Source: Adlercreutzia hattorii (lineage in GTDB: Bacteria; Actinomycetota; Coriobacteriia; Coriobacteriales; Eggerthellaceae). From it: a stretch of DNA of 64,000 nucleotides. The number at the start of each line of letters is the position of its first letter. Positions within the stretch are counted from its first letter, which is position 1. The stretch spans positions 2,279,001-2,343,000 of the forward strand of contig NZ_AP022829.1 of assembly GCF_011405655.1 (NCBI RefSeq). The letters are read 5' to 3'. The notes under the pieces were generated by a model. The model was not told the origin of the DNA. It was given only the letters and a program-made list of their open reading frames with translations, and ran no database searches. This document shows, piece by piece, positions 1 through 64,000 of this stretch. Made by a program: the position numbers and the translations under genes.

Positions 1-1103
1 CGCCGGTGAGCACCGCGAGCCACGGGGCGAAGTCGTCGGTCACCGTAAGCACCTGGGAGAGGATCTGCCCCAAAAGCGCCGCAGCTGCGGCCACGCCGCA
101 GGCGAAGCCCGACGCCACGTTCGCCGGCAATTCGCGGTTGCGCACCACGGCGAGCAGCACCGCGCACCCCAGCAGGGCGAGGACGATGTAGAACACGTAG
201 AGGGCCACCACCGAGGCATCCCGCGGGAACGTGCCTGCGGGAAACGCGCCCAGCACTACGAACGCCGCCGCCATAAGGGGCACGAGGATGCGGTAGGACC
301 AGGGCAGCAGGGGCGTGCGCCCCCACAAAAAGCAGACGCCGAACATCACGAGCGCCGCAACCGCTCCCCCGAGAAACGACGCCTGCACGACGCCGAAAGC
401 GCTATGGGCCATCACGTCGGTCATGAACGCGTACACGGCGAACCCCAGAAGGGGCAGCCAGGTCACCGACACGAGGCGGCGCATCGTGTCGGCGGGACGG
501 GCGAGAGGAAGCGCAGGGTCGCCCATGCGGGCGGCCACCGGCGGCACGACGACTCCCGCCACGAGCAGCAGGCAGAACACGGGGACGAGCGCCGAGGGCG
601 GCAGCAGCGCGAGAATCCAGCCGACAAAGGAGGCCGTCAGCACGACGAAAGCGCACAGGACGAGGGCCTGGTCGATGGGGACGGCCACGGCTCGGGCCCA
701 TTCCGCCACCAGCAGGGGCAGCGCCGCCCCCGCCAAAAGCCCCGCGCCTACGGCCGCCGCCGGCAGCGGCATCGGGGCGAACAGAAGGCCCACGGCGCCC
801 ATCGTGCCGAGCAGGTAGGCTGCGGCCGCGATGGCAGTGACCCGGGCGCGTGCGAACACTTTGCGCGGGCGCTGCAAGCCGCGCAGGAGCACCACGACCG
901 ACGAGGTGACGGCGGCGAGAAGCAGCGCGAACAGAAACGTGTCGGCGATTGCCTCGAACTGAGGGGCCTCGGCGAACGCCCCGATAGTCGGTGCATGGGC
1001 GGGCAGCGTGGCCACAAAAGCAACGAGAGCGAGATGAATAGGGCGCAGGGCGAGCGGGGCGCGTCCATCGTCGCCGGCATCGCGCAACGCGAAACCCTCC
1101 ATG
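1..1103 (-). CDS. Membrane-anchored LuxR-type regulator, N-terminal part (truncated by window edge)
   Basis: This reading frame starts at an ATG at 1103 and stays open to the window edge, giving 367 residues with no stop. The translation is almost wholly hydrophobic, with about ten to twelve predicted membrane segments broken by short Arg-containing loops (for example RGLQRPRKVFARAR). An AAGGAG lies about 11 nt upstream. It matches the N-terminal part of the Eggerthellaceae family that joins an MFS-like membrane domain to a C-terminal LuxR helix-turn-helix, of which a complete example lies at 7378-8925. The HTH itself would lie outside the window, so the regulator call is inference. It could be a plain polytopic membrane protein. 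Confidence 0.7.
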
Positions 1104-1354
1104 GCCTTTCCGTCTCCTTTCTTCGCTCCGGTACCTAAACGAGATGTCCGCACATCGCCGGGCGATCGCGCGACACAGCGCACCGAGCCGGCGCGCTCCC
1201 TTCCAAACGCCGATTCTAGCATCGCCGCGGGATAGCGCCCGTCGATCCGGGAACTCGTGGCCGACCTGTGATAATGCAGCCGGACGCATCTGTTTCCGAC
1301 TGCGTTTTCCACAATACCCAAAAAGTGCGATGTCCTTACCCATAAGCGGCGATG

Positions 1355-1543
1355 GCGCCCGACGGCCGCACTCCCTATAGTGGACGTCGTTCCTCTTGGA
1401 GGCGGACTCCCACGGCTTGGTCTTCTGGGGCCATTGAGGCCAGGCCGCTCCGCCTTCACCAAGGGCTATGCGGGAACCTGGCGCAGCGCGCCGGGAACTC
1501 GAGGGGCGGCGGTTCTCCTTTCTGGCCGCCGCCCGCTTTCTTT
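1355..1543 (+). ncRNA. Candidate structured RNA with 6S-like (ssrS-like) architecture
   Basis: No convincing protein is encoded here, but the plus strand folds into a long interrupted rod. Helices pair 1389-1393 with 1473-1477, 1395-1399 with 1459-1463, 1401-1406 with 1449-1454, and 1413-1424 with 1436-1447. Below the rod is a large internal bubble. Its 3' side carries a small hairpin (GGCGC at 1480-1484, GCGCC at 1488-1492), and a closing stem pairs 1365-1369 with 1506-1510. A closing stem, a central bubble with a 3'-side hairpin and a long apical rod is the 6S RNA plan. A terminator-like hairpin follows at about the right length. No sequence signature was recognised, so this is a structural inference by eye. 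Confidence 0.35.
1504..1543 (+). terminator. Terminator-like hairpin ending the candidate RNA
   Basis: A 9-bp perfect GC stem pairs GGGCGGCGG at 1504-1512 with CCGCCGCCC at 1526-1534. It is followed by GCTTTCTTT. The weak T-tract lies on the plus-strand side. The 5' arm overlaps the closing stem of the candidate RNA, so the two folds compete. Confidence 0.5.
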
Positions 1544-1601
1544 ACCTTGTGCTAACTCGGAACGGCCGCGTATCATCAGGGGGACCACGGCCGGAATCGC
1601 A

Positions 1602-1643
1602 GGGCCGCCGCGTCGGAGAGAGACGCAGCGGCCCTTCTTTTTT
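1602..1643 (+). terminator. Strong rho-independent terminator facing the lhr 3' end
   Basis: A 13-bp stem with a single mismatch pairs 1602-1614 with 1622-1634 and is followed by TTCTTTTTT. The T-tract is on the plus strand, so it stops transcripts coming from the left. On the minus strand no T-tract follows the stem. It would protect the convergent helicase gene from plus-strand read-through. Confidence 0.75.
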
Positions 1644-1656
1644 CGGCGAGGCCGCT

Positions 1657-4600
1657 CTAGAACGGGCTCGTATAGAGGCGCAGGCCGTCGGGGAGGCGCA
1701 CGAGACCGGCATCCTGGAGCCACGAAGCGGCCGGAGTGGCCAGAACATCGCGGCCGTTGAAGTGCTCGACGACGATCTTGCGTCGCGCGGCAGAGGCGCC
1801 CTCGCGCTTGAGGGCGGCGCGCACCGAGGCGACCAGGGCGGCGACGGCCGCCTCCAGCAGTTTTTCGTCGCCTGAAAACGCCAGCAGCGATTTCAGACGC
1901 GGCGCGGCCCAGAGCACCGGCACACCGTCGGCGATGACCACCATCGCCCCCTCGCGGCGGGACGGCCGCGCGGCCACGACGGCGGAATCGACCGCAGGGG
2001 CGTCGCCCGCCGCACCCCACGCCACGTCGGACCAGGAAATGCCGGCGCCGAAGAGGCACGCGGGGTCGTCGGCGGGAAGCGCGACGAGGGAGACGGGCGT
2101 TGACGCATCCGCAGGCTGGGCGAAGGCGCGCAGGGCCTCCACGGTCTCGCGCTGGGCAAACTGGGCCGGCCCCATGCCCTCCACGAACATGCCGCGCGCC
2201 AGATCGCCCGCGTCCTCCATGGCCTTGAGCACCGGGTACAGCGTCGTAAGCCCGCCGGGCACACCTGCCGCCAGCGCGATGTCGCGCGTCACAACCCCGT
2301 AGCGGTCGAGCAGCGATTCCACCAGAGACACCGCTTGTACCGTGGAACTCTGGCCGCTCGGCGCCAGGGCCGACCAGCGCCCGGCGAGGGCGGCGTCGAA
2401 GGCGGTCGCCGCAACCTGGCGGCCCACCACGGCCGCACGGGCCGCCATGCGGGCCTCACTGCGAAGAGACCGGCCCCGCCGGCTGCTCGCCCGCCGCCGC
2501 GAGGGCGAGGGCGTCTGGCCGCTGGCCGCGGACGCCGATGCCGCTGCGGCCAGCCCTCCGGCGCGGGGAAAGCCCAGACCGTCGCTGGTCGCCTTCCCCT
2601 GCCACACGAGCCGCTGCAGCGCCTCGGCCACCTCGCGATCCGTCGGCGCCACGGGCCCGGTGAGCCGCGCGGCACCATCCGCCAAGGCGCGAAATGGAAG
2701 CGGCCCTTGGGCTGCCAGCACGTGGCGCACGATGACATCCAGCGGAGGGTCTTCCAGGGCGCCTGCGTCATCTTGGCCCGGCTCGGCTACAGCGACTTCC
2801 GCCACGCCCGCCTGGGTGTCCTGGGACACTGGCGCCAGGGGCGAGTCCGTCGGGAAGAACGAGACGAGGTGCGCCTCCCCCGCTATCGACGCCGTCCACA
2901 GCACTTCGCCTGCGGCGATGAGCTCGTCCAGCATGGCAGGCCGATAGTCGGGCACGCGGACCGGCATCACGTCTCTCTCCCACTGCTCCATGGGGAGGGC
3001 CGCGCCCTCGAACTGCGCGATGACCTGGGCTACGCCGTCAATGCCCGCAAGCGTCGGCTCACCGGTGCGCGCGACGTCCTGGCGATCCAGCAGGAAGCGC
3101 ACATAGGCGTCGGCGGGAACGGGGCGCACCGCCTCGCGGGCCCGGGCGAGGGACCGGCTGCGCAAGCGGGCGAGCACGGTGCCGTCCGCCCAGCGGTCGG
3201 GCCCGAGGCGCACGAGCCTCCCCTCGGCGGCCAACCGCTCCAATGACTCCGCCGCAAGCGCCACGCCGACCCCCAGGCTAAAAGCGGCCTCTTCGCTGTC
3301 GAAAGGCCCGTGGGTGCGGGCGAAGCGGGCCGCGAGGCCATCCAGGGGACGGGACAGCTTTCCCTCCCTCTGAGCCCAGGAGGGAACCGCAATGCCGAGC
3401 ACCGCGCTCAAACGCGGGCCGTCATCGGCGGCGACCCATCTTTCCGCTCCGCCGATGACGGCGGGGAAAGCCCGCCGGTCCGCTTCCAAATTAGCAAGAA
3501 GAGCAGCCGCATCAGCGCCCGCGGAAAGAGCGCCCGCCTCGCCGTTCTCAGTGCGCGCAGCGACCTCCTCCACCGTGAGCGGCCCCAACTCCCGCAGAAG
3601 GTCGGCCACGCCTTCCGCGCCCCGCGCCTTCCAGCCCGCGACCGTCCGCTGCAGCTCGGCCACGGTGCGCGCCACCACCTCCGCATCCAGCATATCTTCC
3701 ACAGCACCGGTGCCCAGAAGCTCGCCCAGAAGCGCCGGATCCACAGACAGGAGCGACGCCTGGCGCTCGGCATGGGGTAGATCGCCCTCGTAGAGGTGCT
3801 CGCCCAGATACCCGAACACGAGCGGCGCCGCGAAGGGCGACGGCGCGGCCGTGCGAACTTCGCTCATCTTGATGGAGCCCGAGTCAAGACCGTCCATCAC
3901 CTCGCGCAGGGCTGGCAGGTCGAACACGTCCTGCAGACACTCGCGCAGAGCTTCCAGAACGATGGGGAAATCCTCCTCGCGCCGGGCCGCCTCCAAAAGC
4001 TGTCCGCCCTTGAGACGCTGCTGCCATAAAGGCGCCCGCTTGCCCGGGGCCGTCGGCGCCATGAGCAGAGCCCGGGCCGCGCATTCGCGGAAACGGGCGG
4101 CGAACAGGGCCGTGAACCCCACGCGCTCGCGCACGATGGATTCCAACTCGTCGGGATTGAAGCGGAACAGATCGCTTCCCGGTAGGGCGTCCTCGGTGGC
4201 GGGCACGCGCAGCACGATGCCGTCGTCGGAGGCCACCGCCTGCGGGTCGAAGCCCAGCGTGGAGGTAATGCGATGGGCCACGGCCAGCGCCCAGGGCTCG
4301 TGCACGCGGCGCCCGAAGGGAGAATGCAGAATGACGCGCATATCGCCCGTTTCATCGGGGCATGCCTCCACCACGAGCCGCCGATCCGTGGGCACCGCCC
4401 CGGTACAGGCGCGCTGCGCCTCTATGAGAGCCGCCAAGTTGCGCCGGGCGTCCTCGTCCAGCCCGTCGGCCATCAGGCGATCGCGCAGCGCCGGAGTCAT
4501 GGCATTCTTCCCCGAACGAGCCTCCGGCGCTTCGTCCCGTTCGGCAGCGCGCGCAATACCGCCGTCGAGCGCCCGCACAAGAGCCCCCCGGGCGCGGCCC

Positions 4601-6717
4601 GTCTCGTAGGGGCGACCAATGGCCTCGCCGTGCCAGAAAGGCAATCGCGCGGCGCGTCCCGGGGCCGCTTCCACGATAACCCGGTCGGCACCGATCTCCT
4701 TGATGCGCCAGGTGCTCGTACCCAGGGCGATGATGTCGCCCACACGCGACTCCATCACCATCTCCTCGTCCAGCTCGCCCACACGCCGGCGCCCCTGACG
4801 GGCGTCGCCCTCGGGCAGCACCACCGAGAACATGCCGCGATCGGGAATGGTACCCGCCGCCGTTACGGCCAGGCGCTGGGAACCGGGGCGCGGCGTGAGC
4901 AGCCCCGTCTCGCGATCCCACAGGATGCGCGGCGCGAACTCGGCCACCTCGCCCGAGCCGTAGCGCCCGGCGAGCATGTCGAGCACTCCCTCGAAGGAGC
5001 GTCGGCCCAAATCGGCATAGCAGGCCGACCGCCGCACGCAGGCGAGCCACTCGTCGGCTGGAAGGCCGTCCGGCGCCATGGCCACAGCGGCCACGGTCTG
5101 CTGGGCCAGCACATCGAGCGCATTGCGCACGAGCCGCGTGCTCTCGATGGCGCCGGCCTCCATGCCCTCGGCCATGACGGCGGCATCGATGACCTCCACC
5201 CGGGTACGCGGGAAGATGATGCCCTGGGAGCGGCCGCCCACCTGGTGGTTCGCCCGCCCCACGCGCTGCAGCCCGCTGGCCACCGAGGGCGGCGCGGCCA
5301 CCTGCAGCACCAAATCGATGGAACCCATATCGATGCCCAATTCCAAGCTGGAAGTGGCCACCACGCAGGGCAGCTCCCCCGCCTTCAGCTCCCGTTCCAC
5401 CTGCAGCCGCTTCTCCTTGGAGACCGATCCGTGATGGGCCTTCGCGATGACCACCGCGGGCTCGGTCACCAATTTGGTGGTGGAGCCGATGTCGGAGCGG
5501 AAGGCCGTCCCCGGCGCACCCCGCATGGCATCGGCGCCCGTGGGCACGCCGCGCACCGCATCGTCGCCGAAAGCCGTCGCATCGCCGCTACCCGCAGCTG
5601 CCCAGAAGCCGGCCACCTCGGAATGGGGCGCGTCCAAGCCGAGGCGCTTCGCGTACAGCTCGTTCAAGCGTGCCGTCAGCTTTTCGCACAAACCGCGCGA
5701 GTTCACGAAGACAATCGTGGATTTGTGGGCCAGCACCTCGTCCAGAATGGCCGCCTCGATATGGGGCCAGATGGAGGAGCTGCCCAGGCGGCTGTCAGGA
5801 TGCGGCGCGGGCGACGCGCCCTCGGCCATGACAGCCCGCAGCGCCCGATCGGATTTCCATGCATCCTCGACGGGTGCCCGGCGCGGACCGGCGCCCCGCT
5901 GCCGCGTGCCGTCCCCGGCACCGGCAAATCCCCCGAAGGCGGGGACGGCCGTCATGTCGCGCACGGGCACGCGCACCGAAAGATCGAGGCTCGGAAGCGC
6001 CTCCGTGGCTACCACCGTCACGGGCCGCACGCCGCCGAGGAACCGGGCCACTTCCTCGCGCGGGCGCACCGTGGCCGACAGCCCGATGCGCTGGGCCGGA
6101 GCCTCCAGCAAATCGTCCAGCCGCTCCAAAGACAGCGACAGGTGCGCCCCGCGCTTGTCGCCGGCCAGGGCGTGCACCTCGTCCACGATGACCGTCTCAA
6201 CCGTGCGCAGCGCCTCTCGGGCCGCCGAGGTGAGCATGAGGTACAGCGACTCGGGCGTCGTGATGAGAATGTCGGGCGGATTGCGGGCGATCTTGCGGCG
6301 CTCGTCAGCGGGGGTGTCGCCGGTGCGCATGGCCGTGCGGATTTCGGGGGCTTTCGCGCCACGGCGCGCGCTCTCGACGGCCGCCAGCTCGGAGATGGCC
6401 GAAAGCGGCCCCTGCAAGTTGCGGTCCACATCGGCGCCGAGAGCCTTCAGGGGCGATACGTACAGCACGCGCACGCCGCGAACCCACTTCTCGCCTGTTT
6501 CAGCGACCCGAGCCTTCTCGCCCATGAGCGCGTCGATCGCCCACAGGAACGCCGCCAGCGTCTTGCCCGAGCCCGTCGGCGCTATCACGAACGCGTTCTC
6601 GCCCCGCGCGATGGCCTTCCACGCCTCGCCCTGCACCGCCGTGGGCGCCCCGAAGGCATCGGCGAACCAGTGGCGCACCGGTTCCGAGAACGAGGCCATG
6701 GCCTCAGCATCATCCAT
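1657..6717 (-). CDS. lhr: Lhr-type large DEAD/DEAH helicase
   Basis: The product is a 1686-residue superfamily 2 helicase that would unwind nucleic acid using ATP, with roles in DNA repair or RNA handling known for Lhr proteins. Walker A (APTGSGKT) is at residues 46-53, the DEVH box at 179-182, SAT at about 214-216, and the second RecA lobe has QRVGRANHQ near residue 490. The long C-terminal half fits the winged-helix and Lhr core region. Bacterial Lhr proteins are usually about 1400-1550 residues. The excess lies in inserts such as the segment near residues 265-310 and a basic Ser/Arg-rich stretch near 1410-1440. The start is the ATG before DDAEAM, with a purine-rich stretch (AGGGGAA) upstream. 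It is a single-gene unit. Confidence 0.93.
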   Translation of the reverse strand: MDDAEAMASFSEPVRHWFADAFGAPTAVQGEAWKAIARGENAFVIAPTGSGKTLAAFLWAIDALMGEKARVAETGEKWVRGVRVLYVSPLKALGADVDRNLQGPLSAISELAAVESARRGAKAPEIRTAMRTGDTPADERRKIARNPPDILITTPESLYLMLTSAAREALRTVETVIVDEVHALAGDKRGAHLSLSLERLDDLLEAPAQRIGLSATVRPREEVARFLGGVRPVTVVATEALPSLDLSVRVPVRDMTAVPAFGGFAGAGDGTRQRGAGPRRAPVEDAWKSDRALRAVMAEGASPAPHPDSRLGSSSIWPHIEAAILDEVLAHKSTIVFVNSRGLCEKLTARLNELYAKRLGLDAPHSEVAGFWAAAGSGDATAFGDDAVRGVPTGADAMRGAPGTAFRSDIGSTTKLVTEPAVVIAKAHHGSVSKEKRLQVERELKAGELPCVVATSSLELGIDMGSIDLVLQVAAPPSVASGLQRVGRANHQVGGRSQGIIFPRTRVEVIDAAVMAEGMEAGAIESTRLVRNALDVLAQQTVAAVAMAPDGLPADEWLACVRRSACYADLGRRSFEGVLDMLAGRYGSGEVAEFAPRILWDRETGLLTPRPGSQRLAVTAAGTIPDRGMFSVVLPEGDARQGRRRVGELDEEMVMESRVGDIIALGTSTWRIKEIGADRVIVEAAPGRAARLPFWHGEAIGRPYETGRARGALVRALDGGIARAAERDEAPEARSGKNAMTPALRDRLMADGLDEDARRNLAALIEAQRACTGAVPTDRRLVVEACPDETGDMRVILHSPFGRRVHEPWALAVAHRITSTLGFDPQAVASDDGIVLRVPATEDALPGSDLFRFNPDELESIVRERVGFTALFAARFRECAARALLMAPTAPGKRAPLWQQRLKGGQLLEAARREEDFPIVLEALRECLQDVFDLPALREVMDGLDSGSIKMSEVRTAAPSPFAAPLVFGYLGEHLYEGDLPHAERQASLLSVDPALLGELLGTGAVEDMLDAEVVARTVAELQRTVAGWKARGAEGVADLLRELGPLTVEEVAARTENGEAGALSAGADAAALLANLEADRRAFPAVIGGAERWVAADDGPRLSAVLGIAVPSWAQREGKLSRPLDGLAARFARTHGPFDSEEAAFSLGVGVALAAESLERLAAEGRLVRLGPDRWADGTVLARLRSRSLARAREAVRPVPADAYVRFLLDRQDVARTGEPTLAGIDGVAQVIAQFEGAALPMEQWERDVMPVRVPDYRPAMLDELIAAGEVLWTASIAGEAHLVSFFPTDSPLAPVSQDTQAGVAEVAVAEPGQDDAGALEDPPLDVIVRHVLAAQGPLPFRALADGAARLTGPVAPTDREVAEALQRLVWQGKATSDGLGFPRAGGLAAAASASAASGQTPSPSRRRASSRRGRSLRSEARMAARAAVVGRQVAATAFDAALAGRWSALAPSGQSSTVQAVSLVESLLDRYGVVTRDIALAAGVPGGLTTLYPVLKAMEDAGDLARGMFVEGMGPAQFAQRETVEALRAFAQPADASTPVSLVALPADDPACLFGAGISWSDVAWGAAGDAPAVDSAVVAARPSRREGAMVVIADGVPVLWAAPRLKSLLAFSGDEKLLEAAVAALVASVRAALKREGASAARRKIVVEHFNGRDVLATPAASWLQDAGLVRLPDGLRLYTSPF

Positions 6718-6745
6718 AGGTAAGTTCCCCTATCAACTACTGCTC

Positions 6746-7051
6746 TTAAGCCACGTCCACTGATGCAAGGTCTTTGTCGACAAGCCATCGCAAATAGTCG
6801 GAGCGCTTCATGCCTAAGCTATCCGCCCGCTTATCCATGCGCTCGATCTTCTGCTCGGTCTCCTTAAAGCCCATGAGCCTCAAATGCTCCCCAAACTTGA
6901 GGGGGCGCCCGACAACGACTTCGCCGACCGACACACCCGGGATCTCCCCCCGCACAAGCATGTCGTCCCATTCCTCGATCTGTTCCTGGGTAACACCAAA
7001 ATAGTCTTCGATTTCCTTTGGGGACATGTTCTCAAAATCCTTTTTGGACAT
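6746..7051 (-). CDS. Small ribbon-helix-helix-like protein, antitoxin-like, without visible toxin
   Basis: This 101-residue acidic protein has a strong ribosome binding site (AAGGAGG, 6 nt before the ATG). The last 30 residues (about 70-95, KRADSLGMKRSDYLRWLV) resemble a ribbon-helix-helix DNA-binding segment of the CopG/antitoxin type. The N-terminus contains PKEIEDYFGVTQEQIEEWDD, a possible small helical motif. No toxin-sized gene lies beside it: the helicase start is only 28 bp downstream. The leader carries two promoter-like sites, each overlapping an inverted repeat, which suggests autoregulation. The family name is not certain. Confidence 0.7.
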   Translation of the reverse strand: MSKKDFENMSPKEIEDYFGVTQEQIEEWDDMLVRGEIPGVSVGEVVVGRPLKFGEHLRLMGFKETEQKIERMDKRADSLGMKRSDYLRWLVDKDLASVDVA

Positions 7052-7138
7052 TACTGCCTCCTTGCAAGTCCGAGTTCCCGGAGAACACTTTTTGTAGGCG
7101 GCGTGAAAGCATGGTATATCAGCAGTACAGCTACCTAC

Positions 7139-7158
7139 TTTCGTTAAACGAAATTATA
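7139..7158 (-). promoter_or_regulatory. Inverted repeat over a second -10 box upstream of the RHH gene
   Basis: TTTCGTT and AACGAAA form a perfect 7-bp inverted repeat around one base at 7139-7153. It touches a minus-strand TATAAT at 7153-7158. A weak -35 (TTGCCG) lies 17 bp upstream. This looks like an operator covering a promoter about 100 bp before the small RHH gene. Confidence 0.5.
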
Positions 7159-7309
7159 CTGCAGGGCGAGCGGCTCGGCAACAACCATCAACAAGCGTTG
7201 CCTCGCTGAAACCGTCTGAGAAAATGTGAGGGAAAACGGCCCATGACAGCCTCCTTTACATCGGACGGCTGTCCTTCGAGCACAGAAGTTAGGGATATAC
7301 CCAGCCTTT

Positions 7310-7356
7310 AGAACATTTGTTTTCGTTCATTATAAGGGAACAGATGTTCTTGTCAA
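7310..7356 (-). promoter_or_regulatory. Consensus sigma-70 promoter with overlapping palindromic operator
   Basis: On the minus strand TTGACA (7351-7356) and TATAAT (7329-7334) are exact consensus boxes with a 16-bp spacer. A 12-bp inverted repeat with one mismatch (AGAACATTTGTT at 7310-7321, AACAGATGTTCT at 7339-7350) has one arm filling most of the spacer and the other over the expected start region. The only gene in range is the small RHH gene at 7051. The regions at 7052-7138 and 7159-7309 hold nothing else I recognise. Confidence 0.7.
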
Positions 7357-7377
7357 GAGTAAGTTTCGCCAACTTGC

Positions 7378-8925
7378 CTATGAAACCGAGACGGGCGCCG
7401 CCTCCCCCGTTCCCTCCTGGTAGGACTCGATGAGATCGATGAGCTCTTGCTTGGAATGCACGTCGGTCTTGGCGTATATGTGCTTGATGTGCGTCTCGAT
7501 GGTGCTCTTGGAAAGGGTCATGACCTCGCGCATGTAGGGCACCGATCGGCCGCGGCCCAGATAGCGCAGCACCTCGGTCTCGCGCGGCGAGAGCTTGAAG
7601 GCCTCAGCCATGGCCGCCACGTAGTCGACGGGCTCGGCGATCGGCGCCGCGCAGGTTCCCTTCCCAGCCTCTTGCGCCACGACACTTCCGGCAAGCCCCT
7701 CTCTCGACGTCACCTCCGACCCCAACCGCACCCCAGCGCCGATTTCCGCTGCAACCGGGCCCAAAGCCCCGGCAACTCCCAGCATCCCCGGCGACTCAAA
7801 GCGTTTCTGCAGGTGCAGAAACAGCGGCAGCATCACCACGCACAGGCACACGAGCGCCAAGTACAGCGGCAGGCCAAAGCGCGGCGATACCGATGCCCCC
7901 AGTATCGCGCCCGCGAGAAATCCCAGCTGAACCATGGCACGGAAGATGCCGAACGTCTCGCTGGGAAGACAGAATCCCTTCGCCGTGATGCGCGCGAAGA
8001 TCGCGAAGAACAGCACCTCCACGTACAGAGCCGCCGCACAGGCGAGCACCGAGGCGAGCACATTGCACGCCGGGTCGTCCAACGCCCGCAGCGAAAGCGA
8101 GAACACGATGAGCGGAATGGCCCACTCGTACAGAAACGAGAAGCTCATACGGCTGGTATGGGCAATGGCGAACACGGCGATGAGCCCCGCCACCACGCCA
8201 CCAGCGATATAGAAGAGGATGCCGCGATCGTCCATGCCGAGCGCGACCAAACTCTCGGGGGAAGCGCTCGTCACCACGCACCCTGTGGCAATACTGCACA
8301 CCATGGAGCAGAATGCCAATTTGACGAGGGAGGGAAGCACGCCGGAAAACGGCTCGATGGGCTCAGGGAAGGCGAAGCCCTCCGGTTGGTCGTTCTTGCA
8401 GAGCAGCAGCATGAGGCTCGATGCCAAAGGAAGCAGCGCCGCCACGATGCCCGAGACGGGCGCCGGAATCAGATAGATCAGCAGCACGGCCGCTACGAAC
8501 ACCGCCAGCGACGAGGGAATGCTCGCCTCGGTGACCTCGAGATCCACCTGGCAGAACAACTCGCCCCATGCTATCCAGAGCACTGCCGAGGCCAGCCCTC
8601 CCACGGCGCTGGTGAAAAGCAGCAGAAGGCCGTCGGGCATCACGAAGAACAGCAAGGTCGTCGCGGACACCACCGCCGATGCGGCCAAAACAAATCCCGG
8701 GGCCAAAGGTGCTCGCCGCCGGGGACGAAAGGCGAGCACGAGAAGCCCGACCGCCGACGCCGCGAGCGAGATGCGCAATGTATCGACGCCGCGCGCGCTA
8801 TCGGGCGCGAAGATGCCGTTCGAGAACCACGACCCGTACACCCAGGCGATTAAAAGGCCCAGGCCCAAGTAGCGCAGCCGCGCCTGACGAAAAAACGAAT
8901 CGAGCGATTGCACCCACGCGAACAC
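7378..8925 (-). CDS. Membrane-anchored LuxR-family transcriptional regulator
   Basis: About 440 residues of alternating hydrophobic segments (twelve membrane spans predicted by eye) are followed by a C-terminal LuxR HTH containing SPRETEVLRYLGRG and KSTIETHIKHIYAK. This is the large Eggerthellaceae regulator family, often placed beside or divergent from a respiratory reductase gene, as here with the flavoprotein at 9141. The GTG at 8925 is preferred because GGGGAGGAG lies 5 nt before it. An ATG at 8958 would add 11 residues but has a poorer binding site. The membrane part probably senses or binds a small molecule; the ligand is unknown. Confidence 0.9.
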   Translation of the reverse strand: MFAWVQSLDSFFRQARLRYLGLGLLIAWVYGSWFSNGIFAPDSARGVDTLRISLAASAVGLLVLAFRPRRRAPLAPGFVLAASAVVSATTLLFFVMPDGLLLLFTSAVGGLASAVLWIAWGELFCQVDLEVTEASIPSSLAVFVAAVLLIYLIPAPVSGIVAALLPLASSLMLLLCKNDQPEGFAFPEPIEPFSGVLPSLVKLAFCSMVCSIATGCVVTSASPESLVALGMDDRGILFYIAGGVVAGLIAVFAIAHTSRMSFSFLYEWAIPLIVFSLSLRALDDPACNVLASVLACAAALYVEVLFFAIFARITAKGFCLPSETFGIFRAMVQLGFLAGAILGASVSPRFGLPLYLALVCLCVVMLPLFLHLQKRFESPGMLGVAGALGPVAAEIGAGVRLGSEVTSREGLAGSVVAQEAGKGTCAAPIAEPVDYVAAMAEAFKLSPRETEVLRYLGRGRSVPYMREVMTLSKSTIETHIKHIYAKTDVHSKQELIDLIESYQEGTGEAAPVSVS

Positions 8926-9140
8926 GGCTCTCCTCCCCTTGAGCTTCCAACAATTCATTGTACCTGCCGCGCCCGATATGGCAACTCACGTGAAAGGGGT
9001 GATGCTTCTGAACAGGAAAAACAAAAAATCACGGAGTAGCACGATGGCAGAGGACGCCGGTAAGGCGCACACTGGACTCGCGCTCGACCCCCGAATCGGA
9101 TGCGCCGAGCAACGCGAAAAAGAGAAGGAAGGGACCTATC

Positions 9141-10910
9141 ATGACCATCGAGACATCGTTCAGTCGCCGTCACTTCATCACCGGCACGCTCGCCGCGAGC
9201 GCCGCCGCGGCCCTGGGGCTTGCCGGCTGCGCGCCGCAGGGAACGCCCACGGCCGCAACGGGCGGCGACGAGCCGGCGGCAGGCGCCGCCGCGGGCAATG
9301 CCCCTGCCGAAAGCACCCCCGCCTCCGACGTTCCCGCCTGGCTGGGAGAAGCGCCCGCCATCACCGACGCCGACTGCGCCGAGACCGTCGACTGCGAGGT
9401 GCTCGTCATCGGCGCCGGCTGCTCGGGCCTCGTGGCTGCGAACTTCGCCGCCATGGAGGGAGCCAAGACCCTGCTCATCGAGAAGTTCGACAAGGGAACG
9501 GGCCTGCGCGGCTCGGCCATCGGCGCCGTGGGCTCGCGCAAGCAGCAGGAAGCCGGCGTCAACATCGACCCGCAGGAGATCTGCAACGATCTGGTGCACT
9601 ATTCCCTGAACAACGCCAGCATGGATCTGTACCAGCTGTGGGCCGCGCACTCCGCCGAGGCTGTGAACTGGTACTGCGATCTGACCGACGGCGTGGATCA
9701 GTGCAAGATCGACCTGGAGTGGAGCATGCCCGCCGAAGAGACGCGCTACAAGTGCTGGCCCACGGGTCATGGCGCCATGCTGGACAACGGCAAGGCCGGC
9801 AAGGACGAGGCCAGCGGAGAGGGCGTCACCTACGCCCAGGTGGAGGCCAATTTCCTGGCCCAGCCCAACGCCGAGCTGCGCTACCTGACGAGCCTGGAAT
9901 GCCTCATCAAGGAAGGCGATAAGGTGGTGGGCGCCTACGCCTCCACCGACGAGGGCGCCACGTTCCTGCGCATCAATGCCGCGAAGGGCGTCATCGTGGC
10001 CACCGGCGGCTACGCGAACAACCCCGACATGCACATGGCGCTGCAGGCCGAGAACGCCAAGGGACTGTGCGGCGTGGTGCCCTTCGGCAACTTCAACGCC
10101 CAGGGCCAGGGCATCAAGGCCTGTCTGTGGGCCGGCGCGGTGAAGGACGAGAACCCCACCTCCATGGTGTTCGACCGCGGCATCATGCGTCCCGACCAGC
10201 TGCCCGGCGCCCCCTTCGATATGGACTTCGGCTACTTCCACATGGCCACGCAGCCCTTCCTGAAGGTGGATATCGAAGGCGAGCGCATCACCAACGAGTC
10301 GTCGCCCTACGACTTCCTCATCCATGCCCTGGCGCGCAAGTCCAGCCAGCGCGCCTGGTTCGACATCTGGGATTCCAACTGGCCCACCGATATCGAGCGC
10401 TTCCATACCATCGGCTGCTCGGGCCTCATCAAGGGCGAGGGCACCAACCAGATGGACCCCGAGGGCGTTGAGGGCACGGCCGCCATCATCGACGCTTTGG
10501 TGGAAGAGGGCAAGATCGTGAAGGCCGACACCTTGGAAGAGATCGCCGACGCCTTCGGCATCAACAAGGAGACCTTCCTGGCCACCGTGGAGCAGTACAA
10601 CGGCTTCTACGATGCGCAGAACGACACCCAGTACGGCAAGGAGCCCTTCCGCCTGTCGGAGATTCGCACGGCGCCCTTCTATGCCTGCAAGCTGTCGGGC
10701 ATGGCGCTCGCCACCCTGGACGGCATCAAGATCAACACGAAGTTCCAGGCGCTCGACGAGAACAACGCCCCCATCGAGGGACTCTACGTCATCGGCAACG
10801 ACTCGGGCAATTACTACAACGGCACCTACCCGAACCTGGCCGCCGGCCTGAACGCGGGTCGCTGCGTCACCTTCGGCATGCTCTGCGGCCGCCAGGTGGC
10901 GAACTTGTAG
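9141..10910 (+). CDS. Tat-exported FAD-dependent reductase (fumarate reductase flavoprotein family)
   Basis: The 589-residue product begins with a Tat signal (SRRHFI) and a lipobox (LAGC), so it is probably an exported, lipid-anchored flavoenzyme. The FAD-binding dinucleotide fold is at about residues 87-125 (CEVLVIGAGCSGLVAANFAA). The C-terminal flavin segment YNGTYPNLAAGLNAGR is typical of fumarate/urocanate/3-ketosteroid reductases. No haem-binding CxxCH motif or cytochrome domain is present, so an unlinked electron donor is needed. The substrate cannot be deduced; families like this use small unsaturated acids or plant and steroid compounds as electron acceptors. A terminator follows. It is divergent from the membrane LuxR regulator, its likely controller. 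Confidence 0.88.
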   Translation: MTIETSFSRRHFITGTLAASAAAALGLAGCAPQGTPTAATGGDEPAAGAAAGNAPAESTPASDVPAWLGEAPAITDADCAETVDCEVLVIGAGCSGLVAANFAAMEGAKTLLIEKFDKGTGLRGSAIGAVGSRKQQEAGVNIDPQEICNDLVHYSLNNASMDLYQLWAAHSAEAVNWYCDLTDGVDQCKIDLEWSMPAEETRYKCWPTGHGAMLDNGKAGKDEASGEGVTYAQVEANFLAQPNAELRYLTSLECLIKEGDKVVGAYASTDEGATFLRINAAKGVIVATGGYANNPDMHMALQAENAKGLCGVVPFGNFNAQGQGIKACLWAGAVKDENPTSMVFDRGIMRPDQLPGAPFDMDFGYFHMATQPFLKVDIEGERITNESSPYDFLIHALARKSSQRAWFDIWDSNWPTDIERFHTIGCSGLIKGEGTNQMDPEGVEGTAAIIDALVEEGKIVKADTLEEIADAFGINKETFLATVEQYNGFYDAQNDTQYGKEPFRLSEIRTAPFYACKLSGMALATLDGIKINTKFQALDENNAPIEGLYVIGNDSGNYYNGTYPNLAAGLNAGRCVTFGMLCGRQVANL

Positions 10911-10973
10911 GGGCACCTTCCGTCCCCTCGGGCGTTTTGCGGCAAGAGAATCTCCGAGCCCTCCCTTTTTGAT

Positions 10974-11005
10974 GGCGCCCTCTCCCAGGGCGCCGCTTTT
11001 CCTTT
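10974..11005 (+). terminator. Rho-independent terminator after the flavoprotein gene
   Basis: GGCGCCCT (10974-10981) pairs with AGGGCGCC (10987-10994) across a 5-nt loop. GCTTTTCCTTT follows on the plus strand. Confidence 0.8.
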
Positions 11006-11081
11006 CCGGGGTCAAACGCTCGAAAAGCCATTACAATGGAGGCAGCTGACGGGACGCGAGCAACCGCAAGGGAGGGAAATC

Positions 11082-11927
11082 GTGCGCAGCAACGAGGTGG
11101 CAAAATTGGCCGGCGTGACCGTGCGCACGCTGCGGCACTATCACCAGCTGGGGCTTCTGTCCGAACCGCCGCGGCGCGCCAACGGGTACCGCGACTACTC
11201 CCCTGCCGACGTGGCCCGCGTGCTGCGCATCAAGCGCCTGGCCGCCCTGGGCTTTCCCCTCTCGCGCATCGGGGACGTTCTGGAAGAGATGGATGCCGAG
11301 GGGCACGCGACATCCGCGAGCGCCTTAGACGAGCTCGACCGCGAGCTGGCCCTCGAGATCGCAAGGCTGCAGGAACAGCGACGCACCATCGCCGAACTGC
11401 GCGCCGAGCACCTCGATCCCGACCTTCCCGTGCGCTTCGCCCGCATCCTGCGCAAGCTCGCCGGCGTGGACAGCCTCGCCGAAACCTCCCCCGACGACCG
11501 CACCGCCCTCATCGTCGCCGCGCACCTCTACGACGAGAAGGAGCTCGGCGAGCTGGAGCGCGTCGTGGATACCATCGCAAGCGAGAGGCTCGTGGAGGCC
11601 ATGGAACGGCTCGACGAGACGCTCTGCGCCCTCGCGCCCGATGCCCCCGAGCAAGAGCGCGCCACACTCGCCGCCGAGTCCCTCGAGACGCTTGTCCCCG
11701 TCATCGCCTGCTTCGATGCCGCCAACTGGCTGCGCCCCGCCACCGACCGCGAGCGATTCCTGGACGAAATAGCCTTCGCGGGCTACAACGAGGCCCAGCA
11801 GGACGTGTACGACCGCATCGAGCGCGGCATCGAGGAGATCATGACCGAGCGGGCGCAACGGGAGAATGCGACTGCGGCCTCTCCACAAGTCGTCCACGAG
11901 CCGTTTGACTCCGACGCAACGTCATAG
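11082..11927 (+). CDS. MerR-family transcriptional regulator
   Basis: The N-terminal 70 residues (SNEVAKLAGVTVRTLRHYHQLGLL, then NGYRDYSPADVARVL) are a clear MerR winged helix. A coiled-coil dimer helix follows and then about 150 residues of effector domain rich in acidic helices. At 281 residues it is long for the family, like the TipA/BmrR-type drug-sensing members. The start is a GTG at 11082 with GGAGGG 5 nt upstream. The MFS transporter gene begins 51 bp downstream, so it probably controls that pump in response to a drug-like ligand. Confidence 0.88.
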   Translation: MRSNEVAKLAGVTVRTLRHYHQLGLLSEPPRRANGYRDYSPADVARVLRIKRLAALGFPLSRIGDVLEEMDAEGHATSASALDELDRELALEIARLQEQRRTIAELRAEHLDPDLPVRFARILRKLAGVDSLAETSPDDRTALIVAAHLYDEKELGELERVVDTIASERLVEAMERLDETLCALAPDAPEQERATLAAESLETLVPVIACFDAANWLRPATDRERFLDEIAFAGYNEAQQDVYDRIERGIEEIMTERAQRENATAASPQVVHEPFDSDATS

Positions 11928-11978
11928 TTTTTACTGGCCCCTCGAACCCCTGACCCGCCGTTCGAGAAAGGCCCCGCC

Positions 11979-13349
11979 ATGACCCTCGCGTCCCCGAAAT
12001 TCCGCCGACCGCGCAAGCCGTACCGGCCGCGCAAGACCGCTCCCCGCTACCTGCTCTCCTGCGCCTGCTCGCTGCTGGGCAATTCCGTGGCCAGCGTCGT
12101 CTTACCGCTTGTGCTCCTCGCCACCACCGGCGACGCCCTGGCCGCTGGCACCCTCGCGCTCATCTGTGCCGCACCCCAGTTCGTCATCGGCCTTGTCGGC
12201 GGGGCGCTCACCGACCGCTTCAACCGACGCAACGTCTCTGTCGTCTCCGACATCCTGTCGGCGGCCAGCGTGGCTTTGCTGCCCATCGTTGATATGATCT
12301 GGGGACTCTCCTTCGGCTGGTTCGTGGCACTGGGACTCCTCGGCGCCGTCGGCGACATCCCCGGCATGACGGCCCGCGACTCCCTCGTGCCCACCGTCTG
12401 CGAGCGCGACGGGCGCAGCCTGCAAAAGTTCATGGGCCTCACGCAATCGCTGGACTCCCTCGTGGTCATCGCAGGTCCCGCGCTGGCCGCCTTCCTCATG
12501 GGCGCAGCAGGAAGCGTGAACGCCCTGTGGTTCACGGCCGCCATGTCGCTTTCCGCAGCTCTTCTCACTCTCACGCTGCCCCGCTCCCTCGGCGCCGTCT
12601 GCGGCGCGACAACCCCCGCCGCCAGCCCGACCGGCGTCCCGGCTGCCAGAGCTGTCAGCTCCACCAAAGACGAATCCCGACGCGGCCTTCTGCCCGACGC
12701 GTGGCAGGCCCTGCGCGACGGCGCGCATGTGCTGTTCGCGAGCGATACGCTCTTGCGCTCGTCCATGCTCATCAGCTTCGGCATCGTCATGGTGATGGGC
12801 TCGCTCCAGGGCCTCGTGCTGCCGGTGCATTTCACGGCCGCGAACAGCCCGGAGCTGCTCGGCTACGTGCTGTCGGCCATGTCCGCCGGCATGCTCGCAA
12901 GCTCGCTCGGCTATGCGGCGCTCGCCCACAAGCTGCGCCGCCGCACCTGGTACATCCTGTCGCTCACCGGCATGGCCTTGGGCATTCTGGGCTTGGGCCT
13001 TTTGCCCCCGTTCCCGCTGCTCATCGCGAGCGCGCTCATGCTGGGCCTTTCGGCCGGCCCCATCTCGGCCCTGCTCGGCTTCTTCATCTTCGACCGCATT
13101 CCCGCCGAAAACCGCGGGAGCGCCCTGGGGACGCAGAATTCGCTCACCCTGGCCGCCGCGCCCGTGGCCGTCTTCGCCACCTCGCTCGTCGTGGAGGGCG
13201 CCGGGGTGTCCGTGGCCGCCCTGGCCCTCGCTGGCTGCTGGATGCTCATCACCGTGTGGGCCCTCAACACCCACAGCCTGAAGTACCTGGACGACAAGGA
13301 GAGCCATCCCGACCCCATTCCCTTCGTTCCCAATGCCGAGCGCGTCTAG
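11979..13349 (+). CDS. MFS transporter, probable drug or metabolite efflux
   Basis: This 456-residue polytopic protein has about 12 membrane segments and the loop motif GGALTDRFNRRN after the second span, typical of the major facilitator superfamily. A basic N-terminal tail (KFRRPRKPYRPRK) precedes the first span. A central cytoplasmic loop sits near residues 205-240. It follows the MerR gene on the same strand, which suggests a regulator plus efflux pump unit. The substrate is unknown. Confidence 0.88.
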   Translation: MTLASPKFRRPRKPYRPRKTAPRYLLSCACSLLGNSVASVVLPLVLLATTGDALAAGTLALICAAPQFVIGLVGGALTDRFNRRNVSVVSDILSAASVALLPIVDMIWGLSFGWFVALGLLGAVGDIPGMTARDSLVPTVCERDGRSLQKFMGLTQSLDSLVVIAGPALAAFLMGAAGSVNALWFTAAMSLSAALLTLTLPRSLGAVCGATTPAASPTGVPAARAVSSTKDESRRGLLPDAWQALRDGAHVLFASDTLLRSSMLISFGIVMVMGSLQGLVLPVHFTAANSPELLGYVLSAMSAGMLASSLGYAALAHKLRRRTWYILSLTGMALGILGLGLLPPFPLLIASALMLGLSAGPISALLGFFIFDRIPAENRGSALGTQNSLTLAAAPVAVFATSLVVEGAGVSVAALALAGCWMLITVWALNTHSLKYLDDKESHPDPIPFVPNAERV

Positions 13350-13364
13350 CACCGCGCGACGTCC

Positions 13365-13394
13365 GAAAGCCAGCAGTACGACTATCTGGCTTTC
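13365..13394 (+). terminator. Stem-loop after the MFS gene, possible terminator
   Basis: GAAAGCCAG (13365-13373) pairs perfectly with CTGGCTTTC (13386-13394) around a 12-nt loop, 15 bp after the stop codon. No T-tract follows, so it may only protect the 3' end. Confidence 0.4.
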
Positions 13395-13506
13395 AGCGGC
13401 GCAGCCATCTGGCAACGGTCTTCGAACAAGTTGCCCGCGAGCCGGAAGGCGGGCGCCCCGCAGGCACACCATGGAGCCGGAATCATTCCCCAACCAAGGA
13501 GACACC

Positions 13507-15078
13507 ATGGCTTGCACAACGCTTCTCGTGGGCCGCCGCGCCACCAACGACGGCTCCACCATCGTCGCCCGCAACGAGGACGGCGAGGACTTCTCGTTCG
13601 ACCCGAAGAAGATGATCGTGGTCATGCCGGAAGACCAGCCGCGCTCCTATACCGGCGTGGCCAGCCACCTGACCATCGAGCTGCCCGACAACCCCCTGCG
13701 CTACACCTGCACGCCCAACGCCGACCCGACCAACGGCGTGTGGGCCGAAACCGGCATCAATGCGGCGAACGTGTCCATGTCGACCACCGAGACCATCTCG
13801 GCCAACGCCCGCGTGCTCGGCGCCGACCCGCTCGTCACCTACCAGCCCGCCGTTGGAAAGCCCGGCGACGCCAACTACAAGCCCGAGGTGCCGGGCGGCA
13901 TCGGCGAGGAGAACCTGCCCACCATCACGCTGCCCTACATCAAAAGCGCCCGCGAGGGCGTTCGTCGCCTCGGCATGCTCGTGGAGAAGTACGGCACCTA
14001 CGAGACCAACGGCGTGGCCTTCAGCGACGCGGACGAGGTCTGGTACTGGGAGAACATCGGCGGCCACCACTGGATCGCGCGGCGCGTGCCCGACGACTGC
14101 TACGTGGTGCAGCCCAACCGCCAGGGCATCGACCACTTCGACCTGGCCGACGCGCTGGGCGATCAGCACGACTACATGTGCAGCGCCGATCTGGCCCAGT
14201 GGATCCGCGAGAACGACCTGCTCATGGATATGCCCGCCCACGAGGAGGATGCCGGCGAGACCGTCGAGGGGCTGCCGCGCTACTTCAACGCCCGCATCGC
14301 GTTTTCCACCTACACCTGGCTCGACCAGCTGTACAATGCCCCGCGCAAGTGGTACCTGTGCCGTCGCCTGACGCCCTCCGATGCCCGCTTCGCCGGCCCG
14401 GCGCCCGCCTTCGGCCCCGAGAGCCTCGACATCCCCTGGGCCATGCGGCCCGATAAGAAGCTGTCGGCGTCGGATGTGAAGGATCTGCTCGCCACCACCT
14501 ACGACGGCACCGAGTACGACCCCTACGGCACCAAGGGCACGCCAGAGACGCGCCACCAGTACCGCTACATCGGCATCGACCGCACCTCCGAGTGCTCCAT
14601 CCTGTGCATTCGCCCGAACGCACCCAAGGCGCTGCGCGGCGTGCACTGGTTCGCCCCGGCGTCGGGCCCCTTCAACACCGCCGTGGCCCTGTACGCGAAC
14701 GTGAAGGAGCTCCCCGCCTACCTGGACACCCCCACGGAAGTGACCACCGACAGCCTCTACTGGAACAACCGCCTGGTGGCCGGTCTTTCCGATCCGCAAT
14801 TCTTCGAGAGCTACGAGGCCATCCAGGGCTATCGGCTGAACACCATGGCCCAGGGCTACCAGTCGCTGCACGAGACCGACGCCGCGCTTGAGAAGCTCGC
14901 CGCCGAGGGCAAGGCGAACCTGGACGATATGGACGACCCGACGGTGATCGCCGAGCTCGAGCGCGCGAATCAGGCGCTCGTCGATAGCGTGCAAACGCAG
15001 ACCCGCGCTCTGCTCGGCACCGTGCTCGACCAACGCACGGTCACGATGAAGAACGCCTTCAACATGAACGACCACTGA
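13507..15078 (+). CDS. pepD: C69-family dipeptidase
   Basis: The 523-residue product starts MACTTLLVGRRATNDGS. This matches family C69 dipeptidases, in which the Cys near the N-terminus (Cys3 here) becomes the catalytic N-terminal nucleophile. The following ARNEDG motif is also typical. The chosen ATG at 13507 has AAGGAG 6 nt upstream; an upstream in-frame ATG lacks such a site and would bury the nucleophile. No signal peptide is visible, so it is probably cytoplasmic and cleaves dipeptides for amino acid supply. It is a single-gene unit ended by a strong terminator. Confidence 0.92.
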   Translation: MACTTLLVGRRATNDGSTIVARNEDGEDFSFDPKKMIVVMPEDQPRSYTGVASHLTIELPDNPLRYTCTPNADPTNGVWAETGINAANVSMSTTETISANARVLGADPLVTYQPAVGKPGDANYKPEVPGGIGEENLPTITLPYIKSAREGVRRLGMLVEKYGTYETNGVAFSDADEVWYWENIGGHHWIARRVPDDCYVVQPNRQGIDHFDLADALGDQHDYMCSADLAQWIRENDLLMDMPAHEEDAGETVEGLPRYFNARIAFSTYTWLDQLYNAPRKWYLCRRLTPSDARFAGPAPAFGPESLDIPWAMRPDKKLSASDVKDLLATTYDGTEYDPYGTKGTPETRHQYRYIGIDRTSECSILCIRPNAPKALRGVHWFAPASGPFNTAVALYANVKELPAYLDTPTEVTTDSLYWNNRLVAGLSDPQFFESYEAIQGYRLNTMAQGYQSLHETDAALEKLAAEGKANLDDMDDPTVIAELERANQALVDSVQTQTRALLGTVLDQRTVTMKNAFNMNDH

Positions 15079-15121
15079 GAGCGCGCCGTTGCGCCCCCGA
15101 GCGCAACGCCAATGCCTGATT

Positions 15122-15174
15122 GGGGCCGGCCCCGGCGCCTCGCCATTCGCTGGCGACGCCGAGGCCGGCCTTTT
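15122..15174 (+). terminator. Rho-independent terminator after pepD
   Basis: A long GC hairpin has outer arms GGCCGGC (15124-15130) and GCCGGCC (15164-15170) and an inner TCGCC/GGCGA stem. It is followed by TTTT, 45 bp after the dipeptidase stop. Confidence 0.8.
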
Positions 15175-15219
15175 CGCATTCACGGTTCTTTCGCATTCAC
15201 GACCCTTTTCGCATTCACG
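15172..15219. repeat. Three direct copies of TTTCGCATTCACG
   Basis: Identical 13-mers lie at 15172-15184, 15189-15201 and 15207-15219, at a 17-18 bp period. They follow the pepD terminator and precede the LytTR gene. LytTR proteins bind pairs of direct repeats, so these may be its operator. They could also be a local slippage product. Confidence 0.6.
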
Positions 15220-15344
15220 CCCCACTCGCTCCCCTCTCCCTGCAACACAGGGCTCTTCTCGTGCAAGTGAAGCGGCGCCCCCTTGCCGTCGCTGCCTCGT
15301 CGAGGCACACTAGCGCTACGGACAGGAGACGGAAAGGAGCGCCC

Positions 15345-15782
15345 GTGAAGCTGACCGTGGAAGAGCGGCCCGACTTAGAAGAGGCGGAGGTCACCATCCG
15401 CTGCCCGGCCATCGACCGGCGGGTGCGGGCCATCATGGCGACCGCGAACGCAGTGGATTGCCGGCTTCTCGGCACCGACGGCACAGGCACGTTCATCGTG
15501 GAACCGTCGGAAGTGCTGTACGCGGAAACCGTCGACGGCCGCACCTTCCTCTACGGCCGCGACCGCGTGCTGGAGAGCCCGCTGCGCCTCTACGAGCTGG
15601 AAGAGGCCCTCGCCGGCACCGAGTTCGTGCGGGCCTCGAAATCTCTCATCGTGAACTTCGACCACGTGCGGGCGCTTCGCCCCTACCTGAACGCCCGGCT
15701 GGAGCTGGTACTCGATAACGGCGAATCCGTCATCGCCTCGCGCCAGTACGCCCCGGCCATCAAGCAGAAGATCGGGCTGTAG
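15345..15782 (+). CDS. LytTR-domain DNA-binding regulator
   Basis: This 145-residue protein has a C-terminal LytTR domain (about residues 45-145: VEPSEVLYAETVDGRTFLY, FVRASKSLIVNFDHVRAL). It lacks a receiver domain, so it is a stand-alone regulator rather than a two-component output. The GTG start at 15345 has GGAAAGGAG 5-6 nt upstream. The next gene, 12 bp downstream, encodes a DUF3021-like membrane protein. This LytTR/DUF3021 pairing is common in Gram-positive bacteria, where the membrane partner restrains the regulator. Three direct repeats just upstream are candidate autoregulatory sites. Confidence 0.88.
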   Translation: MKLTVEERPDLEEAEVTIRCPAIDRRVRAIMATANAVDCRLLGTDGTGTFIVEPSEVLYAETVDGRTFLYGRDRVLESPLRLYELEEALAGTEFVRASKSLIVNFDHVRALRPYLNARLELVLDNGESVIASRQYAPAIKQKIGL

Positions 15783-15794
15783 AAAGGATTCGCC

Positions 15795-16226
15795 ATGAGA
15801 AACATCGTCAAGAGCGCCTTTGTCCGCGCCTGCATCACCTTCACCGTCGCCATGGCCCTCTGGTGCACAGCCGGCCTCATCTTCGCCGGGCCCGTCGAGG
15901 GCATCGTCATCACGCTCTCGCTGCTCGCCGCCGCCTTGGCCCTGTGCGCCCTGCAGGCATTCTGGTTTACCGAGGCGGTCATCGGGCGATTGAGCTACCC
16001 CGCACGCATCGCCGGGTTCGGCCTGACGGGCCTTCCGGCGCTCGTCCTGTGCGCCGCGCTCGGCGGTTGGTTCCCCCTGGACAACATCGGCGCCTGGGTC
16101 AGCTTCGTTGCCATCTACCTGGTCACCCTGGCCGCCATCACCGCCGGCTACACTATCTACTACCGTCGCACCGCCGGCAGCTTCGACGCCGCCCTCGCCC
16201 GCTACCGCGAAGGCCGGAAAGAGTAG
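15795..16226 (+). CDS. DUF3021-like four-helix membrane protein, partner of the LytTR regulator
   Basis: The 143-residue product has four hydrophobic spans (about 12-32, 38-60, 75-95 and 103-125) and a short basic C-terminal tail. Size, topology and position directly after a stand-alone LytTR gene fit DUF3021 proteins. By family analogy it would hold the LytTR regulator inactive at the membrane until an envelope signal arrives. AAAGGA is present before the ATG. Confidence 0.75.
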   Translation: MRNIVKSAFVRACITFTVAMALWCTAGLIFAGPVEGIVITLSLLAAALALCALQAFWFTEAVIGRLSYPARIAGFGLTGLPALVLCAALGGWFPLDNIGAWVSFVAIYLVTLAAITAGYTIYYRRTAGSFDAALARYREGRKE

Positions 16227-16307
16227 GCCATCGCGACGAGAAGCGATTACGTCGGTCCTCGTCCGCGCTTTCCCCGCCCGGAAGGCCGAGTGCGCCGATT
16301 TAGTAGG

Positions 16308-16415
16308 AAATCTGCACTTATCAGCGTCTGGAAGGCTCCTACAGTCAATTATTATATTGTTCTACGTTAATTTCGACGGCTTTTTTCAATCCAGGACGCT
16401 GATAAGTGCAGATTT
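16308..16415. repeat. 108-bp element bounded by 21-bp perfect inverted repeats
   Basis: AAATCTGCACTTATCAGCGT(C) at 16308-16328 is repeated in perfect inverse at 16395-16415. It encloses 66 bp that are AT-rich. As RNA it would be a long hairpin; as DNA it has the look of a MITE-like or invertible unit. No gene lies in it, and the surrounding 16227-16307 and 16416-16602 hold nothing convincing. Confidence 0.8.
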
Positions 16416-16602
16416 TGATACAAATTCTGACAACTCGGCGTCCGACCAATTTCGCATACTGGCTCTTAGCGGATCCAAGCGCGTCGACCCGCCACAATAT
16501 AACAAGCTTGGCCAACGCGTCCGTCTCTTCCCTAGAAAGAGCTGCGGCATCGCCTCATTCCAGGCAAGTGCTGAGGCCGATTCTCCTGTACAAGCGGTAC
16601 TA

Positions 16603-16645
16603 GTTTTGTATAGTTACGTTTATTATAATCGTGACTATACAAAAC
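16603..16645. repeat. 12-bp perfect inverted repeat with AT-rich centre
   Basis: GTTTTGTATAGT (16603-16614) and ACTATACAAAAC (16634-16645) flank 19 bp that include TATTATAAT. It could be an operator over a promoter or the edge of a mobile fragment. It abuts the ATPase remnant. Confidence 0.6.
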
Positions 16646-16778
16646 CCTTATCGGGAGCGCCGACAAACAGCGGCTGTTCCTCTTCTCGAAAAGCGGCTTT
16701 ACCGACGCCTGCCGAGCCGAAGCCGCCGCCTGCGGGTGCCGCCTCGTAGCGCTTGCAGATATGGGGCTGGGGCAATAG
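16635..16778 (+). pseudogene. C-terminal remnant of an AAA ATPase (DUF234-like)
   Basis: An in-frame stretch of 47 codons ending in TAG at 16778 reads LFLFSKSGFTDACRAEAA followed by CRLVALADM. This is the characteristic C-terminal end of the DUF234-type AAA ATPases common in anaerobic bacteria. There is no start codon, and a TGA precedes it in frame, so the ATPase and nuclease-like parts are gone. It is a decayed fragment between the inverted-repeat elements and helD. Confidence 0.6.
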
Positions 16779-16808
16779 AACCGATCCGCTTGGCCGCCCG
16801 CGCTTGGC

Positions 16809-19019
16809 CTAACGCAGCCGCTTCTCCCCCAGAAACGGGCTCGGTTCGTCGCGGTAGAGGACGGTCAGGGCGTGCATGGCGCGGGTGACGGCCACGTAGA
16901 GCAGGTTGCGATCGGCCTCGGTGGCGTACTGGCGGTCGTCGGCGTCCAGCAGCACCGCCTCGTCGAACTCGAGGCCCTTGGCTAGGCGCACCGAGCTGAC
17001 GACGATACCGCCCGGGTAGGCGTCCGTCTCATCGGTGAGCAGCGTAAGGTCGTGATCGCGCGCAATGAGCTCAGCGTAGCGGGCGGCGAGGAAGTCCGAT
17101 TTCGCGATGACTCCCAAGGTGCGCCGCCCCGAGGCACGCCACCGCTCGATGGCTTCGTCCACCGCCGCGAGCACCCCCACGGTGTCGCCGCAGCGCGCAA
17201 AGCGCACCGCCTCCCCATGGCGCTGGACGGCGACGAGACCCGCAACGGGCATCACCCGGGCGGCCAGCTCGGTGATCTCGCTGGTCGAACGGTAACTCGT
17301 CATGAGCCGCACCACCCTCGCGCCCGGATAATGGGCCGCCACCGCCTCGGGCGCCGACACCGCACGGCCGTCCACGAGCTGGTTCACATCCCCCAGGATA
17401 GTGCGATCGCAGCGGAACAGGCGGGAGATGGCCTCGTGCTGCACCGGCGTCAGATCCTGCATCTCGTCGATGACCAGATGGCGCACGGCAGAAGTGGGGG
17501 CGAATCCGTCGGGGCCCGCGAAGGCCAGGGCGCACAGCACGACGAGGAAGGCGTCCTCCCATTCCACCACGCCCTTGGCCGGCGCCTTAAACAGGGCGCT
17601 CTGGCCCGTGTCGGCCAAAAAGCGCTTGTACAGCGCCAGCGGGTTCTTGGCCCGCATCATGCGCAGGAGCCGCCCGCGCAGCTCGCGGCGCGTCGGCATG
17701 GTGTGGGCGTAGCGGCCGAAGGTCTTGCCATGGGCCAACTCCAACGCGTCGCCGGCGATAAGGTCGAGGCGCTCATCGAAGGGCACCGGCGCGTAAGCCG
17801 CAAAGCGCTCGGCGAGCCAGGACGCCTCGGCCACGTCGCCCCCGACGGCCAAGTCGCGCGGCTCGAAGAGCTCCGATGCCGCCACCTTCCCATCGCCGGA
17901 GCCCTTCTCCCCCAGCTGAGCGCCGAGCCACGCCGTCAACGAGGCAGCGAACGCCTCGGTGCCCTTGGCGGCAGCACGGGCCGCCCGAACCGGGTCGGCC
18001 TCATCGGCAGCCGACACCGGGGGCGCCACTTTCGTGATCCCTTCCAAAAGGAGGGCCGCCAAGTCGTGCAGGCTCCACTGCCGCACTGGCTCCTCGCCCA
18101 GCTCCGGCAGCACCCCGGAAATGTAGTCGGAGAACACCCGGCTCGGCGAGAGGATGGCCACCGACTGCGAGGTCAGCCGCTCTTTCTGGCGATACAACAG
18201 GTAGGCAACCCGGTGCAGCGCGATGGAAGTCTTGCCCGAGCCGGCCACGCCCTGGATGATAAGCGTGCCGGGCGCCTCATCGCGAATGACGGCGTTCTGC
18301 TCGCGCTGGATGGAGGAGACGATATCATGCATCTTCGCGTCAGACGTGCGCCCGAGAACCGTCGCGAGTACCTCGTCGCGCACGCTGGAGCTGGAGTCCA
18401 CCGCGTAGCGCAGCTGCCCCTCCTCGATGGAGATCTGCCGCTTGAGCGCGAGCGTTCCCTCCCGGCGCCCGGCCGGTGCCTCGAAGGCGGCCGGCCCCGG
18501 CTCGAAGTCGTAGAACAGCGCGGCCACCGGGCTTCGCCAATCGGAGATGAGCGCCTGGTTCTCCCAGGTGAGGGCGAAGCGCCCGAGGTAGGTGATCTGG
18601 CGTGCGGCCGCCGTCTCGCCTTCGGCCGAACCGGCAGATGAGGACGCCCCCTCCTCGCCTTCGACGAAATCGACCCGGGCGAAGTAGGGCGAATCGAGCA
18701 GCTTCTCCAACCGGCCCCGGGAGCGATGGGCCAAAGCGGCCTGGGCGTCCATGCGGTTCAGCTCATAGGCAGAAAGATGCGCCTCCTCCGGCGCCAATTC
18801 GCCGCGCGAGGCCGCCAGCTGCGCCCCCGCCTCGCGATGGCTCGCCTCCGTGCGCTCGGCCAACCCGCGCGCCCGATCGACGGCCGCGCGCACCGCACCC
18901 AACACCTCGTCAAGGTGGGCTTGCTCTTCCGCTTCTATGCTAGGGGATCCTCCATCGGTGTCCGCATCGGCATCTGCGCCTGCAGACCGAAGCAGGGTCT
19001 CGTCATGTTCCGCATCCAC
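16809..19019 (-). CDS. helD: HelD-like UvrD-family helicase (RNA polymerase recycling factor)
   Basis: The 736-residue superfamily 1 ATPase has Walker A GVAGSGKT at residues 257-264, followed by SIALHRVAYLLY, and a Walker B VIDEMQDL. Its N-terminal coiled-coil region (about 30-110) and the ITYLGRFAL...WRSPVAALFY segment are features of HelD, not of UvrD or Rep. HelD proteins pull stalled RNA polymerase off DNA. In actinobacteria some members give rifamycin tolerance. It is transcribed alone toward the pseudogene remnant. About 390 bp separate it from the divergent hydrolase gene. Confidence 0.9.
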   Translation of the reverse strand: MDAEHDETLLRSAGADADADTDGGSPSIEAEEQAHLDEVLGAVRAAVDRARGLAERTEASHREAGAQLAASRGELAPEEAHLSAYELNRMDAQAALAHRSRGRLEKLLDSPYFARVDFVEGEEGASSSAGSAEGETAAARQITYLGRFALTWENQALISDWRSPVAALFYDFEPGPAAFEAPAGRREGTLALKRQISIEEGQLRYAVDSSSSVRDEVLATVLGRTSDAKMHDIVSSIQREQNAVIRDEAPGTLIIQGVAGSGKTSIALHRVAYLLYRQKERLTSQSVAILSPSRVFSDYISGVLPELGEEPVRQWSLHDLAALLLEGITKVAPPVSAADEADPVRAARAAAKGTEAFAASLTAWLGAQLGEKGSGDGKVAASELFEPRDLAVGGDVAEASWLAERFAAYAPVPFDERLDLIAGDALELAHGKTFGRYAHTMPTRRELRGRLLRMMRAKNPLALYKRFLADTGQSALFKAPAKGVVEWEDAFLVVLCALAFAGPDGFAPTSAVRHLVIDEMQDLTPVQHEAISRLFRCDRTILGDVNQLVDGRAVSAPEAVAAHYPGARVVRLMTSYRSTSEITELAARVMPVAGLVAVQRHGEAVRFARCGDTVGVLAAVDEAIERWRASGRRTLGVIAKSDFLAARYAELIARDHDLTLLTDETDAYPGGIVVSSVRLAKGLEFDEAVLLDADDRQYATEADRNLLYVAVTRAMHALTVLYRDEPSPFLGEKRLR

Positions 19020-19212
19020 AGCCTTCTCCTTCCTCGTCCAGATTTCGCGAAACGCGGACGGCTCGGCCCTCGCCGGGCCCCGTTCGGGAAACCTGAGAGG
19101 TCGAAGCCGTGAGATGCGCCGACGTCAAGGGGAAACGCTATCCTAGTGGCCCCGCGCCTGAGCACCAGTCGCCACCGCACCGACCTCCACAAAATTCGCG
19201 CAACTTCGCTTC

Positions 19213-19307
19213 CCATGCTAAGACGGTATGGCTGTAGCGAGTCGTTTACCGTTTGATGCCAAGGGGCAGCAGCCAGACGCCAGCAGGGACAACTTCCCTT
19301 AGCATGG
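19213..19307 (+). promoter_or_regulatory. Foldable leader (three-way-junction-like) before the hydrolase gene
   Basis: CCATGCTAAG (19213-19222) pairs perfectly with CTTAGCATGG (19298-19307). Inside are an ACGGTA/TACCGT hairpin (19223-19228 with 19247-19252) and a GTTTG/CAGAC plus TGCC/GGCA arm (19251-19278). The result resembles a small riboswitch-like junction about 100 nt before the start codon at 19411. No known class was recognised. The rest of 19020-19410 shows nothing further. Confidence 0.35.
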
Positions 19308-19410
19308 AACTCAGCGTTTACGTGGCGTCAAAAGCGTCGCCGACTGCGGCGCCCGATGCCGCTGTCGACCGCGGCGCTCGACGCCGCCGACCCCGAGACA
19401 AGGAGCGCTC

Positions 19411-20427
19411 ATGCCCATGAACCCCGCCGTCCAAGCGGTCATCAAGGCCATCACGCGCCTGCAGCCCGACGTGGCCAATTCCTGGAACTCCCAGCGCAAG
19501 GTGGAGGACGCCGCCGGCAAACTCACCATCGCCGACCCGCGCTGCCGCATCGACGAGATCACCGCCACAGCCGACGACGGCTACGAGATCCCTTTGCGCG
19601 TGTTCACGCCCCTCGACATCGACTTCTCCCTGAAGCGGGGCCTGCACGTGAACGAGGACCACCGCGGCACCATCCTGTACTTGCACGGCGGCGGCTGGGC
19701 CAACGGCGACGTGGAATTCTACAGCGACGCCTGCATGCGCACGGCGCTGAAGCTCGAGCGCCGCGTCATCGCCGTCGACTACCGGCGCAGCCCCGAGCAC
19801 CGCTTCCCCACCGCGCTTGAGGACTGCTATGCCGTGGCGCGGCAGCTGTTCGCTGGCACGCTTATCCGCGACGCCGATCCCGAGCGCATCGTGCTCATGG
19901 GCGACTCGGCCGGCGGCAACCTCACAGCGGCCGTGAGCCTTCTCGCCCGCGAGCGCGGCGACTTCCGCCCGCGCACCCAGATCCTCTTGTACCCGCTCGT
20001 GTACAACGACCACTCCGAAACGACGCTGTTCGATTCCGTGCGCGACAACGGCGAGGACTACATTCTCACCCGCCAGGCCATCGTCGACTACATCGAACTG
20101 TACCTGCGCACGGCCGCCGATTTCCACGACTCCCGCTTCGCGCCGCTCATCGCGACGTCGCTGGCCGACCTGCCCCGCACGCTCGTCATCACCGCCGAGT
20201 ACGACCCTTTGCGCGACGAGGGCGAGGCTTTCGCTGCGCGCCTGGATGCGGAGGGCAACGAAGTGGCCTGCTTCCGCATGAACGACGGCGTCCACGGCTA
20301 CTTTTTGTACCCCTCCGTGCTCTCGCTCGTGCGCGACACCTACCGCCTCATCGCGCACTTCCTCGATGGCGACCCGCTCCCGAAACCCGGTGACCGGCCA
20401 TGGCTGACGCTTCTTGGTACCGACTAG
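19411..20427 (+). CDS. Alpha/beta hydrolase, hormone-sensitive-lipase-like esterase
   Basis: The 338-residue protein carries the HSL-family oxyanion motif HGGGW (about residues 91-95) and the nucleophile elbow GDSAGGN (about 167-173). The catalytic Asp and His are probably in EYDPLRDEG (near 264-270) and NDGVHGY (near 291-297). No signal peptide is visible, so it is probably a cytoplasmic ester or lipid hydrolase. Its 3' end overlaps the next gene by 28 bp, implying translational coupling with an acyltransferase-like membrane protein, so the pair probably makes or edits an acylated lipid. Confidence 0.9.
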   Translation: MPMNPAVQAVIKAITRLQPDVANSWNSQRKVEDAAGKLTIADPRCRIDEITATADDGYEIPLRVFTPLDIDFSLKRGLHVNEDHRGTILYLHGGGWANGDVEFYSDACMRTALKLERRVIAVDYRRSPEHRFPTALEDCYAVARQLFAGTLIRDADPERIVLMGDSAGGNLTAAVSLLARERGDFRPRTQILLYPLVYNDHSETTLFDSVRDNGEDYILTRQAIVDYIELYLRTAADFHDSRFAPLIATSLADLPRTLVITAEYDPLRDEGEAFAARLDAEGNEVACFRMNDGVHGYFLYPSVLSLVRDTYRLIAHFLDGDPLPKPGDRPWLTLLGTD

Positions 20428-22259
20428 ACAACGTCGGCAAGTTCTACGCCGCCCAGGCGGGAAGCCCGAACCAGACCATCTTCCGCTTGGCGGCCACCAT
20501 GGTCGACGAGGTTGACGAACAGGCGCTGCAGCGCGCGTTGGACGCCGCCGTGGCGCAGTTCCCCGGCTTCAACGTGTCGCTGCGCTCCGGCATGTTCTGG
20601 CATTACCTGGAACCTTCCGGCACCGCGCCGCGCGTGACCCCCGAGAATCTGCCCATTTGCTACGGCCTGCACGCCGGGCCCCAAAGCGTGCTCTTCCGCG
20701 TGAGCTACTACCGCCGCCGCATCAACGTGGAAGTGTCCCACATGATCTCCGACGGGCGCGGCGCCTTGGAGTTCCTGAAGGCGCTGCTCGGCGCCTACGT
20801 GGCCGAGCGCTACGGGCTGCCCGAGGCCGCCGCCTGCGCCTATGCGGGCACCGAGGCGCAGAAGACCGAGGACAGCTTCACGGCCAACTACGATCGCGCC
20901 GCGGCGGGAAAGGCGAAAAAGCCGCGTGTTTTCCATCTGACGGGCCTGAAGACCGACGCCGATCCGCTTTACCTGGAATACCACCTATCGGCCAGCGCCG
21001 TGCACGCCGCCGCCAAAGACGCCGGAGTCAGCGTCACCTCCTACCTCATCGCGGCGGTCATCTGCGCCGTGCGCACTACCATGACCGCCCGCGACCGGCG
21101 CCGGGCCATCCACCTGGACGTGCCCGTCGATCTGCGCAGCCTCTTCGGCTCGGCCACCCTGCGCAACTTCTTCGGACTCGCTTTCATCACCTACACCCCC
21201 GGCGATGCCGATGCGCCCCTAGCCGATGTGGCCGCCGAGGTGCAGCGCCAGCTGACCGCCGGATGCGAGCCCGCCTCCCTGAAGCGCCGCATGATGTCCA
21301 TGATCAAGCTGGAGAAGAACCCGCTTCTGCGCGCGGCGCCCCTCATCGTGAAGGACGCGGCGCTGGCCATCGCCGACGCGCGCGCCGCCCGCGAGGTCAC
21401 CACCACCGTCTCGAGTCTCGGTCGCGTGGCGCTGGATCCGTGCATGGCCCCCTACGTGGAAGGCATCAGCGCGCTCACGTCCACCTCCGGCCTCAACTTC
21501 ATCGTGTGCACCTACGGCGACGATCTATCCATCGGCATCTCCAGCCGCTTTCTCGGCCAGAAGGTGACCCGCGCCCTGGCAGAGGTTTTGGAAGACGAGG
21601 GGATGCGCGGATATCTGAACGCGAACCGCGACGCGCCGGCGTTCCACCGCCCCGGTCCGCTGGCGGACGCCCGCAAGGCGGCTCCCGTGCCATCGGTGTT
21701 CCCGCCGAACTCCTTCGAGCGCAAGAGCACCCGCGTCCGCACGGTTCTGGCGGTGCTCACCATTATCTGCATCGCACTTATCGCGCTTTTGGGCGGCACT
21801 GCGGGCGGCAGCGCGCTGGCCGTGGGCGCGCCGTGTGCGGCCGTGGCCCTGAACTGGCTGTTCGTGCGGAACATGATCGTGCACGCCCCCGACTTCATCC
21901 GCGTGGTTGAGCGCTACTTCCTCGTGCTTTTGGCCGTGGCGGGGCTGTGGTCTCTCTCCACGGGCAATCTCATCGTTACCACCTACGTGATACCAGGGCT
22001 GTGTCTTTTGGCCCTCGCGTTCAACGCGGTGCTCCTCATCGCCTTCCGAGGATCGTTCGTCACCGGCTACGCGAAGTACCTCATCTACGAGATGCTGCTC
22101 GGCCTCGTTCCTTTGGCGCTTCTAGCCGCAGGCCTTATCACCTGGCCTCCCTTGGCCATAGCCGCCGGCGCGGCCGCCGCGGCCCTGCTGGCCATCCTGC
22201 TCCTGGTCGGCCGCAAGCAACTGGCCGCCGAAGCCCGCAAGCTGTTCTCGCTGCGGTAG
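20400..22259 (+). CDS. Acyltransferase (condensation/alcohol acetyltransferase-like) fused to a membrane domain
   Basis: The 619-residue protein begins with a CoA-dependent acyltransferase fold of the condensation/wax-synthase type. The catalytic HxxxDG motif is HMISDG at about residues 113-118. Residues 1 to about 430 form this part. From about 445 onward there are six or so membrane spans, similar to the small DUF6320-type membrane proteins that usually accompany such acyltransferases as a separate gene. Here they appear fused. The overlap with the upstream esterase gene indicates a two-gene unit. The product is probably a membrane-associated acyl transfer enzyme; substrate unknown. Confidence 0.75.
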   Translation: MADASWYRLDNVGKFYAAQAGSPNQTIFRLAATMVDEVDEQALQRALDAAVAQFPGFNVSLRSGMFWHYLEPSGTAPRVTPENLPICYGLHAGPQSVLFRVSYYRRRINVEVSHMISDGRGALEFLKALLGAYVAERYGLPEAAACAYAGTEAQKTEDSFTANYDRAAAGKAKKPRVFHLTGLKTDADPLYLEYHLSASAVHAAAKDAGVSVTSYLIAAVICAVRTTMTARDRRRAIHLDVPVDLRSLFGSATLRNFFGLAFITYTPGDADAPLADVAAEVQRQLTAGCEPASLKRRMMSMIKLEKNPLLRAAPLIVKDAALAIADARAAREVTTTVSSLGRVALDPCMAPYVEGISALTSTSGLNFIVCTYGDDLSIGISSRFLGQKVTRALAEVLEDEGMRGYLNANRDAPAFHRPGPLADARKAAPVPSVFPPNSFERKSTRVRTVLAVLTIICIALIALLGGTAGGSALAVGAPCAAVALNWLFVRNMIVHAPDFIRVVERYFLVLLAVAGLWSLSTGNLIVTTYVIPGLCLLALAFNAVLLIAFRGSFVTGYAKYLIYEMLLGLVPLALLAAGLITWPPLAIAAGAAAAALLAILLLVGRKQLAAEARKLFSLR

Positions 22260-22277
22260 GCCACCCGCCTCCAGTCC

Positions 22278-23045
22278 CTACCCCACCACCGCCAGCGCGA
22301 TGGCGACGGCCAGCACGAGCGCGCACACGGCGATGGCGATGAAGTCCTCGCCATGCAGCGGATAGTCCTTGTAGCCGCTCGTGCGCGTGCGCAGGTTGAA
22401 GCCGCGCACCTCGGCGGCGATGGCGGCGGAGTTCGTTTTGCGCACCGAGCTCACCAGAAGCGGCACGCACAAGGGAATCATGAGCCGCACCTTCTTCGCG
22501 AAGGAGCCGTCGAATTCCACGCCGCGAGCCGTCTGGGCCTCCATGATGCCGGCCATGTCGTTCATGAACACGGGGATGAAGTGCACCGTGCTCGTGAACG
22601 TGAACGCGTACTTGTAGGGCACGTGCAGCTGCTTGACGGCCGCGTTTGTCAGGTCGTTCATCTTCGTGACGTAGAACACGAGGAACAAAGGTATCGCCGC
22701 CGCCATGAGGCGCACGACGACCGTGAGCGCCGCCAGCAGGCTGCCGGTGCCGATGTACCCCCAGGGCAGCGGCACGAGCGGCATGCCGTGGGGCGTCGTG
22801 AGCAGGATGACCACGGCCAGAATGAGCGAGAACGCGAACACCGCCTTGCAGAGGCCGGCCGTCTCGCGACCCAGCCCGCACGAAGCGGCCATGACGAGCG
22901 CGGCAGCCAGAAGGATCAGCAGAAACACCAGATTGCTCGTCACGAAGCAGGCGATGGCGATGAGCACCGCGCCGATGAGCTTCACACAGGGGTTCATACG
23001 GTGCAGAAAGCTCTCCCCCGGCACATATTCCAGAAACTTGGCCAT
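22278..23045 (-). CDS. ecfT: ECF transporter transmembrane protein EcfT
   Basis: The 255-residue protein has five to six membrane segments and the EcfT region with two Ala-Arg-Gly-type coupling motifs (TARGVEFDG near residue 160 and AEVRGFNLR near 213). It would couple the two ATPases to the substrate-binding S component. It is the last gene of the S-A-A-T operon, and its ATG overlaps the TAA of the preceding ATPase gene. Family and position agree. Confidence 0.92.
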   Translation of the reverse strand: MAKFLEYVPGESFLHRMNPCVKLIGAVLIAIACFVTSNLVFLLILLAAALVMAASCGLGRETAGLCKAVFAFSLILAVVILLTTPHGMPLVPLPWGYIGTGSLLAALTVVVRLMAAAIPLFLVFYVTKMNDLTNAAVKQLHVPYKYAFTFTSTVHFIPVFMNDMAGIMEAQTARGVEFDGSFAKKVRLMIPLCVPLLVSSVRKTNSAAIAAEVRGFNLRTRTSGYKDYPLHGEDFIAIAVCALVLAVAIALAVVG

Positions 23046-23899
23046 TAGTCGATCGCCTCCACTTCCACGTCTTCGACCTCCCTATCGCATGCCTGGGCCA
23101 CCGCCGTCACCATTTGGGCCACGGTGTTCGCCTCGGCCACAGCCGCGGGACAGGCCGCCTCGCGCCCGAGAATGAGCGACACCTCGGTCACCTGAGGCGG
23201 CAGGATGTGCGCCTCCTTCAGCACGCGCCCGTCGCGCAGCACCTCGAAGGTGGGGCCGTCGGCCACCACCCGTCCAGCGGTCATGGCGATGACGCGGCGG
23301 GCGAAGTCCCCCACCACTTCCATGTCGTGGCAGACCATGATGACCGTGGTGCCGTTCTCGTTCAGCTCGCGCACCACATCCATCACCTTCACGCACTCGC
23401 GAAAGTCGAGACCGGTGGTCGGCTCGTCCAGGATGATGGTGGGCGGCGCCAGCACGATGATGGAGGCCAGCGCGAGCAGCTGCCGCGTGCCGCGGTTCAG
23501 CAGGTAGGGCTCGGCATCCGCGTCGAAGCCGAAGCGCTCGATCATGGCGTCCACCCGCGCCTCCGCTTCCGACCCCTCCTCGCCGAGCGCTTTGAACCCG
23601 AACATAAGCTCCTCGCGCACGGTGTTGCAGCAAATTTGCCGATCGGGGTTCTGGAAGAGAAAGCCGATGCGCCGGGCCAATTCGCTCGTCTTCAGGGAGG
23701 TCGTGGGCACGCCGTCGATGAGCACCTCGCCGGAGGTGGGCTTCAAAAGCCCGTTCACGAGTCGCATCGTGGTGGATTTCCCCGCTCCGTTGGTGCCGAC
23801 GAAGGCCACGAAGTCGCCGTTGTTCACCGTGAAGCTCACGTCGTTCAGCACGGCCAGCTCGCCGTCGTAGGACGCCGACACGTTCTTGAACTCGATCAT
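23045..23899 (-). CDS. ecfA: ECF transporter ATPase with degenerate signature motif
   Basis: The 284-residue ABC ATPase has Walker A TNGAGKST near residues 36-43, a Q-loop FLFQNPDRQICCNTV, and Walker B TIILDEPTTGLD near 155-166. Where LSGGQ is expected it has LNRGTRQ, so one composite ATP site may be weakened, as in other asymmetric ABC pairs. It overlaps the upstream ATPase gene by 4 bp and the downstream ecfT by 1 bp. The C-terminal 50 residues are an acidic extension. Confidence 0.9.
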   Translation of the reverse strand: MIEFKNVSASYDGELAVLNDVSFTVNNGDFVAFVGTNGAGKSTTMRLVNGLLKPTSGEVLIDGVPTTSLKTSELARRIGFLFQNPDRQICCNTVREELMFGFKALGEEGSEAEARVDAMIERFGFDADAEPYLLNRGTRQLLALASIIVLAPPTIILDEPTTGLDFRECVKVMDVVRELNENGTTVIMVCHDMEVVGDFARRVIAMTAGRVVADGPTFEVLRDGRVLKEAHILPPQVTEVSLILGREAACPAAVAEANTVAQMVTAVAQACDREVEDVEVEAID

Positions 23900-24735
23900 G
23901 CGAGAACCTCCTTCAGCGCCGCCGCGGCCCCGGCCACGTTGCGCACCGTGGGGCCGGCGTACAGGCCCTGGGCGGAAAGCGCGTTCATGAGCGTCGTCGA
24001 GCGCGGCACGTTCACGCCGAGCGCCAGCAGCTCCTCGGAGTGGGCCAGCACCGCGTCCGGCGTATCGGCGAAGCGGATGCGGCCCTCGTCCACGATGACG
24101 AGCATGTCAGCGTAGTCGGATAGAAGCGCGATCTTCTGCTCCACCACGACGACCGTGGTGCCGTGTTCCCGGGCGTAGCGGGCCAGCAGATCGAACACCG
24201 TCACCGACGAGGCCGGGTCCAGCTCGGCGGTAGGCTCGTCCAGCACGAGCACCTTGGGGTGCAGCGCCAGCACCGAGGCCACGGCCACCTTCTGCTTCTG
24301 GCCGCCGGACAGGCTGTCGATGGTGCGGTCGCGCAGATCCGCGATGCCCATGGAGGCGAGCGCCTCGTCCACCCGCGCGGGAATCTCCTCGCGCGGCACG
24401 GCGAAGTTCTCCAGGCCGTAGAGGATCTCGTCTTCCACCACGGTGGACACCATCTGGGAGTCGATGTCCTGGCACACGCTGCCCACCAGTCGCGACAGGT
24501 CGGTCAGCGAGGTGTCCACGGTATCGCACCCTTCCACCGTGACCGAGCCGTAGAAGTCGCCCGGATAGCAATGCGGGATGATGCCGTTGATGGCGTAGGT
24601 GAGGGTGGACTTCCCGCTGCCCGCCGCCCCAGTGATGCCGACGAAGCAGCCGTCGGGAATGGAAAGCGTGATGTCGCGCACCACGGGCTCGGCCCCTTCC
24701 CGGTACCGAAAACTGAACTCGTTGAACTCGATCAT
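23896..24735 (-). CDS. ecfA: ECF transporter ATPase
   Basis: The 279-residue ABC ATPase has Walker A GAAGSGKST near residues 36-44, intact LSGGQKQKVAVASVLAL, and Walker B VLVLDEPTAELD. It pairs with the neighbouring ATPase, which has a degenerate signature, so this subunit probably supplies the normal signature to the heterodimer. It lies 33 bp after the S-component gene and belongs to the T-box-controlled operon. Confidence 0.92.
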   Translation of the reverse strand: MIEFNEFSFRYREGAEPVVRDITLSIPDGCFVGITGAAGSGKSTLTYAINGIIPHCYPGDFYGSVTVEGCDTVDTSLTDLSRLVGSVCQDIDSQMVSTVVEDEILYGLENFAVPREEIPARVDEALASMGIADLRDRTIDSLSGGQKQKVAVASVLALHPKVLVLDEPTAELDPASSVTVFDLLARYAREHGTTVVVVEQKIALLSDYADMLVIVDEGRIRFADTPDAVLAHSEELLALGVNVPRSTTLMNALSAQGLYAGPTVRNVAGAAAALKEVLA

Positions 24736-24768
24736 GATGACCTTTCTTGCTCGTGCCGGACCAGCAGT

Positions 24769-25377
24769 TTAACGCTTCAGCACCTTCTTCAGGGGCGTCG
24801 CCAGCACCTCGACGAAGATGCAGTTGAAGGTGGCGGTGCCCAGCACGATGGCCACGTAGGCCGCCATGGCCACGGCGAAGTCGCCGCCCACGGACACGAC
24901 GTTGATGTAGACGGACAGCGCCGCGAAGGTGAAGCCGGACACGCAGGTGGAGATGAACGTGTTCACGAGCGGGTTCACGTCCAGCTTGCCGATCTTCATG
25001 GGCACGTGGATGAGCAGCCCGCAGGCGAGCGCACCCAAAAGCTCCGAGGGAATGTTGAGCAGCGGCGTGGCGTTCAGCATCGGAATCTGGCACACAAGGC
25101 CTGCGATGAGCCCGATGACGAGCGACTGGGCCACGTTCGGTCGGATGATGATAATGGCCAGGCAGTAGGCGGCGATAATGAAGTTCGGCTTCATGCCGAA
25201 GGAGGCGAGCAGGCTGCCCACCGTGAGCTTCAGCACGGCACCGGCGGCCAGAAGCACGGCCACCAAGATGAGATCCTGGATGGCCAGTCCCTTCTTCTCA
25301 GCCGCAGCCACGGTGCGCTTGGCGCCGGCGGCGGGGGTTGCGGTTTCAGCGTCGGCGGTCATACGGAGTTCTGCCAT
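24769..25377 (-). CDS. ECF transporter S component, probably for tryptophan (TrpP-like)
   Basis: The 202-residue protein has a charged 30-residue N-terminus and then six membrane spans. The start is the ATG at 25377 with AAAGGA 9 nt upstream. The segment GMKPNFIIAAYCLAII followed by NVAQSLVIGLIAGLV resembles TrpP/ECF S-component folds. The gene is the first after a T-box leader with a UGG specifier and heads an operon with two ECF ATPases and EcfT. Tryptophan as substrate is inferred from the T-box and the family resemblance, not shown directly. Confidence 0.85.
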   Translation of the reverse strand: MAELRMTADAETATPAAGAKRTVAAAEKKGLAIQDLILVAVLLAAGAVLKLTVGSLLASFGMKPNFIIAAYCLAIIIIRPNVAQSLVIGLIAGLVCQIPMLNATPLLNIPSELLGALACGLLIHVPMKIGKLDVNPLVNTFISTCVSGFTFAALSVYINVVSVGGDFAVAMAAYVAIVLGTATFNCIFVEVLATPLKKVLKR

Positions 25378-25501
25378 GTCGATCAGTCCTTTCTCGGGCG
25401 GTTTCCCCACCGCCCCTCGTGCCCGCTTCTTACGGGCCTTCCAATTCGTAGCAATTGCTCCTTCGCCGACGCCTTTCGAGAGGTTCCCGGCCGACCCCAA
25501 C

Positions 25502-25800
25502 AAAAAAGGATCTGTCCTTCGCTTAAAGGACAGATCCCTCGATCTGCGGTGCCACCTTTAATTGATTCGCGCGATGCGAACCCTCTCATGAACGGGCCAT
25601 CACCCGTTCTGCCTTTAACGCAGGCTCACGGTCCAGATACTCGGCCTCGTCGGAACAAACGACGTCGGGCCTTTCCCCTTTCCCTCGGCGATCCATTTAC
25701 CCTCTGGCGTTCTGCGGGAATCTCAGCTGCGCCCGCTCTCTGTGAGTGCCCGGATGGCTTGACTTTCGCCTCATCGGTTTAAGGTATATTCAATTGCTGC
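25502..25800 (-). promoter_or_regulatory. T-box leader (specifier UGG, tryptophan) of the ECF operon
   Basis: On the minus strand the T-box AGGTGGCACCGCAG lies at 25557-25544. It is followed by a terminator with a 12-bp stem (arms 25526-25537 and 25508-25519) and six T residues (25507-25502). Stem I contains the AGAGAGC region and CAGCTGAGA, and its 3' side has GTAAATGGATCGCC, where TGG at 25695-25693 sits in the specifier position. AUG (Met) one base earlier is the alternative. TTGCGC and TAAAGT, 16 bp apart just upstream, are a plausible promoter. Between about 25860 and the LuxR gene I see nothing. Confidence 0.9.
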
Positions 25801-25952
25801 GTGTACTTTAGCACAGAAAACCAACCGCGCAACCCCCAATTTCCCCACCGCCCGCCAACGGGCCCTTGAAGGGCAAGACTTGGAGGGCAAAAGCGAGAGC
25901 GAAAGGGTTGAGGGGTGAAAACGGGTGCGTTGCGAGAGCCCAACTGCGCGAT

Positions 25953-26738
25953 TCAGTCGAAAACGGCATCCTTCCCTAGAGAGCGCAGGGCTTTGCGCAG
26001 GAGCGTTGAGCGATTCCCCGCTCCCGTCTTCTGATAGATGTTGGCTAAGTGTCGGTTGACCGTACTCGTCGATATCGTGAGGCTTGCGGCTATTTCTGCG
26101 GGAAGAAGGCCGCTGCATACCATCTCGCAAATCTCCGCCTCTCTCGCCGTAAGACCATACAACTCGTTAAAATTCTCGAGCGACCCGCCTCGGCCGCGAT
26201 ACGAAACTCCCACTGGATACAGTTGGTGGAATTTTTCACCGAGATGGCGAGCCGTCACCGATAGAATATCCAACTCCTTATCGGTGAAATCTCCCTCCCC
26301 TTCGTCACGTGCAAACGTCACCGTCGCAAAGCCAACGCCATGGCTGAAGACGTTGATACCGCAGCCATAGACGACGCCCATGGGCCTCATCCATTTCTGG
26401 TAAAACTCGCTTTTCTGCCTCATTCCGTCTGAAATGAAATCTGAATCTCGATAAGCAACGATATCGCCCATCTGACTCGTCGCCCACGATGTGTAGTCCT
26501 TCTCGATGAATTCGTCGTAATAGCTATCAAGAGCCTTCTTCTCGATGGTGGTGGTTACCGGGTCGAAGAAGACATCTCGACCTCGGCGTCGGCCTTTGAG
26601 ATCGAACACGGAAATCTCGTGGGGAACCAGCTGTTTCATCCTCTCGAGGAAACGGAGTCGCAAGTCCCTCACGTTCTCCGCCTGATATATGTCAAAAACT
26701 ACATCGTCTATTTGCCGCCATTCCGACTCCGAGATCAT
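25953..26738 (-). CDS. Soluble LuxR-family regulator, probably of the agmatine operon
   Basis: The 261-residue protein ends with a LuxR HTH (LTAREAEICEMVCSGLLPAEIAASL, then STVNRHLANIYQKTGAGNRSTL). The N-terminal about 190 residues are a soluble sensor-like domain with many aromatic and acidic residues and no membrane spans. It is divergent from the putrescine carbamoyltransferase gene, with about 190 bp between the starts. GGAGG lies 4 nt before the ATG. By position it would sense agmatine or a product. Its base composition is more AT-rich than the flanking ECF genes. Confidence 0.85.
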   Translation of the reverse strand: MISESEWRQIDDVVFDIYQAENVRDLRLRFLERMKQLVPHEISVFDLKGRRRGRDVFFDPVTTTIEKKALDSYYDEFIEKDYTSWATSQMGDIVAYRDSDFISDGMRQKSEFYQKWMRPMGVVYGCGINVFSHGVGFATVTFARDEGEGDFTDKELDILSVTARHLGEKFHQLYPVGVSYRGRGGSLENFNELYGLTAREAEICEMVCSGLLPAEIAASLTISTSTVNRHLANIYQKTGAGNRSTLLRKALRSLGKDAVFD

Positions 26739-26770
26739 AACGCCTCCGCACTCTAGGACTCGCCGCCGCG

Positions 26771-26788
26771 CTGCATATATTTATGCAG
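26771..26788. promoter_or_regulatory. Palindrome between the LuxR gene and the agmatine operon
   Basis: CTGCATA and TATGCAG form a perfect 7-bp inverted repeat around TATT, 32 bp upstream of the LuxR start and about 140 bp before ptcA. It is a candidate operator for the divergent pair. Confidence 0.4.
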
Positions 26789-26925
26789 AATGAAAAGATG
26801 CACAACTCAAAGAATTTCATAGTTCGTCGCTCAAATTTACCATAAGCGCAGCGGTATCTCAAACCGCCGAGCCAATGGGGGATTCTGCCATATTACGGAC
26901 GATATCCCCAGATAGGAGGATTTCC

Positions 26926-27996
26926 ATGGTCAAGGATTACATCGACACCAACGACTTCACCAAGGAGGAACTGCTCGGCATGGTGGACCTCGCCATCGCC
27001 ATGAAGGGGCTCATCAAGGAGGGCGGCGAGTACCCGCTGCTGCTCGCGAACAAGACCCTCGGCATGATCTTCCAGCAGGTGTCCACCCGCACCCGCATCT
27101 CCTTCGAGACGGCCATGACCGACCTCGGCGGCCACGCGCAGTTCTTCGGCCCCGGCTCCATCCAGCTGGGCGGCCATGAGTCCATCGAGGACTCCGGCCG
27201 CGTCATGGGAAGCCTCGTCGACATCCTCATGGCCCGCGTCGACCGCCACAAGGACGTGGTGGACCTGGCGAAGTACTCCGCCGCGCCGGTCATCAACGGC
27301 ATGAGCGAGTTCAACCATCCCACCCAGGAGCTCGGCGACCTCATGACCATGATCGAGAACCTGCCCGCCGGCAAGAAGATCGAGGACTGCAAGCTCGCCT
27401 TCATCGGCGACGCCACCCAGGTGTGCGTGTCGCTGATGTTCATCGCCTCGAAGATGGGCATGGACTTCGTGCAGTTCGGCCCGAAGGGCCACCAGATCTC
27501 CGACGGCGCCCTGCACGTGGGCACCGACGAGGAGCGCGCCGCCTTCGGCAAGCAGCTCATGGCCATCGGCGAGGAGAACTGCAAGGTCTCCGGCGGCACC
27601 ATCACCGTCTCCGACGACATCTCCTGCATCGAGGGCGCCGACTTCGTCTACACCGACGTGTGGTACGGCCTCTACGACGAGGAGGTCTCCGGCGAGAACT
27701 ACATGGACGTGTTCTACCCGAAGTACCAGGTGACCTGGGACCTGATGAACGCGGCCGGCCCGGACTCCAAGTTCATGCACTGCCTGCCCGCCACCCGCGG
27801 CGAGGAAGTGGTGGACGAGGTGATGGATGACCCCGCGCGCAGCCTGTGCTGGGACGAGGCTGAGAACCGCAAGCACTCCATCCGCGCCATCCTGGCCACC
27901 CTGTGCCCCCAGAGCGAGCCGGACGAGGAGAAGGCGACTGCCTACCGCGCCACCATCGACAGCTGCATGGCAAAGCTGGGCAAGCACGGTCTGTAA
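26926..27996 (+). CDS. ptcA: Putrescine carbamoyltransferase
   Basis: The 356-residue transcarbamylase splits N-carbamoylputrescine with phosphate into putrescine and carbamoyl phosphate in the agmatine deiminase pathway. The carbamoyl phosphate site STRTR is near residues 54-58, HPTQ near 133-136, and [11 protein letters not shown] near 285-295. The HCLPATRG segment, [14 protein letters not shown] and the adjacent agmatine genes favour putrescine over ornithine as the substrate. The ATG at 26926 has TAGGAGG upstream. It is the first gene of ptcA-antiporter-aguA. Confidence 0.93.
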
Positions 27997-28059
27997 GACG
28001 TACCGGGTCGAGGGAGTTGCGGCTCCCCCGCCTTCATCTTCCAAGTAAGGAGCCACACT

Positions 28060-29535
28060 ATGAGTGGTAAGAAGAAGTTCAAGCTTTTAGACGTGATCCT
28101 CTCGGTGATCTGCGTGGTGTTCGTTGCCGAAGCCATCGCTCCCGCCGCGGCCATCGGAAACCAGCAGTTCTTCTGGTGGATATTCCTGATCATCACCTTC
28201 CTTCTGCCCTACGGCCTTATTGTATCGGAGCTGGGAACCGCCTATGCCGACGACGAGGGAGGCCTGTACGATTGGGTGCGCCGTGCCTTCGGCGACAAGT
28301 GGGGCGCCCGCGTCAGCTGGTACTACTGGATCAACTTCCCCCTGTGGATCGCCAGCTTGGCCGTGCTCTTCCCCAGCACCCTCGGAGCCATGGCAGGTAT
28401 AGAGCTGGGTCTCGTTCCCTCTTTGGCCATAGAGCTCGCTTTTATCTGGATCATCATCTTCATCAGCTTCTCCCGCGCCTCTGACGCCATTTGGATCATG
28501 AACGTGGCCGCAGTCCTCAAAGTCGCTATAGCCCTGTGCCTCGGAGGGCTCGGAATCTACTTTGCGGCAACTTCGGGATTCGCCAGCGATATGGCCCCGG
28601 CAACGTTCATGCCGTCGTTCGATATGAACGCTCTTGCGTACCTCTCCATCATCCTCTTCAATTTCCTGGGATTCGAGGTAGTCGCCACTTACGCAAGCGA
28701 CATGGAAAACCCACGCGTGCAGATTCCCAAGGCCATTATCATCGGGGGCATCGTCATCGCCGCCATTTACATGGCTGGCTCGTTCGGCATCGGCGCCGCC
28801 ATTCCTGCGACTGAACTGAGCCTCGATTCCGGCATCATGGACGCCGTCGCCATCATGACGGGCGACGGGTCGCTCCCGCTCATCATCGTCGGCGTCGTCT
28901 TCCTCCTTACACTGTTCGGCAATATGGTGAGCTGGTCGTTCGGCGTTAATTTCGTTGTTGTGTGCGCAGCTAAAGACCGGAACATGCCGACCGCGTTTTC
29001 CACGGAAACCCGCAAAAGCAACATGCCGAAGGGAGTCACTATAGCAAACGGCATCATCGCATCCATCGTCGTGCTTCTCCTGCCCGTCGCCGAGGCGTTC
29101 GGTATCGGGGACTTTTTCTGGGTGCTGTTCTCCGTGGGAGTCGTATTCCTGCTCTTCAGCTACATTCCTATGTTCCCGGCCTTCCTGAAACTGCGGCGCA
29201 TCGACCCTAATCGAAACCGACTCTTCCGCGTGCCCGGCTCGCGCGCCGTTCTCAGCGTCTTGGCGTGGCTACCCGTAGTGATCCTCGTGCTAGCTGCCTT
29301 CATCACCATCGTACCCCTCGACGGCTCGGAGTCGGAGCTAGCGAAACTGCCCATGCTCATCACCGTTATCGCCTTCATCATACTGGGAGAGGTCGTTCGC
29401 ATCGTCGCGGGCAAAAAACGTCCCCAGGCCTACCTTGGCATGGGCAAGAGCGGCGAACCACCGGCCCGTTCCCTACCTGGAGCCGAAGTTGAGGAAGAGC
29501 GATCCCAGAGAGAGGAGCACCTGGCGAGAAATTAG
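28060..29535 (+). CDS. aguD: APC-family amino acid/polyamine antiporter, probable agmatine/putrescine exchanger
   Basis: The 491-residue permease has about 12 membrane spans and the APC-family start (LDVILSVICVVFVAEAIAPAAAIG, with a broken first helix). It lies between ptcA and the agmatine deiminase gene, the usual place for the agmatine/putrescine antiporter that imports agmatine and exports putrescine. Specificity is inferred from context. A hydrophilic tail of about 45 residues closes the protein. Confidence 0.85.
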   Translation: MSGKKKFKLLDVILSVICVVFVAEAIAPAAAIGNQQFFWWIFLIITFLLPYGLIVSELGTAYADDEGGLYDWVRRAFGDKWGARVSWYYWINFPLWIASLAVLFPSTLGAMAGIELGLVPSLAIELAFIWIIIFISFSRASDAIWIMNVAAVLKVAIALCLGGLGIYFAATSGFASDMAPATFMPSFDMNALAYLSIILFNFLGFEVVATYASDMENPRVQIPKAIIIGGIVIAAIYMAGSFGIGAAIPATELSLDSGIMDAVAIMTGDGSLPLIIVGVVFLLTLFGNMVSWSFGVNFVVVCAAKDRNMPTAFSTETRKSNMPKGVTIANGIIASIVVLLLPVAEAFGIGDFFWVLFSVGVVFLLFSYIPMFPAFLKLRRIDPNRNRLFRVPGSRAVLSVLAWLPVVILVLAAFITIVPLDGSESELAKLPMLITVIAFIILGEVVRIVAGKKRPQAYLGMGKSGEPPARSLPGAEVEEERSQREEHLARN

Positions 29536-29598
29536 CGAAAAATGAACTGCCTGCGAAAAGAATAGCCCCGATACTGTCCCAGAACGAAAGGATGCATT

Positions 29599-30723
29599 AT
29601 GGAGAAAACAATTTACGAGAACGAGTCAACGCCCAAAGCAGACGGGTTCCATATGCCCGGCGAGCACGAGCCCCAAGAGCGCATCTGGATGCTTTGGCCT
29701 CATCGAACCGACAACTGGCAATACGGGGCAAAACCCGCACAGCAAGTTTTCGCCGACGTGGCGCGCGCCATTGCCCACTTCGAACCCGTGACAATCGGAG
29801 TCAAGCCCGTCGACTACGCAGCTGCCCATTGCCTTTTTAAGAACGACCAGCTTATCGATATCGTGGAGATGGAATCCGACGATGCGTGGATCCGCGACTG
29901 CGGGCCCGCCTTCGTTGTCAACGACTCCGGAGACCTGCGCGCGGTTCATTTCGGATTCAATGCCTGGGGCGGCCTGCACGACGGCCTCTACTTCCCCTGG
30001 AACCAAGACGAACTCGTCGGAATGAAGGTGTGCGACCTGGCTCACGTCGACCGCTACAAGCCCGACAACTTCATCCTCGAGGGAGGCTCGTTCACCGTTG
30101 ACGGGGAAGGAACGGTCATCACTACCGAGATGTGCCTGCTCTCGCCCGGTCGTAACCCGCACTATACCAAGGGCGAGATCGAACAGCACCTGTGCGATTA
30201 TCTTGGCTGCGAGAAGGTCATTTGGGTAAAGGACGGCATTGATCCCGATGAGACCAACGGGCACATCGACGGTGTTGCGACCTATGTTGCCCCGGGCGAA
30301 GTTGCTTGTATCTGGACCGATGACACAGAGCATCCCTACTACCAAGTGGCCCAAGACGCCTTCACAACCCTTTCGACCGCCACCGACGCCAAAGGCCGCA
30401 AGCTGAAGGTCCACAAGCTCTGCATGGGAGCCAATCCCATAGCGCTCGACCCGGCTGCAGCGGCCACCATCGATACGGTGGACACGGCCAAAGAGCGCAC
30501 AAGCGACTACGAAGTCATGGGATCCTACCTCAATTTCCTCATTGTCAACGGCGGCGTCATCGTCCCCCAATACGACGACCCCAACGACGAGCTCGCCATC
30601 GAGCAGATCCAGGGCATGTTCCCCGACCGCGAAATCGTCGGCGTGAACACCACGCAGATTCTCTACGGCGGCGGCAACATCCACTGCATCACCCAACAGC
30701 AACCGAAACCACAGAGGAAATAG
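29599..30723 (+). CDS. aguA: Agmatine deiminase
   Basis: The 374-residue guanidine deiminase converts agmatine into N-carbamoylputrescine and ammonia. Typical motifs are present: ESDDAWIRDCGP near residues 92-103, ETNGHIDG near 217-224, and the C-terminal GGGNIHCITQQQP with the catalytic Cys at 363. GAAAGGA lies 7 nt before the ATG. It ends the agmatine operon. No carbamate kinase gene follows, although the pathway gains ATP only with that enzyme. Confidence 0.95.
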   Translation: MEKTIYENESTPKADGFHMPGEHEPQERIWMLWPHRTDNWQYGAKPAQQVFADVARAIAHFEPVTIGVKPVDYAAAHCLFKNDQLIDIVEMESDDAWIRDCGPAFVVNDSGDLRAVHFGFNAWGGLHDGLYFPWNQDELVGMKVCDLAHVDRYKPDNFILEGGSFTVDGEGTVITTEMCLLSPGRNPHYTKGEIEQHLCDYLGCEKVIWVKDGIDPDETNGHIDGVATYVAPGEVACIWTDDTEHPYYQVAQDAFTTLSTATDAKGRKLKVHKLCMGANPIALDPAAAATIDTVDTAKERTSDYEVMGSYLNFLIVNGGVIVPQYDDPNDELAIEQIQGMFPDREIVGVNTTQILYGGGNIHCITQQQPKPQRK

Positions 30724-30783
30724 CAGAATCGGCGCGGCTGAAAGGAAGAATAGCGCATCACGCCAGACAAACTGCACCCCGCT

Positions 30784-30978
30784 CTGTTGCAAATCGGCAA
30801 TATTCGCCAAACACGCAGCATAATTTGGACAAAAACAAGCGCTTTGCAACAGCTAAATCGCCCTATGGGGGCTGAATTCCTGTTGCAAAGCACCTTTATC
30901 TGCCAAAACAGAGCCGCAAACCCCCGATTATTGCCGTGTTTTTCTTGCTCAATAGACAGAAACAAAGGATTTGCAACA
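30784..30978. repeat. Cluster of four TTTGCAACA/TGTTGCAAA sites
   Basis: CTGTTGCAAATC (30784-30795), GCTTTGCAACAG (30841-30852), CTGTTGCAAAGC (30880-30891) and GATTTGCAACA (30968-30978) share one core in alternating orientation. The middle two are a perfect 12-bp inverted repeat around 27 bp. They fill the gap between the agmatine and DAHP synthase genes, where no other gene is visible. Confidence 0.65.
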
Positions 30979-31071
30979 ATCTCGGGGCCTATACAGCAAA
31001 GTGGCCGAACCCGAGAAGGGGACGGTCACTTTTTCGCAGTCGCATAATGAACCTGCAAGCGGAAAAGCGCG

Positions 31072-31872
31072 CTACACGATCTTCTTTCCCAGGACGGCGG
31101 CCAACTCGCGCAGCTCGGCCACGAGCTCGCGGAACTGGGCCGGGGTCAGCTGCTGGGGGCCGTCGGAAAGCGCCACGGGCGGGTTGGGGTGCACCTCGAT
31201 CATGAGCGAGTCGGCCCCGGCGGCCACGGCGGCCTTTGCCAGCGACGGCACCAGGTCGCGCTGTCCGGCCGGATGCGACACGTCGATGCACACCGGGTAC
31301 AGCGACTGCTTGTGGATGACCGGCACCGCCGCGATGTCCAGCGTGAAGCGCGTGGCCGTCTCGAAGGTGCGGATGCCGCGCTCGCAGAGCACCACGTTGG
31401 TGTTGCCGTGATCAGTGATGTAGTCGGTGGCGGCGAGCCACTCGGCGATAGTGCCGGCGAAGCCGCGCTTGTACAGCACCATCTGGTGGGTGTCGGCCGT
31501 CACCTCGCCGATCTTCTTCAGCAGGCTGAAGTTCTGGAAGTTGCGGGCGCCCACCTGCAGGCCGTCCACGTAGTCGGCCACCAGCTGGCAGTGGGCCGAA
31601 TCCATCACCTCGGTCAGCGTCTTCAGGTTGTAGCGGTCGCCGGCGCTCTTCATGATCTTGAGCGCCTCCTCGCCGAGGCCCTGGAACGAGTGCGGGTTGG
31701 TGCGGGGCTTGAAGGCGCCGCCGCGGATCCAGGTGAGGCCCAGATCGGCGATGCACTCGGCCACCTCGTCGAACTGCTCGGCGGACTCCACCGAGCAGGG
31801 CCCGGCATAAATGGTGATCTCGTCCGTGCGCTGGCCGAGATCGGGGATGGGGGCAATCTTCACTTCGCTCAT
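31072..31872 (-). CDS. aroF: 3-deoxy-7-phosphoheptulonate (DAHP) synthase
   Basis: The 266-residue enzyme joins phosphoenolpyruvate and erythrose 4-phosphate at the entry to the shikimate pathway. Motifs of the short DAHP/KDO8P-type family are clear: GPCSVES near 24-30, RGGAFKPRTNPHSFQG near 50-65, and SHPAGQRDLVPSLAKAAVAAGADSLMIEVHPNP near 199-231. Start overlaps the chorismate mutase stop by 4 bp (ATGA), so the two are coupled. The length fits the class without a fused regulatory domain; chorismate mutase next door may supply the control. Confidence 0.95.
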   Translation of the reverse strand: MSEVKIAPIPDLGQRTDEITIYAGPCSVESAEQFDEVAECIADLGLTWIRGGAFKPRTNPHSFQGLGEEALKIMKSAGDRYNLKTLTEVMDSAHCQLVADYVDGLQVGARNFQNFSLLKKIGEVTADTHQMVLYKRGFAGTIAEWLAATDYITDHGNTNVVLCERGIRTFETATRFTLDIAAVPVIHKQSLYPVCIDVSHPAGQRDLVPSLAKAAVAAGADSLMIEVHPNPPVALSDGPQQLTPAQFRELVAELRELAAVLGKKIV

Positions 31873-32150
31873 ACGGACGGCGTCTCCTTCATGATCTTCA
31901 AGATGGTAGCGTAAATCTCCCGAAGGTTCTCGTTGTAGAGCGGCCCCTCGTTGTAGCTATCCACCCGCGCGAAGATTTCCTCCTCGCGGCGCGCGTCGTA
32001 CAGACCCAGATGCGCACCGGGTTTCAGACCGCGGATGACCAGCGAGTGACCGGCGCGCTTGTTCAGAAGCGCGACGATCTCGCGATCGATCTCGTCAATC
32101 TGCTCACGATGCTTCTGAATCTCGGCAAGATTGCTGTTCTCTTCAGACAT
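31869..32150 (-). CDS. Chorismate mutase (AroQ type)
   Basis: This 93-residue all-helical protein has REQIDEIDREIVALLNKRAGHSLVIRGLK-like AroQ sequence with the expected Arg and Lys residues. It converts chorismate to prephenate for Phe and Tyr synthesis. It is translationally coupled to DAHP synthase, an arrangement in which the mutase can also act as an allosteric partner of the synthase. A purine-rich site (GAAAGGAAA) precedes the ATG. Confidence 0.9.
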   Translation of the reverse strand: MSEENSNLAEIQKHREQIDEIDREIVALLNKRAGHSLVIRGLKPGAHLGLYDARREEEIFARVDSYNEGPLYNENLREIYATILKIMKETPSV

Positions 32151-32397
32151 CGCTTTTCCTTTCGTGTACCAAAAACTTGAACGAGCATGGCCGCACCGCC
32201 TAAAAGCGCCGCCGCCCTCGCGTGGCGTTCATGATAGCAAAGACCCCGGTCCGCGCCGAGGTCGCAAAGGGAAACGGATATAGAAGCCCCCGACCGCCCG
32301 CCATCGACAAAAGCGAAGGGCACGCCTATTCAAATACGCCCTTCGCACGCCCTTCGCGCAGACGGAAAGCCCGGAGAAGACTACGCAGCAAAAACCG

Positions 32398-32961
32398 CTA
32401 GCGACGCATGAAAGTGCCGACTTTTTTCTCGGAATCGCGGGTATACCACTCGATGAACAGGTCGACCGCGCCGTTGGCCACGAATGTCGCACCGAGCACG
32501 AGCACGAAAGTCATGGACGCACCCCATGGGTTCACCACGATAAGCACACCACCGATACCCACGGCCACAGCCGCCGCAAGCACAGCGATCCAAATGCTGC
32601 TGCCGAACGCACGCAGGCCGAACGCGCGAACCACGTTCACGATGGCCAGCAAAATGAGCACCACGCCGAGGACCACCGAGAAGAACCCGGCGATCACCTT
32701 GGGAAAGACGAAGGCGATGATTGCGATGATAACGTAGAACACCGCCGCCATGAGCGTGCCCGAGTCGCGGTAGCGCACGCTGCGCTGACGGAAGTACGAC
32801 AGCAGCCCCGCCGCGCCCATCAAAGCCAGGGCCACGCCGAAAAGCATAATGATGCCCTGCACGGTAATGGACGGGTAGATCATCAGGAAAAGCCCGAACG
32901 CGATGCAAAGCACCGCTTGCACCATGTTGTTCGATCGCACAACGTTCAGAAACTTCTCCAC
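32398..32961 (-). CDS. HdeD/DUF308-family membrane protein
   Basis: The 187-residue protein has six hydrophobic segments arranged as three repeated helical hairpins, as in the HdeD acid-resistance family. The start is taken as a GTG at 32961 because GAGGAG lies 5 nt upstream; longer upstream readings have no binding site. The function is a general membrane stress protein by family only. The 250 bp before the chorismate mutase gene hold no other gene. Confidence 0.8.
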   Translation of the reverse strand: MEKFLNVVRSNNMVQAVLCIAFGLFLMIYPSITVQGIIMLFGVALALMGAAGLLSYFRQRSVRYRDSGTLMAAVFYVIIAIIAFVFPKVIAGFFSVVLGVVLILLAIVNVVRAFGLRAFGSSIWIAVLAAAVAVGIGGVLIVVNPWGASMTFVLVLGATFVANGAVDLFIEWYTRDSEKKVGTFMRR

Positions 32962-33218
32962 AGCTGCTCCTCTCGCTCGGCGCCTAAGCGCCCCTACTTC
33001 GGATCCGACACCCCCGGTCACGCGCCACCCTCCCCTGCGACCGCGCCCTTCGGATCTCTCTTACTGGCGACATGCTAAAGCGCTCGCACAAAACGGTGGG
33101 CCTTGAGATCAGCGTTGAAAACAATCAGTTGAAGAAGGCCGCCCGCCGTCACCAACCCGTTAATAAGACCACCATTGCGAAAAGACAGCGTTACCATTCC
33201 GTCAACAACGGCAACGCC

Positions 33219-33578
33219 CTAGAATCGCGTCGCTTCCAGCTCCAGACCCAACTTCATCGCCGTAGTCGTGAGCGAACCGATTACGAACGCCCCTGACGGC
33301 TCTACGCTCGAAGTCGTAGTGCGCAAGAGCTTCGTCGCTGAGCGAGCCGACCCCTCGGTAATGCGAAGCACACGATTCATGATGGCCTCCAAGAAAAGGC
33401 GGTCCACATCCATCGCCGGATCTTTGAAACGCACCTCGGTAATGCCAAGGCAACTGATTTGCCCCTGGGTCTCCGTGACGAGATCGAACGTCTCCTGAAT
33501 ACGAGCGAGATCGGTAGCCTTAGCATCCAACCAGCGCCTCGCCCTCGCAGCCTTCGACGATAAGCCGGCGCAACACAT
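33219..33578 (-). CDS. Uncharacterised small protein downstream of an AbrB-type antitoxin
   Basis: This frame overlaps the end of the AbrB-type gene by about 59 bp when read from an ATG at 33578. A TTG start at about 33530 inside the overlap, after GAGGGCGAGGCG, would give about 103 residues. I do not recognise the family. It has a helical N-terminus (DLARIQETFDLVTETQG), a middle part ITEVRFKDPAMDVDRLFLEAIMN, and a hydrophobic C-terminal segment. Its position is where a toxin would be expected. Confidence 0.5.
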   Translation of the reverse strand: MCCAGLSSKAARARRWLDAKATDLARIQETFDLVTETQGQISCLGITEVRFKDPAMDVDRLFLEAIMNRVLRITEGSARSATKLLRTTTSSVEPSGAFVIGSLTTTAMKLGLELEATRF

Positions 33579-33756
33579 CGAGGGAGATCCTCTCGTCCTC
33601 CACCTTCAGCGGCTTGATGAGAAGCCCTTCGTCGGTCTGCTCAATGAGGGCATACTCGGTGAACCCCATATCTTTGTAGGCCTTCGCGGAAATAGCGATC
33701 TGCCGCCTGCTGGACACCTTGACCCGCTGTGGCGCCATACGAGCCGTCTCCCCCAT
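33520..33756 (-). CDS. AbrB/SpoVT-type DNA-binding protein, antitoxin-like
   Basis: From the ATG at 33756, with GGGGGAG 2-3 nt upstream, the product has 78 residues. Residues 10-45 (VKVSSRRQIAISAKAYKDMGF, then LIEQTDEGLLIKPL) match the swapped-hairpin AbrB domain used by many antitoxins. The C-terminal 30 residues would bind a toxin. It overlaps the next gene. Longer upstream frames exist but begin in sequence without coding character. 33757-34013 contains no gene. Confidence 0.75.
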   Translation of the reverse strand: MGETARMAPQRVKVSSRRQIAISAKAYKDMGFTEYALIEQTDEGLLIKPLKVEDERISLDVLRRLIVEGCEGEALVGC

Positions 33757-34013
33757 AGCTCCCCCACCAAGCGCTTGGTTCCAAGTTACAAAGCGAGTAT
33801 GGCATGAGACGCGCACAAAAAGGACAGGGAGCCTGACGGGGAGGGTGGGCGCAATGACGCCAACGCCATTCCTCGTCAAAGATGAATTCATCTGCAAGGA
33901 AACCGAATGCCAGGCAACACGTAGCTCACGCCCTCCATCTGAAACGTGCAGAGCCCGGAGCAGAAGTCGCCTTAATCGCATTCGGAGCAACGGCCAGACG
34001 CCATCCACGAAAT

Positions 34014-34046
34014 GGACCCTTCGCAGAGGGAGGGGGCGAAGGGTCC
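34014..34046 (-). terminator. Stem-loop after the Fe-S subunit gene
   Basis: An 11-bp perfect stem pairs GGACCCTTCGC (34014-34024) with GCGAAGGGTCC (34036-34046). It lies 28 bp after the Fe-S gene stop. The T-tract is weak (ATTTCG), so it is a likely but not textbook terminator. Confidence 0.55.
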
Positions 34047-34073
34047 ATAAGCCTAGTCGGACAAGCCGAGAAG

Positions 34074-34691
34074 CTACTTGAGGTAGTACACCGACGGATT
34101 AGTTCCCTGCTCGGGAAGCAGCTGCTCCCACTCGCGCTCGGCAATGAGCTTGGACACCTCGGAGTTCGGATCATCCAGATCACCGAAGAAGCGGGCGTAG
34201 CCCACGCACGCCTGCACGCACATGGGCTTTTCGCCGCGCGCAATCAAGTTCGAGCACATGGTGCACTTCTCCACCGTGTTCGACACATGCTGCGGCGCGT
34301 CCGCGAAACCCACGGCGAACTCCATGGCGTACTTCGGCTCGCCATCGTTGTACACACGCACCTCATAAGGACAAGCCTGCATGCACGTTTTGCACCCAAT
34401 GCAAGTTTCCGCGTCCACGGTCACAATGCCTGTTTCTTCATCCTTCATGGTAGCACCCGTGGGACACACCTCCACGCAAGGGGCATTCTCGCAATGCTGG
34501 CAGGTCACCGGATAGTGCTGGAGCGTACAATTCGGATACTCACCGTCCGGCGAATCGAGACTCTCTCCACCGTCAGTGATGACCCGATTCCACCAATTAC
34601 CAGTCGGAAGATTATTCGCCGTCCGACAGGATGTCATACACGTCTGGCACCCCATGCATCTCTTCAAATCAATAGCCATTCCGTATCGCAT
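34074..34691 (-). CDS. 4Fe-4S ferredoxin-type electron transfer subunit (DmsB/NrfC-like)
   Basis: The 205-residue protein has four cysteine clusters: CMGCQTCMTSC near 12-22, CQHCENAPCVEVCP near 64-77, CIGCKTCMQACP near 97-108, and CTMCSNLIARGEKPMC near 143-158. These bind four 4Fe-4S clusters that pass electrons from a quinol-oxidising membrane subunit to the catalytic subunit. No signal peptide is present, so it would be exported with its Tat-signalled partner, whose gene ends 9 bp upstream. The membrane anchor is missing next door; a candidate is the NrfD-like gene at 40277. Confidence 0.93.
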   Translation of the reverse strand: MRYGMAIDLKRCMGCQTCMTSCRTANNLPTGNWWNRVITDGGESLDSPDGEYPNCTLQHYPVTCQHCENAPCVEVCPTGATMKDEETGIVTVDAETCIGCKTCMQACPYEVRVYNDGEPKYAMEFAVGFADAPQHVSNTVEKCTMCSNLIARGEKPMCVQACVGYARFFGDLDDPNSEVSKLIAEREWEQLLPEQGTNPSVYYLK

Positions 34692-34700
34692 GACGTCCTC

Positions 34701-37157
34701 CTATTGAACTTTTTCCATTTCGCACAGACAATCGAACCAATTGTCCTGCTCAAAGCGTGGCCACGAAGCGATGCTGGAGAGATCGCCGTAATGCCCCTCG
34801 ATGAAATTCCGCTCTTCCCAACCGTGATCGATCACCAACACGCCTTTGCGGCATCCGTTGCTGACAACCGCTTTAAGGACCACATGCCCGCGATCGTTAT
34901 AGAGACGCACTATATCGCCAGTGTTGATGTCACGCGACGCCGCATCGGAGGGACTCATCTTTACGAACGGCTCTGGGTCGATCTCGAGCAAGGCAGGAAC
35001 GTTGTTGAAGATGGTGTGAGTTTTATACTTGCATCGTTCGCTTATGAAAGTAAGCGGATACCGCTCGAAAAGCGGATTCTCGTGCCAGGCCTCTAACGGA
35101 GGTTCCCAGAACCAGCAGGACTCTTTGAGCATATCCCACTCCTGGCCAACATCCATCATGGGTTTAATGCCCTCATGGTAGAACTCCAGACGCCCTGTCG
35201 CTGTAAGGATGGGAGCGTTCAATCCAATGACGCTGGGCTCCTCGGGATGAGACCATACCGCATGCTCCGATTGCAGCTTATCCCACGTAACACCGGCTTC
35301 TTGAGCCACTTCATTATCTACACATGAGGAAAGGAAATCCTCAAGAGTCTGGGTGAAGTACTGCTCGAAACCCATTGCGCGGCCTAGCAGAGTAATCACA
35401 TCAAAGTCGCTCTTCACCTCAAAGGGAGTCTCCACTGCCTGATCTATGAGCTTAACGAAGCCAGTCTGACGAAAAGTAAGATCGCTCTTCTCGAAGGGGA
35501 AGGCTACAGGCAAAACAATATCGGCGTATTCCGCCGTTTCGGACATGACCATGTCCGAAACCACGACAAGATCCATCTTGTCGAGCATCGAAAGCCATCT
35601 TTGGCGATCGGGCATGTTAGCCAGCGGGTTGCAATAGTAGATGTACATCGATCGCGGCGCCGTGTCGAATTCCCCAATCGATCCTTCCTCCACTAACTGA
35701 GGAAGATGGTTCACATACACTGTAGGCCCAGCCACAGCACCATCCAGGTTCATACCGGCAGTACTCTGAACGCCCTGCGCCACAGCCCCAGTCAAATCGA
35801 CGCAGGTGCTTCCGGCTCCGTGTTTGCACTCTTGCCCGGTGATATCCGCAAGCGCAAACACACCGTCGTAGAACGTCTGACCGTTTGCGTAATGATCTTG
35901 CCCAAAGCCAAGCAGCACCATCGATCGGCCCGAGAGATAGATACTCGCAACCTCCTCGATAACGTCGAGCGGAATGTCAGTGTATTGGGAAATCTGGTCC
36001 AAAGTCCACGCCGAGAACCTATCGACGAGAATCTGGTACGCTGGCCTGACTTTAAACCCCTCGAGTTCGAACGAGCCCTCGAGCACAGGCTCCTCTACCT
36101 CGTCGAAGGGCGCGAGTTGGACGCCATCATAAACCATAATCCTATCTTGGTCGCTTCCCGCCTCTGCCCGACCTAAATCGCTCAAGCGAAGGTAGAAGCC
36201 ATCCTCTTTGACCAAAAACGGAGCTACCGTCTTAGTGCGCATGTGTTCGACATCGATTTTGCCATCGCGAATGGCAATCTGGGCAATACCTGCCGCTAGA
36301 AGACCATCAGTTCCGGGACGGATGGAAACGTAGAGGTCCGCCTTAGCTGCCGTAGTGGTAAAAATGGGATCGATGACAACAAGTTTGGCTCCCGCTTCGC
36401 AGGCTTCGGAGATGAAATGATAGTCAACAATGAATGACTCAGACGGATTGGAGCCCCATACAAAGATATTTTCCGCATTGACGATGTCGCGATACTCGTT
36501 ATGGCCTCCTGTAGTGGTCGCACCGAGAGCGCCATGGTTGTACTGGCAATAGACACCTGTATTGTCGTAACAATTATGAAGTACCGTAGCGCCCATGCAA
36601 GCAATCAGGCGATCAGCGTACGTTTTAACCGTTGAGTCCACGTTGCCCGATCCGGCCAAGAATCCTACAGCGCCCGGCCCAAAATCTCCTTGCAGATTCT
36701 TCCACGTATCCGTGATTTCCGCAATGGCCTCATCCCAGGAAATACGCTCCCACTCCCCAGCACCTCGCTCGCCTTTGCGCTTCAAAGGATACTGAAGGCG
36801 CGTATCAGCATACATGCGCTCGATGTTGGTATAGCCCTTCAAACAGATACGTTGATAAGGACTCGGAGATCCGTCGGGTAGTTTCATATCGGGACGAGTC
36901 AGATTGGCCGCTTTCCCTTCGCGGACGGTAACGTTGATGGGGCATCCCCAGCCCGAACAGTTGCCCATACAACTGCTGAAGTATACTTCTTCAGCGACTT
37001 GGGGCGCCGTGCCGGCGAGCGAAACACTTTCACCCTCCTCACCTACAGTGTTGCCCGAAGCGCATCCAGCAAGCGATCCAGCTGCAACCGCCCCCGCCGT
37101 TGCAGCGAGAAAGCTGCGCCGAGTGAGTTCAGGGGAAACTCGTTTCGTTTTCCTCAT
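34701..37157 (-). CDS. Tat-exported molybdopterin oxidoreductase (DMSO reductase family)
   Basis: From the ATG at 37157 (GGAGGAG 7 nt upstream) the product has 818 residues. The N-terminus has a Tat motif (TRRSFL) and a lipobox-like LAGC. A 4Fe-4S motif CMGNCSGWGC near residues 60-69, with a further Cys in RICLKGY, precedes the molybdopterin domain. GSNPSES near 240-246 may give the Ser molybdenum ligand of DMSO/TMAO-type reductases. The molybdopterin dinucleotide-binding domain is at the C-terminus. The substrate is unknown. The gene is visibly AT-richer than its neighbours, suggesting transfer. Confidence 0.92.
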   Translation of the reverse strand: MRKTKRVSPELTRRSFLAATAGAVAAGSLAGCASGNTVGEEGESVSLAGTAPQVAEEVYFSSCMGNCSGWGCPINVTVREGKAANLTRPDMKLPDGSPSPYQRICLKGYTNIERMYADTRLQYPLKRKGERGAGEWERISWDEAIAEITDTWKNLQGDFGPGAVGFLAGSGNVDSTVKTYADRLIACMGATVLHNCYDNTGVYCQYNHGALGATTTGGHNEYRDIVNAENIFVWGSNPSESFIVDYHFISEACEAGAKLVVIDPIFTTTAAKADLYVSIRPGTDGLLAAGIAQIAIRDGKIDVEHMRTKTVAPFLVKEDGFYLRLSDLGRAEAGSDQDRIMVYDGVQLAPFDEVEEPVLEGSFELEGFKVRPAYQILVDRFSAWTLDQISQYTDIPLDVIEEVASIYLSGRSMVLLGFGQDHYANGQTFYDGVFALADITGQECKHGAGSTCVDLTGAVAQGVQSTAGMNLDGAVAGPTVYVNHLPQLVEEGSIGEFDTAPRSMYIYYCNPLANMPDRQRWLSMLDKMDLVVVSDMVMSETAEYADIVLPVAFPFEKSDLTFRQTGFVKLIDQAVETPFEVKSDFDVITLLGRAMGFEQYFTQTLEDFLSSCVDNEVAQEAGVTWDKLQSEHAVWSHPEEPSVIGLNAPILTATGRLEFYHEGIKPMMDVGQEWDMLKESCWFWEPPLEAWHENPLFERYPLTFISERCKYKTHTIFNNVPALLEIDPEPFVKMSPSDAASRDINTGDIVRLYNDRGHVVLKAVVSNGCRKGVLVIDHGWEERNFIEGHYGDLSSIASWPRFEQDNWFDCLCEMEKVQ

Positions 37158-37343
37158 TATCTTCTCCTCCACTCTTTTGGGTCCAAAAAGCGAGATGTTG
37201 TTTAACCAGATTTGTTCCAAGTATTTAAAATAAACCATCGGAGAACTTTTCATCGCAACCACACCTGTCGATGTTCGTTGCCGCCAGTCCCCTCAAACTG
37301 GTATTCCCGAGAATTGGCCAAATTCCTCTGGCGGCACTATAGC

Positions 37344-37385
37344 AAATTGTCCTATGGCAATGCAAGGATTATCATAGGACAATTT
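37344..37385 (-). promoter_or_regulatory. 13-bp palindrome with promoter-like TATGATAAT upstream of the molybdopterin gene
   Basis: AAATTGTCCTATG (37344-37356) is repeated in perfect inverse at 37373-37385. On the minus strand the right arm reads ATTGTCCTATGATAATC, which contains an extended -10-like TATGATAAT. Sixteen of 17 bases recur upstream of the NrfD-like gene (41317-41333). It is a likely regulator site. Confidence 0.6.
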
Positions 37386-37420
37386 TTCAGCACAGGTTAT
37401 CTATTTTGAGGATAGTTAGC

Positions 37421-38578
37421 TTACATCCCCCACTCGAGAGCTGATGCGACAACAGAATTGGCGTCACCCTCCGTCCTCAGTATATAGTCGGCTAAGTAAG
37501 GAATGATGAACGCCAGCTTCCCTCGTCCAGGCGCTCCGACAATGCCGTTGTCAACAAGATTCGCCCGTACGGTACTCAGTTGCTTTTGGGACTTCCCCAT
37601 CTTCTGGGCAATCGCCCCCGTCTCAGCCGTTCGCTCCTCTCCAAGGAGCCCAGCCATGGCATGCAAATACTCCACCTCGCTACGGCTCATGGCGGCGACT
37701 AATGGCTCAAGGGCCCGACTGTCATAGGCTTTCCGCACCGCCGGCATTGCGCACTCGACATCCTTCACCTCAATACGATAGGAGCGCTTCTGCACCTTTT
37801 CGTTTATGTTGTCAATCAAGTAATAACCCTGCAGCTGCATGATATAGGGGTGTCCTTTCGATTCCCGAAGCAGCAGTTCAAGGGCATCCTTTTCGAGCGA
37901 GGTACCCTTAATGCTCCCAAAGGACTCCTCGAGCGCCTCGCGCACCTCATCGGCGCTGAGCGGCCCCAGCTGCTCGTAAGAGGCGCGGCGCAGAAACGCG
38001 CAGCCGTTCTTTTGGATAATCGGTTCGTAGGCATAGGGCAACCCAGCGATGGCAATCATTGCATCGCAGCCCTTGCGCGACGCCATCTGGAAAGCTTCGG
38101 AGATCAGCGACACGCCATCAAGGGAGACCTTCTGAATCTCGTCAATGGTGACAAGAAGCTTGAATCCGTCCTCCAGACAGGCATTCAGGAACACGTATTC
38201 GAAATCGTCACGCTCGTAGCGCACCGTCTTCGAGCTGGAGCCCGCGCGGAGGCTCCCGCCCGTGCCCATCACGCTAATCTCCACCTCGGGATCAATCGTT
38301 TTAGTGGCCTCGTCGAAGGGAACGAGGTGACGCATGATACCGCCTATGGGATTGTCGGACCCCACATCGATAACTTTGCGTCCCTGCGCTCTCGCGCGCA
38401 TAGACAACTGCTCAAGCAGGGCCGCCTTCCCATAGCCGCGGCTACCCGTTATGAAAAGAGCACGGTCGTCGCTTCCGTAATCACTCATAGCCCTATCGAA
38501 ACGCCGCAAAATACCTTCGCGCCCAAAAAAGAACCCAGGCCTTCCCCCAAAGAGCGGGGTGAACGGGTTGTCGAACAT
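37421..38578 (-). CDS. AAA-type ATPase with C-terminal winged-helix region
   Basis: The 385-residue protein has a Walker A-like TGSRGYGKAALL near residues 44-55, Walker B LLVTIDEIQKV near 141-151, and a sensor region IAIAGLPYAY. The C-terminal part after about residue 300 (EVEYLHAMAGLL, then AIAQKMGKSQKQLSTVRANLVD) looks like a winged helix. Such stand-alone ATPases are widespread in actinobacteria and clostridia with no settled role. GGAGG lies 6 nt before the ATG. It is a single gene preceded by a 9-bp-phased TCTA array. It is AT-richer than the flanks. Confidence 0.8.
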   Translation of the reverse strand: MFDNPFTPLFGGRPGFFFGREGILRRFDRAMSDYGSDDRALFITGSRGYGKAALLEQLSMRARAQGRKVIDVGSDNPIGGIMRHLVPFDEATKTIDPEVEISVMGTGGSLRAGSSSKTVRYERDDFEYVFLNACLEDGFKLLVTIDEIQKVSLDGVSLISEAFQMASRKGCDAMIAIAGLPYAYEPIIQKNGCAFLRRASYEQLGPLSADEVREALEESFGSIKGTSLEKDALELLLRESKGHPYIMQLQGYYLIDNINEKVQKRSYRIEVKDVECAMPAVRKAYDSRALEPLVAAMSRSEVEYLHAMAGLLGEERTAETGAIAQKMGKSQKQLSTVRANLVDNGIVGAPGRGKLAFIIPYLADYILRTEGDANSVVASALEWGM

Positions 38579-38636
38579 AGGACACCTCCAGATGAGGCGA
38601 TGCGTTGCTTCCCAGATACAGCTACCTTCAAGAGAT

Positions 38637-38739
38637 TCTAAGAAATCTATTCCAACAGAGCAAATCTATAAATCTAGTTATCTAGTAAGTCTAGTTTTAA
38701 CTACGAAGTCTAGTAAATCTATTTTCGAACTAGAGTCTA
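38637..38739. repeat. Array of TCTA sites at about 9-bp phase upstream of the AAA ATPase gene
   Basis: TCTA begins at 38637, 38646, 38665, 38673, 38681, 38690, 38709, 38718 and 38736, with steps of 8-9 or 18-19 bp. The longer core is AATCTAGTTA or AGTCTAGTAA. It is AT-rich and sits 60-160 bp before the ATPase start. It resembles iterons or a multi-site operator. Confidence 0.6.
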
Positions 38740-38860
38740 AGGGCACTCATTAGATTTCGCTGCTCCCGTAATCGCAACGGCATTTCGGAGCGCCGTCGCA
38801 TAAAATGTCAAATACTCTTGATTAATGAGAAATGGGACGAATATCAAATATTTTTGACGC

Positions 38861-39793
38861 CTACCCCTTGAACAGGTCGCCTACGCCTTCGTTGAAGCCC
38901 TCGGCGAAGGCGCTGGGGATGACCACCGTGCCCTTGCCCTCGCGCAGCGACTCGTTCAGCAGGTGCATGGTGCGCAGGCGCGCCACGGCCTCATGGTCGC
39001 CGATGAGCTCTTCCATCTCGCCCAAGATCTCGTAGATGTCGTGCTCGGCCTCCATGAGGATGATGCGGGCCTTCTTGCGCTGCTCGGCCTGGGCCTCCAG
39101 GCTCATGGCCTCTTGCAGCTCCTTGGGCAAAAGGATGTCGCGCACCTCCACCGAAAGGATGGTCACACCCCAGGGCGCCACCTTCTCCTCCAGCACCCGT
39201 TTGAGCTCCCGATCCAGCTGCTCGCGACGGATGGCCACCTCGGCGGCGCTCGCCCGCCCGATGGCGTCGCGCAGGGCCGTCTGGGCGGCCATCTCCACAG
39301 CACGGGTGAAGTCGCCCACCTCGGTGCAGGCCGCGGCGGCGTCCCACACGTGCCAGAACAGCACGGCGTCCACGTTCATGGGAACCAGGTCGGCCGTCAG
39401 CGTCTCCTCGGCGTAAAAGGTCGTCACCCGCGTGCGCGTGTCCACCCGCATGGTGTTCGACTCGATGACGGGGATGGTCCAGAACAGCCCCGGCCCCGAC
39501 ACGCGGTTGAAGCGCCCGAGGCGCAGCACCACCACGCGCTCCCACTGCTGGGCGACATGGCAGCAGCCGATGGCGAGCAGCGCCGCGAGGGCCGCCACCA
39601 CGATGACCTCCAACGTCACACGGCCGACCGTAAGCCAGCCGATGCCCAGCACCGCAGCGAGCACCGCGACGAACAGCACGGCGGAGAACAGCAGCACGCC
39701 CGTCGAGGACGCACGCTCCCCCACCACCTCCGTGGCCGCATCGGGCGCCACGCGGAACCGGCGCTCGCCGGAAGACTTCTCCTTGCGGGACAT
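38861..39793 (-). CDS. SPFH/band-7 membrane protein (stomatin/slipin-like)
   Basis: The 310-residue protein has two adjacent hydrophobic segments (about 33-55 and 60-82) followed by a band-7 domain (QQWERVVVLRLGRFNRVSGPGLFWTIPVIE, later VEVRDILLPKELQEAMSLEAQAEQ). Slipins form membrane rings and are thought to control membrane order or proteases; none is adjacent. It starts directly after the GntR stop codon, with GAAGGGAG inside that gene, so the two are translationally coupled. Confidence 0.92.
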   Translation of the reverse strand: MSRKEKSSGERRFRVAPDAATEVVGERASSTGVLLFSAVLFVAVLAAVLGIGWLTVGRVTLEVIVVAALAALLAIGCCHVAQQWERVVVLRLGRFNRVSGPGLFWTIPVIESNTMRVDTRTRVTTFYAEETLTADLVPMNVDAVLFWHVWDAAAACTEVGDFTRAVEMAAQTALRDAIGRASAAEVAIRREQLDRELKRVLEEKVAPWGVTILSVEVRDILLPKELQEAMSLEAQAEQRKKARIILMEAEHDIYEILGEMEELIGDHEAVARLRTMHLLNESLREGKGTVVIPSAFAEGFNEGVGDLFKG

Positions 39794-40255
39794 TTAGGCT
39801 CCCTTCTCGGCCCGGGCTCCGGGCTTCTCGAAATCGATGATGCGGGCAGACACCTCGCCGCGCTCGCGGGCCTCATCGTACTTCAGGCGCTTGATCTTTC
39901 GGCTCATGGCGCGCTCGATGTCATCTAGCCCCATGCCCAGCTCGCGGCACGACGCGATGCACTCGTCTAGCACCGCATCGGCCTCACCCTCCCCTTCCGC
40001 ACCCATCTTCGCACCCAAATCGGTCACGAACACGCCACGACCCCGCGTCGATTCCAGGTACCCGTCGGACACGAGGCTCAGGTAGGCCTTGTTCACCGTG
40101 TTGTAGTTGATGGAGATCTCCGAAGCCAGGCCGCGCACCGTGGGCAGCTTGTCGCCGGGCGCCAGGGTGCCGTCGTTGATGAGGTAGGCGATGCGGTTGC
40201 GCAGCTGCACCCACAGGGGCAAGTCGCTTGTCGGATCAACTTCGAAGGGAAACAT
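39794..40255 (-). CDS. GntR-family (YtrA-like) regulator
   Basis: The 153-residue product from the ATG at 40255 has a GntR winged helix (LPLWVQLRNRIAYLINDGTLAPGDKLPTVRGLA, then NYNTVNKAYLSLVSDGYL) and a short C-terminal helical tail. This is the YtrA subgroup, which usually controls a linked membrane or ABC gene. AAAGG precedes the ATG. It is coupled to the SPFH gene, which it probably regulates. Confidence 0.9.
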   Translation of the reverse strand: MFPFEVDPTSDLPLWVQLRNRIAYLINDGTLAPGDKLPTVRGLASEISINYNTVNKAYLSLVSDGYLESTRGRGVFVTDLGAKMGAEGEGEADAVLDECIASCRELGMGLDDIERAMSRKIKRLKYDEARERGEVSARIIDFEKPGARAEKGA

Positions 40256-40276
40256 GGACGACCTTTCTCTCAAGGA

Positions 40277-41254
40277 CTAGAAGGGAACGGAAACAACGGG
40301 CAGCATCCCGGCCGCCACTACGACCGCGCGCAAACAGGCGCCGCCAACAAGAACGCAACCGGCGCTGGCGAGCAACGCGCGCGAGGCGAGAGACGCCTCG
40401 GCGACGTCCTTACTCGCATTGCAACGCGCGAGGACAGCCTCTATCGCAAAAGGAGCAACAAGGCCAACGAGCACAAGGCCGCCCCAGAACGGCAGAGAGC
40501 ACGCACCGTTCAATACGGAGGCCACCGATGCCAACGCGGCCGCATCGGTAGGCGTTGCCCCCGAGGAAGCCGAGCCGCCGTGTTCCAGCCACGCTGCACC
40601 GAGCCACAGCGCCACGACGACCGCCTCCAGGGCAAGGAGAACCATATCGGCGCGAACGACTTGCCGCATCGTTCGGCCGAAAACCGTCGCCATTCCCGAA
40701 AATACTGCCACCATGCCCACAAGCGCCACTCCGCACGAGAGAGCCGAGATCGCGAACAGCCCCGGCAGCCACGGGCCGAACCACAACGGCACCGACGGCA
40801 TACCCGACAGCAACAGTCCCGTATAGATCACCGCGACGAAAGACACCGCCGCAAGCAAGACAGCGAGCGCTCTGAATAGAGGCAGAGACACCGACGGCAC
40901 CCCGAGCCACACAAGAAGCATGGCTGCCGCCAACGTGCCACAAAGCAAAAGTGCCCAGAATCCTACGACCAGATAATTCGAAGGGGATGAAACCGCCAGC
41001 AAAAGGATGCGATCGAGGCGCCCCACATCAGCCGCAAGGCACAGGGCCCCCAGCACTAAGACTACCAGCGAGGCCACGAGTATCGGCACGAACAGTCGGC
41101 GATAGGCAGCGCTTCCGTTGTCTCTGAAGCGCACAACCACTCCGCGGCTCACGGCTCTCTCGTCAGCGAGGAGCATCAGCACTGCGGCAATCAAGAGCGC
41201 GCCCGCCCCTGTCCCTCCCAGAAAGAGGTAAGCAACCACCAGTTCGCTGAACAC
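40277..41254 (-). CDS. NrfD/PsrC-type quinol-oxidising membrane subunit
   Basis: The 325-residue protein has eight to nine membrane spans and begins SELVVAYLFLGGTGAGALL, typical of NrfD-like anchors that oxidise menaquinol for molybdopterin reductases. A GTG at 41254 after AAGAGGAGGA is preferred over a TTG at 41278. No catalytic genes are adjacent. The nearest partners are the Fe-S and molybdopterin subunits at 34074-37157, 3 kb downstream, which share an upstream 17-bp element with this gene. Confidence 0.85.
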   Translation of the reverse strand: MFSELVVAYLFLGGTGAGALLIAAVLMLLADERAVSRGVVVRFRDNGSAAYRRLFVPILVASLVVLVLGALCLAADVGRLDRILLLAVSSPSNYLVVGFWALLLCGTLAAAMLLVWLGVPSVSLPLFRALAVLLAAVSFVAVIYTGLLLSGMPSVPLWFGPWLPGLFAISALSCGVALVGMVAVFSGMATVFGRTMRQVVRADMVLLALEAVVVALWLGAAWLEHGGSASSGATPTDAAALASVASVLNGACSLPFWGGLVLVGLVAPFAIEAVLARCNASKDVAEASLASRALLASAGCVLVGGACLRAVVVAAGMLPVVSVPF

Positions 41255-41316
41255 GACTCCTCCTCTTGCCCTAGACAATGCCTACGGAACCCACCGACCC
41301 CGCATTCCGGCGTTAA

Positions 41317-41333
41317 GATTATCATAAGACAAT
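41317..41333 (-). promoter_or_regulatory. Promoter/operator element shared with the molybdopterin reductase gene
   Basis: GATTATCATAAGACAAT differs in one base from 37367-37383. On the minus strand it reads ATTGTCTTATGATAATC, with a TATGATAAT promoter-like core 60-75 bp before the NrfD-like start. Confidence 0.55.
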
Positions 41334-41380
41334 CGAAGAAGCGATGCGTCCGTCAGGAAAGATTCAGGGAGAGCAGCACC

Positions 41381-41542
41381 AAGAATTTCGAGTTGTTAGA
41401 CATCCAACGCGCTCGCAGGTGATTGCCTGCTTCCATCTTGTCTTCTCATATATCGTATTTTATTACTTTTCTTACACATTTTGTTCTGCCACAGTTTTTG
41501 AGCGAACCATCGCGCGTACCTAAAGTCTAACAACTCGAAAAA
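41381..41542. repeat. Inverted-end element, copy A
   Basis: AAGAATTTCGAGTTGTTAGA at 41381-41400 is followed by C, and GTCTAACAACTCGAAAA at 41525-41541 is its inverse over 16 bp. The ends enclose about 123 bp that are AT-rich with no gene. The same ends recur at 51001-51134 and 56410-56558. Nothing else is seen in 41334-41636. Confidence 0.85.
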
Positions 41543-41636
41543 ACAGCCCGAATCCGACGGCAAGCTTTTCCGAGAAGGCCTTCGTTCCCGATTCGCACGG
41601 TTAATTCACGTTGAAATCGCGCCGCTTTTGCGTCGG

Positions 41637-42590
41637 CTACAGCAACACCTTCACGCCGAAGTAGGCGAGCACCACCAAACCCACGATGATGCGGTAGACG
41701 CCGAACGCCGTGAAGTCGTTCTTCTTGATGTAGCCCATGAGGAACTTGATGGAGATCACCGACACCACGAATGCCGTCACGATGCCCACCACGAGCACGG
41801 CGATCTCGGTGGCCGTCATGGCCAGACCCACGGCCATCAGATACTTGATGAGCTTCAGCACGCCCCAGCCGAACATGACGGGAATCGCGAGAAAGAACGT
41901 GAACTCCGCCGCCGCCGTGCGCGAGCAGCCGCAGAGCATGCCGCCGATGATGGTGGAGCCCGAGCGCGACGTGCCGGGGATGATGGCGAGCATTTGGAAG
42001 CAGCCGATCTTCAGCGACGTCTTCCAGTCGATCTCGTCCACGGTGCGCACGCGGAACAGGGCCATCTCGGCGTCGTCGCCATCGTCGCCCGGACCCACCT
42101 CGGGCACGGGACGCGCATGGGCGCCGCGGGGACGCCGGGGGGCGCGACTGGCCAGATAGGCTGCCTCGCGCCGACGGTTGCGACGCTCCAGCAGGATGAA
42201 CACGACGCCGTAGACGATAAGGGCGATGGCCACCGTCCACGCGTTGTAGAAGTACTCGTTGAAGAAGTCGTCCAGCGTAAGTCCGATGGCCGCCGCCGGG
42301 ATGCAGCCGATGGCCACCATGCCCCACAGCCGCCACGTGCCGCGCTTCTCGGCCGACGTCTTCTTCGGCGAGAACGGGTTCAGCTTATGGAAGTACAGGA
42401 TGAGCACGGCCATGATGGCGCCCAGTTGGATGACCACTAAGAACAGCTCCAGGAACTCCGCCGACACGTTCAGCTTCACGAACTCGTCCACGAGAATCAT
42501 GTGGCCCGTGGAAGAGATGGGCAGCCATTCGGTGATGCCCTCCACGACGCCGATGAAGAACGCCTTCAGAACTTCGATGAACATGTCCAC
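41637..42590 (-). CDS. uppP: Undecaprenyl-diphosphatase
   Basis: The 317-residue membrane enzyme recycles undecaprenyl pyrophosphate to the lipid carrier used for peptidoglycan. Both family motifs are present: GVVEGITEWLPISSTGHM near residues 14-31 and IPGTSRSGSTI near 210-220. A GTG at 42590 is chosen because GGAGG lies 8 nt upstream; an internal ATG at 42584 is the alternative. A hydrophilic loop of about 45 residues rich in Arg and Asp near 155-200 is longer than in most UppP proteins. Confidence 0.95.
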   Translation of the reverse strand: MDMFIEVLKAFFIGVVEGITEWLPISSTGHMILVDEFVKLNVSAEFLELFLVVIQLGAIMAVLILYFHKLNPFSPKKTSAEKRGTWRLWGMVAIGCIPAAAIGLTLDDFFNEYFYNAWTVAIALIVYGVVFILLERRNRRREAAYLASRAPRRPRGAHARPVPEVGPGDDGDDAEMALFRVRTVDEIDWKTSLKIGCFQMLAIIPGTSRSGSTIIGGMLCGCSRTAAAEFTFFLAIPVMFGWGVLKLIKYLMAVGLAMTATEIAVLVVGIVTAFVVSVISIKFLMGYIKKNDFTAFGVYRIIVGLVVLAYFGVKVLL

Positions 42591-42811
42591 AGAAACTGCC
42601 TCCGTACGATTTGCTTGTCTGTCGGCCCAAGCGGCGAGCGGCAACCCAGGCCAGAGCGCGCCGCCAACACGAGGAAAAGCGCACAAGGGGCACTCCCTCT
42701 TTCGAGCCTCGGAAATGCTATCACGGCACTGCGAATCGTCAGGATTCCTACGGAGAAAGTCCACGTTTGTCACTTTGGTCTACCGAGGCGCCGGCCAGCC
42801 CAGCGTTCGCA

Positions 42812-42840
42812 GCGCGCGACACAACCCGTCGTGTCGCGCG
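42812..42840. other. GC-rich stem-loop in a 640-bp gene-free gap
   Basis: CGCGCGACAC (42813-42822) pairs with GTGTCGCGCG (42831-42840). No T-tract follows on either strand. The rest of 42591-43227 contains no gene I can support, only the leaders of the divergent uppP and HTH-protein genes. Confidence 0.4.
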
Positions 42841-43227
42841 TGCCGCCCATTCCACCATGGCTTGTGCACGTAGCCGATTTCATGTCAGATACAACATAGC
42901 AAGTAGGTTCGTTTTCCCTGCTCAAATCCTCTTTTCGAAAGCAACGATGCGCCAACGAACACCAAGCATCGTGGTAATAAAACTATCGAAGATCGCACTT
43001 TTACCAACGATGTCAGTTCCATTGGGGTATCATGGGACACCCGCGAGAGACCGGAAGCGAAATGTTTTTCCGGCCCGGCAAACGCAGCTTTCAACTCAAC
43101 AGGCCTCGCCCTCTTCCTGGCGCTCAGGCGCACTGCGGCACAACCCGCGGCGCACGGACGTCCTTGCCTCATCACGGATGCGCCCACCAACCGAAGGGTC
43201 TCCCCCTTCCGACAAAAGGATACTATC

Positions 43228-44049
43228 ATGCTGAAAGCTGCCCACCCCGGCGGTCTGATCCCGCCCATCCTCCATCCCTCCCCGCTCAACCGCGAAAACA
43301 CCGGCGAGCGCACCGACCGGACGGGCGCGCTCCTGTTCGCAGGCGCCGTGGCTTCCTTCGGACTAGCTCTCGTGCTCATCGGCGCTGCCGTTTCGTTCGC
43401 CGCCGGAGCGCCAGCGCCGGCGAACCTCGACCAGTCGACCCTCGTGTTCGGATCCTTGGCAGCGGCCTGCGCCCTGGCGGCACTCGGCATGATGCTGGCC
43501 CTGCGGGAGAGAAGCCTGCGCACGCAGCAAATGCGCCGCGTCACCCGTGCCGAGCAGATCCAGGGAGAGCTGGACAGTCTGGGCCTCACGCCCAAGGAGA
43601 TGCCCATTGCCAAGCTCATCCTGCAGCATCAAAGCTATGCGACCATCGCCGCCGAGCGGCACCTGGCCGTGCGCACGGTGCAATTCCATGCCACGAATAT
43701 CTTCCGGAAGGCCTATGTCAGCAATCGGCGCGATTTCGAGCGTGTCATCCTGGCCGACGAGCGCAACGACGACCGGAGCGACGGCGCCCGTCGCGACACT
43801 CCCTGCTGCCGCAGCAACCAAACGACACCGCCCGACGGCCGAGGCGCCGCGCGCCCCGGATGCGCCCTCCGCGGCCAAAATACCTGCTTGCCCGGGGGCG
43901 GCTCCGACAACCCGGCGACGGGCCTCCCCGCGCAAAACCCTGGCAGCGAGCAAGAGCGCGGAGATCCCGACCGTCCCGCTGGCAGCCCCACGACCCTCCG
44001 CAGCAGGGCTGCCCTGCGCCACGGCAGGCAGGAGGGAGGACGGCCATAG
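43228..44049 (+). CDS. Membrane-anchored LuxR-type HTH protein with low-complexity tail
   Basis: The 273-residue protein has two hydrophobic segments (about 35-60 and 72-92). A LuxR-type HTH follows (LGLTPKEMPIAKLILQHQSYATIAAERHLAVRTVQFHATNIFRKA, about 118-162). The last 95 residues are Arg, Gly, Pro and Ser-rich without visible fold. Such two-span HTH proteins occur in Coriobacteriia; the target is unknown. AAAGGA lies 7 nt before the ATG. The tail could result from a frameshift or from drift in GC-rich sequence. Confidence 0.75.
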   Translation: MLKAAHPGGLIPPILHPSPLNRENTGERTDRTGALLFAGAVASFGLALVLIGAAVSFAAGAPAPANLDQSTLVFGSLAAACALAALGMMLALRERSLRTQQMRRVTRAEQIQGELDSLGLTPKEMPIAKLILQHQSYATIAAERHLAVRTVQFHATNIFRKAYVSNRRDFERVILADERNDDRSDGARRDTPCCRSNQTTPPDGRGAARPGCALRGQNTCLPGGGSDNPATGLPAQNPGSEQERGDPDRPAGSPTTLRSRAALRHGRQEGGRP

Positions 44050-44188
44050 CCAGCGCCGTTCGCTAGCGCGCCCGCCCATCTGGTAGGCGGCGCCGGCACT
44101 CGCAGGCGCGTCCGCGAGAGGTCATCATTGGGGAAACAGACGCCCGCGCGCCGCCTTCGTCGTGGTGCCCGCGTGCTACCGTGAACCC

Positions 44189-45415
44189 ATGAGCAACTTC
44201 GCCGACATAGCGTGCCCTGCATCGCCGCAACTCGAAAGCGCAACGACCGCCTCCCCTGACGGCCGCCCGAAAGACTCGGCAACATTTGCGGGAAGCCGCT
44301 CTCGAAAGACGCCCGACGTCCCCGAAGGCGAGATGCACGGCCACGGCTCCGGCGGCCCCAAGGACGTCTGGACGCACAACGTGGAAGCCACCGCGTCCCT
44401 CCTCATCGCCTTCGGCACCCTCATCACCACCTGCAGCGCCCAGGGCCTTTTCACCCCCTCGACCGCCAGTCGGTGGATTCTCGAGTACCTCGTTCCCTTC
44501 CAGCTGCCGATTTTCTACTTCTGCCTGGGCTTTCTCTACCAGCGCTACCGCACGACGCGCACCCCTCGCGCCTGGGGCCAGAACCTCCGCCGCGAGCTGG
44601 CGCTCATGGGCATCCCCTTCGCGGCGTTCACCGTGCTCGTGCTGCTCACGAACTCGGCCGTCGGCGCGAAGCCGCCTCTGTCGGTCGCCGATCTCCTCCG
44701 CGCGCTCTTCATCGAGCCCGTCATTCCCGTCGGCTACTTCTATACCTGCCTCATCATTTACGCCATCACCCCCACCGTGAAGAGCCGCCGCAACGCCAGC
44801 GGCCTCCTGTTCGCCGCCGTCGCAGCGAAAGCGGCCATCGTGGCGCTCGCTTCGCTGCCCGCCACCGCCGAGATGGCCGCGCGCCTCCCCTACGCCGTCA
44901 CCTCCGTGGCCGAGAACTGGATCTGGGTCGCCGGCGGCATGGCCATGGCGCTCTACCGGGGCCTGCCCCTCGCGCGCGGATCCGAGAAGGCCTGGGCCCT
45001 CGGCGCCCTGTGGGTGGCCACCAGCGTGATCGCCTTCTACGCCGGCTGGACCGGCGAGACGTCCCACGCCGCTCTGGACGCGCTCGGCGTGCTGTGGGCG
45101 ACCTCCCTGTTCTCCACCGTGTTCCGCAGCGGGCGGCAGAACCGCTTCTACGGCTTCGTGACCCGCTACACCATGGCCATCTGGCTCTTCCACGGCATCT
45201 GCCTCGCCCTGTACTTCCATCTTTGGAAGGCGGCCGGCATCTCCGTCACGGCAGCACCGTGGATGGCGGCCGCGGGGGCGGCGCTCGTCTGCTACGGCAT
45301 GCCGGTGCTGATCATGGCCGCCCTTTCGCGCCTTGGGAAGGCCGGCATCATCGTGTATCCGGCCCGCTATCTGCCGCCCGCGCCGGCCACCATGCTCTGG
45401 AAGACGCCGCACTAA
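44189..45415 (+). CDS. Acyltransferase-3 family membrane protein
   Basis: The product of about 408 residues has a disordered hydrophilic N-terminus (to about residue 55) followed by about ten membrane spans. TRYTMAIWLFHGICLALYFHLW near the end is typical of acyltransferase-3 proteins that O-acylate cell-surface sugars or lipids. The start is uncertain: ATG at 44189 is preferred, 44162 is possible, and neither has a clear ribosome binding site. It precedes the methyltransferase gene, which probably has its own promoter. Confidence 0.8.
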   Translation: MSNFADIACPASPQLESATTASPDGRPKDSATFAGSRSRKTPDVPEGEMHGHGSGGPKDVWTHNVEATASLLIAFGTLITTCSAQGLFTPSTASRWILEYLVPFQLPIFYFCLGFLYQRYRTTRTPRAWGQNLRRELALMGIPFAAFTVLVLLTNSAVGAKPPLSVADLLRALFIEPVIPVGYFYTCLIIYAITPTVKSRRNASGLLFAAVAAKAAIVALASLPATAEMAARLPYAVTSVAENWIWVAGGMAMALYRGLPLARGSEKAWALGALWVATSVIAFYAGWTGETSHAALDALGVLWATSLFSTVFRSGRQNRFYGFVTRYTMAIWLFHGICLALYFHLWKAAGISVTAAPWMAAAGAALVCYGMPVLIMAALSRLGKAGIIVYPARYLPPAPATMLWKTPH

Positions 45416-45430
45416 CGTATACTAGGGCCC

Positions 45431-46318
45431 ATGAACAAGTCGCAAACATCTTTCCTGGCGGGGCAGGACCCGTATCTGGCGCCGTTCTCGTCCATGACCG
45501 ACGGGCAGCTGCGCGACCCCAAGCAGCTCGTGGGCCTGGCCCGTGCCATCGACCCGGAGGGCGCGCCGGAGCGCTTGGCGTCGGGCCTGTTCGTCGCTGA
45601 GTCCGTGAACGTCATCGACCGCGCCCTTAATGCCGGGTGCGTCCCCTTCGCCGTGCTCACCGACCGGCGCTGGCTCGCCGCCTCCGAAGCGCTCTTGGAA
45701 AAGGTGCGCGCGGCTAATCCGGCCGCCCCCGTGGCCGTGGTCTCCTCGGAGGAGATGCGCTCCATCACCGGCTACGAGATGACCCGCGGGCCCTTGGCCG
45801 CCTTTCACCGGCCGCCCGAGCCCGACCTGGCCGCCCTGCTTACTGGCGCCCACCGCGTCGCCGTGCTGGAGGACGTCACGAACTACACCAACATCGGGGC
45901 CATCTTCCGCAGCGCCGCCGCCCTAAACATCGATGCGGTGCTGCTCACGCCGGCCTGCCACGACCCGCTGTTTCGCCGCGCGTCGCGCGTTTCCATGGGT
46001 ACGGTGTTCCAAGTGCCCTGGGCCCGCATCGGGCACGCGCGCGATTGGGCGGCCGAAGGCGTGGCGCGCCTGCGCGAGGCCGGCTTTGTCACAGCCGCCC
46101 TGGCCCTGGCCGACGACGCGCTTTCCATCGCCGATACGCGCCTGAAGGCGGCCGACAAGCTGGCCCTCGTACTGGGCACGGAAGGCGACGGCCTGGCCGC
46201 CTCCACCATCGCCGCCTGCGACTGGACCGTGCGCATCCCCATGCACCACGGGGTCGATTCCCTGAACGTCGCCGCCGCCAGCGCCGTCGCCTTCTGGGAA
46301 ACCCGCCGGGAAGGCTAG
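45431..46318 (+). CDS. TrmH/SpoU-family RNA 2'-O-methyltransferase
   Basis: The 295-residue SPOUT methyltransferase has the three SpoU motifs: NYTNIGAIFRSA near 156-167, LGTEGDG near 248-254, and IPMHHGVDSLNVAAASAVAFW near 270-290. It would methylate a ribose in rRNA or tRNA using S-adenosylmethionine; the target is unknown. TATACT lies exactly 7 nt before the ATG with no ribosome binding site, so the mRNA may be leaderless. The last codons are included in a 34-bp tandem duplication. Confidence 0.9.
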   Translation: MNKSQTSFLAGQDPYLAPFSSMTDGQLRDPKQLVGLARAIDPEGAPERLASGLFVAESVNVIDRALNAGCVPFAVLTDRRWLAASEALLEKVRAANPAAPVAVVSSEEMRSITGYEMTRGPLAAFHRPPEPDLAALLTGAHRVAVLEDVTNYTNIGAIFRSAAALNIDAVLLTPACHDPLFRRASRVSMGTVFQVPWARIGHARDWAAEGVARLREAGFVTAALALADDALSIADTRLKAADKLALVLGTEGDGLAASTIAACDWTVRIPMHHGVDSLNVAAASAVAFWETRREG

Positions 46319-46377
46319 CGTCGCGCAGCCACATCCCGTAGCTGGGAAGGCTAGCGTCGCGCAGCCACATCCCGTAG
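46308..46377. repeat. Tandem duplication of 34 bp across the methyltransferase stop codon
   Basis: Identical 34-bp units (starting GGGAAGGCTAGCGTCGCGCA) lie at 46308-46341 and 46344-46377, a 36-bp period. The first contains the TAG stop; the second contains a copy of the same last codons. Confidence 0.9.
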
Positions 46378-46445
46378 GGGCTGACCTTGGTCAGCCCTCA
46401 TCAGGCAAGGTTATCCCTCTTGTGAGGGGCGACTGAGGTCGCCCC
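46374..46445. repeat. REP-like palindrome pair
   Basis: A GTAGGGGCTGACC/GGTCAGCCC hairpin (46374-46397) is followed by a GGGGCGAC/GTCGCCCC hairpin (46426-46445) in opposite orientation. Related palindromes occur at 46913-46936 and 59737-59837. The pair lies between convergent genes and may also end transcripts. Confidence 0.75.
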
Positions 46446-46472
46446 CTGCGGATGGAGCGGAAGCTCGGCCCC

Positions 46473-47891
46473 CTACGAGCCGGTCGGAAGTCCCATGGCG
46501 TTCGCGATCGCCATCGTCACGCCCACGGCTATCACGCCCACGACAACCAGCGCGATGCCCAAGATTCGCAAACGAGCTCCCTGCAGAAGGCGAAGCCTCG
46601 GAGCCGCCCGACGTAAAACGCGGACGTCGGTCAAAATGAAAAGAAAGCCCGTGAAGAACGGAATACCGAACGTCCAATACTGAAAGGCGATCAGCCAGAA
46701 CGGCCAGGTGGCGTAACGTTCGTCGGGCGTGAACGGCATTGCGATGAGAACTGCCATGAACAGCAGCCACACCACCAAGAGGGCGACATCGATCACGAGC
46801 CCTGCCGTCTCACCGGAGGAGAGCGTCGAGAAAGCACGCCTTACCCGAGAAACGACTACGCCATGCGGTCTGTCATCGATCGGAGCTGCGGCACTCACCG
46901 CCGTCGCGGCCCAGGGGCGACCAAGGTCGCCCCCTACGGGAGCAGCCTGGCCCGCAGGGGCAGCCCGGCCTACGGGGGCAGCCTGGCCCGCGGGGGCGGC
47001 CCAATCCGCAGGGGAAACCCGACCCGCGCCGGCGACCTGGGTCACAACGACACCCCGGTCTGCAGGAGAAGCCCCGGCTGGGGCGAGCGCCGCGAGGAAC
47101 GCCGCCTTCAGGTCGCGCACCGTCTGGAAGCGGGCCGCCGGATCAAAGGCGCAGGCGCGCTGGAGCACGGGGCGCAGCGCGAAAGGCACTTCCGGCCCCG
47201 CGAACCCCGCCGCAGCCACCGACGGCGACGGATCGCGCTCGGCCAGCAGGTAGTAGAGCAGCATTCCCAGCGCGTACACGTCGCTGCGCTCGTCGGTCTG
47301 CCCGTAGCCGAACTGCTCGGGCGGCGCGTAGCAGCGCGTGCCGAAATGAGCCGTATCCCCCGCAGCCCCCTCGCGAAAGGCCCGGGCAATGCCGAAGTCG
47401 ATGATCGTGAGACCCGCATCGCTCACCACGATGTTCGTTGGCTTCAAATCGCGATGGATCACAGGCGGCGAGAACTGCTCGTGCAATTCCATCACCCCGT
47501 CGCAAAGGAGTGGAAACCACTGCGCCGCCAGGGCGACCGATCCGTCGCGTTCGTACACCTCGTCCCGCAGCGTGCGTCCCTGGATGTATTCCATGACCAC
47601 CACCAGCTCGTTGCCAGTGGTATGAACATCGTAGATGCGCGGCAGATGCCGGAAACGCCGCCCGGCGCGCTGCGCTCGGAACAAGTGGCCGTAGGCATCC
47701 CCCATGGCCGCATCAACCGCGATGCGCTTGCGGACGAACGGCCCGAGCTCCGCCGCATTGGCCCCCACGAAGTACACCACTTCGGTCGTCTCGTGGGGCG
47801 CCGTCTTCAACACCTCATCGACGCGATAGCAATCATCGCGGGCAAGGGCGGCGAGGTATGCGGCAAGCGGGTCGTTTTCCATAGATGCCAT
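46473..47891 (-). CDS. Serine/threonine protein kinase with membrane tail
   Basis: The 472-residue kinase has catalytic loop HRDLKPTN (near 148-155), DFG (near 169) and CYAPPEQFG (near 190). A Gly-rich loop is not obvious, and the ATP-binding Lys may lie in VRKRIAV. After the kinase domain comes an Ala/Pro/Gly-rich repeated linker (AAPAGQ, AAPVGR units, about 300-345) and then two to three membrane spans. Part of the linker is coded by a REP-like palindrome. It starts 11 bp after an HTH gene, so the two probably act together. ATG 47891 or 47882. Confidence 0.88.
   Translation of the reverse strand: MASMENDPLAAYLAALARDDCYRVDEVLKTAPHETTEVVYFVGANAAELGPFVRKRIAVDAAMGDAYGHLFRAQRAGRRFRHLPRIYDVHTTGNELVVVMEYIQGRTLRDEVYERDGSVALAAQWFPLLCDGVMELHEQFSPPVIHRDLKPTNIVVSDAGLTIIDFGIARAFREGAAGDTAHFGTRCYAPPEQFGYGQTDERSDVYALGMLLYYLLAERDPSPSVAAAGFAGPEVPFALRPVLQRACAFDPAARFQTVRDLKAAFLAALAPAGASPADRGVVVTQVAGAGRVSPADWAAPAGQAAPVGRAAPAGQAAPVGGDLGRPWAATAVSAAAPIDDRPHGVVVSRVRRAFSTLSSGETAGLVIDVALLVVWLLFMAVLIAMPFTPDERYATWPFWLIAFQYWTFGIPFFTGFLFILTDVRVLRRAAPRLRLLQGARLRILGIALVVVGVIAVGVTMAIANAMGLPTGS
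46913..46936. repeat. REP-like palindrome inside the kinase reading frame
   Basis: AGGGGCGACC/GGTCGCCCCC with TAC lies in frame and is translated as VGGDLGRPW on the minus strand. It matches the intergenic REP family. Short GC-rich repeats (GGGGCAGCCTGGCCCGC type) follow to about 47040. Confidence 0.7.
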
Positions 47892-47901
47892 GGTACCAAA
47901 G

Positions 47902-48345
47902 TTAGCTGATGGTCGCCTCGCCGAACCGGTAAAGCTCCTCCTCGGTTTTCTGCAGCGTGTAGCCATGGCTGATGGCGAAGATGACGATGGCATCCCGCCG
48001 ATTCTTGCAGTACAGCTCGTTGGCGCCTCCCGCCTGCAGAAGGCGGTTCGCCTCGCGCAGCGTGCATCCCATGGCGAAGGCGATCTTCAGCAAGTTGTCC
48101 CGGGAGGCGCGGCGGGCGCCGGTGAATATCTGGTAGCCGAAGGTCTCGTTGATGCCCGCCTCGCGCACCACGGCCGCACGCTTCAGGCCCTTCTCCGCCA
48201 GAAGCGCGTTCAGGTACTCCGCCAGACTACGCTCGCCCACCTCGCGCCGCTTGATGAACGCCCGCGGATCCGGCGCATCCAAGAGCTCGGCCAGCATGTC
48301 CTCTGTCAGCGGTTCCTCCACGCGCTTCTTTCTCCTTCGACCCAT
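47902..48345 (-). CDS. Helix-turn-helix (XRE-like) protein, partner of the kinase
   Basis: The 147-residue protein has a basic N-terminus (GRRRKKR) and a central HTH (LAEYLNALLAEKGLKRAAVVREAGINETFGYQIFTGARRASRDNLLKIAFAMG). It ends in a helical C-terminal part predicted to bind a partner. It is 11 bp upstream of the kinase gene on the same strand. HTH/kinase pairs of this kind occur in Firmicutes and Coriobacteriia. It may be phosphorylated by the kinase; this is inference. Confidence 0.82.
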   Translation of the reverse strand: MGRRRKKRVEEPLTEDMLAELLDAPDPRAFIKRREVGERSLAEYLNALLAEKGLKRAAVVREAGINETFGYQIFTGARRASRDNLLKIAFAMGCTLREANRLLQAGGANELYCKNRRDAIVIFAISHGYTLQKTEEELYRFGEATIS

Positions 48346-48422
48346 ATCACGAAGCCCCTATTGTAGCGCCCCGAGCGCCCGCCTTCGAAGACGGGCGCCC
48401 GAGACATGCGCCATCGGGCACG

Positions 48423-49142
48423 CTAGCTCAACGAGAACGTCTGCTCGGCGATGAGCTCGTCGCTGAAGCTGAAAAGCTCTTCCACCTCGACGGTAAGATC
48501 GCTCATGTCGGCGAGCTCGTAAGCCGACTCGTAGGTGATGGAGGAGCCAGACTTCACCTCATTCATCGACTTGCCGGACTCCTCGGCATCGGCGACCACA
48601 GCCAGCTCGAGCTCGGTTCCGTTCTGGAAAGCTTTGGCGTGAACCGCCACTGCGGGGCTGGTCGCCTCGTCGGAGTTGTTCGTGAAGGTGTAGGTCACCA
48701 CGGCAGCTGGATTTCCCTGATAGTCCTCGGTCACGCGGCAGTCGTCGATGGTGACGCCGTAAGCGGCCTGCGTCGCCTCGCTCTGCTCGGCCGCCTGGGG
48801 CTCGGCCGCAGATCCGGAATCTCCGGCCGCTACGCCTTGCGCCGTCGCCGTATCAAGCCCGCTCTCCTCCATGGCCTGGTCGAGGGCGGCGCTGAAGGCG
48901 CTCTGCATCACGAGCACAAGGATGAAGGCGATCACAGACAGCACGAGGCCGGCGACGCCTAAGCCCTTACCGCTCTTTTTCCCTTTCGAAATGCCCACCA
49001 ACCCGACGATGGCGAAGACGATGCCGAGGATGGCCAAAAGGAAGGAGAGGTTGTTGATGATCGGCAGAATCGAAGTGACCAGTGCCACGATTCCCAATAC
49101 GAGAGAAGCCACGGCCATGGCCGAGCGAGGTTGCGTTTCCAT
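48423..49142 (-). CDS. DUF4190/DUF5067-type membrane protein
   Basis: From the ATG at 49142 (GAAGGG 8 nt upstream) the product has 239 residues. Two glycine-rich membrane spans (about 10-40 and 55-78, with LGIVALVTSILPIINNLSFLLAILGIVFAIVGLVGIS) match DUF4190. A linker follows and then an extracellular beta domain with VTYTFTNNSDEATSPAV and FQNGTEL, as in DUF5067. Such proteins are common surface proteins of anaerobes; function unknown. Confidence 0.78.
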   Translation of the reverse strand: METQPRSAMAVASLVLGIVALVTSILPIINNLSFLLAILGIVFAIVGLVGISKGKKSGKGLGVAGLVLSVIAFILVLVMQSAFSAALDQAMEESGLDTATAQGVAAGDSGSAAEPQAAEQSEATQAAYGVTIDDCRVTEDYQGNPAAVVTYTFTNNSDEATSPAVAVHAKAFQNGTELELAVVADAEESGKSMNEVKSGSSITYESAYELADMSDLTVEVEELFSFSDELIAEQTFSLS

Positions 49143-49251
49143 AGATGATTCCCTTCTTCTAAACGCGCTATTCCTAACGGACAAGGAAGAAGGGTATCCG
49201 TTCTCGTTAACCGTTTCATTAGCTGCCAGCTAAGGCAACGGCAATTTTTCC

Positions 49252-50085
49252 CTAGCTCAGATCGACCTTGGCGCGCACGAGGTAGGCGGACAAGGCGACG
49301 CCGCCCGCGGCCACGGCAAGGTTCACCACCGTCTGCATGACGGACACCGTGCCGAGCATGAACGATGCCGTGCCCGTGTCGCCCATCATGGCCAGCACGC
49401 CAACGATAGAGAACAGAAGAGAGATCACCCAGCCAATTCCCATATACAGCGCCACGGCCGCGGCCACCTTATGCCGCCGCGCCCACCATGCGCCCAGCGT
49501 CAGCGAGAGGAACGCCAGCCCCACGGTGTAGGCGGCGGACACGAGCGCGTTCGCCACGCCTATGACCGACGAGGCCACACCACCGCTGCCCGTCAGCGCC
49601 GACCAACCGCCCAAAAGCGACAGCACCACCGACACCATGTCCCCATCGCCGTCGGAGATCGCGAGCACGGCCAATGAGGCGAGCGCGCAGGCCGCAAGCG
49701 TAAACACCGCCGCCAGCAGGAAGGCGGCGCAGAATTTCGCCGTCACCAGCGCGCCCGTGCGCACCGGCAGCGTGAGCGTGAGATAGCCCTCGTCGGTGAA
49801 CATCGTGCGATAGAAGCGCATGGCGATGAACACGTAGACCGCCACGAGGCTGGCCCACACAAGAAAGGCGCAGAACAGCGCCGCCATCACGAGCACCACG
49901 GTCAGGTTGGAAGCGGCCGACGCCTCGTTGACATAACGGGAGGCGAATCCCGCCGCGCGGCTCACGGCGTCGGTGGCCTCGATGCAGCCGATGCCCACCA
50001 CGCCAGCGACGACCATAATGGCCAGCATGATGGCCGCAGGCTTCACAAGCGCCCGCATTTCCTGGGCGAAGAGCTTTCCTAGCAT
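49252..50085 (-). CDS. ABC-2-type transporter permease
   Basis: The 277-residue protein has six membrane spans and no solute-binding partner. It overlaps the ATPase gene by 7 bp, with AGAGGAG inside the latter as its ribosome binding site. The pair would export a small molecule, peptide or lipid; the substrate is unknown. The sequence YRTMFTDEGYLTLTLPVRTGALV near residue 95 is typical of bacterial ABC-2 exporters. Confidence 0.85.
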   Translation of the reverse strand: MLGKLFAQEMRALVKPAAIMLAIMVVAGVVGIGCIEATDAVSRAAGFASRYVNEASAASNLTVVLVMAALFCAFLVWASLVAVYVFIAMRFYRTMFTDEGYLTLTLPVRTGALVTAKFCAAFLLAAVFTLAACALASLAVLAISDGDGDMVSVVLSLLGGWSALTGSGGVASSVIGVANALVSAAYTVGLAFLSLTLGAWWARRHKVAAAVALYMGIGWVISLLFSIVGVLAMMGDTGTASFMLGTVSVMQTVVNLAVAAGGVALSAYLVRAKVDLS

Positions 50086-50804
50086 CGGAACTCCTCTCGG
50101 AAGAACGCGTCCAGCGTCGTGCCCTTCCCCTGGGTCACGTAGGCCACGGGCGCGTGCAGAAGCATCTGGCCATAGCGCAGCAGGATGAAGTCGTCCAGAA
50201 ACGCCTCCACGTCGCGCACGAGGTGGGTGGAAAGGATGATGGACGACTGCGGCCGATACGCGCGAATAACCGTTTGCAGGATGTAATCGCGGGCCGCCGG
50301 ATCCACGCCGCCGATGGGCTCGTCCAAAAGATACAGCGCCGCGTGACGGGCCATGACGAGCGTGAGCTGCACCTTCTCAACGGTGCCCTTGGAAAGCGCC
50401 GCGCACGGGGCGCCCTCGGGAACGCCGAGCCGAGCGAGCATGTCCCGGGCCAAGGCGGCGTCGAAGTCCTCGTAGAAGTCGGCGAAGAAGGCGATCATCT
50501 CGCGCACGCGCATGGAACGGGAGAAGTAGGGCCGCTCGGGCAGGTAGGAGACGAGCGCCTTCGATTCCGGGCCCACCTCATAGCCCGCCACGCGAATGTC
50601 GCCCGCCGTCGGATGGGCCACGCCGGCGATCATCTTCAGCAGCGTGGTCTTGCCCGAGCCGTTCGGGCCGAGCAGCCCTACGATGCGGCCGGCGGCCAAG
50701 CTGACAGTAAAGCGGTCGAGCGCCACCGTGGCGCCATAGCGCTTAGTGAGGTCGCAGCACTCGAGCAAGGGCGGCGGCGCGACTTCGGGGACAAAGGCAT
50801 CCAC
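50079..50804 (-). CDS. ABC transporter ATP-binding protein
   Basis: The 241-residue ATPase has Walker A GPNGSGKTT (near 44-52), a signature region in which LSKGTVEKVQL replaces LSGGQ, and Walker B LYLLDEPIGGVD. This variant signature is typical of YtrB/CcmA-like exporters. A GTG at 50804 is chosen since GAGGAGG lies 6 nt upstream. It is coupled to the permease gene. Confidence 0.9.
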   Translation of the reverse strand: MDAFVPEVAPPPLLECCDLTKRYGATVALDRFTVSLAAGRIVGLLGPNGSGKTTLLKMIAGVAHPTAGDIRVAGYEVGPESKALVSYLPERPYFSRSMRVREMIAFFADFYEDFDAALARDMLARLGVPEGAPCAALSKGTVEKVQLTLVMARHAALYLLDEPIGGVDPAARDYILQTVIRAYRPQSSIILSTHLVRDVEAFLDDFILLRYGQMLLHAPVAYVTQGKGTTLDAFFREEFRC

Positions 50805-51000
50805 GGGAAGCCTCCTCATCGTTCGGAATCACTGGCTCCATCCTAGCACGGACGCCAACGGCCAAGCGGGAACCCCATCGAATGAGCGAATCGCTCCCGC
50901 CGCATAGGCGCATGGACCTTCCCACCGCATGGACGCATGGACGAATCAGTCATGCAGCGCGTTTCCGAAGGCATCGACAATGCACCCTCTTGTTTTGAGA

Positions 51001-51134
51001 AAGAATTTCGAGTTGTTAGAGTTCGCGCGCAGAAAACCAGCCGCTCCAAATCAGCAATTCAGGCAAAACCGCCATCAAAATGGCGAGATCGCCCTCTCAT
51101 TCGCTCGACTAAGTCTAACAACTCGAAATTCTTG
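51001..51134. repeat. Inverted-end element, copy B
   Basis: AAGAATTTCGAGTTGTTAGA at 51001-51020 has its perfect 20-bp inverse ending at 51133. The ends enclose about 93 bp unrelated to copies A and C. The remaining gap (50805-51000 and 51135-51198) holds no gene. Confidence 0.88.
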
Positions 51135-51198
51135 CCAAAAAGAGGGAGGCGCTTTGCTCCAAAAGCGAAAACCCTGGAAGCGCGCCGTCCCGCCCCCG

Positions 51199-52239
51199 TT
51201 AAACCCACTCGAAGGCCCAGAGGTTGGCACATTGGGCGAGCACGCGCTGAACGTCCCACGTGCGGGCGCTGTTGGCGGGGCTGTTGGGGTCGTGGATGAC
51301 CAGCTCGCCGTTGTCGGCCACGCCGGCCACCACGAGAAAGTGTCCCGTGTCCGTGAAGTCGCCGGGGCGCACGCTGCAGATGACGGGATGCCCCTCAGCG
51401 AGCTCCGCCGCAAGACGCCCCGCGTCCGCCGGCACCTCATGGGAGGAAAGACCCAGCTCAGCCGCGCCGTCGGTCATGAGGCGCCAGGCGGTGAGTCCCC
51501 CCTCCACATAGCCGCCGGCCTCGCTGAAGGCGGCCATGGCGGCGGGATCCTTGTCGGTCTTCCCCGTCAGCGCGATGTAGACCATGGCCAGGCTCGTCGG
51601 CCCGCAGCCGGCCTCCCGCACCGTGGTACCGGCATAGGGCGCATCGCGGTACTGGGGATCGGTCTGGTAGAGGAAGGGCAGATGGCCGCCGCGCCACTCG
51701 TCACGCGGGGTGCTGGCAGGATCGTCCGCCTCGTCCGCGCCCGCGGCGGCCGGAGCGGTATCCGCCGTGGGCGAGGCGATGCCCGGTCCCGTAAGCCCCA
51801 GCCCTTCGACGTACAGGTTCGCCATTTGGAAGATAGCGACCAGCACGAAAATGGAGAGCGCCGCCACGCTCAGCACCGACCACAGATGCCAGCGCCGTCG
51901 CCCAATGCGGCGGCCACGCGCGGCGCGGCCCGTGCGGGCCAGACCGCCCAGCATGGCCCTCACCACGCCCGGCACGGCAGCCGAAGCCGCGAACGCCCGC
52001 GCCGACCCGCGAGACGGCCGCCGCTGCGGCGATGCACCCTGGGCGGTTTTCGAACCCGCGCTACGAGCCGACCGACTCCCCGCGCCCTGCGGCCGCGCCC
52101 AAGCGTCCCGCCCGTAGGGATTGGGGGCAACCCTCGAAGCACCCGAAGAGCCCGAAGCGCCCGCCCTTCCGGCGCAGCTTAAGGGCGCGTCCCCTTCGTA
52201 CAAGTTTCCCTCGTCGAAACGGTAGGCAGCAGTGTCCAT
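51199..52239 (-). CDS. Membrane-anchored C39-like cysteine peptidase
   Basis: From the ATG at 52239 (AAGGAGAG upstream) the product has 346 residues: a basic, low-complexity cytoplasmic part (1 to about 125), one membrane span (about 130-155) and an extracellular papain-like domain. The catalytic Cys is in REAGCGPTSLAMVY, the His in DTGHFLVVAGV and the Asp in IHDPNSP, as in the peptidase C39-like-2 family. It may cut cell-wall or surface peptides. It is divergent from a VanRS-like two-component system, which may control it. Confidence 0.87.
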   Translation of the reverse strand: MDTAAYRFDEGNLYEGDAPLSCAGRAGASGSSGASRVAPNPYGRDAWARPQGAGSRSARSAGSKTAQGASPQRRPSRGSARAFAASAAVPGVVRAMLGGLARTGRAARGRRIGRRRWHLWSVLSVAALSIFVLVAIFQMANLYVEGLGLTGPGIASPTADTAPAAAGADEADDPASTPRDEWRGGHLPFLYQTDPQYRDAPYAGTTVREAGCGPTSLAMVYIALTGKTDKDPAAMAAFSEAGGYVEGGLTAWRLMTDGAAELGLSSHEVPADAGRLAAELAEGHPVICSVRPGDFTDTGHFLVVAGVADNGELVIHDPNSPANSARTWDVQRVLAQCANLWAFEWV

Positions 52240-52389
52240 AAATCTCTCCTTACGTTGCACCTCCACCTTACCGACGAGCCGGCTTACGCGTCCCATAGCG
52301 AAATCTGACATTTCCGGCAGGGCACCTTAACTTTTCCTGAAGCTGTCACGGGATGGCACGCCTGTTGGCAAAACCCGGGGCGAATCGCG

Positions 52390-52402
52390 TACAATAGCCC
52401 TT
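52390..52402 (+). promoter_or_regulatory. Probable leaderless promoter of the response regulator gene
   Basis: TACAAT at 52390-52395 is followed by exactly 7 nt and the ATG at 52403, with no ribosome binding site. Transcription would start at or next to the start codon. Confidence 0.5.
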
Positions 52403-53122
52403 ATGGAAAAACGCGCTCACATACTGGTGGTGGACGACGAGCAGGCCATCGCCGATCTGGTTGTCAACCTGCTCGTGGCCGAGGGCATGGACGCGCTGGC
52501 CTGCTACAGCGGACAGGCGGCCCTCGACATGCTCGCCCGCACGCCGTTCGACCTGGCCATCGTGGATATCATGATGCCGGGCATCGACGGCTTCGAGCTG
52601 TGCGTTCGCATGCGCCAGATGCGGGACATTCCCGTCATCTTCCTCTCGGCGAAGGACGAGGAGGCCGACCAAGTCGTCGGCTTCACCTTGGGCGCCGAGG
52701 ACTACGTCACCAAGCCCTTCCGGCCCCGCGAGCTGGTGGCCCGCGTGAAGGCGCGCCTGCGCCGACGCCAAGCAGCGCCCCAGGCTTCCTCCACCCTGCT
52801 TTCCGCCGGCGCCATCGAGGTGGACCTGCGCACGCATCTGGCCACGCTCCACGGCGAGCCTTTGCACCTCACCCCCAAGGAGTTCGCCATTCTGGCGATT
52901 CTGGCCCAGTCGGTCGGCTCACCGGTCTCGGCGGCCGATCTGTTCGAAGGGGCCTGGCACGAGCGCTTCGACGACGCGGCGGCCAACACGGTCATGGTGC
53001 ACATCCGCCGCCTACGCAAGAAGCTCGCCGATATCGACGCTTCCACGACGTTCATCGAAACCGCTTGGGGCGTCGGCTACAAGCTGCGCGGCGCACCCGG
53101 CGACACCGGCCATGGCGCTTAA
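52403..53122 (+). CDS. OmpR/VanR-family response regulator
   Basis: The 239-residue protein has a receiver domain with acidic pair DDE near residues 12-14, phospho-acceptor Asp in DLAIVDIMMPG (near 54) and a conserved Lys in YVTKPFRP (near 103). A winged-helix output follows (LTPKEFAILAIL, then VMVHIRRLRKKL). It overlaps the sensor kinase gene by 11 bp. The close VanR-like layout and the neighbouring peptidase suggest a cell-envelope stress response. Confidence 0.93.
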   Translation: MEKRAHILVVDDEQAIADLVVNLLVAEGMDALACYSGQAALDMLARTPFDLAIVDIMMPGIDGFELCVRMRQMRDIPVIFLSAKDEEADQVVGFTLGAEDYVTKPFRPRELVARVKARLRRRQAAPQASSTLLSAGAIEVDLRTHLATLHGEPLHLTPKEFAILAILAQSVGSPVSAADLFEGAWHERFDDAAANTVMVHIRRLRKKLADIDASTTFIETAWGVGYKLRGAPGDTGHGA

Positions 53123-55307
53123 AAGCGAACAGGCCCGCGTCCTGCGCCGGCGCGTGCTCGGCGGCCTCATTCGCAACCTTTTGCTGTTTAGCGGGGCCTT
53201 CGCTCTGGCCTGCCTGGCGATCGAGACCTTCATGGTGCCCTCAATCGCGAACTGGGTGGCCGACTCGACCTCGTCTTGGCGCACCCTGAACTCCTCCGAG
53301 CAGTTCCAGCAGATCCTCACCGACCAGGGGCTGCTCGACGATGCCAACCTCTTCGACCTCTGGGTCAACGAGGCCGTCGAGGGCGGCTACACCAACGATG
53401 CAGGCACTATCACCGAGATCCAAGGCGAAGTGAACGAGATGGAAGACGCCCTGGCGGAGTATGCGAGCATGATGGCCGACTCGCCCGAGAACGCCGAGGC
53501 TGCCGCGGCCTACGCCAAGGAACGGGCTGAGAAGCTCGGGGCGGATGTGGCCGTCGCCTCGGGCACCAACGCCGCGGCCATCGGCGACGCGAGCACCTTC
53601 ATCGACGACGCGACCGCCCTCGATGCCGAGACCGACAGCGCCCCGGCCGACAAGACCGCCTGGGCCGTTCCCCTCCTTCCCTATCAGACCATTCTGACCG
53701 CCGAGGCCATTCCCGCTGACGACGCGAGCGCCGCCCAAGCCATAGCGGCCCTGCGCGTGTCGGCGTCCCTGCAGGAGCTGGGGCTCTCGCTGCCCGAGGC
53801 CCAGACGTTCATGCCGCCGGAGACCACGGTGGATGCGGCCACGCGAATCCTCGTCAGCGCCGCCGTCCTGGGCTATGATCAGCCGACGCTGAACGACCTT
53901 CTGCAAAGCGCCTTTCGTCAATCCCAAGAGCAGGCCTACAGCGCCTGGCTCGACCTGACCTCCGCCGAGGAGGCGCGGGCGCTGGGCGTCTCCGACGAGA
54001 ACCCGGTCTGGCAAATCCAGTACGGCGAGGACGGCGTCTACCGCATGCGCGACGTCGCCACCTACACGTTCGTCAAGTCGTTCAAGCTCCCGCTGGCCCT
54101 GCTCGTCTTCGTGGCCGGCTGGCTCGCCATCGCCCTGAGAGCCCTGAACCGGTCGCTGCGCTACTTCGACGAGCTGTCCGGGGCCGTGGGGCGCCTGCTC
54201 GCCGACAAGGACGCCCCCATCGAGCTGCCGGCCGACTTGTCCATCGCCCGCAATGAGCTGGCGGTCATCCGCTCGCAGTCGCTGGCCGACGAGCGCGCCG
54301 CTCACGCCGCCGAGCAGCGCAAGAACGAGCTGGTGGCCTATCTGGCCCACGACATCCGCACGCCGCTCACCTCGGTGCTCGGCTACCTGGATCTGCTGCG
54401 CGAGACGACCGATCTGCCCCGGGAGACCCTGCGCAAGTACGCCGACATCGCCTATTCGAAGGCCGAGCGCTTGGAAAGCCTCATCAACGAGTTCTTCGAG
54501 ATCACCCGCTACAACCTGTCGGCCATTCCCATCGAGCGGGAGACCGTGGGGGTGCGCCTGTTCTGCCAGCAGGTGGCCGAGGCGTTCTTCCCCGAGGCCG
54601 CCGCCCGCAACATCCGCATCACCGTGGACGCCGCCGGCGCGGGCCAGTTCTTCATCGATCCGGACAAGCTCGCCCGGGCGCTGGGCAACGTGCTGCGCAA
54701 CGCCGTGGCCTACGCCGACGCGAACTCCGTCATCGCCATCGCCGCCCGCCAGGACGCCCGCACGACCACCATCACCGTGGCCAACCGCGGCCGCGAGATA
54801 TCCGACGCCCATCTGGAGACCATCTTCGAGAAGTTCTACCGGGAAGACGGGGCGCGCTCGTCGAAGAAGGGCGGCGCGGGGCTGGGGCTCGCCATCGCCC
54901 GGGAAATCGTCGTGGCGCATCACGGCGACATCGAGGCGGCGAGCGAGCGGGGCGTCACCGTGTTCACCCTGCGCATACCCACCCAGGGGGAGGAGATTGA
55001 AGGGGCAGCCGCCGCGCCGCGCATCCCGGGCGCGACTGAGGGCGTCCAACGGCCGGTTGCGCCCGTGCCGCCCCGCACCGTGCGACCGGCAAGCACGCGA
55101 GCAACTTCCACGCCGCCTTCCGCAACGACGCGTCGCGGGTCCTCCGCCCGCCCGATTCCACAACGCCCCGTCGGCGAACGGACGCAAGCGCCGCGCCAAG
55201 GTACCTCTCCGTTAAATCCTCGTAACGCTCGCCACGGACAGGTTCCCGCGCGTAAGACGGTACGCGATAATGATGCGACACCCCGGCGGCGCGGCCTGTC
55301 CCGCTAG
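53112..55307 (+). CDS. Sensor histidine kinase (VanS-like) with basic C-terminal extension
   Basis: The 731-residue kinase has one membrane span near residues 18-40, a large external domain to about 320, a second span (about 323-343) and a HAMP-like linker. The HisKA motif ELVAYLAHDIRTPLTSVLGYLDLL (His near 416) precedes the ATPase domain with NVLRNAVAYA and GGAGLGLAIAREI. After about residue 640 there is an unusual Pro, Arg and Thr-rich tail of about 90 residues that VanS proteins lack. Probable target genes are unknown. Confidence 0.9.
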   Translation: MALKSEQARVLRRRVLGGLIRNLLLFSGAFALACLAIETFMVPSIANWVADSTSSWRTLNSSEQFQQILTDQGLLDDANLFDLWVNEAVEGGYTNDAGTITEIQGEVNEMEDALAEYASMMADSPENAEAAAAYAKERAEKLGADVAVASGTNAAAIGDASTFIDDATALDAETDSAPADKTAWAVPLLPYQTILTAEAIPADDASAAQAIAALRVSASLQELGLSLPEAQTFMPPETTVDAATRILVSAAVLGYDQPTLNDLLQSAFRQSQEQAYSAWLDLTSAEEARALGVSDENPVWQIQYGEDGVYRMRDVATYTFVKSFKLPLALLVFVAGWLAIALRALNRSLRYFDELSGAVGRLLADKDAPIELPADLSIARNELAVIRSQSLADERAAHAAEQRKNELVAYLAHDIRTPLTSVLGYLDLLRETTDLPRETLRKYADIAYSKAERLESLINEFFEITRYNLSAIPIERETVGVRLFCQQVAEAFFPEAAARNIRITVDAAGAGQFFIDPDKLARALGNVLRNAVAYADANSVIAIAARQDARTTTITVANRGREISDAHLETIFEKFYREDGARSSKKGGAGLGLAIAREIVVAHHGDIEAASERGVTVFTLRIPTQGEEIEGAAAAPRIPGATEGVQRPVAPVPPRTVRPASTRATSTPPSATTRRGSSARPIPQRPVGERTQAPRQGTSPLNPRNARHGQVPARKTVRDNDATPRRRGLSR

Positions 55308-55378
55308 CTTCAAAACCAAAGCAGGCATCGGCCCCGAAGCACCGCTTTCCTACTCAGCGAACACCCAAGGAGGCACCA

Positions 55379-56368
55379 TTGAACCCCATCCGCATCGGCA
55401 TTCTCGGCTATGGCAACCTCGGCCGCGGCATTGAACTGGCCGTCGCCGCCAACGACGACATGGAATTGGTGGGCGTGTTCACTCGCCGCGACCCGGCCAG
55501 CGTGCACCCGCTCGGCGAGAACGTCGCCGTCTGGCCCGCCACGGAGCTGGCCGCCCATACCGACGACATCGACGTGCTCATGCTCGCCGGCGGCTCGGCC
55601 ACCGACCTGCCCGAGCAGACCCCGGCAGCCGCTGCGCTCTACAACGTGGTCGACTCCTTCGACACCCACGCCAACATCCCGGCGCACTTCGCCGCCGTCG
55701 ACGCGGTGGCCCGCGAGGCGGGGCACGTGGCCGTCATCTCGGTGGGTTGGGATCCGGGCATGTTCTCGGTCTCGCGCGTTTACGCCAACGCCATCATGCC
55801 CAACGGCGCCGACTACACCTTCTGGGGCCGCGGCGTCTCCCAGGGGCACTCCGATGCCATCCGCCGCATTCCCGGCGTGGCCGACGCCCGCCAGTACACG
55901 GTGCCCGTGCCCGAGGCGCTGGATGCCGTGCGCTCCGGCGCCAACCCGGAGCTGACCACGCGCCAGAAGCACACCCGCGAGTGCTTCGTTGTGGCCGAGG
56001 AGGGCGCCGATACGGCCGCCATCGAAAAGGCCATCGTCACGATGCCGAACTACTTCGCCGACTACGACACCACGGTCACCTTCATTTCTCAGGAAGAGCT
56101 CGACCGCGATCACGCCGGCATTCCCCACGGCGGCTCGGTCATCCGCACCGGCACCACGGGTGCCGCCGGCGAGAACACCCATGTGATCGAGTACTCGCTG
56201 AAGCTCGATTCCAACCCGGAGTTCACCGGCAGCGTGCTCGTCGCCTGCGCCCGCGCCTGCTGGCGCATGGCCTGTGCGGGCGAGACGGGCTGCCGTACCA
56301 TCTTCGACATCGCGCCTGCGCTGCTCTCGCCCATGACCCCCGAGGAGCTCCGCGCGAAGATGCTGTAA
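55379..56368 (+). CDS. ddh: meso-Diaminopimelate dehydrogenase
   Basis: The 329-residue enzyme makes meso-diaminopimelate from tetrahydrodipicolinate, ammonia and NADPH in one step, feeding lysine and peptidoglycan synthesis. The sequence is nearly textbook: GILGYGNLGRG (near 7-17), FTRRDP, CGGSATDLPEQTP-like GGSATDLPEQTP, SVGWDPGMFS, and HTRECFVVAEEGAD. A TTG start at 55379 is used, with AAGGAGG 6 nt upstream. It is a single-gene unit followed by repeat copy C. Confidence 0.96.
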   Translation: MNPIRIGILGYGNLGRGIELAVAANDDMELVGVFTRRDPASVHPLGENVAVWPATELAAHTDDIDVLMLAGGSATDLPEQTPAAAALYNVVDSFDTHANIPAHFAAVDAVAREAGHVAVISVGWDPGMFSVSRVYANAIMPNGADYTFWGRGVSQGHSDAIRRIPGVADARQYTVPVPEALDAVRSGANPELTTRQKHTRECFVVAEEGADTAAIEKAIVTMPNYFADYDTTVTFISQEELDRDHAGIPHGGSVIRTGTTGAAGENTHVIEYSLKLDSNPEFTGSVLVACARACWRMACAGETGCRTIFDIAPALLSPMTPEELRAKML

Positions 56369-56409
56369 GAGGTCCTTCCAGCAAATCTTCCTCTCAATTT
56401 GGGGACATA

Positions 56410-56558
56410 TTTTCGAGTTGTTAGACTTCCACATCCTGCAAAGCAAAAGAAAAGGGCTCGACACGAGTCCTTTTCTTGCTTTTCGGCCTCTTTTCAGCCT
56501 GTTTTTCAACCCCAGCTCACCAAGCCGCTCCCAGCCATGTCTAACAAATCGAAATTCT
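56410..56558. repeat. Inverted-end element, copy C
   Basis: TTTTCGAGTTGTTAGAC (56410-56426) and GTCTAACAAATCGAAATTCT (56539-56558) are inverse with one mismatch. The ends enclose about 112 bp unlike copies A and B. The interior contains a short hairpin (AAAAGGGCTCG/CGAGTCCTTTT at 56449-56474). The element sits between convergent ddh and accDA. Confidence 0.8.
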
Positions 56559-56615
56559 GCGACCAGAACGGCAACGAGATTGCTCCGGGCAAAAAAGGAG
56601 CGGCAGAAACCACTC

Positions 56616-59228
56616 CTAGAACTTCGCGAAGCGCTCCTGGCGTTGGCGGACCAGCTCGTCGGGAGCAAGGTCGGCCAGCTCCTTGTAGGCGGCACGGACG
56701 TAATCGCGCACGGCGGCGACGGCCTCTTCCGGATTCTCGTGGGCCGGGCCCTCCCCTTCCGAAATGACCGCATCGATGATGCCGCATTCCAGCACCGAGG
56801 CGGCGTCCATCCGCATGGCCTCGGCGGCCTCGGGCGCGCGGGTGCGATCCTTCCACAGGATGGAGGCGAAGCCCTCCGGCGAGAGCACCGAGTACACCGC
56901 ATGCTCCTGCATGGCCACGCGGTTGCCCACGGCCAGCGCCAAGGCGCCCCCGCTTCCGCCCTCGCCCAGAAGCACGCTCACCACCGGAACGGTAAGGCCC
57001 GCCATGGCCACCAGATTGTCGGCGATGGCGTTGCCCTGGCCGCGCTCCTCGGCCTCGGTGCCGCAGAAGGCGCCCTGGGTGTCCACCAAACAGAGAATCG
57101 GCCGGCCGAACTTCTCCGCCTCGCGCATGAGGCGCAGCGACTTGCGGTAGCCCTCGGGCTGGGGGCATCCGAAGTTGCGGGCCACGCGGTCGGCCAAGTT
57201 CACGCCCTTCTCCTGGGCAATGACCGTCACGGGATGCCCCGAGATCCACCCGATGCCGGCGAGGATGGCCCCGTCGTCGGCGAAGGCGCGGTCGCCGTGC
57301 AGCTCGATGAAGCCCTCCACGATGCCGTCGAGGTAGCGTCGGGCCGTGGGACGGCGCACGTTGCGGGCGATCTGCACGGACTCCCAGGCGCTGCCCGAAG
57401 CGGCCTCGCAGCTCACCCCGGACTTGCGGGCCTCGCGCCGGGCATGGCGCTCCAGCTCGCGGCGGGACGCCTCCTCGGCTTCCTCGGGGGTTTCCGGGCG
57501 CCCGATGAGCTCGCCCACCACCGGCACCGACTCGGCCAGGCTGCGCCACAGCCCCGCGGCCTCCTCGTCGCGGATGCGCTCGCCAACGGCTCGGGCCTCG
57601 GGCGCCACGTCCACCGAGCCGTAGGCGTCCGCGCCCACCGACAGCGCGTCCATGACGCTGTGGTAGGTGACGATGCGCCCCGGGTCGTCGGCCGGGGCGT
57701 GCAGGGCCAGAAGCTGGGCCAGCACGCTGCGCATCTGGGAGCGCTCCACGATGGCGTCGACAAGCCCGTGCTCGAGCGCGAACTCCGCCGTCTGGAAGCC
57801 CTCGGGCAGCTCCTGCTTGATGGTGTCGCGGATGACCCGCTGGCCGGCGAACCCGATGAGCGCGCCGGGCTCGGCCAAGACGATATCGCCCTGCATGGCG
57901 AACGACGCCGTCACGCCGCCGGTCGTGGGGTCGGTGAGCACGGTGATGAAGGGCAGACGGGCCGCCCCCAAACGCTCCACGGCGCAGGACACTTTCGCCA
58001 TCTGCATGAGCGAGATGAGGCCCTCCTGCATGCGGGCGCCGCCGGAGGCGCAGAACACGACGACGGGCAGCCGCTCGGCGATGGCGCGATCGATCATCGC
58101 GGCCACCTTCTCGCCCACCACGTGTCCCATGGAGCCCATGAAGAAGCCGGACTCCATGACCCCTACGGCCAAAGGCAGCCCCGCGATGGTCGCGCGTCCC
58201 GTGCGCACCGCTTCCTCAAGGCCACTCTTCTCGCGCTGATCGGCGATCTTCTCCGGGTAGCCCGGGAAGTCCAGCGGGTTGGAGTCGGGCATGACCGCGT
58301 TCCACTCCTCGAACGAGCCGGCGTCCACCGTGGCGGCCAGGCGCTCGTCGGAGCGCAGGCGCTGCAAGGTGCCGCAAGCCGGGCAATAGCCGCCGAGCTC
58401 GATGATCTCCTCCTTGTCGAAGAAGAGCTTGCACTTGTGGCAGCGGCGCCAATGGGTGGGGCCCTCGTCGTCGTCCGCCACCCGAGCCGGCTCGTTTTCC
58501 CAGGGCGCCTCGGAGGGCGACGCCGTACCGAGCGCGGGCGCGACGCCGGCGGGCAGAAGCTCCACCCAACCGGTGCGCAGAGTGCCCTCGGTGGCCGGGG
58601 CGAACACGCGCAGGCCGCGCTTGGCGGCGTGACGCAGGAAATAGGCGTCCTCCGCGAGCGACGCCTTGGCGCTGTCGAGGAAGATAAGCGTCGCACCGCA
58701 GGCCTTGGCCGCCGAGAGCACTGTGTAGATGTTGGCGGAAAGCGTGTCGGCGTCCACGTCGGCCGTGGTGCTGCCCAGGTTGTAGGTGGGCAGCATGCGC
58801 CGGGCGAAGCCGTCCAGCGAGCGGTTGTCCACCGTGGCGAAGACCACATCGAGGCCCGCCTGCTCCATGGGCACCACGAAGGCCCGGGCGTTCTTGGCCG
58901 AGGCGATGACGAGGGCCCGGGGCTTCTCGGCGGTTCGCGCCGCATCGACGGCGAAGTCGTCGCCGATGGTGGACCGAACGTGCTCGGAGACGTCGGCCAC
59001 CTTCTCCTCCGGGTCGCGATGGGCCGCGCCGGGGCGGGCCCCCACCAGGGCCGCCGCCGTATCCGGCAAGGTGCCGGCCGCCTCCACGATGGCGTCCAGA
59101 GCGTAGGAGACCGCCGACTTCAGCGAGCCGTCCTCGGGCGCCTCGGGGGCCGCAGAGCCGTCCTCAAGCTCGGAGACGAAGTTCCCCGCCGTGTCGAAGC
59201 TGATGTACTTGGAAGCCGCTTTGGCCAT
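56616..59228 (-). CDS. accDA: Acetyl-CoA carboxylase carboxyltransferase, fused beta-alpha subunits with an extra N-terminal domain
   Basis: The 870-residue protein makes malonyl-CoA together with biotin carboxylase and biotin carrier. The Zn ribbon of AccD uses Cys263, 266, 282 and 285; the beta core runs to about 560 and the AccA half to the end (GGSGGALALAVGNRVAM). Residues about 105-215 resemble the N-terminal domain of biotin carboxylase (SANIYTVLSAAKACGATLIF, then AEDAYFLRHAAKRGLRVFAP) without the ATP-grasp part. AAGGAG lies 6 nt before the ATG at 59228, 2 bp after fabZ. No accB or accC gene is in the window. Confidence 0.93.
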   Translation of the reverse strand: MAKAASKYISFDTAGNFVSELEDGSAAPEAPEDGSLKSAVSYALDAIVEAAGTLPDTAAALVGARPGAAHRDPEEKVADVSEHVRSTIGDDFAVDAARTAEKPRALVIASAKNARAFVVPMEQAGLDVVFATVDNRSLDGFARRMLPTYNLGSTTADVDADTLSANIYTVLSAAKACGATLIFLDSAKASLAEDAYFLRHAAKRGLRVFAPATEGTLRTGWVELLPAGVAPALGTASPSEAPWENEPARVADDDEGPTHWRRCHKCKLFFDKEEIIELGGYCPACGTLQRLRSDERLAATVDAGSFEEWNAVMPDSNPLDFPGYPEKIADQREKSGLEEAVRTGRATIAGLPLAVGVMESGFFMGSMGHVVGEKVAAMIDRAIAERLPVVVFCASGGARMQEGLISLMQMAKVSCAVERLGAARLPFITVLTDPTTGGVTASFAMQGDIVLAEPGALIGFAGQRVIRDTIKQELPEGFQTAEFALEHGLVDAIVERSQMRSVLAQLLALHAPADDPGRIVTYHSVMDALSVGADAYGSVDVAPEARAVGERIRDEEAAGLWRSLAESVPVVGELIGRPETPEEAEEASRRELERHARREARKSGVSCEAASGSAWESVQIARNVRRPTARRYLDGIVEGFIELHGDRAFADDGAILAGIGWISGHPVTVIAQEKGVNLADRVARNFGCPQPEGYRKSLRLMREAEKFGRPILCLVDTQGAFCGTEAEERGQGNAIADNLVAMAGLTVPVVSVLLGEGGSGGALALAVGNRVAMQEHAVYSVLSPEGFASILWKDRTRAPEAAEAMRMDAASVLECGIIDAVISEGEGPAHENPEEAVAAVRDYVRAAYKELADLAPDELVRQRQERFAKF

Positions 59229-59230
59229 AG

Positions 59231-59692
59231 CTACTCCTTGGGTGCGAGCACGTACTTCTGGGTGGCCGTGGCGCAGATCTCGCCGTCCACGGAGGCCTCC
59301 ACCTCGGCCACCACGAGGCGTCGCGACGACTTCACGATGGTCGCGCGCAGCGTCACGGTGTCGCCCGGGGCCACCTGGCGGCGGAACTTCGCCGCGTCTA
59401 TGCCGGTGAGAAAGCCGATGTTCCCGCGCAGCTCGGGCGCCTGAAGCACGGCGATGGAGGCGCACTGAGCGAGCGCCTCCATGATGATGACGCCGGGCAG
59501 CACCGGATGGTCGGGGAAGTGCCCGCGGAAGATATCCAGATCAGCCGGTACGTCCAGCTCGCCTTCGATGGAAGCGCCGGGCTCGATGGCCATAATGCGG
59601 CTCACCCACACGAACGGATCGCGATGGGGCAGAATCCCCTCGATGACCTCACGCCCCCAGGGCAGCGGCGCCATCGCGTTCTCCTCAGTCAT
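59231..59692 (-). CDS. fabZ: 3-hydroxyacyl-ACP dehydratase FabZ
   Basis: The 153-residue hot-dog-fold enzyme removes water from 3-hydroxyacyl-ACP in fatty acid elongation. The active-site helix HFPDHPVLPGVIIMEALAQ (near 58-76) holds the catalytic His and Glu. ILPHRDPFVWVSRI replaces the more usual LLPHRYPFLLVDRI. The operon continues straight into accDA. A 183-bp gap with a REP pair separates it from fabF. Confidence 0.95.
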   Translation of the reverse strand: MTEENAMAPLPWGREVIEGILPHRDPFVWVSRIMAIEPGASIEGELDVPADLDIFRGHFPDHPVLPGVIIMEALAQCASIAVLQAPELRGNIGFLTGIDAAKFRRQVAPGDTVTLRATIVKSSRRLVVAEVEASVDGEICATATQKYVLAPKE

Positions 59693-59736
59693 ACGTTTCT
59701 CCTTGCAACAATCTTTCGATCCTCATCTCGCCTTCC

Positions 59737-59837
59737 GTAGGGGCCGACCTTGGTCGGCCCTCGCTCGCGAGGACGTCGGCGCTTCACGTCAGCCCCATCG
59801 GGCTCCGATCCCAGGGCCGACCAAGGTCGGCCCCTAC
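59737..59837. repeat. REP-like palindrome pair inside the fab operon
   Basis: Hairpins GGGCCGACC/GGTCGGCCC at 59737-59760 (with GTAG in front) and at 59814-59837 (with CTAC behind) are exact 24-bp inverse copies 53 bp apart. They form a BIME-like unit between fabF and fabZ and may influence mRNA decay within the operon. Confidence 0.85.
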
Positions 59838-59875
59838 GGGGATCAACCCACCGAGAAGGCCCCTCGCGGAGCGAC

Positions 59876-61168
59876 CTAGCCGCGATACGGCGAGAAGGCC
59901 AGAGCGGCGTTGTGGCCGCCGAAGCCCAGCGAGGTGGACAGGGCCACCTTCTGCGGATAGTCGGTGACCGCCTCGGTGACCACGGCCACGGGGCAGTCCT
60001 CGGCGGCCTCGGCGAAGCCGGCCGTGGGGGGCACCGCGTCGCGCGCCACGGACAGGGCGCACACGATGGCCTCCACCGCGCCGGCGGCGCCGAGCATGTG
60101 GCCCGTGGTGCCCTTCACGGAGGTGACCGGCACCGAAGCGGCCGCTTCCACACCGCCCATCAGGTTCGCGAGCGCCTTCGACTCCGTGGCGTCGTTGGCC
60201 GGCGTGCCCGTACCGTGGGCGTTCAGGTGCCCCAAATCGGCCGGGGTGAAGCCGCCCTCGGCCAGAGCAGCGGCCATGGCGGCGGTGATGGCGGTGGCCT
60301 CCGGGTCGGGCGCGGTCATGTGATAGGCGTCGCCCGTGCTGCCGAAGCCGGTGATCTCGGCGATGGGCGCAGCGCCGCGGGCGAGCGCGCTTTCCAACGA
60401 CTCGATGACCAGGGCCCCCGCCCCCTCGCCGGCCACGAAACCGCCGCGGCGGGCGTCGAAGGGCAGCGAGGCCTCCTTGGGATCCTCGGCGCGGGTAAGG
60501 GCCGACAAATTGGTGAAGCCGGCGATGCAGATGGGGCTCACGGACTCCTCCGTGCCGCCCACGAGCGCCGCGTCGATGTAGCCGTGGCGAATGTCGCGCA
60601 GCGCCGTGCCGATGCAGTGGGCACCGGTGGCGCAGGCGGTCACCACGTTCAGGCACTCGCCGCGCATGCCGTAGCGAATGGCCAGGTTGCCCGCCGCGAT
60701 GTTCCCGATCATCGTGGGGATGAACAGGGGGTTCACGCGCTTGGGGCCCTTCTCCTCCAAGGTGGCGAAGCTCTTCTGCAGCTCGTCGATGCCGCCGATG
60801 CCGGTACCGAACACCACCGCGATGCGGTCGCGGTTCTCGTCGGTGACTTCCAAGCCGGACTGGGCCAGCGCCTCGTCGGCCGCCACGATGGCGTACTGCA
60901 CGAAGCGCTCGAAGCGGCGCGCCTCCTTCTTGGTCAGGCCGTGCTCGACACCGTCGAAGTCGCGCACCTCGCCGGCAATGTGCACCTCGTACTCGCTCGT
61001 ATCGAAGCGCTCGATGGGCTCAATGCAGCACTCGCGCCCCATGAGCGCCTCCCACAGCGCCTCAACGCCCACGCCGGCCGGCGTCACCGCGCCCACGCCG
61101 GTGATGACGACGCGATGGGTGCCGTCGGGCCGCCGGGTCTGAGTGCTCTCGCTTGCGTTCTCGCTCAT
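59876..61168 (-). CDS. fabF: 3-oxoacyl-ACP synthase II
   Basis: The 430-residue condensing enzyme extends acyl-ACP with malonyl-ACP. The catalytic triad is visible: Cys in TACATGAH (near 175), His in NAHGTGTPAND (near 318) and His in GTTGHMLGAAG (near 353). From its ATG at 61168 it overlaps fabG by 4 bp (ATGA). Confidence 0.96.
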   Translation of the reverse strand: MSENASESTQTRRPDGTHRVVITGVGAVTPAGVGVEALWEALMGRECCIEPIERFDTSEYEVHIAGEVRDFDGVEHGLTKKEARRFERFVQYAIVAADEALAQSGLEVTDENRDRIAVVFGTGIGGIDELQKSFATLEEKGPKRVNPLFIPTMIGNIAAGNLAIRYGMRGECLNVVTACATGAHCIGTALRDIRHGYIDAALVGGTEESVSPICIAGFTNLSALTRAEDPKEASLPFDARRGGFVAGEGAGALVIESLESALARGAAPIAEITGFGSTGDAYHMTAPDPEATAITAAMAAALAEGGFTPADLGHLNAHGTGTPANDATESKALANLMGGVEAAASVPVTSVKGTTGHMLGAAGAVEAIVCALSVARDAVPPTAGFAEAAEDCPVAVVTEAVTDYPQKVALSTSLGFGGHNAALAFSPYRG

Positions 61169-61923
61169 AGGGACATACCTCCGTCCACGCAAATGACCTG
61201 ACCGGTGATGTAAGACGCCTCGTCCGAGGCGAGGAAGCGCACCAAATGGGCGATGTCGTCCGGCTCGCCCAAGCGCCCGCTGCCGATGCGGCTCACGATG
61301 GCCTCGCGCTGGGCATCGGAAAGCGCGTCGGTCATGTCAGTGGCAATGAAGCCGGGCGCCACGGCGTTGGCCGTGATGTTGCGGCGCGCAAGCTCGCGGG
61401 CGAGCGACTTCGTGAGCCCGATGACGCCGGCCTTGGAGGCGGCGTAGTTCACCTGGCCCACGTTGCCGTACACGCCCACCACACTGGACATGTTCACGAT
61501 GCGGCCCCAGCGCTGCTTCATCATCAGCTTCGCGGCGGCGCGGCAGCAATGGAAGGTGCCCTTCAGGTTGATGTCGATGACGGCGTCGAAGTCGTCGTCG
61601 GACATACGGGCGGCCAGGCCGTCGCGGGTGATGCCGGCGTTGTTCACGAGCACGTCCACCCGCCCGTTGGCCTCGGCCGCGGCGGCGATGAGCGCGTTGG
61701 CCTCCTCTTCTATGGCCACGTTGGCGGCCACGGCCAGGGTTTCCACGCCGAACTCTTCGGCGATCTCGGCGGCTACCGCCTCGGCGGCGGGCAGGCTGCG
61801 CTCAGAAGAGCTGTTCACCACCACGTTCATGCCAGCGGCCGCCAGCTCGCGGGCCACGGCGCGTCCGATGCCGCGGGTGGAGCCGGTCACAACGGCGCAG
61901 CGGCGGTTTTCTGATTCGGTCAC
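61165..61923 (-). CDS. fabG: 3-oxoacyl-ACP reductase
   Basis: The 252-residue short-chain dehydrogenase reduces 3-oxoacyl-ACP with NADPH. It has the nucleotide motif GSTRGIG (near 14-20), NNAGITRD (near 92), the catalytic Ser in NMSSVVG and YAASKAG (Tyr/Lys near 157-161). GTG start at 61923 with AAAGGA 6 nt upstream, 2 bp after fabD. Confidence 0.96.
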   Translation of the reverse strand: MTESENRRCAVVTGSTRGIGRAVARELAAAGMNVVVNSSSERSLPAAEAVAAEIAEEFGVETLAVAANVAIEEEANALIAAAAEANGRVDVLVNNAGITRDGLAARMSDDDFDAVIDINLKGTFHCCRAAAKLMMKQRWGRIVNMSSVVGVYGNVGQVNYAASKAGVIGLTKSLARELARRNITANAVAPGFIATDMTDALSDAQREAIVSRIGSGRLGEPDDIAHLVRFLASDEASYITGQVICVDGGMSL

Positions 61924-61925
61924 GT

Positions 61926-62888
61926 CTATTCCTTTCCGAATTCCTCGACGAAGGCATCGAAGGAGGGGCGATCCTGAATGGCGGCTCGGGGCGCGCTGCG
62001 GTCGATGCGCTTCACGAGATTGGCGAGCACGCCGCCGAAGCCCACTTCCGCGAACATCTTCGCGCCGACCGCCTGAAGCTTTGCCACGCTGGCCTCGAAC
62101 TGCACGGGCGACACCAAGTGCGCCACCAGCTCCTCGCGAGCGCCGGCGACGTCAAGCGGCGCGGCGTGCACGTTGCCGATGACCGGCACCACCGGCTCGC
62201 GGAACTCCACCTGCGCCAGGTAGTCGGCGAAGGGCGCCTGCGCCGGCGCCATGAGCGGGCTGTGGAAGGCACCGGACGTGGCCAAGCGCGAGAAGCGGCC
62301 CTTGCTCGCGGCCCACGCCTCCTCGGCGCGGGTCACCGCCGCCGGCGTGCCGGCGATGACGATCTGGCCGCCGCCGTTCAGGTTCGCGGGCACGAGCACC
62401 TCGTCCTCGGCGCACTGAGCGCACAGTGCCTCGGCCTCGGGCAGCGTGATCTTCAGAAGCGCGCTCATAACGCCGGGATTCGCGTCGGCCGCCTCCCCCA
62501 TGAGGCGCGACCTTTCAGCGATGAGCGCGAAGGCGTCCTCCTCGGCGAGCATGCCGCCGAGCACCATGGCGGAAACCTGCCCGAGGGAGAACCCGAGCAG
62601 CGCGTCCGGCACGATGCCGCGCGCCTCAAGCGCCCGCCCCATGCCGACCGACAGCGCCGCAATGGCGATCTGGGCGTTGCGCGTGTCGTTCAGTTCTTCG
62701 GGCGACGCGTCGCGCACCAGCGCGGCCACGTCGCGGCCGAGCACGTCCGAGGCGCAAGCGAACACGTTCGCCACCTCGGGGATGTCCAACAGATCGGCGC
62801 CCATGCCGGGCTTCTGGGAGCCCTGGCCCGAGGCCATGAACACCAGGCCAGCCGGGCCCAAAGGCGCCAAGGGGGTCTCATCAAGCAT
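61926..62888 (-). CDS. fabD: Malonyl-CoA:ACP transacylase FabD with variant active-site motif
   Basis: The 320-residue enzyme loads malonyl groups on acyl carrier protein. The oxyanion motif GQGSQ (near 20-24) and catalytic His in AFHSPLM are normal. The nucleophile motif is GFSLGQ (near 100-105), where most FabD proteins have GHSLGE. The Ser is kept but His and Glu are changed. It starts 10 bp after fabK and is followed directly by fabG. Confidence 0.93.
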   Translation of the reverse strand: MLDETPLAPLGPAGLVFMASGQGSQKPGMGADLLDIPEVANVFACASDVLGRDVAALVRDASPEELNDTRNAQIAIAALSVGMGRALEARGIVPDALLGFSLGQVSAMVLGGMLAEEDAFALIAERSRLMGEAADANPGVMSALLKITLPEAEALCAQCAEDEVLVPANLNGGGQIVIAGTPAAVTRAEEAWAASKGRFSRLATSGAFHSPLMAPAQAPFADYLAQVEFREPVVPVIGNVHAAPLDVAGAREELVAHLVSPVQFEASVAKLQAVGAKMFAEVGFGGVLANLVKRIDRSAPRAAIQDRPSFDAFVEEFGKE

Positions 62889-62898
62889 GGCGGCCTCC

Positions 62899-63864
62899 TT
62901 ACACGCGCGCCCGGCGGCTGTTCAGCTCGGCCAGCTCGCCCAAGGAGCGCCCGGCCAGCGCCTCGGCCTCGCGCACCATGTTGGCAATAACCTCGGCCGC
63001 CGTGCCGCGCTCGGTCACCAGCGCCGCCACCTGCCCGGCCATGACCGAGCCGTTTTCCACGTCTCCCGCCACGGCCCGGGCGAGCGAGCCGGCGTACATG
63101 CCCTCCAGCTCTTCCCCGGAGGTGGCGGCCATCTCGATCTTGCGGCACTCGCGGGCGAACTTGTTCTTCAGGCCGCGCACGGGATGCCCGGTGCCGCGCC
63201 CGGTGACGATGGTGTCGGAGTCCTTGGCTTTCAGCACCTTCTCCTTCCACGCCTCGTGCACGCCGCATTCCTCCACGGTGAGGAAGCGCGTGCCGCACTG
63301 CACGCCCTCGGCGCCCAGCGCGAAGGCGGCGAGCATCCCCCGGCCATCCACGATGCCGCCGGCGGCGATGACGGGGATCGAAACCGCCGCGGCAACCGAC
63401 GGCACGAGCGCCATAGTGGTCAGCTCGCCGATATGTCCGCCAGCTTCCGTGCCCTCGGCCACCACGGCGTCGGCGCCGAGGCGCTCCATGCGGGCGGCCA
63501 GGGCCGAGGAGGCCACCACGGGCACTACCTTCACGCCCGCGTCCTTCCACATCTTCATATAGTTGGCGGGACTGCCGGCGCCGGTGGTCACCACTTCCAC
63601 GCCCAGCTCGCACACGAGCTCGGCCACCTCGCTCGCGCGCGGATCCATGAGCATGACATTGATGCCGATAGGCTTGCTCGTAAGGGCGCGGGCGCGGGCC
63701 ACCTGCTCGCGAATCCATTCGGGCCGGGCGCCCCCGCAGGCGATGATGCCCAAGCCGCCGGCTTCGCTTACGGCGCCGGCCAGCCCTCCGTCGGCGATGC
63801 GGGCCATGGCCCCTTGCACGACGGGATATTCAATGCCCAAAAGCTCTGTGATACGGGTCTTCAT
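62899..63864 (-). CDS. fabK: FMN-dependent enoyl-ACP reductase II
   Basis: The 321-residue TIM-barrel flavoprotein reduces enoyl-ACP. It has the FabK/nitronate-oxidase pattern: YPVVQGAMARIADGGLAGAVSEAGGLGII (near 12-40), EGTEAGGHIG (near 137-146) and VIAAGGIVDGRG. Use of FabK rather than FabI is associated with triclosan insensitivity. Start ATG 63864; the ribosome binding site is weak. It is the first gene of the fab operon seen in the window. Confidence 0.93.
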   Translation of the reverse strand: MKTRITELLGIEYPVVQGAMARIADGGLAGAVSEAGGLGIIACGGARPEWIREQVARARALTSKPIGINVMLMDPRASEVAELVCELGVEVVTTGAGSPANYMKMWKDAGVKVVPVVASSALAARMERLGADAVVAEGTEAGGHIGELTTMALVPSVAAAVSIPVIAAGGIVDGRGMLAAFALGAEGVQCGTRFLTVEECGVHEAWKEKVLKAKDSDTIVTGRGTGHPVRGLKNKFARECRKIEMAATSGEELEGMYAGSLARAVAGDVENGSVMAGQVAALVTERGTAAEVIANMVREAEALAGRSLGELAELNSRRARV

Positions 63865-63908
63865 GAAAGCAGCTCGTCCTCTCTTTCGCTGCGGCAACAC
63901 GCGCCTTG

Positions 63909-63921
63909 AGATAAACTATCT
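63909..63921 (-). promoter_or_regulatory. Short palindrome upstream of fabK
   Basis: AGATA and TATCT form an inverted repeat around AAC, 45 bp before the fabK start. It may be an operator of the fab operon. The remaining 63922-64000 shows nothing further. Confidence 0.3.
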
Positions 63922-64000
63922 GAGAAATCTTAAGGAATTCGTCCCAAAAACTGACCGCGCGTTTAAAATCTTCACCAAACATCTCATCGTTGAGCAGAAA

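Follow-up and report, generated by a model that had tools for sequence, protein, structure and literature searches.

The window, a stretch of 64,000 nucleotides from the genome of Adlercreutzia hattorii, carries three short inverted pairs, here called elements A, B and C (Table 1). All three had been reported in a first-pass annotation of this DNA and all are present, A at 41386-41540, B at 51001-51133 and C at 56411-56554. Their ends match perfectly over 16 bp in A and over 20 bp in B and near-perfectly in C (one mismatch, in the right arm), as described there, and their spans are 155, 123 and 144 bp, respectively.

Table 1. Ends of elements A to C and the probable fourth element of the window
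Feature	Positions	Strand	Description
Element A, left end	41351..41404	+	boxes 1 and 2 plus core; 16-mer core 41386-41401; profile match E 1.0e-6
Element A, right end	41522..41575	-	16-mer core 41525-41540; profile match E 4.1e-10
Element B, left end	50976..51024	+	16-mer core 51006-51021; profile match E 3.4e-9
Element B, right end	51111..51163	-	16-mer core 51113-51128; profile match E 9.9e-11
Element C, left end	56375..56429	+	16-mer core 56411-56426; profile match E 3.3e-11
Element C, right end	56536..56588	-	16-mer core 56539-56554, one mismatch; profile match E 1.9e-7
Probable fourth element, other arm sequence	16308..16415	.	AAATCTGCACTTATCAGCGTC and its inverse, 21 bp perfect; AT-rich interior

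Concerning the neighbouring genes, 28 of 30 flanking ORFs matched Pfam families without a common theme, among them NrfD (twice), ABC transporter (twice), DAPDH, AccA, ThiC and ThiE as well as Hsp90, NAD ligase, CstA, fumarase and malic enzyme. By the ORF calls, the gaps that hold the elements are convergent, divergent and tandem, and a simple promoter or terminator reading was dropped for this reason. At genome positions 1302042-1303564, two elements (L007 and L019) stand around one 438-aa ORF, which has no Pfam or NCBIfam match and a weak third-position GC bias.

A seeded scan for inverted repeats in the window gave elements A and B and two further pairs, at 16308-16415 and 59735-59839, as compared to 0, 0, 0, 1 and 1 pairs in five Markov shuffles of the window. 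Element C is absent from the output because its exact seed is too short. The arms of the 16308-16415 pair are, judged by eye, probably akin to a second arm type of the A. hattorii genome; no centre, as defined below, was recognised in this pair. The pair at 59735-59839 is formed by a REP-like palindrome, CCGTAGGGGCCGACCTTGGTCGGCC, inverted and perfect over 27 bp. It looks quite unlike elements A to C and is, as we presume, reminiscent of RAYT-type REP doublets.

Copies, ends and spans in the A. hattorii genome

The genome-wide search for paired inverse copies that the first-pass annotation had proposed yielded 23 facing inverted pairs of the TTTCGAGTTGTTAGAC end in the single-contig genome of 2,908,404 bases. 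The pairs were put together from matches to a 16-mer (42 places with at most 2 mismatches versus 2 for the reversed control) and to an 18-mer (46 places with at most 3 mismatches versus 3 for the control), and nearly all 16-mer matches are paired. A 58-position end profile, built from 43 of the 44 ends of 22 pairs and recovering its own members by construction, detected 45 ends at E <=0.0122. These are 22 complete pairs and one end of the 23rd, the second end of which comes from the 18-mer pattern; two further profile places are weak (E 0.27 and 0.33).

Across 44 ends, the conserved sequence measures about 55 bp, from about -37 to +19, with little conservation beyond, and is composed of three boxes, an outer one of about YTYCSGRCAATCT, a middle one of TTTNGGGCAA and a core of AATTTCGAGTTGTTAGACTTTG. 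The pairs of ends as first described are thus confirmed; their extent had been drawn too short, since the conservation goes further out, to about position -37. The interiors of the 23 copies do not align, and their longest common words are 17 and 13 bp. A target-site duplication was not detected outside the boxes, where direct repeats of at least 4 bp occur in at most one of 22 copies at any tip position, and end-pattern and profile searches of the A. hattorii genome revealed no larger element with the same ends.

Measured between the outer edges of the 16-mer, the spans are 123 (twice), 133, 134 (three times), 135, 143, 144 (five times), 154 (twice), 155 (three times), 156, 165 (twice), 166 and 178, with an overall range of 123-178 bp. 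They are periodic in steps of about 10.6 bp (resultant length 0.917 at 10.7 bp), and among 20,000 uniform-length random sets not one matched this regularity at any period between 8 and 14. The ends occur, then, neither as single copies nor at random spacing.

Central motif and helical register

The 17-bp common word of the interiors led to a central motif, CGACCTGGGRTTTTGC, for which a seeded motif search reached a likelihood of 90 as compared to 25-45 in six shuffled sets. This centre is a near-dyad ACC-NNN-GGT within CGACCTGGGGTTTTGC. Scored with a matrix built from loci of other genomes, it exceeds the 95% level of shuffled interiors in 9 of the 23 copies (about 1 expected) and the 99% level in 7, counts that are not fully independent, since a consensus seeded by A. 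hattorii and G007 copies had served to find the matrix loci. By the same matrix scoring of interiors, 14 of the 23 copies, elements A, B and C of the window among them, are without a recognisable centre. The interiors had been called unrelated, which is right in part: those of A, B and C do not align with one another, and many copies elsewhere have the central motif in common.

In the nine copies with a centre above the 95% level, the gaps from the centre to the left arm are 45, 45, 55, 45, 67, 56, 56, 44 and 45 (R 0.95-0.96) and those to the right arm 42, 61, 52, 51, 63, 52, 62, 41 and 41 (R 0.92-0.93). The left minus the right gap amounts to 3.56 modulo 10.5 (R 0.91) in 79 elements, i.e. non-redundant loci with an arm score of at least 13, weaker-armed or armless loci being left out, and all rounded residues of this difference fall between 2 and 6. 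At the 879381 locus of G007 the arms are too diverged for gap measurement. The two arms are placed symmetrically with respect to a single fixed point in the centre, and the distances from arm to arm and from arm to centre approximate whole B-DNA turns. Phasing and common symmetry point together suggest a reading of arms and centre from one side, on double-stranded DNA.

Relatives and orthologous loci

Among eight congeners, the A. hattorii pair type is found in G007 only, and a strict pattern for it gave no match in a collection of 84,980 species, which may omit the A. hattorii genome. The centre, with at most one mismatch, is present in 8 of 9 genomes of the genus (A. hattorii included; reversed control 0) and in 100 of 138 Eggerthellaceae genomes, representing 34 of 48 genera, where the control gave 0 or 1 matches per strand and genome among the matches listed. 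Around it stand a second type of arms in the A. hattorii genome, different types in congeners and several types within the single genome G012; some centres stand without arms. Arms are clade-specific, whereas the centre is common to most genomes of the family and to some Corynebacterium. At one orthologous locus of G012 and G095 (L161 and L210), an armless centre lies 4 or 5 bases upstream of a TATAAT-like box.

G012 and G095, two species of another genus, keep the same length series. Among the pairs listed, G012 has spans of 152-153 (19), 162-164 (23), 174 and 176 (44 pairs) and G095 of 151-153 (10) and 162-163 (9) (19 pairs); after an 18-bp frame change these become 133-135, 144-146, 156 and 158 and match the span series of A. 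hattorii.

An exact scan for the centre gave at least 117 stretches, 80 of which were examined for arms. Among the matches listed, arms with a score of at least 11 surround the exact centre at 11 of 15 Eggerthellaceae, 6 of 11 Corynebacterium, 1 of 10 other Coriobacteriia, 1 of 11 other actinobacterial and 0 of 33 non-actinobacterial loci (control positions 4 of 345). The gap test outside the family covered 13 Corynebacterium, Williamsia and Coriobacteriaceae loci. An arm score of 10 was reached by ten of them, and in nine of these ten copies, the Coriobacteriaceae being represented by one genome, the gap residue is 2-4; it is 10 in the remaining copy. Eight exact centre matches lie in viral contigs, and plasmids gave no match to three element DNA queries. 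Tandem centres are seen in Corynebacterium (L302, L297 and L278; C. lipophiloflavum and another), repeating every 85 or 93-94 bp, which is near 8 or 9 DNA turns. Collinsella, Olsenella and Arcanobacterium have a near-common centre-bearing stretch (L326, L328, L329, L332, L288, L317 and L337). In the Collinsella record L326 the centre is located 134 bp upstream of an Abi_2/AbiD gene. An AbiF antitoxin RNA, considered because of this position, was rejected by a weak test: RF03085 gave no match up to E 10 at the Collinsella locus, and six other Abi loci, all non-actinobacterial, have no centre.

For orthologous loci, tblastx was noisy and was used only for pairs with E=0. At a locus read from its sequence as uvrC-like, elements with differing arms are present in A. 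hattorii (G000), G004, G005, G006 and G007; none was seen in G001, G002 and G003, and G008 has a short possible remnant. The elements of G000, G006 and G007 have a TTAGCA variant in common, which speaks for common descent. By hand count their inner distances are 127, 106 and 135, respectively: G000 and G006 differ by 21 bp, which is two turns, and G007 is about 2 bp off phase. The thiC-thiE gap was found in all nine of nine genomes. Here the elements of A. hattorii and G006 have the same length and agree in position and orientation of the centre, while both arms have changed; an element is missing from G007 and G008, and G001-G005 contain a different insert. This insert (L255-L259) measures about 216 bp, contains an inverted repeat starting with TCCGATAGGCACCTGG and is near-identical in G001, G002, G004 and G005. 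A difference of 31 bp, about three turns as counted by eye, separates G000 from G006 at the hsp90 locus. Some orthologous elements hold their geometry while their interiors diverge.

Some copies in G007/G008 and in G012 can be aligned over the whole element; two G012 copies, for example, are 81.7% identical over 164 bp, and two G007 copies 75.7% over 140 bp. This similarity, gain or loss between congeners and the lack of a gene theme argue for a mobile origin, and the orthologs for later retention. Support for mobility is indirect, since neither a target-site duplication nor a larger element with the same ends was found in the A. hattorii genome. The population is probably old, vertically persisting and mobile-element-like, as judged from these patterns.

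A putative assembly site and its alternatives

On balance, we favour the view that the elements are double-stranded DNA assembly sites, consisting of a pair of inverted arms, each about 55 bp long, and often a central near-dyad. Among the options offered in the first-pass annotation, paired binding sites for one protein would fit best, because arm-arm and arm-centre distances are whole DNA turns. One protein or one oligomer would grip both arms, and a conserved factor would bind or bend the centre. If arms and centre are gripped together, all of them would have to lie on one helix face, and the DNA between would be filler. The simplest such machine would be an arm-bound protein pair brought together over the bound or bent centre. 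As a population they would resemble short non-autonomous mobile elements: copies would land in intergenic DNA and be inherited there, with selection acting on arms and phasing, and would now and then invert across the arms. That both arms change in concert may be due either to strand switching from one inverted repeat to the other or to recombination at the arms. The G007 ortholog at the uvrC-like locus, off whole turns, and the 14 copies without recognisable centre speak against this explanation.

Alternatively, the elements might be architectural or regulatory loop sites of the host, at which a host protein with fast-evolving DNA specificity bridges the arms for chromosome organisation or gene separation, so that they would be kept for the host and not be mobile. 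Geometry held at orthologous loci while sequence changes, placement between unrelated genes in every orientation and the lack of target duplication are all consistent with such sites. Nevertheless we regard them as unlikely, in view of centre motifs ranging from 0 (G001) to 52 (G012) per genome, the gain or loss of sites between congeners, the presence of several arm types within a single genome and whole-element paralogs.

The first-pass annotation had also considered an invertible unit. Here a site-specific recombinase would flip the interior, with the centre as recombinational enhancer, so that the elements would act as switches. One clear inversion exists, between two species: the interiors of the orthologs L169 (G012) and L188 (G097) are 81.4% identical when turned over and 33.1% as they stand, with a right flank that is 84.2% identical and a left flank conserved only about 45 bp next to the arm. 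By judgement, the centre orientation differs at 3 of 16 orthologous loci and agrees at 13, while fast switching would give about half in opposite orientation. The spacer points in both directions as well. Within one arm type it is near-identical per element (1.08 mismatches versus 5.24 between elements, n=12; 0 of 5,000 shuffles as low), as would suit a recombinase, and in another there are 1.57 mismatches within versus 4.05 between elements (n=23). The within-pair effect is weak in the A. hattorii arm type (3.74 versus 4.43, P 0.003), and in G095 as many as 10 of 19 pairs (hand count, pairs among those listed) have a 7-bp spacer that is not the same in both arms, so that within-element identity is no strict requirement.

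No tyrosine recombinase could be tied to the elements. Tyrosine recombinase matches number 8 in A. hattorii, 10 in G001, which is without the centre, 3 in G007, 2 in G008, 7 in G012 and 10 in G095, and across ten genomes searched this number does not follow the element number. Two of the three G007 matches are of XerC/XerD strength and one is of a third kind; a third recombinase in the same profile range occurs in 7 of the ten genomes. A dedicated tyrosine recombinase was set aside, as in the A. hattorii genome this third recombinase adjoins genes read as hsdM and hsdS and is therefore probably an hsdS-inverting enzyme. The few G007 matches and the absence of promoter logic further weaken the idea of switches, which we hold to be improbable. 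At L246 (genome 2155000-2164000), a tyrosine recombinase stands by putative hsdS/hsdM, with an IS3-family transposase adjoining.

RNA hairpin ends, the last of the original options, or single-stranded hairpins, with the arms paired as a stem and the centre displayed in the loop, would account for the joint change of both arms in some orthologs and for the arms of C. silvaticum and Williamsia, which lie close to the centre and can fold as a long hairpin, yet they are very improbable, because a 10.6-bp step in total length is unexpected for a single-stranded loop, the arm-centre phase is symmetric, the two outer boxes of the A. hattorii type have no within-pair identity (P 0.81 and 0.23), and Rfam gave no family match in the window or at the element loci scanned (one scan produced weak, sub-threshold matches of microRNA type only).

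Known element kinds have parts of this architecture. REPINs and BIMEs are intergenic doublets with lineage-specific ends that persist by descent; they are associated with RAYT transposases, and their arms are GTAG-headed palindromes. The present elements resemble them in being short and intergenic, in forming inverted doublets around a variable interior, in occurring many times per genome, and in their lineage-specific ends and persistence by descent. They differ in their common centre and helical phasing, and the logo of 44 A. hattorii ends shows no GTAG-headed REP palindrome. MITEs are likewise short, non-coding and intergenic with inverted ends, and the whole-element alignment of some G007/G008 and G012 copies recalls them, but in the A. 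hattorii type the interiors are unalignable, and neither target duplication nor a larger same-ended element was seen. The RIP/RIB elements of Escherichia coli and the Correia elements of Neisseria have inverted arms around a central site for the DNA-bending protein IHF. Inverted arms around a centre are a common trait, with the bending protein a feature of RIP/RIB and Correia; the present elements are set apart by clade-specific arms, a centre common across genera and the phasing rule. Invertons and small invertible promoters also have inverted sites, and one inversion was observed here, but the present elements are mostly fixed in orientation, and neither a tyrosine recombinase nor a promoter could be linked to them.

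The family is real, and its parts and geometry are demonstrated. The first-pass annotation had recognised no named family, and we found no description in the literature searched either: the 13/14-mers of the centre appeared there on neither strand, and work on Eggerthella invertons, Eggerthella intergenic inverted repeats and Corynebacterium repeats held nothing relevant. More tentatively, the elements may represent an undescribed class of actinobacterial DNA element, in which a conserved dyad at the centre and two inverted arms that diverge fast, all on one helical face, would serve a putative protein complex whose arm-reading part changes by lineage along with dozens of sites per genome. Dozens of repeats in some gut actinobacteria would thus belong to a protein-DNA architecture that is invisible to gene annotation. 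The spacing rule would be a signature, legible from sequence, of looping or wrapping geometry, and arms that differ by lineage around a constant centre would offer a natural series for the joint change of DNA-binding specificity and its sites.
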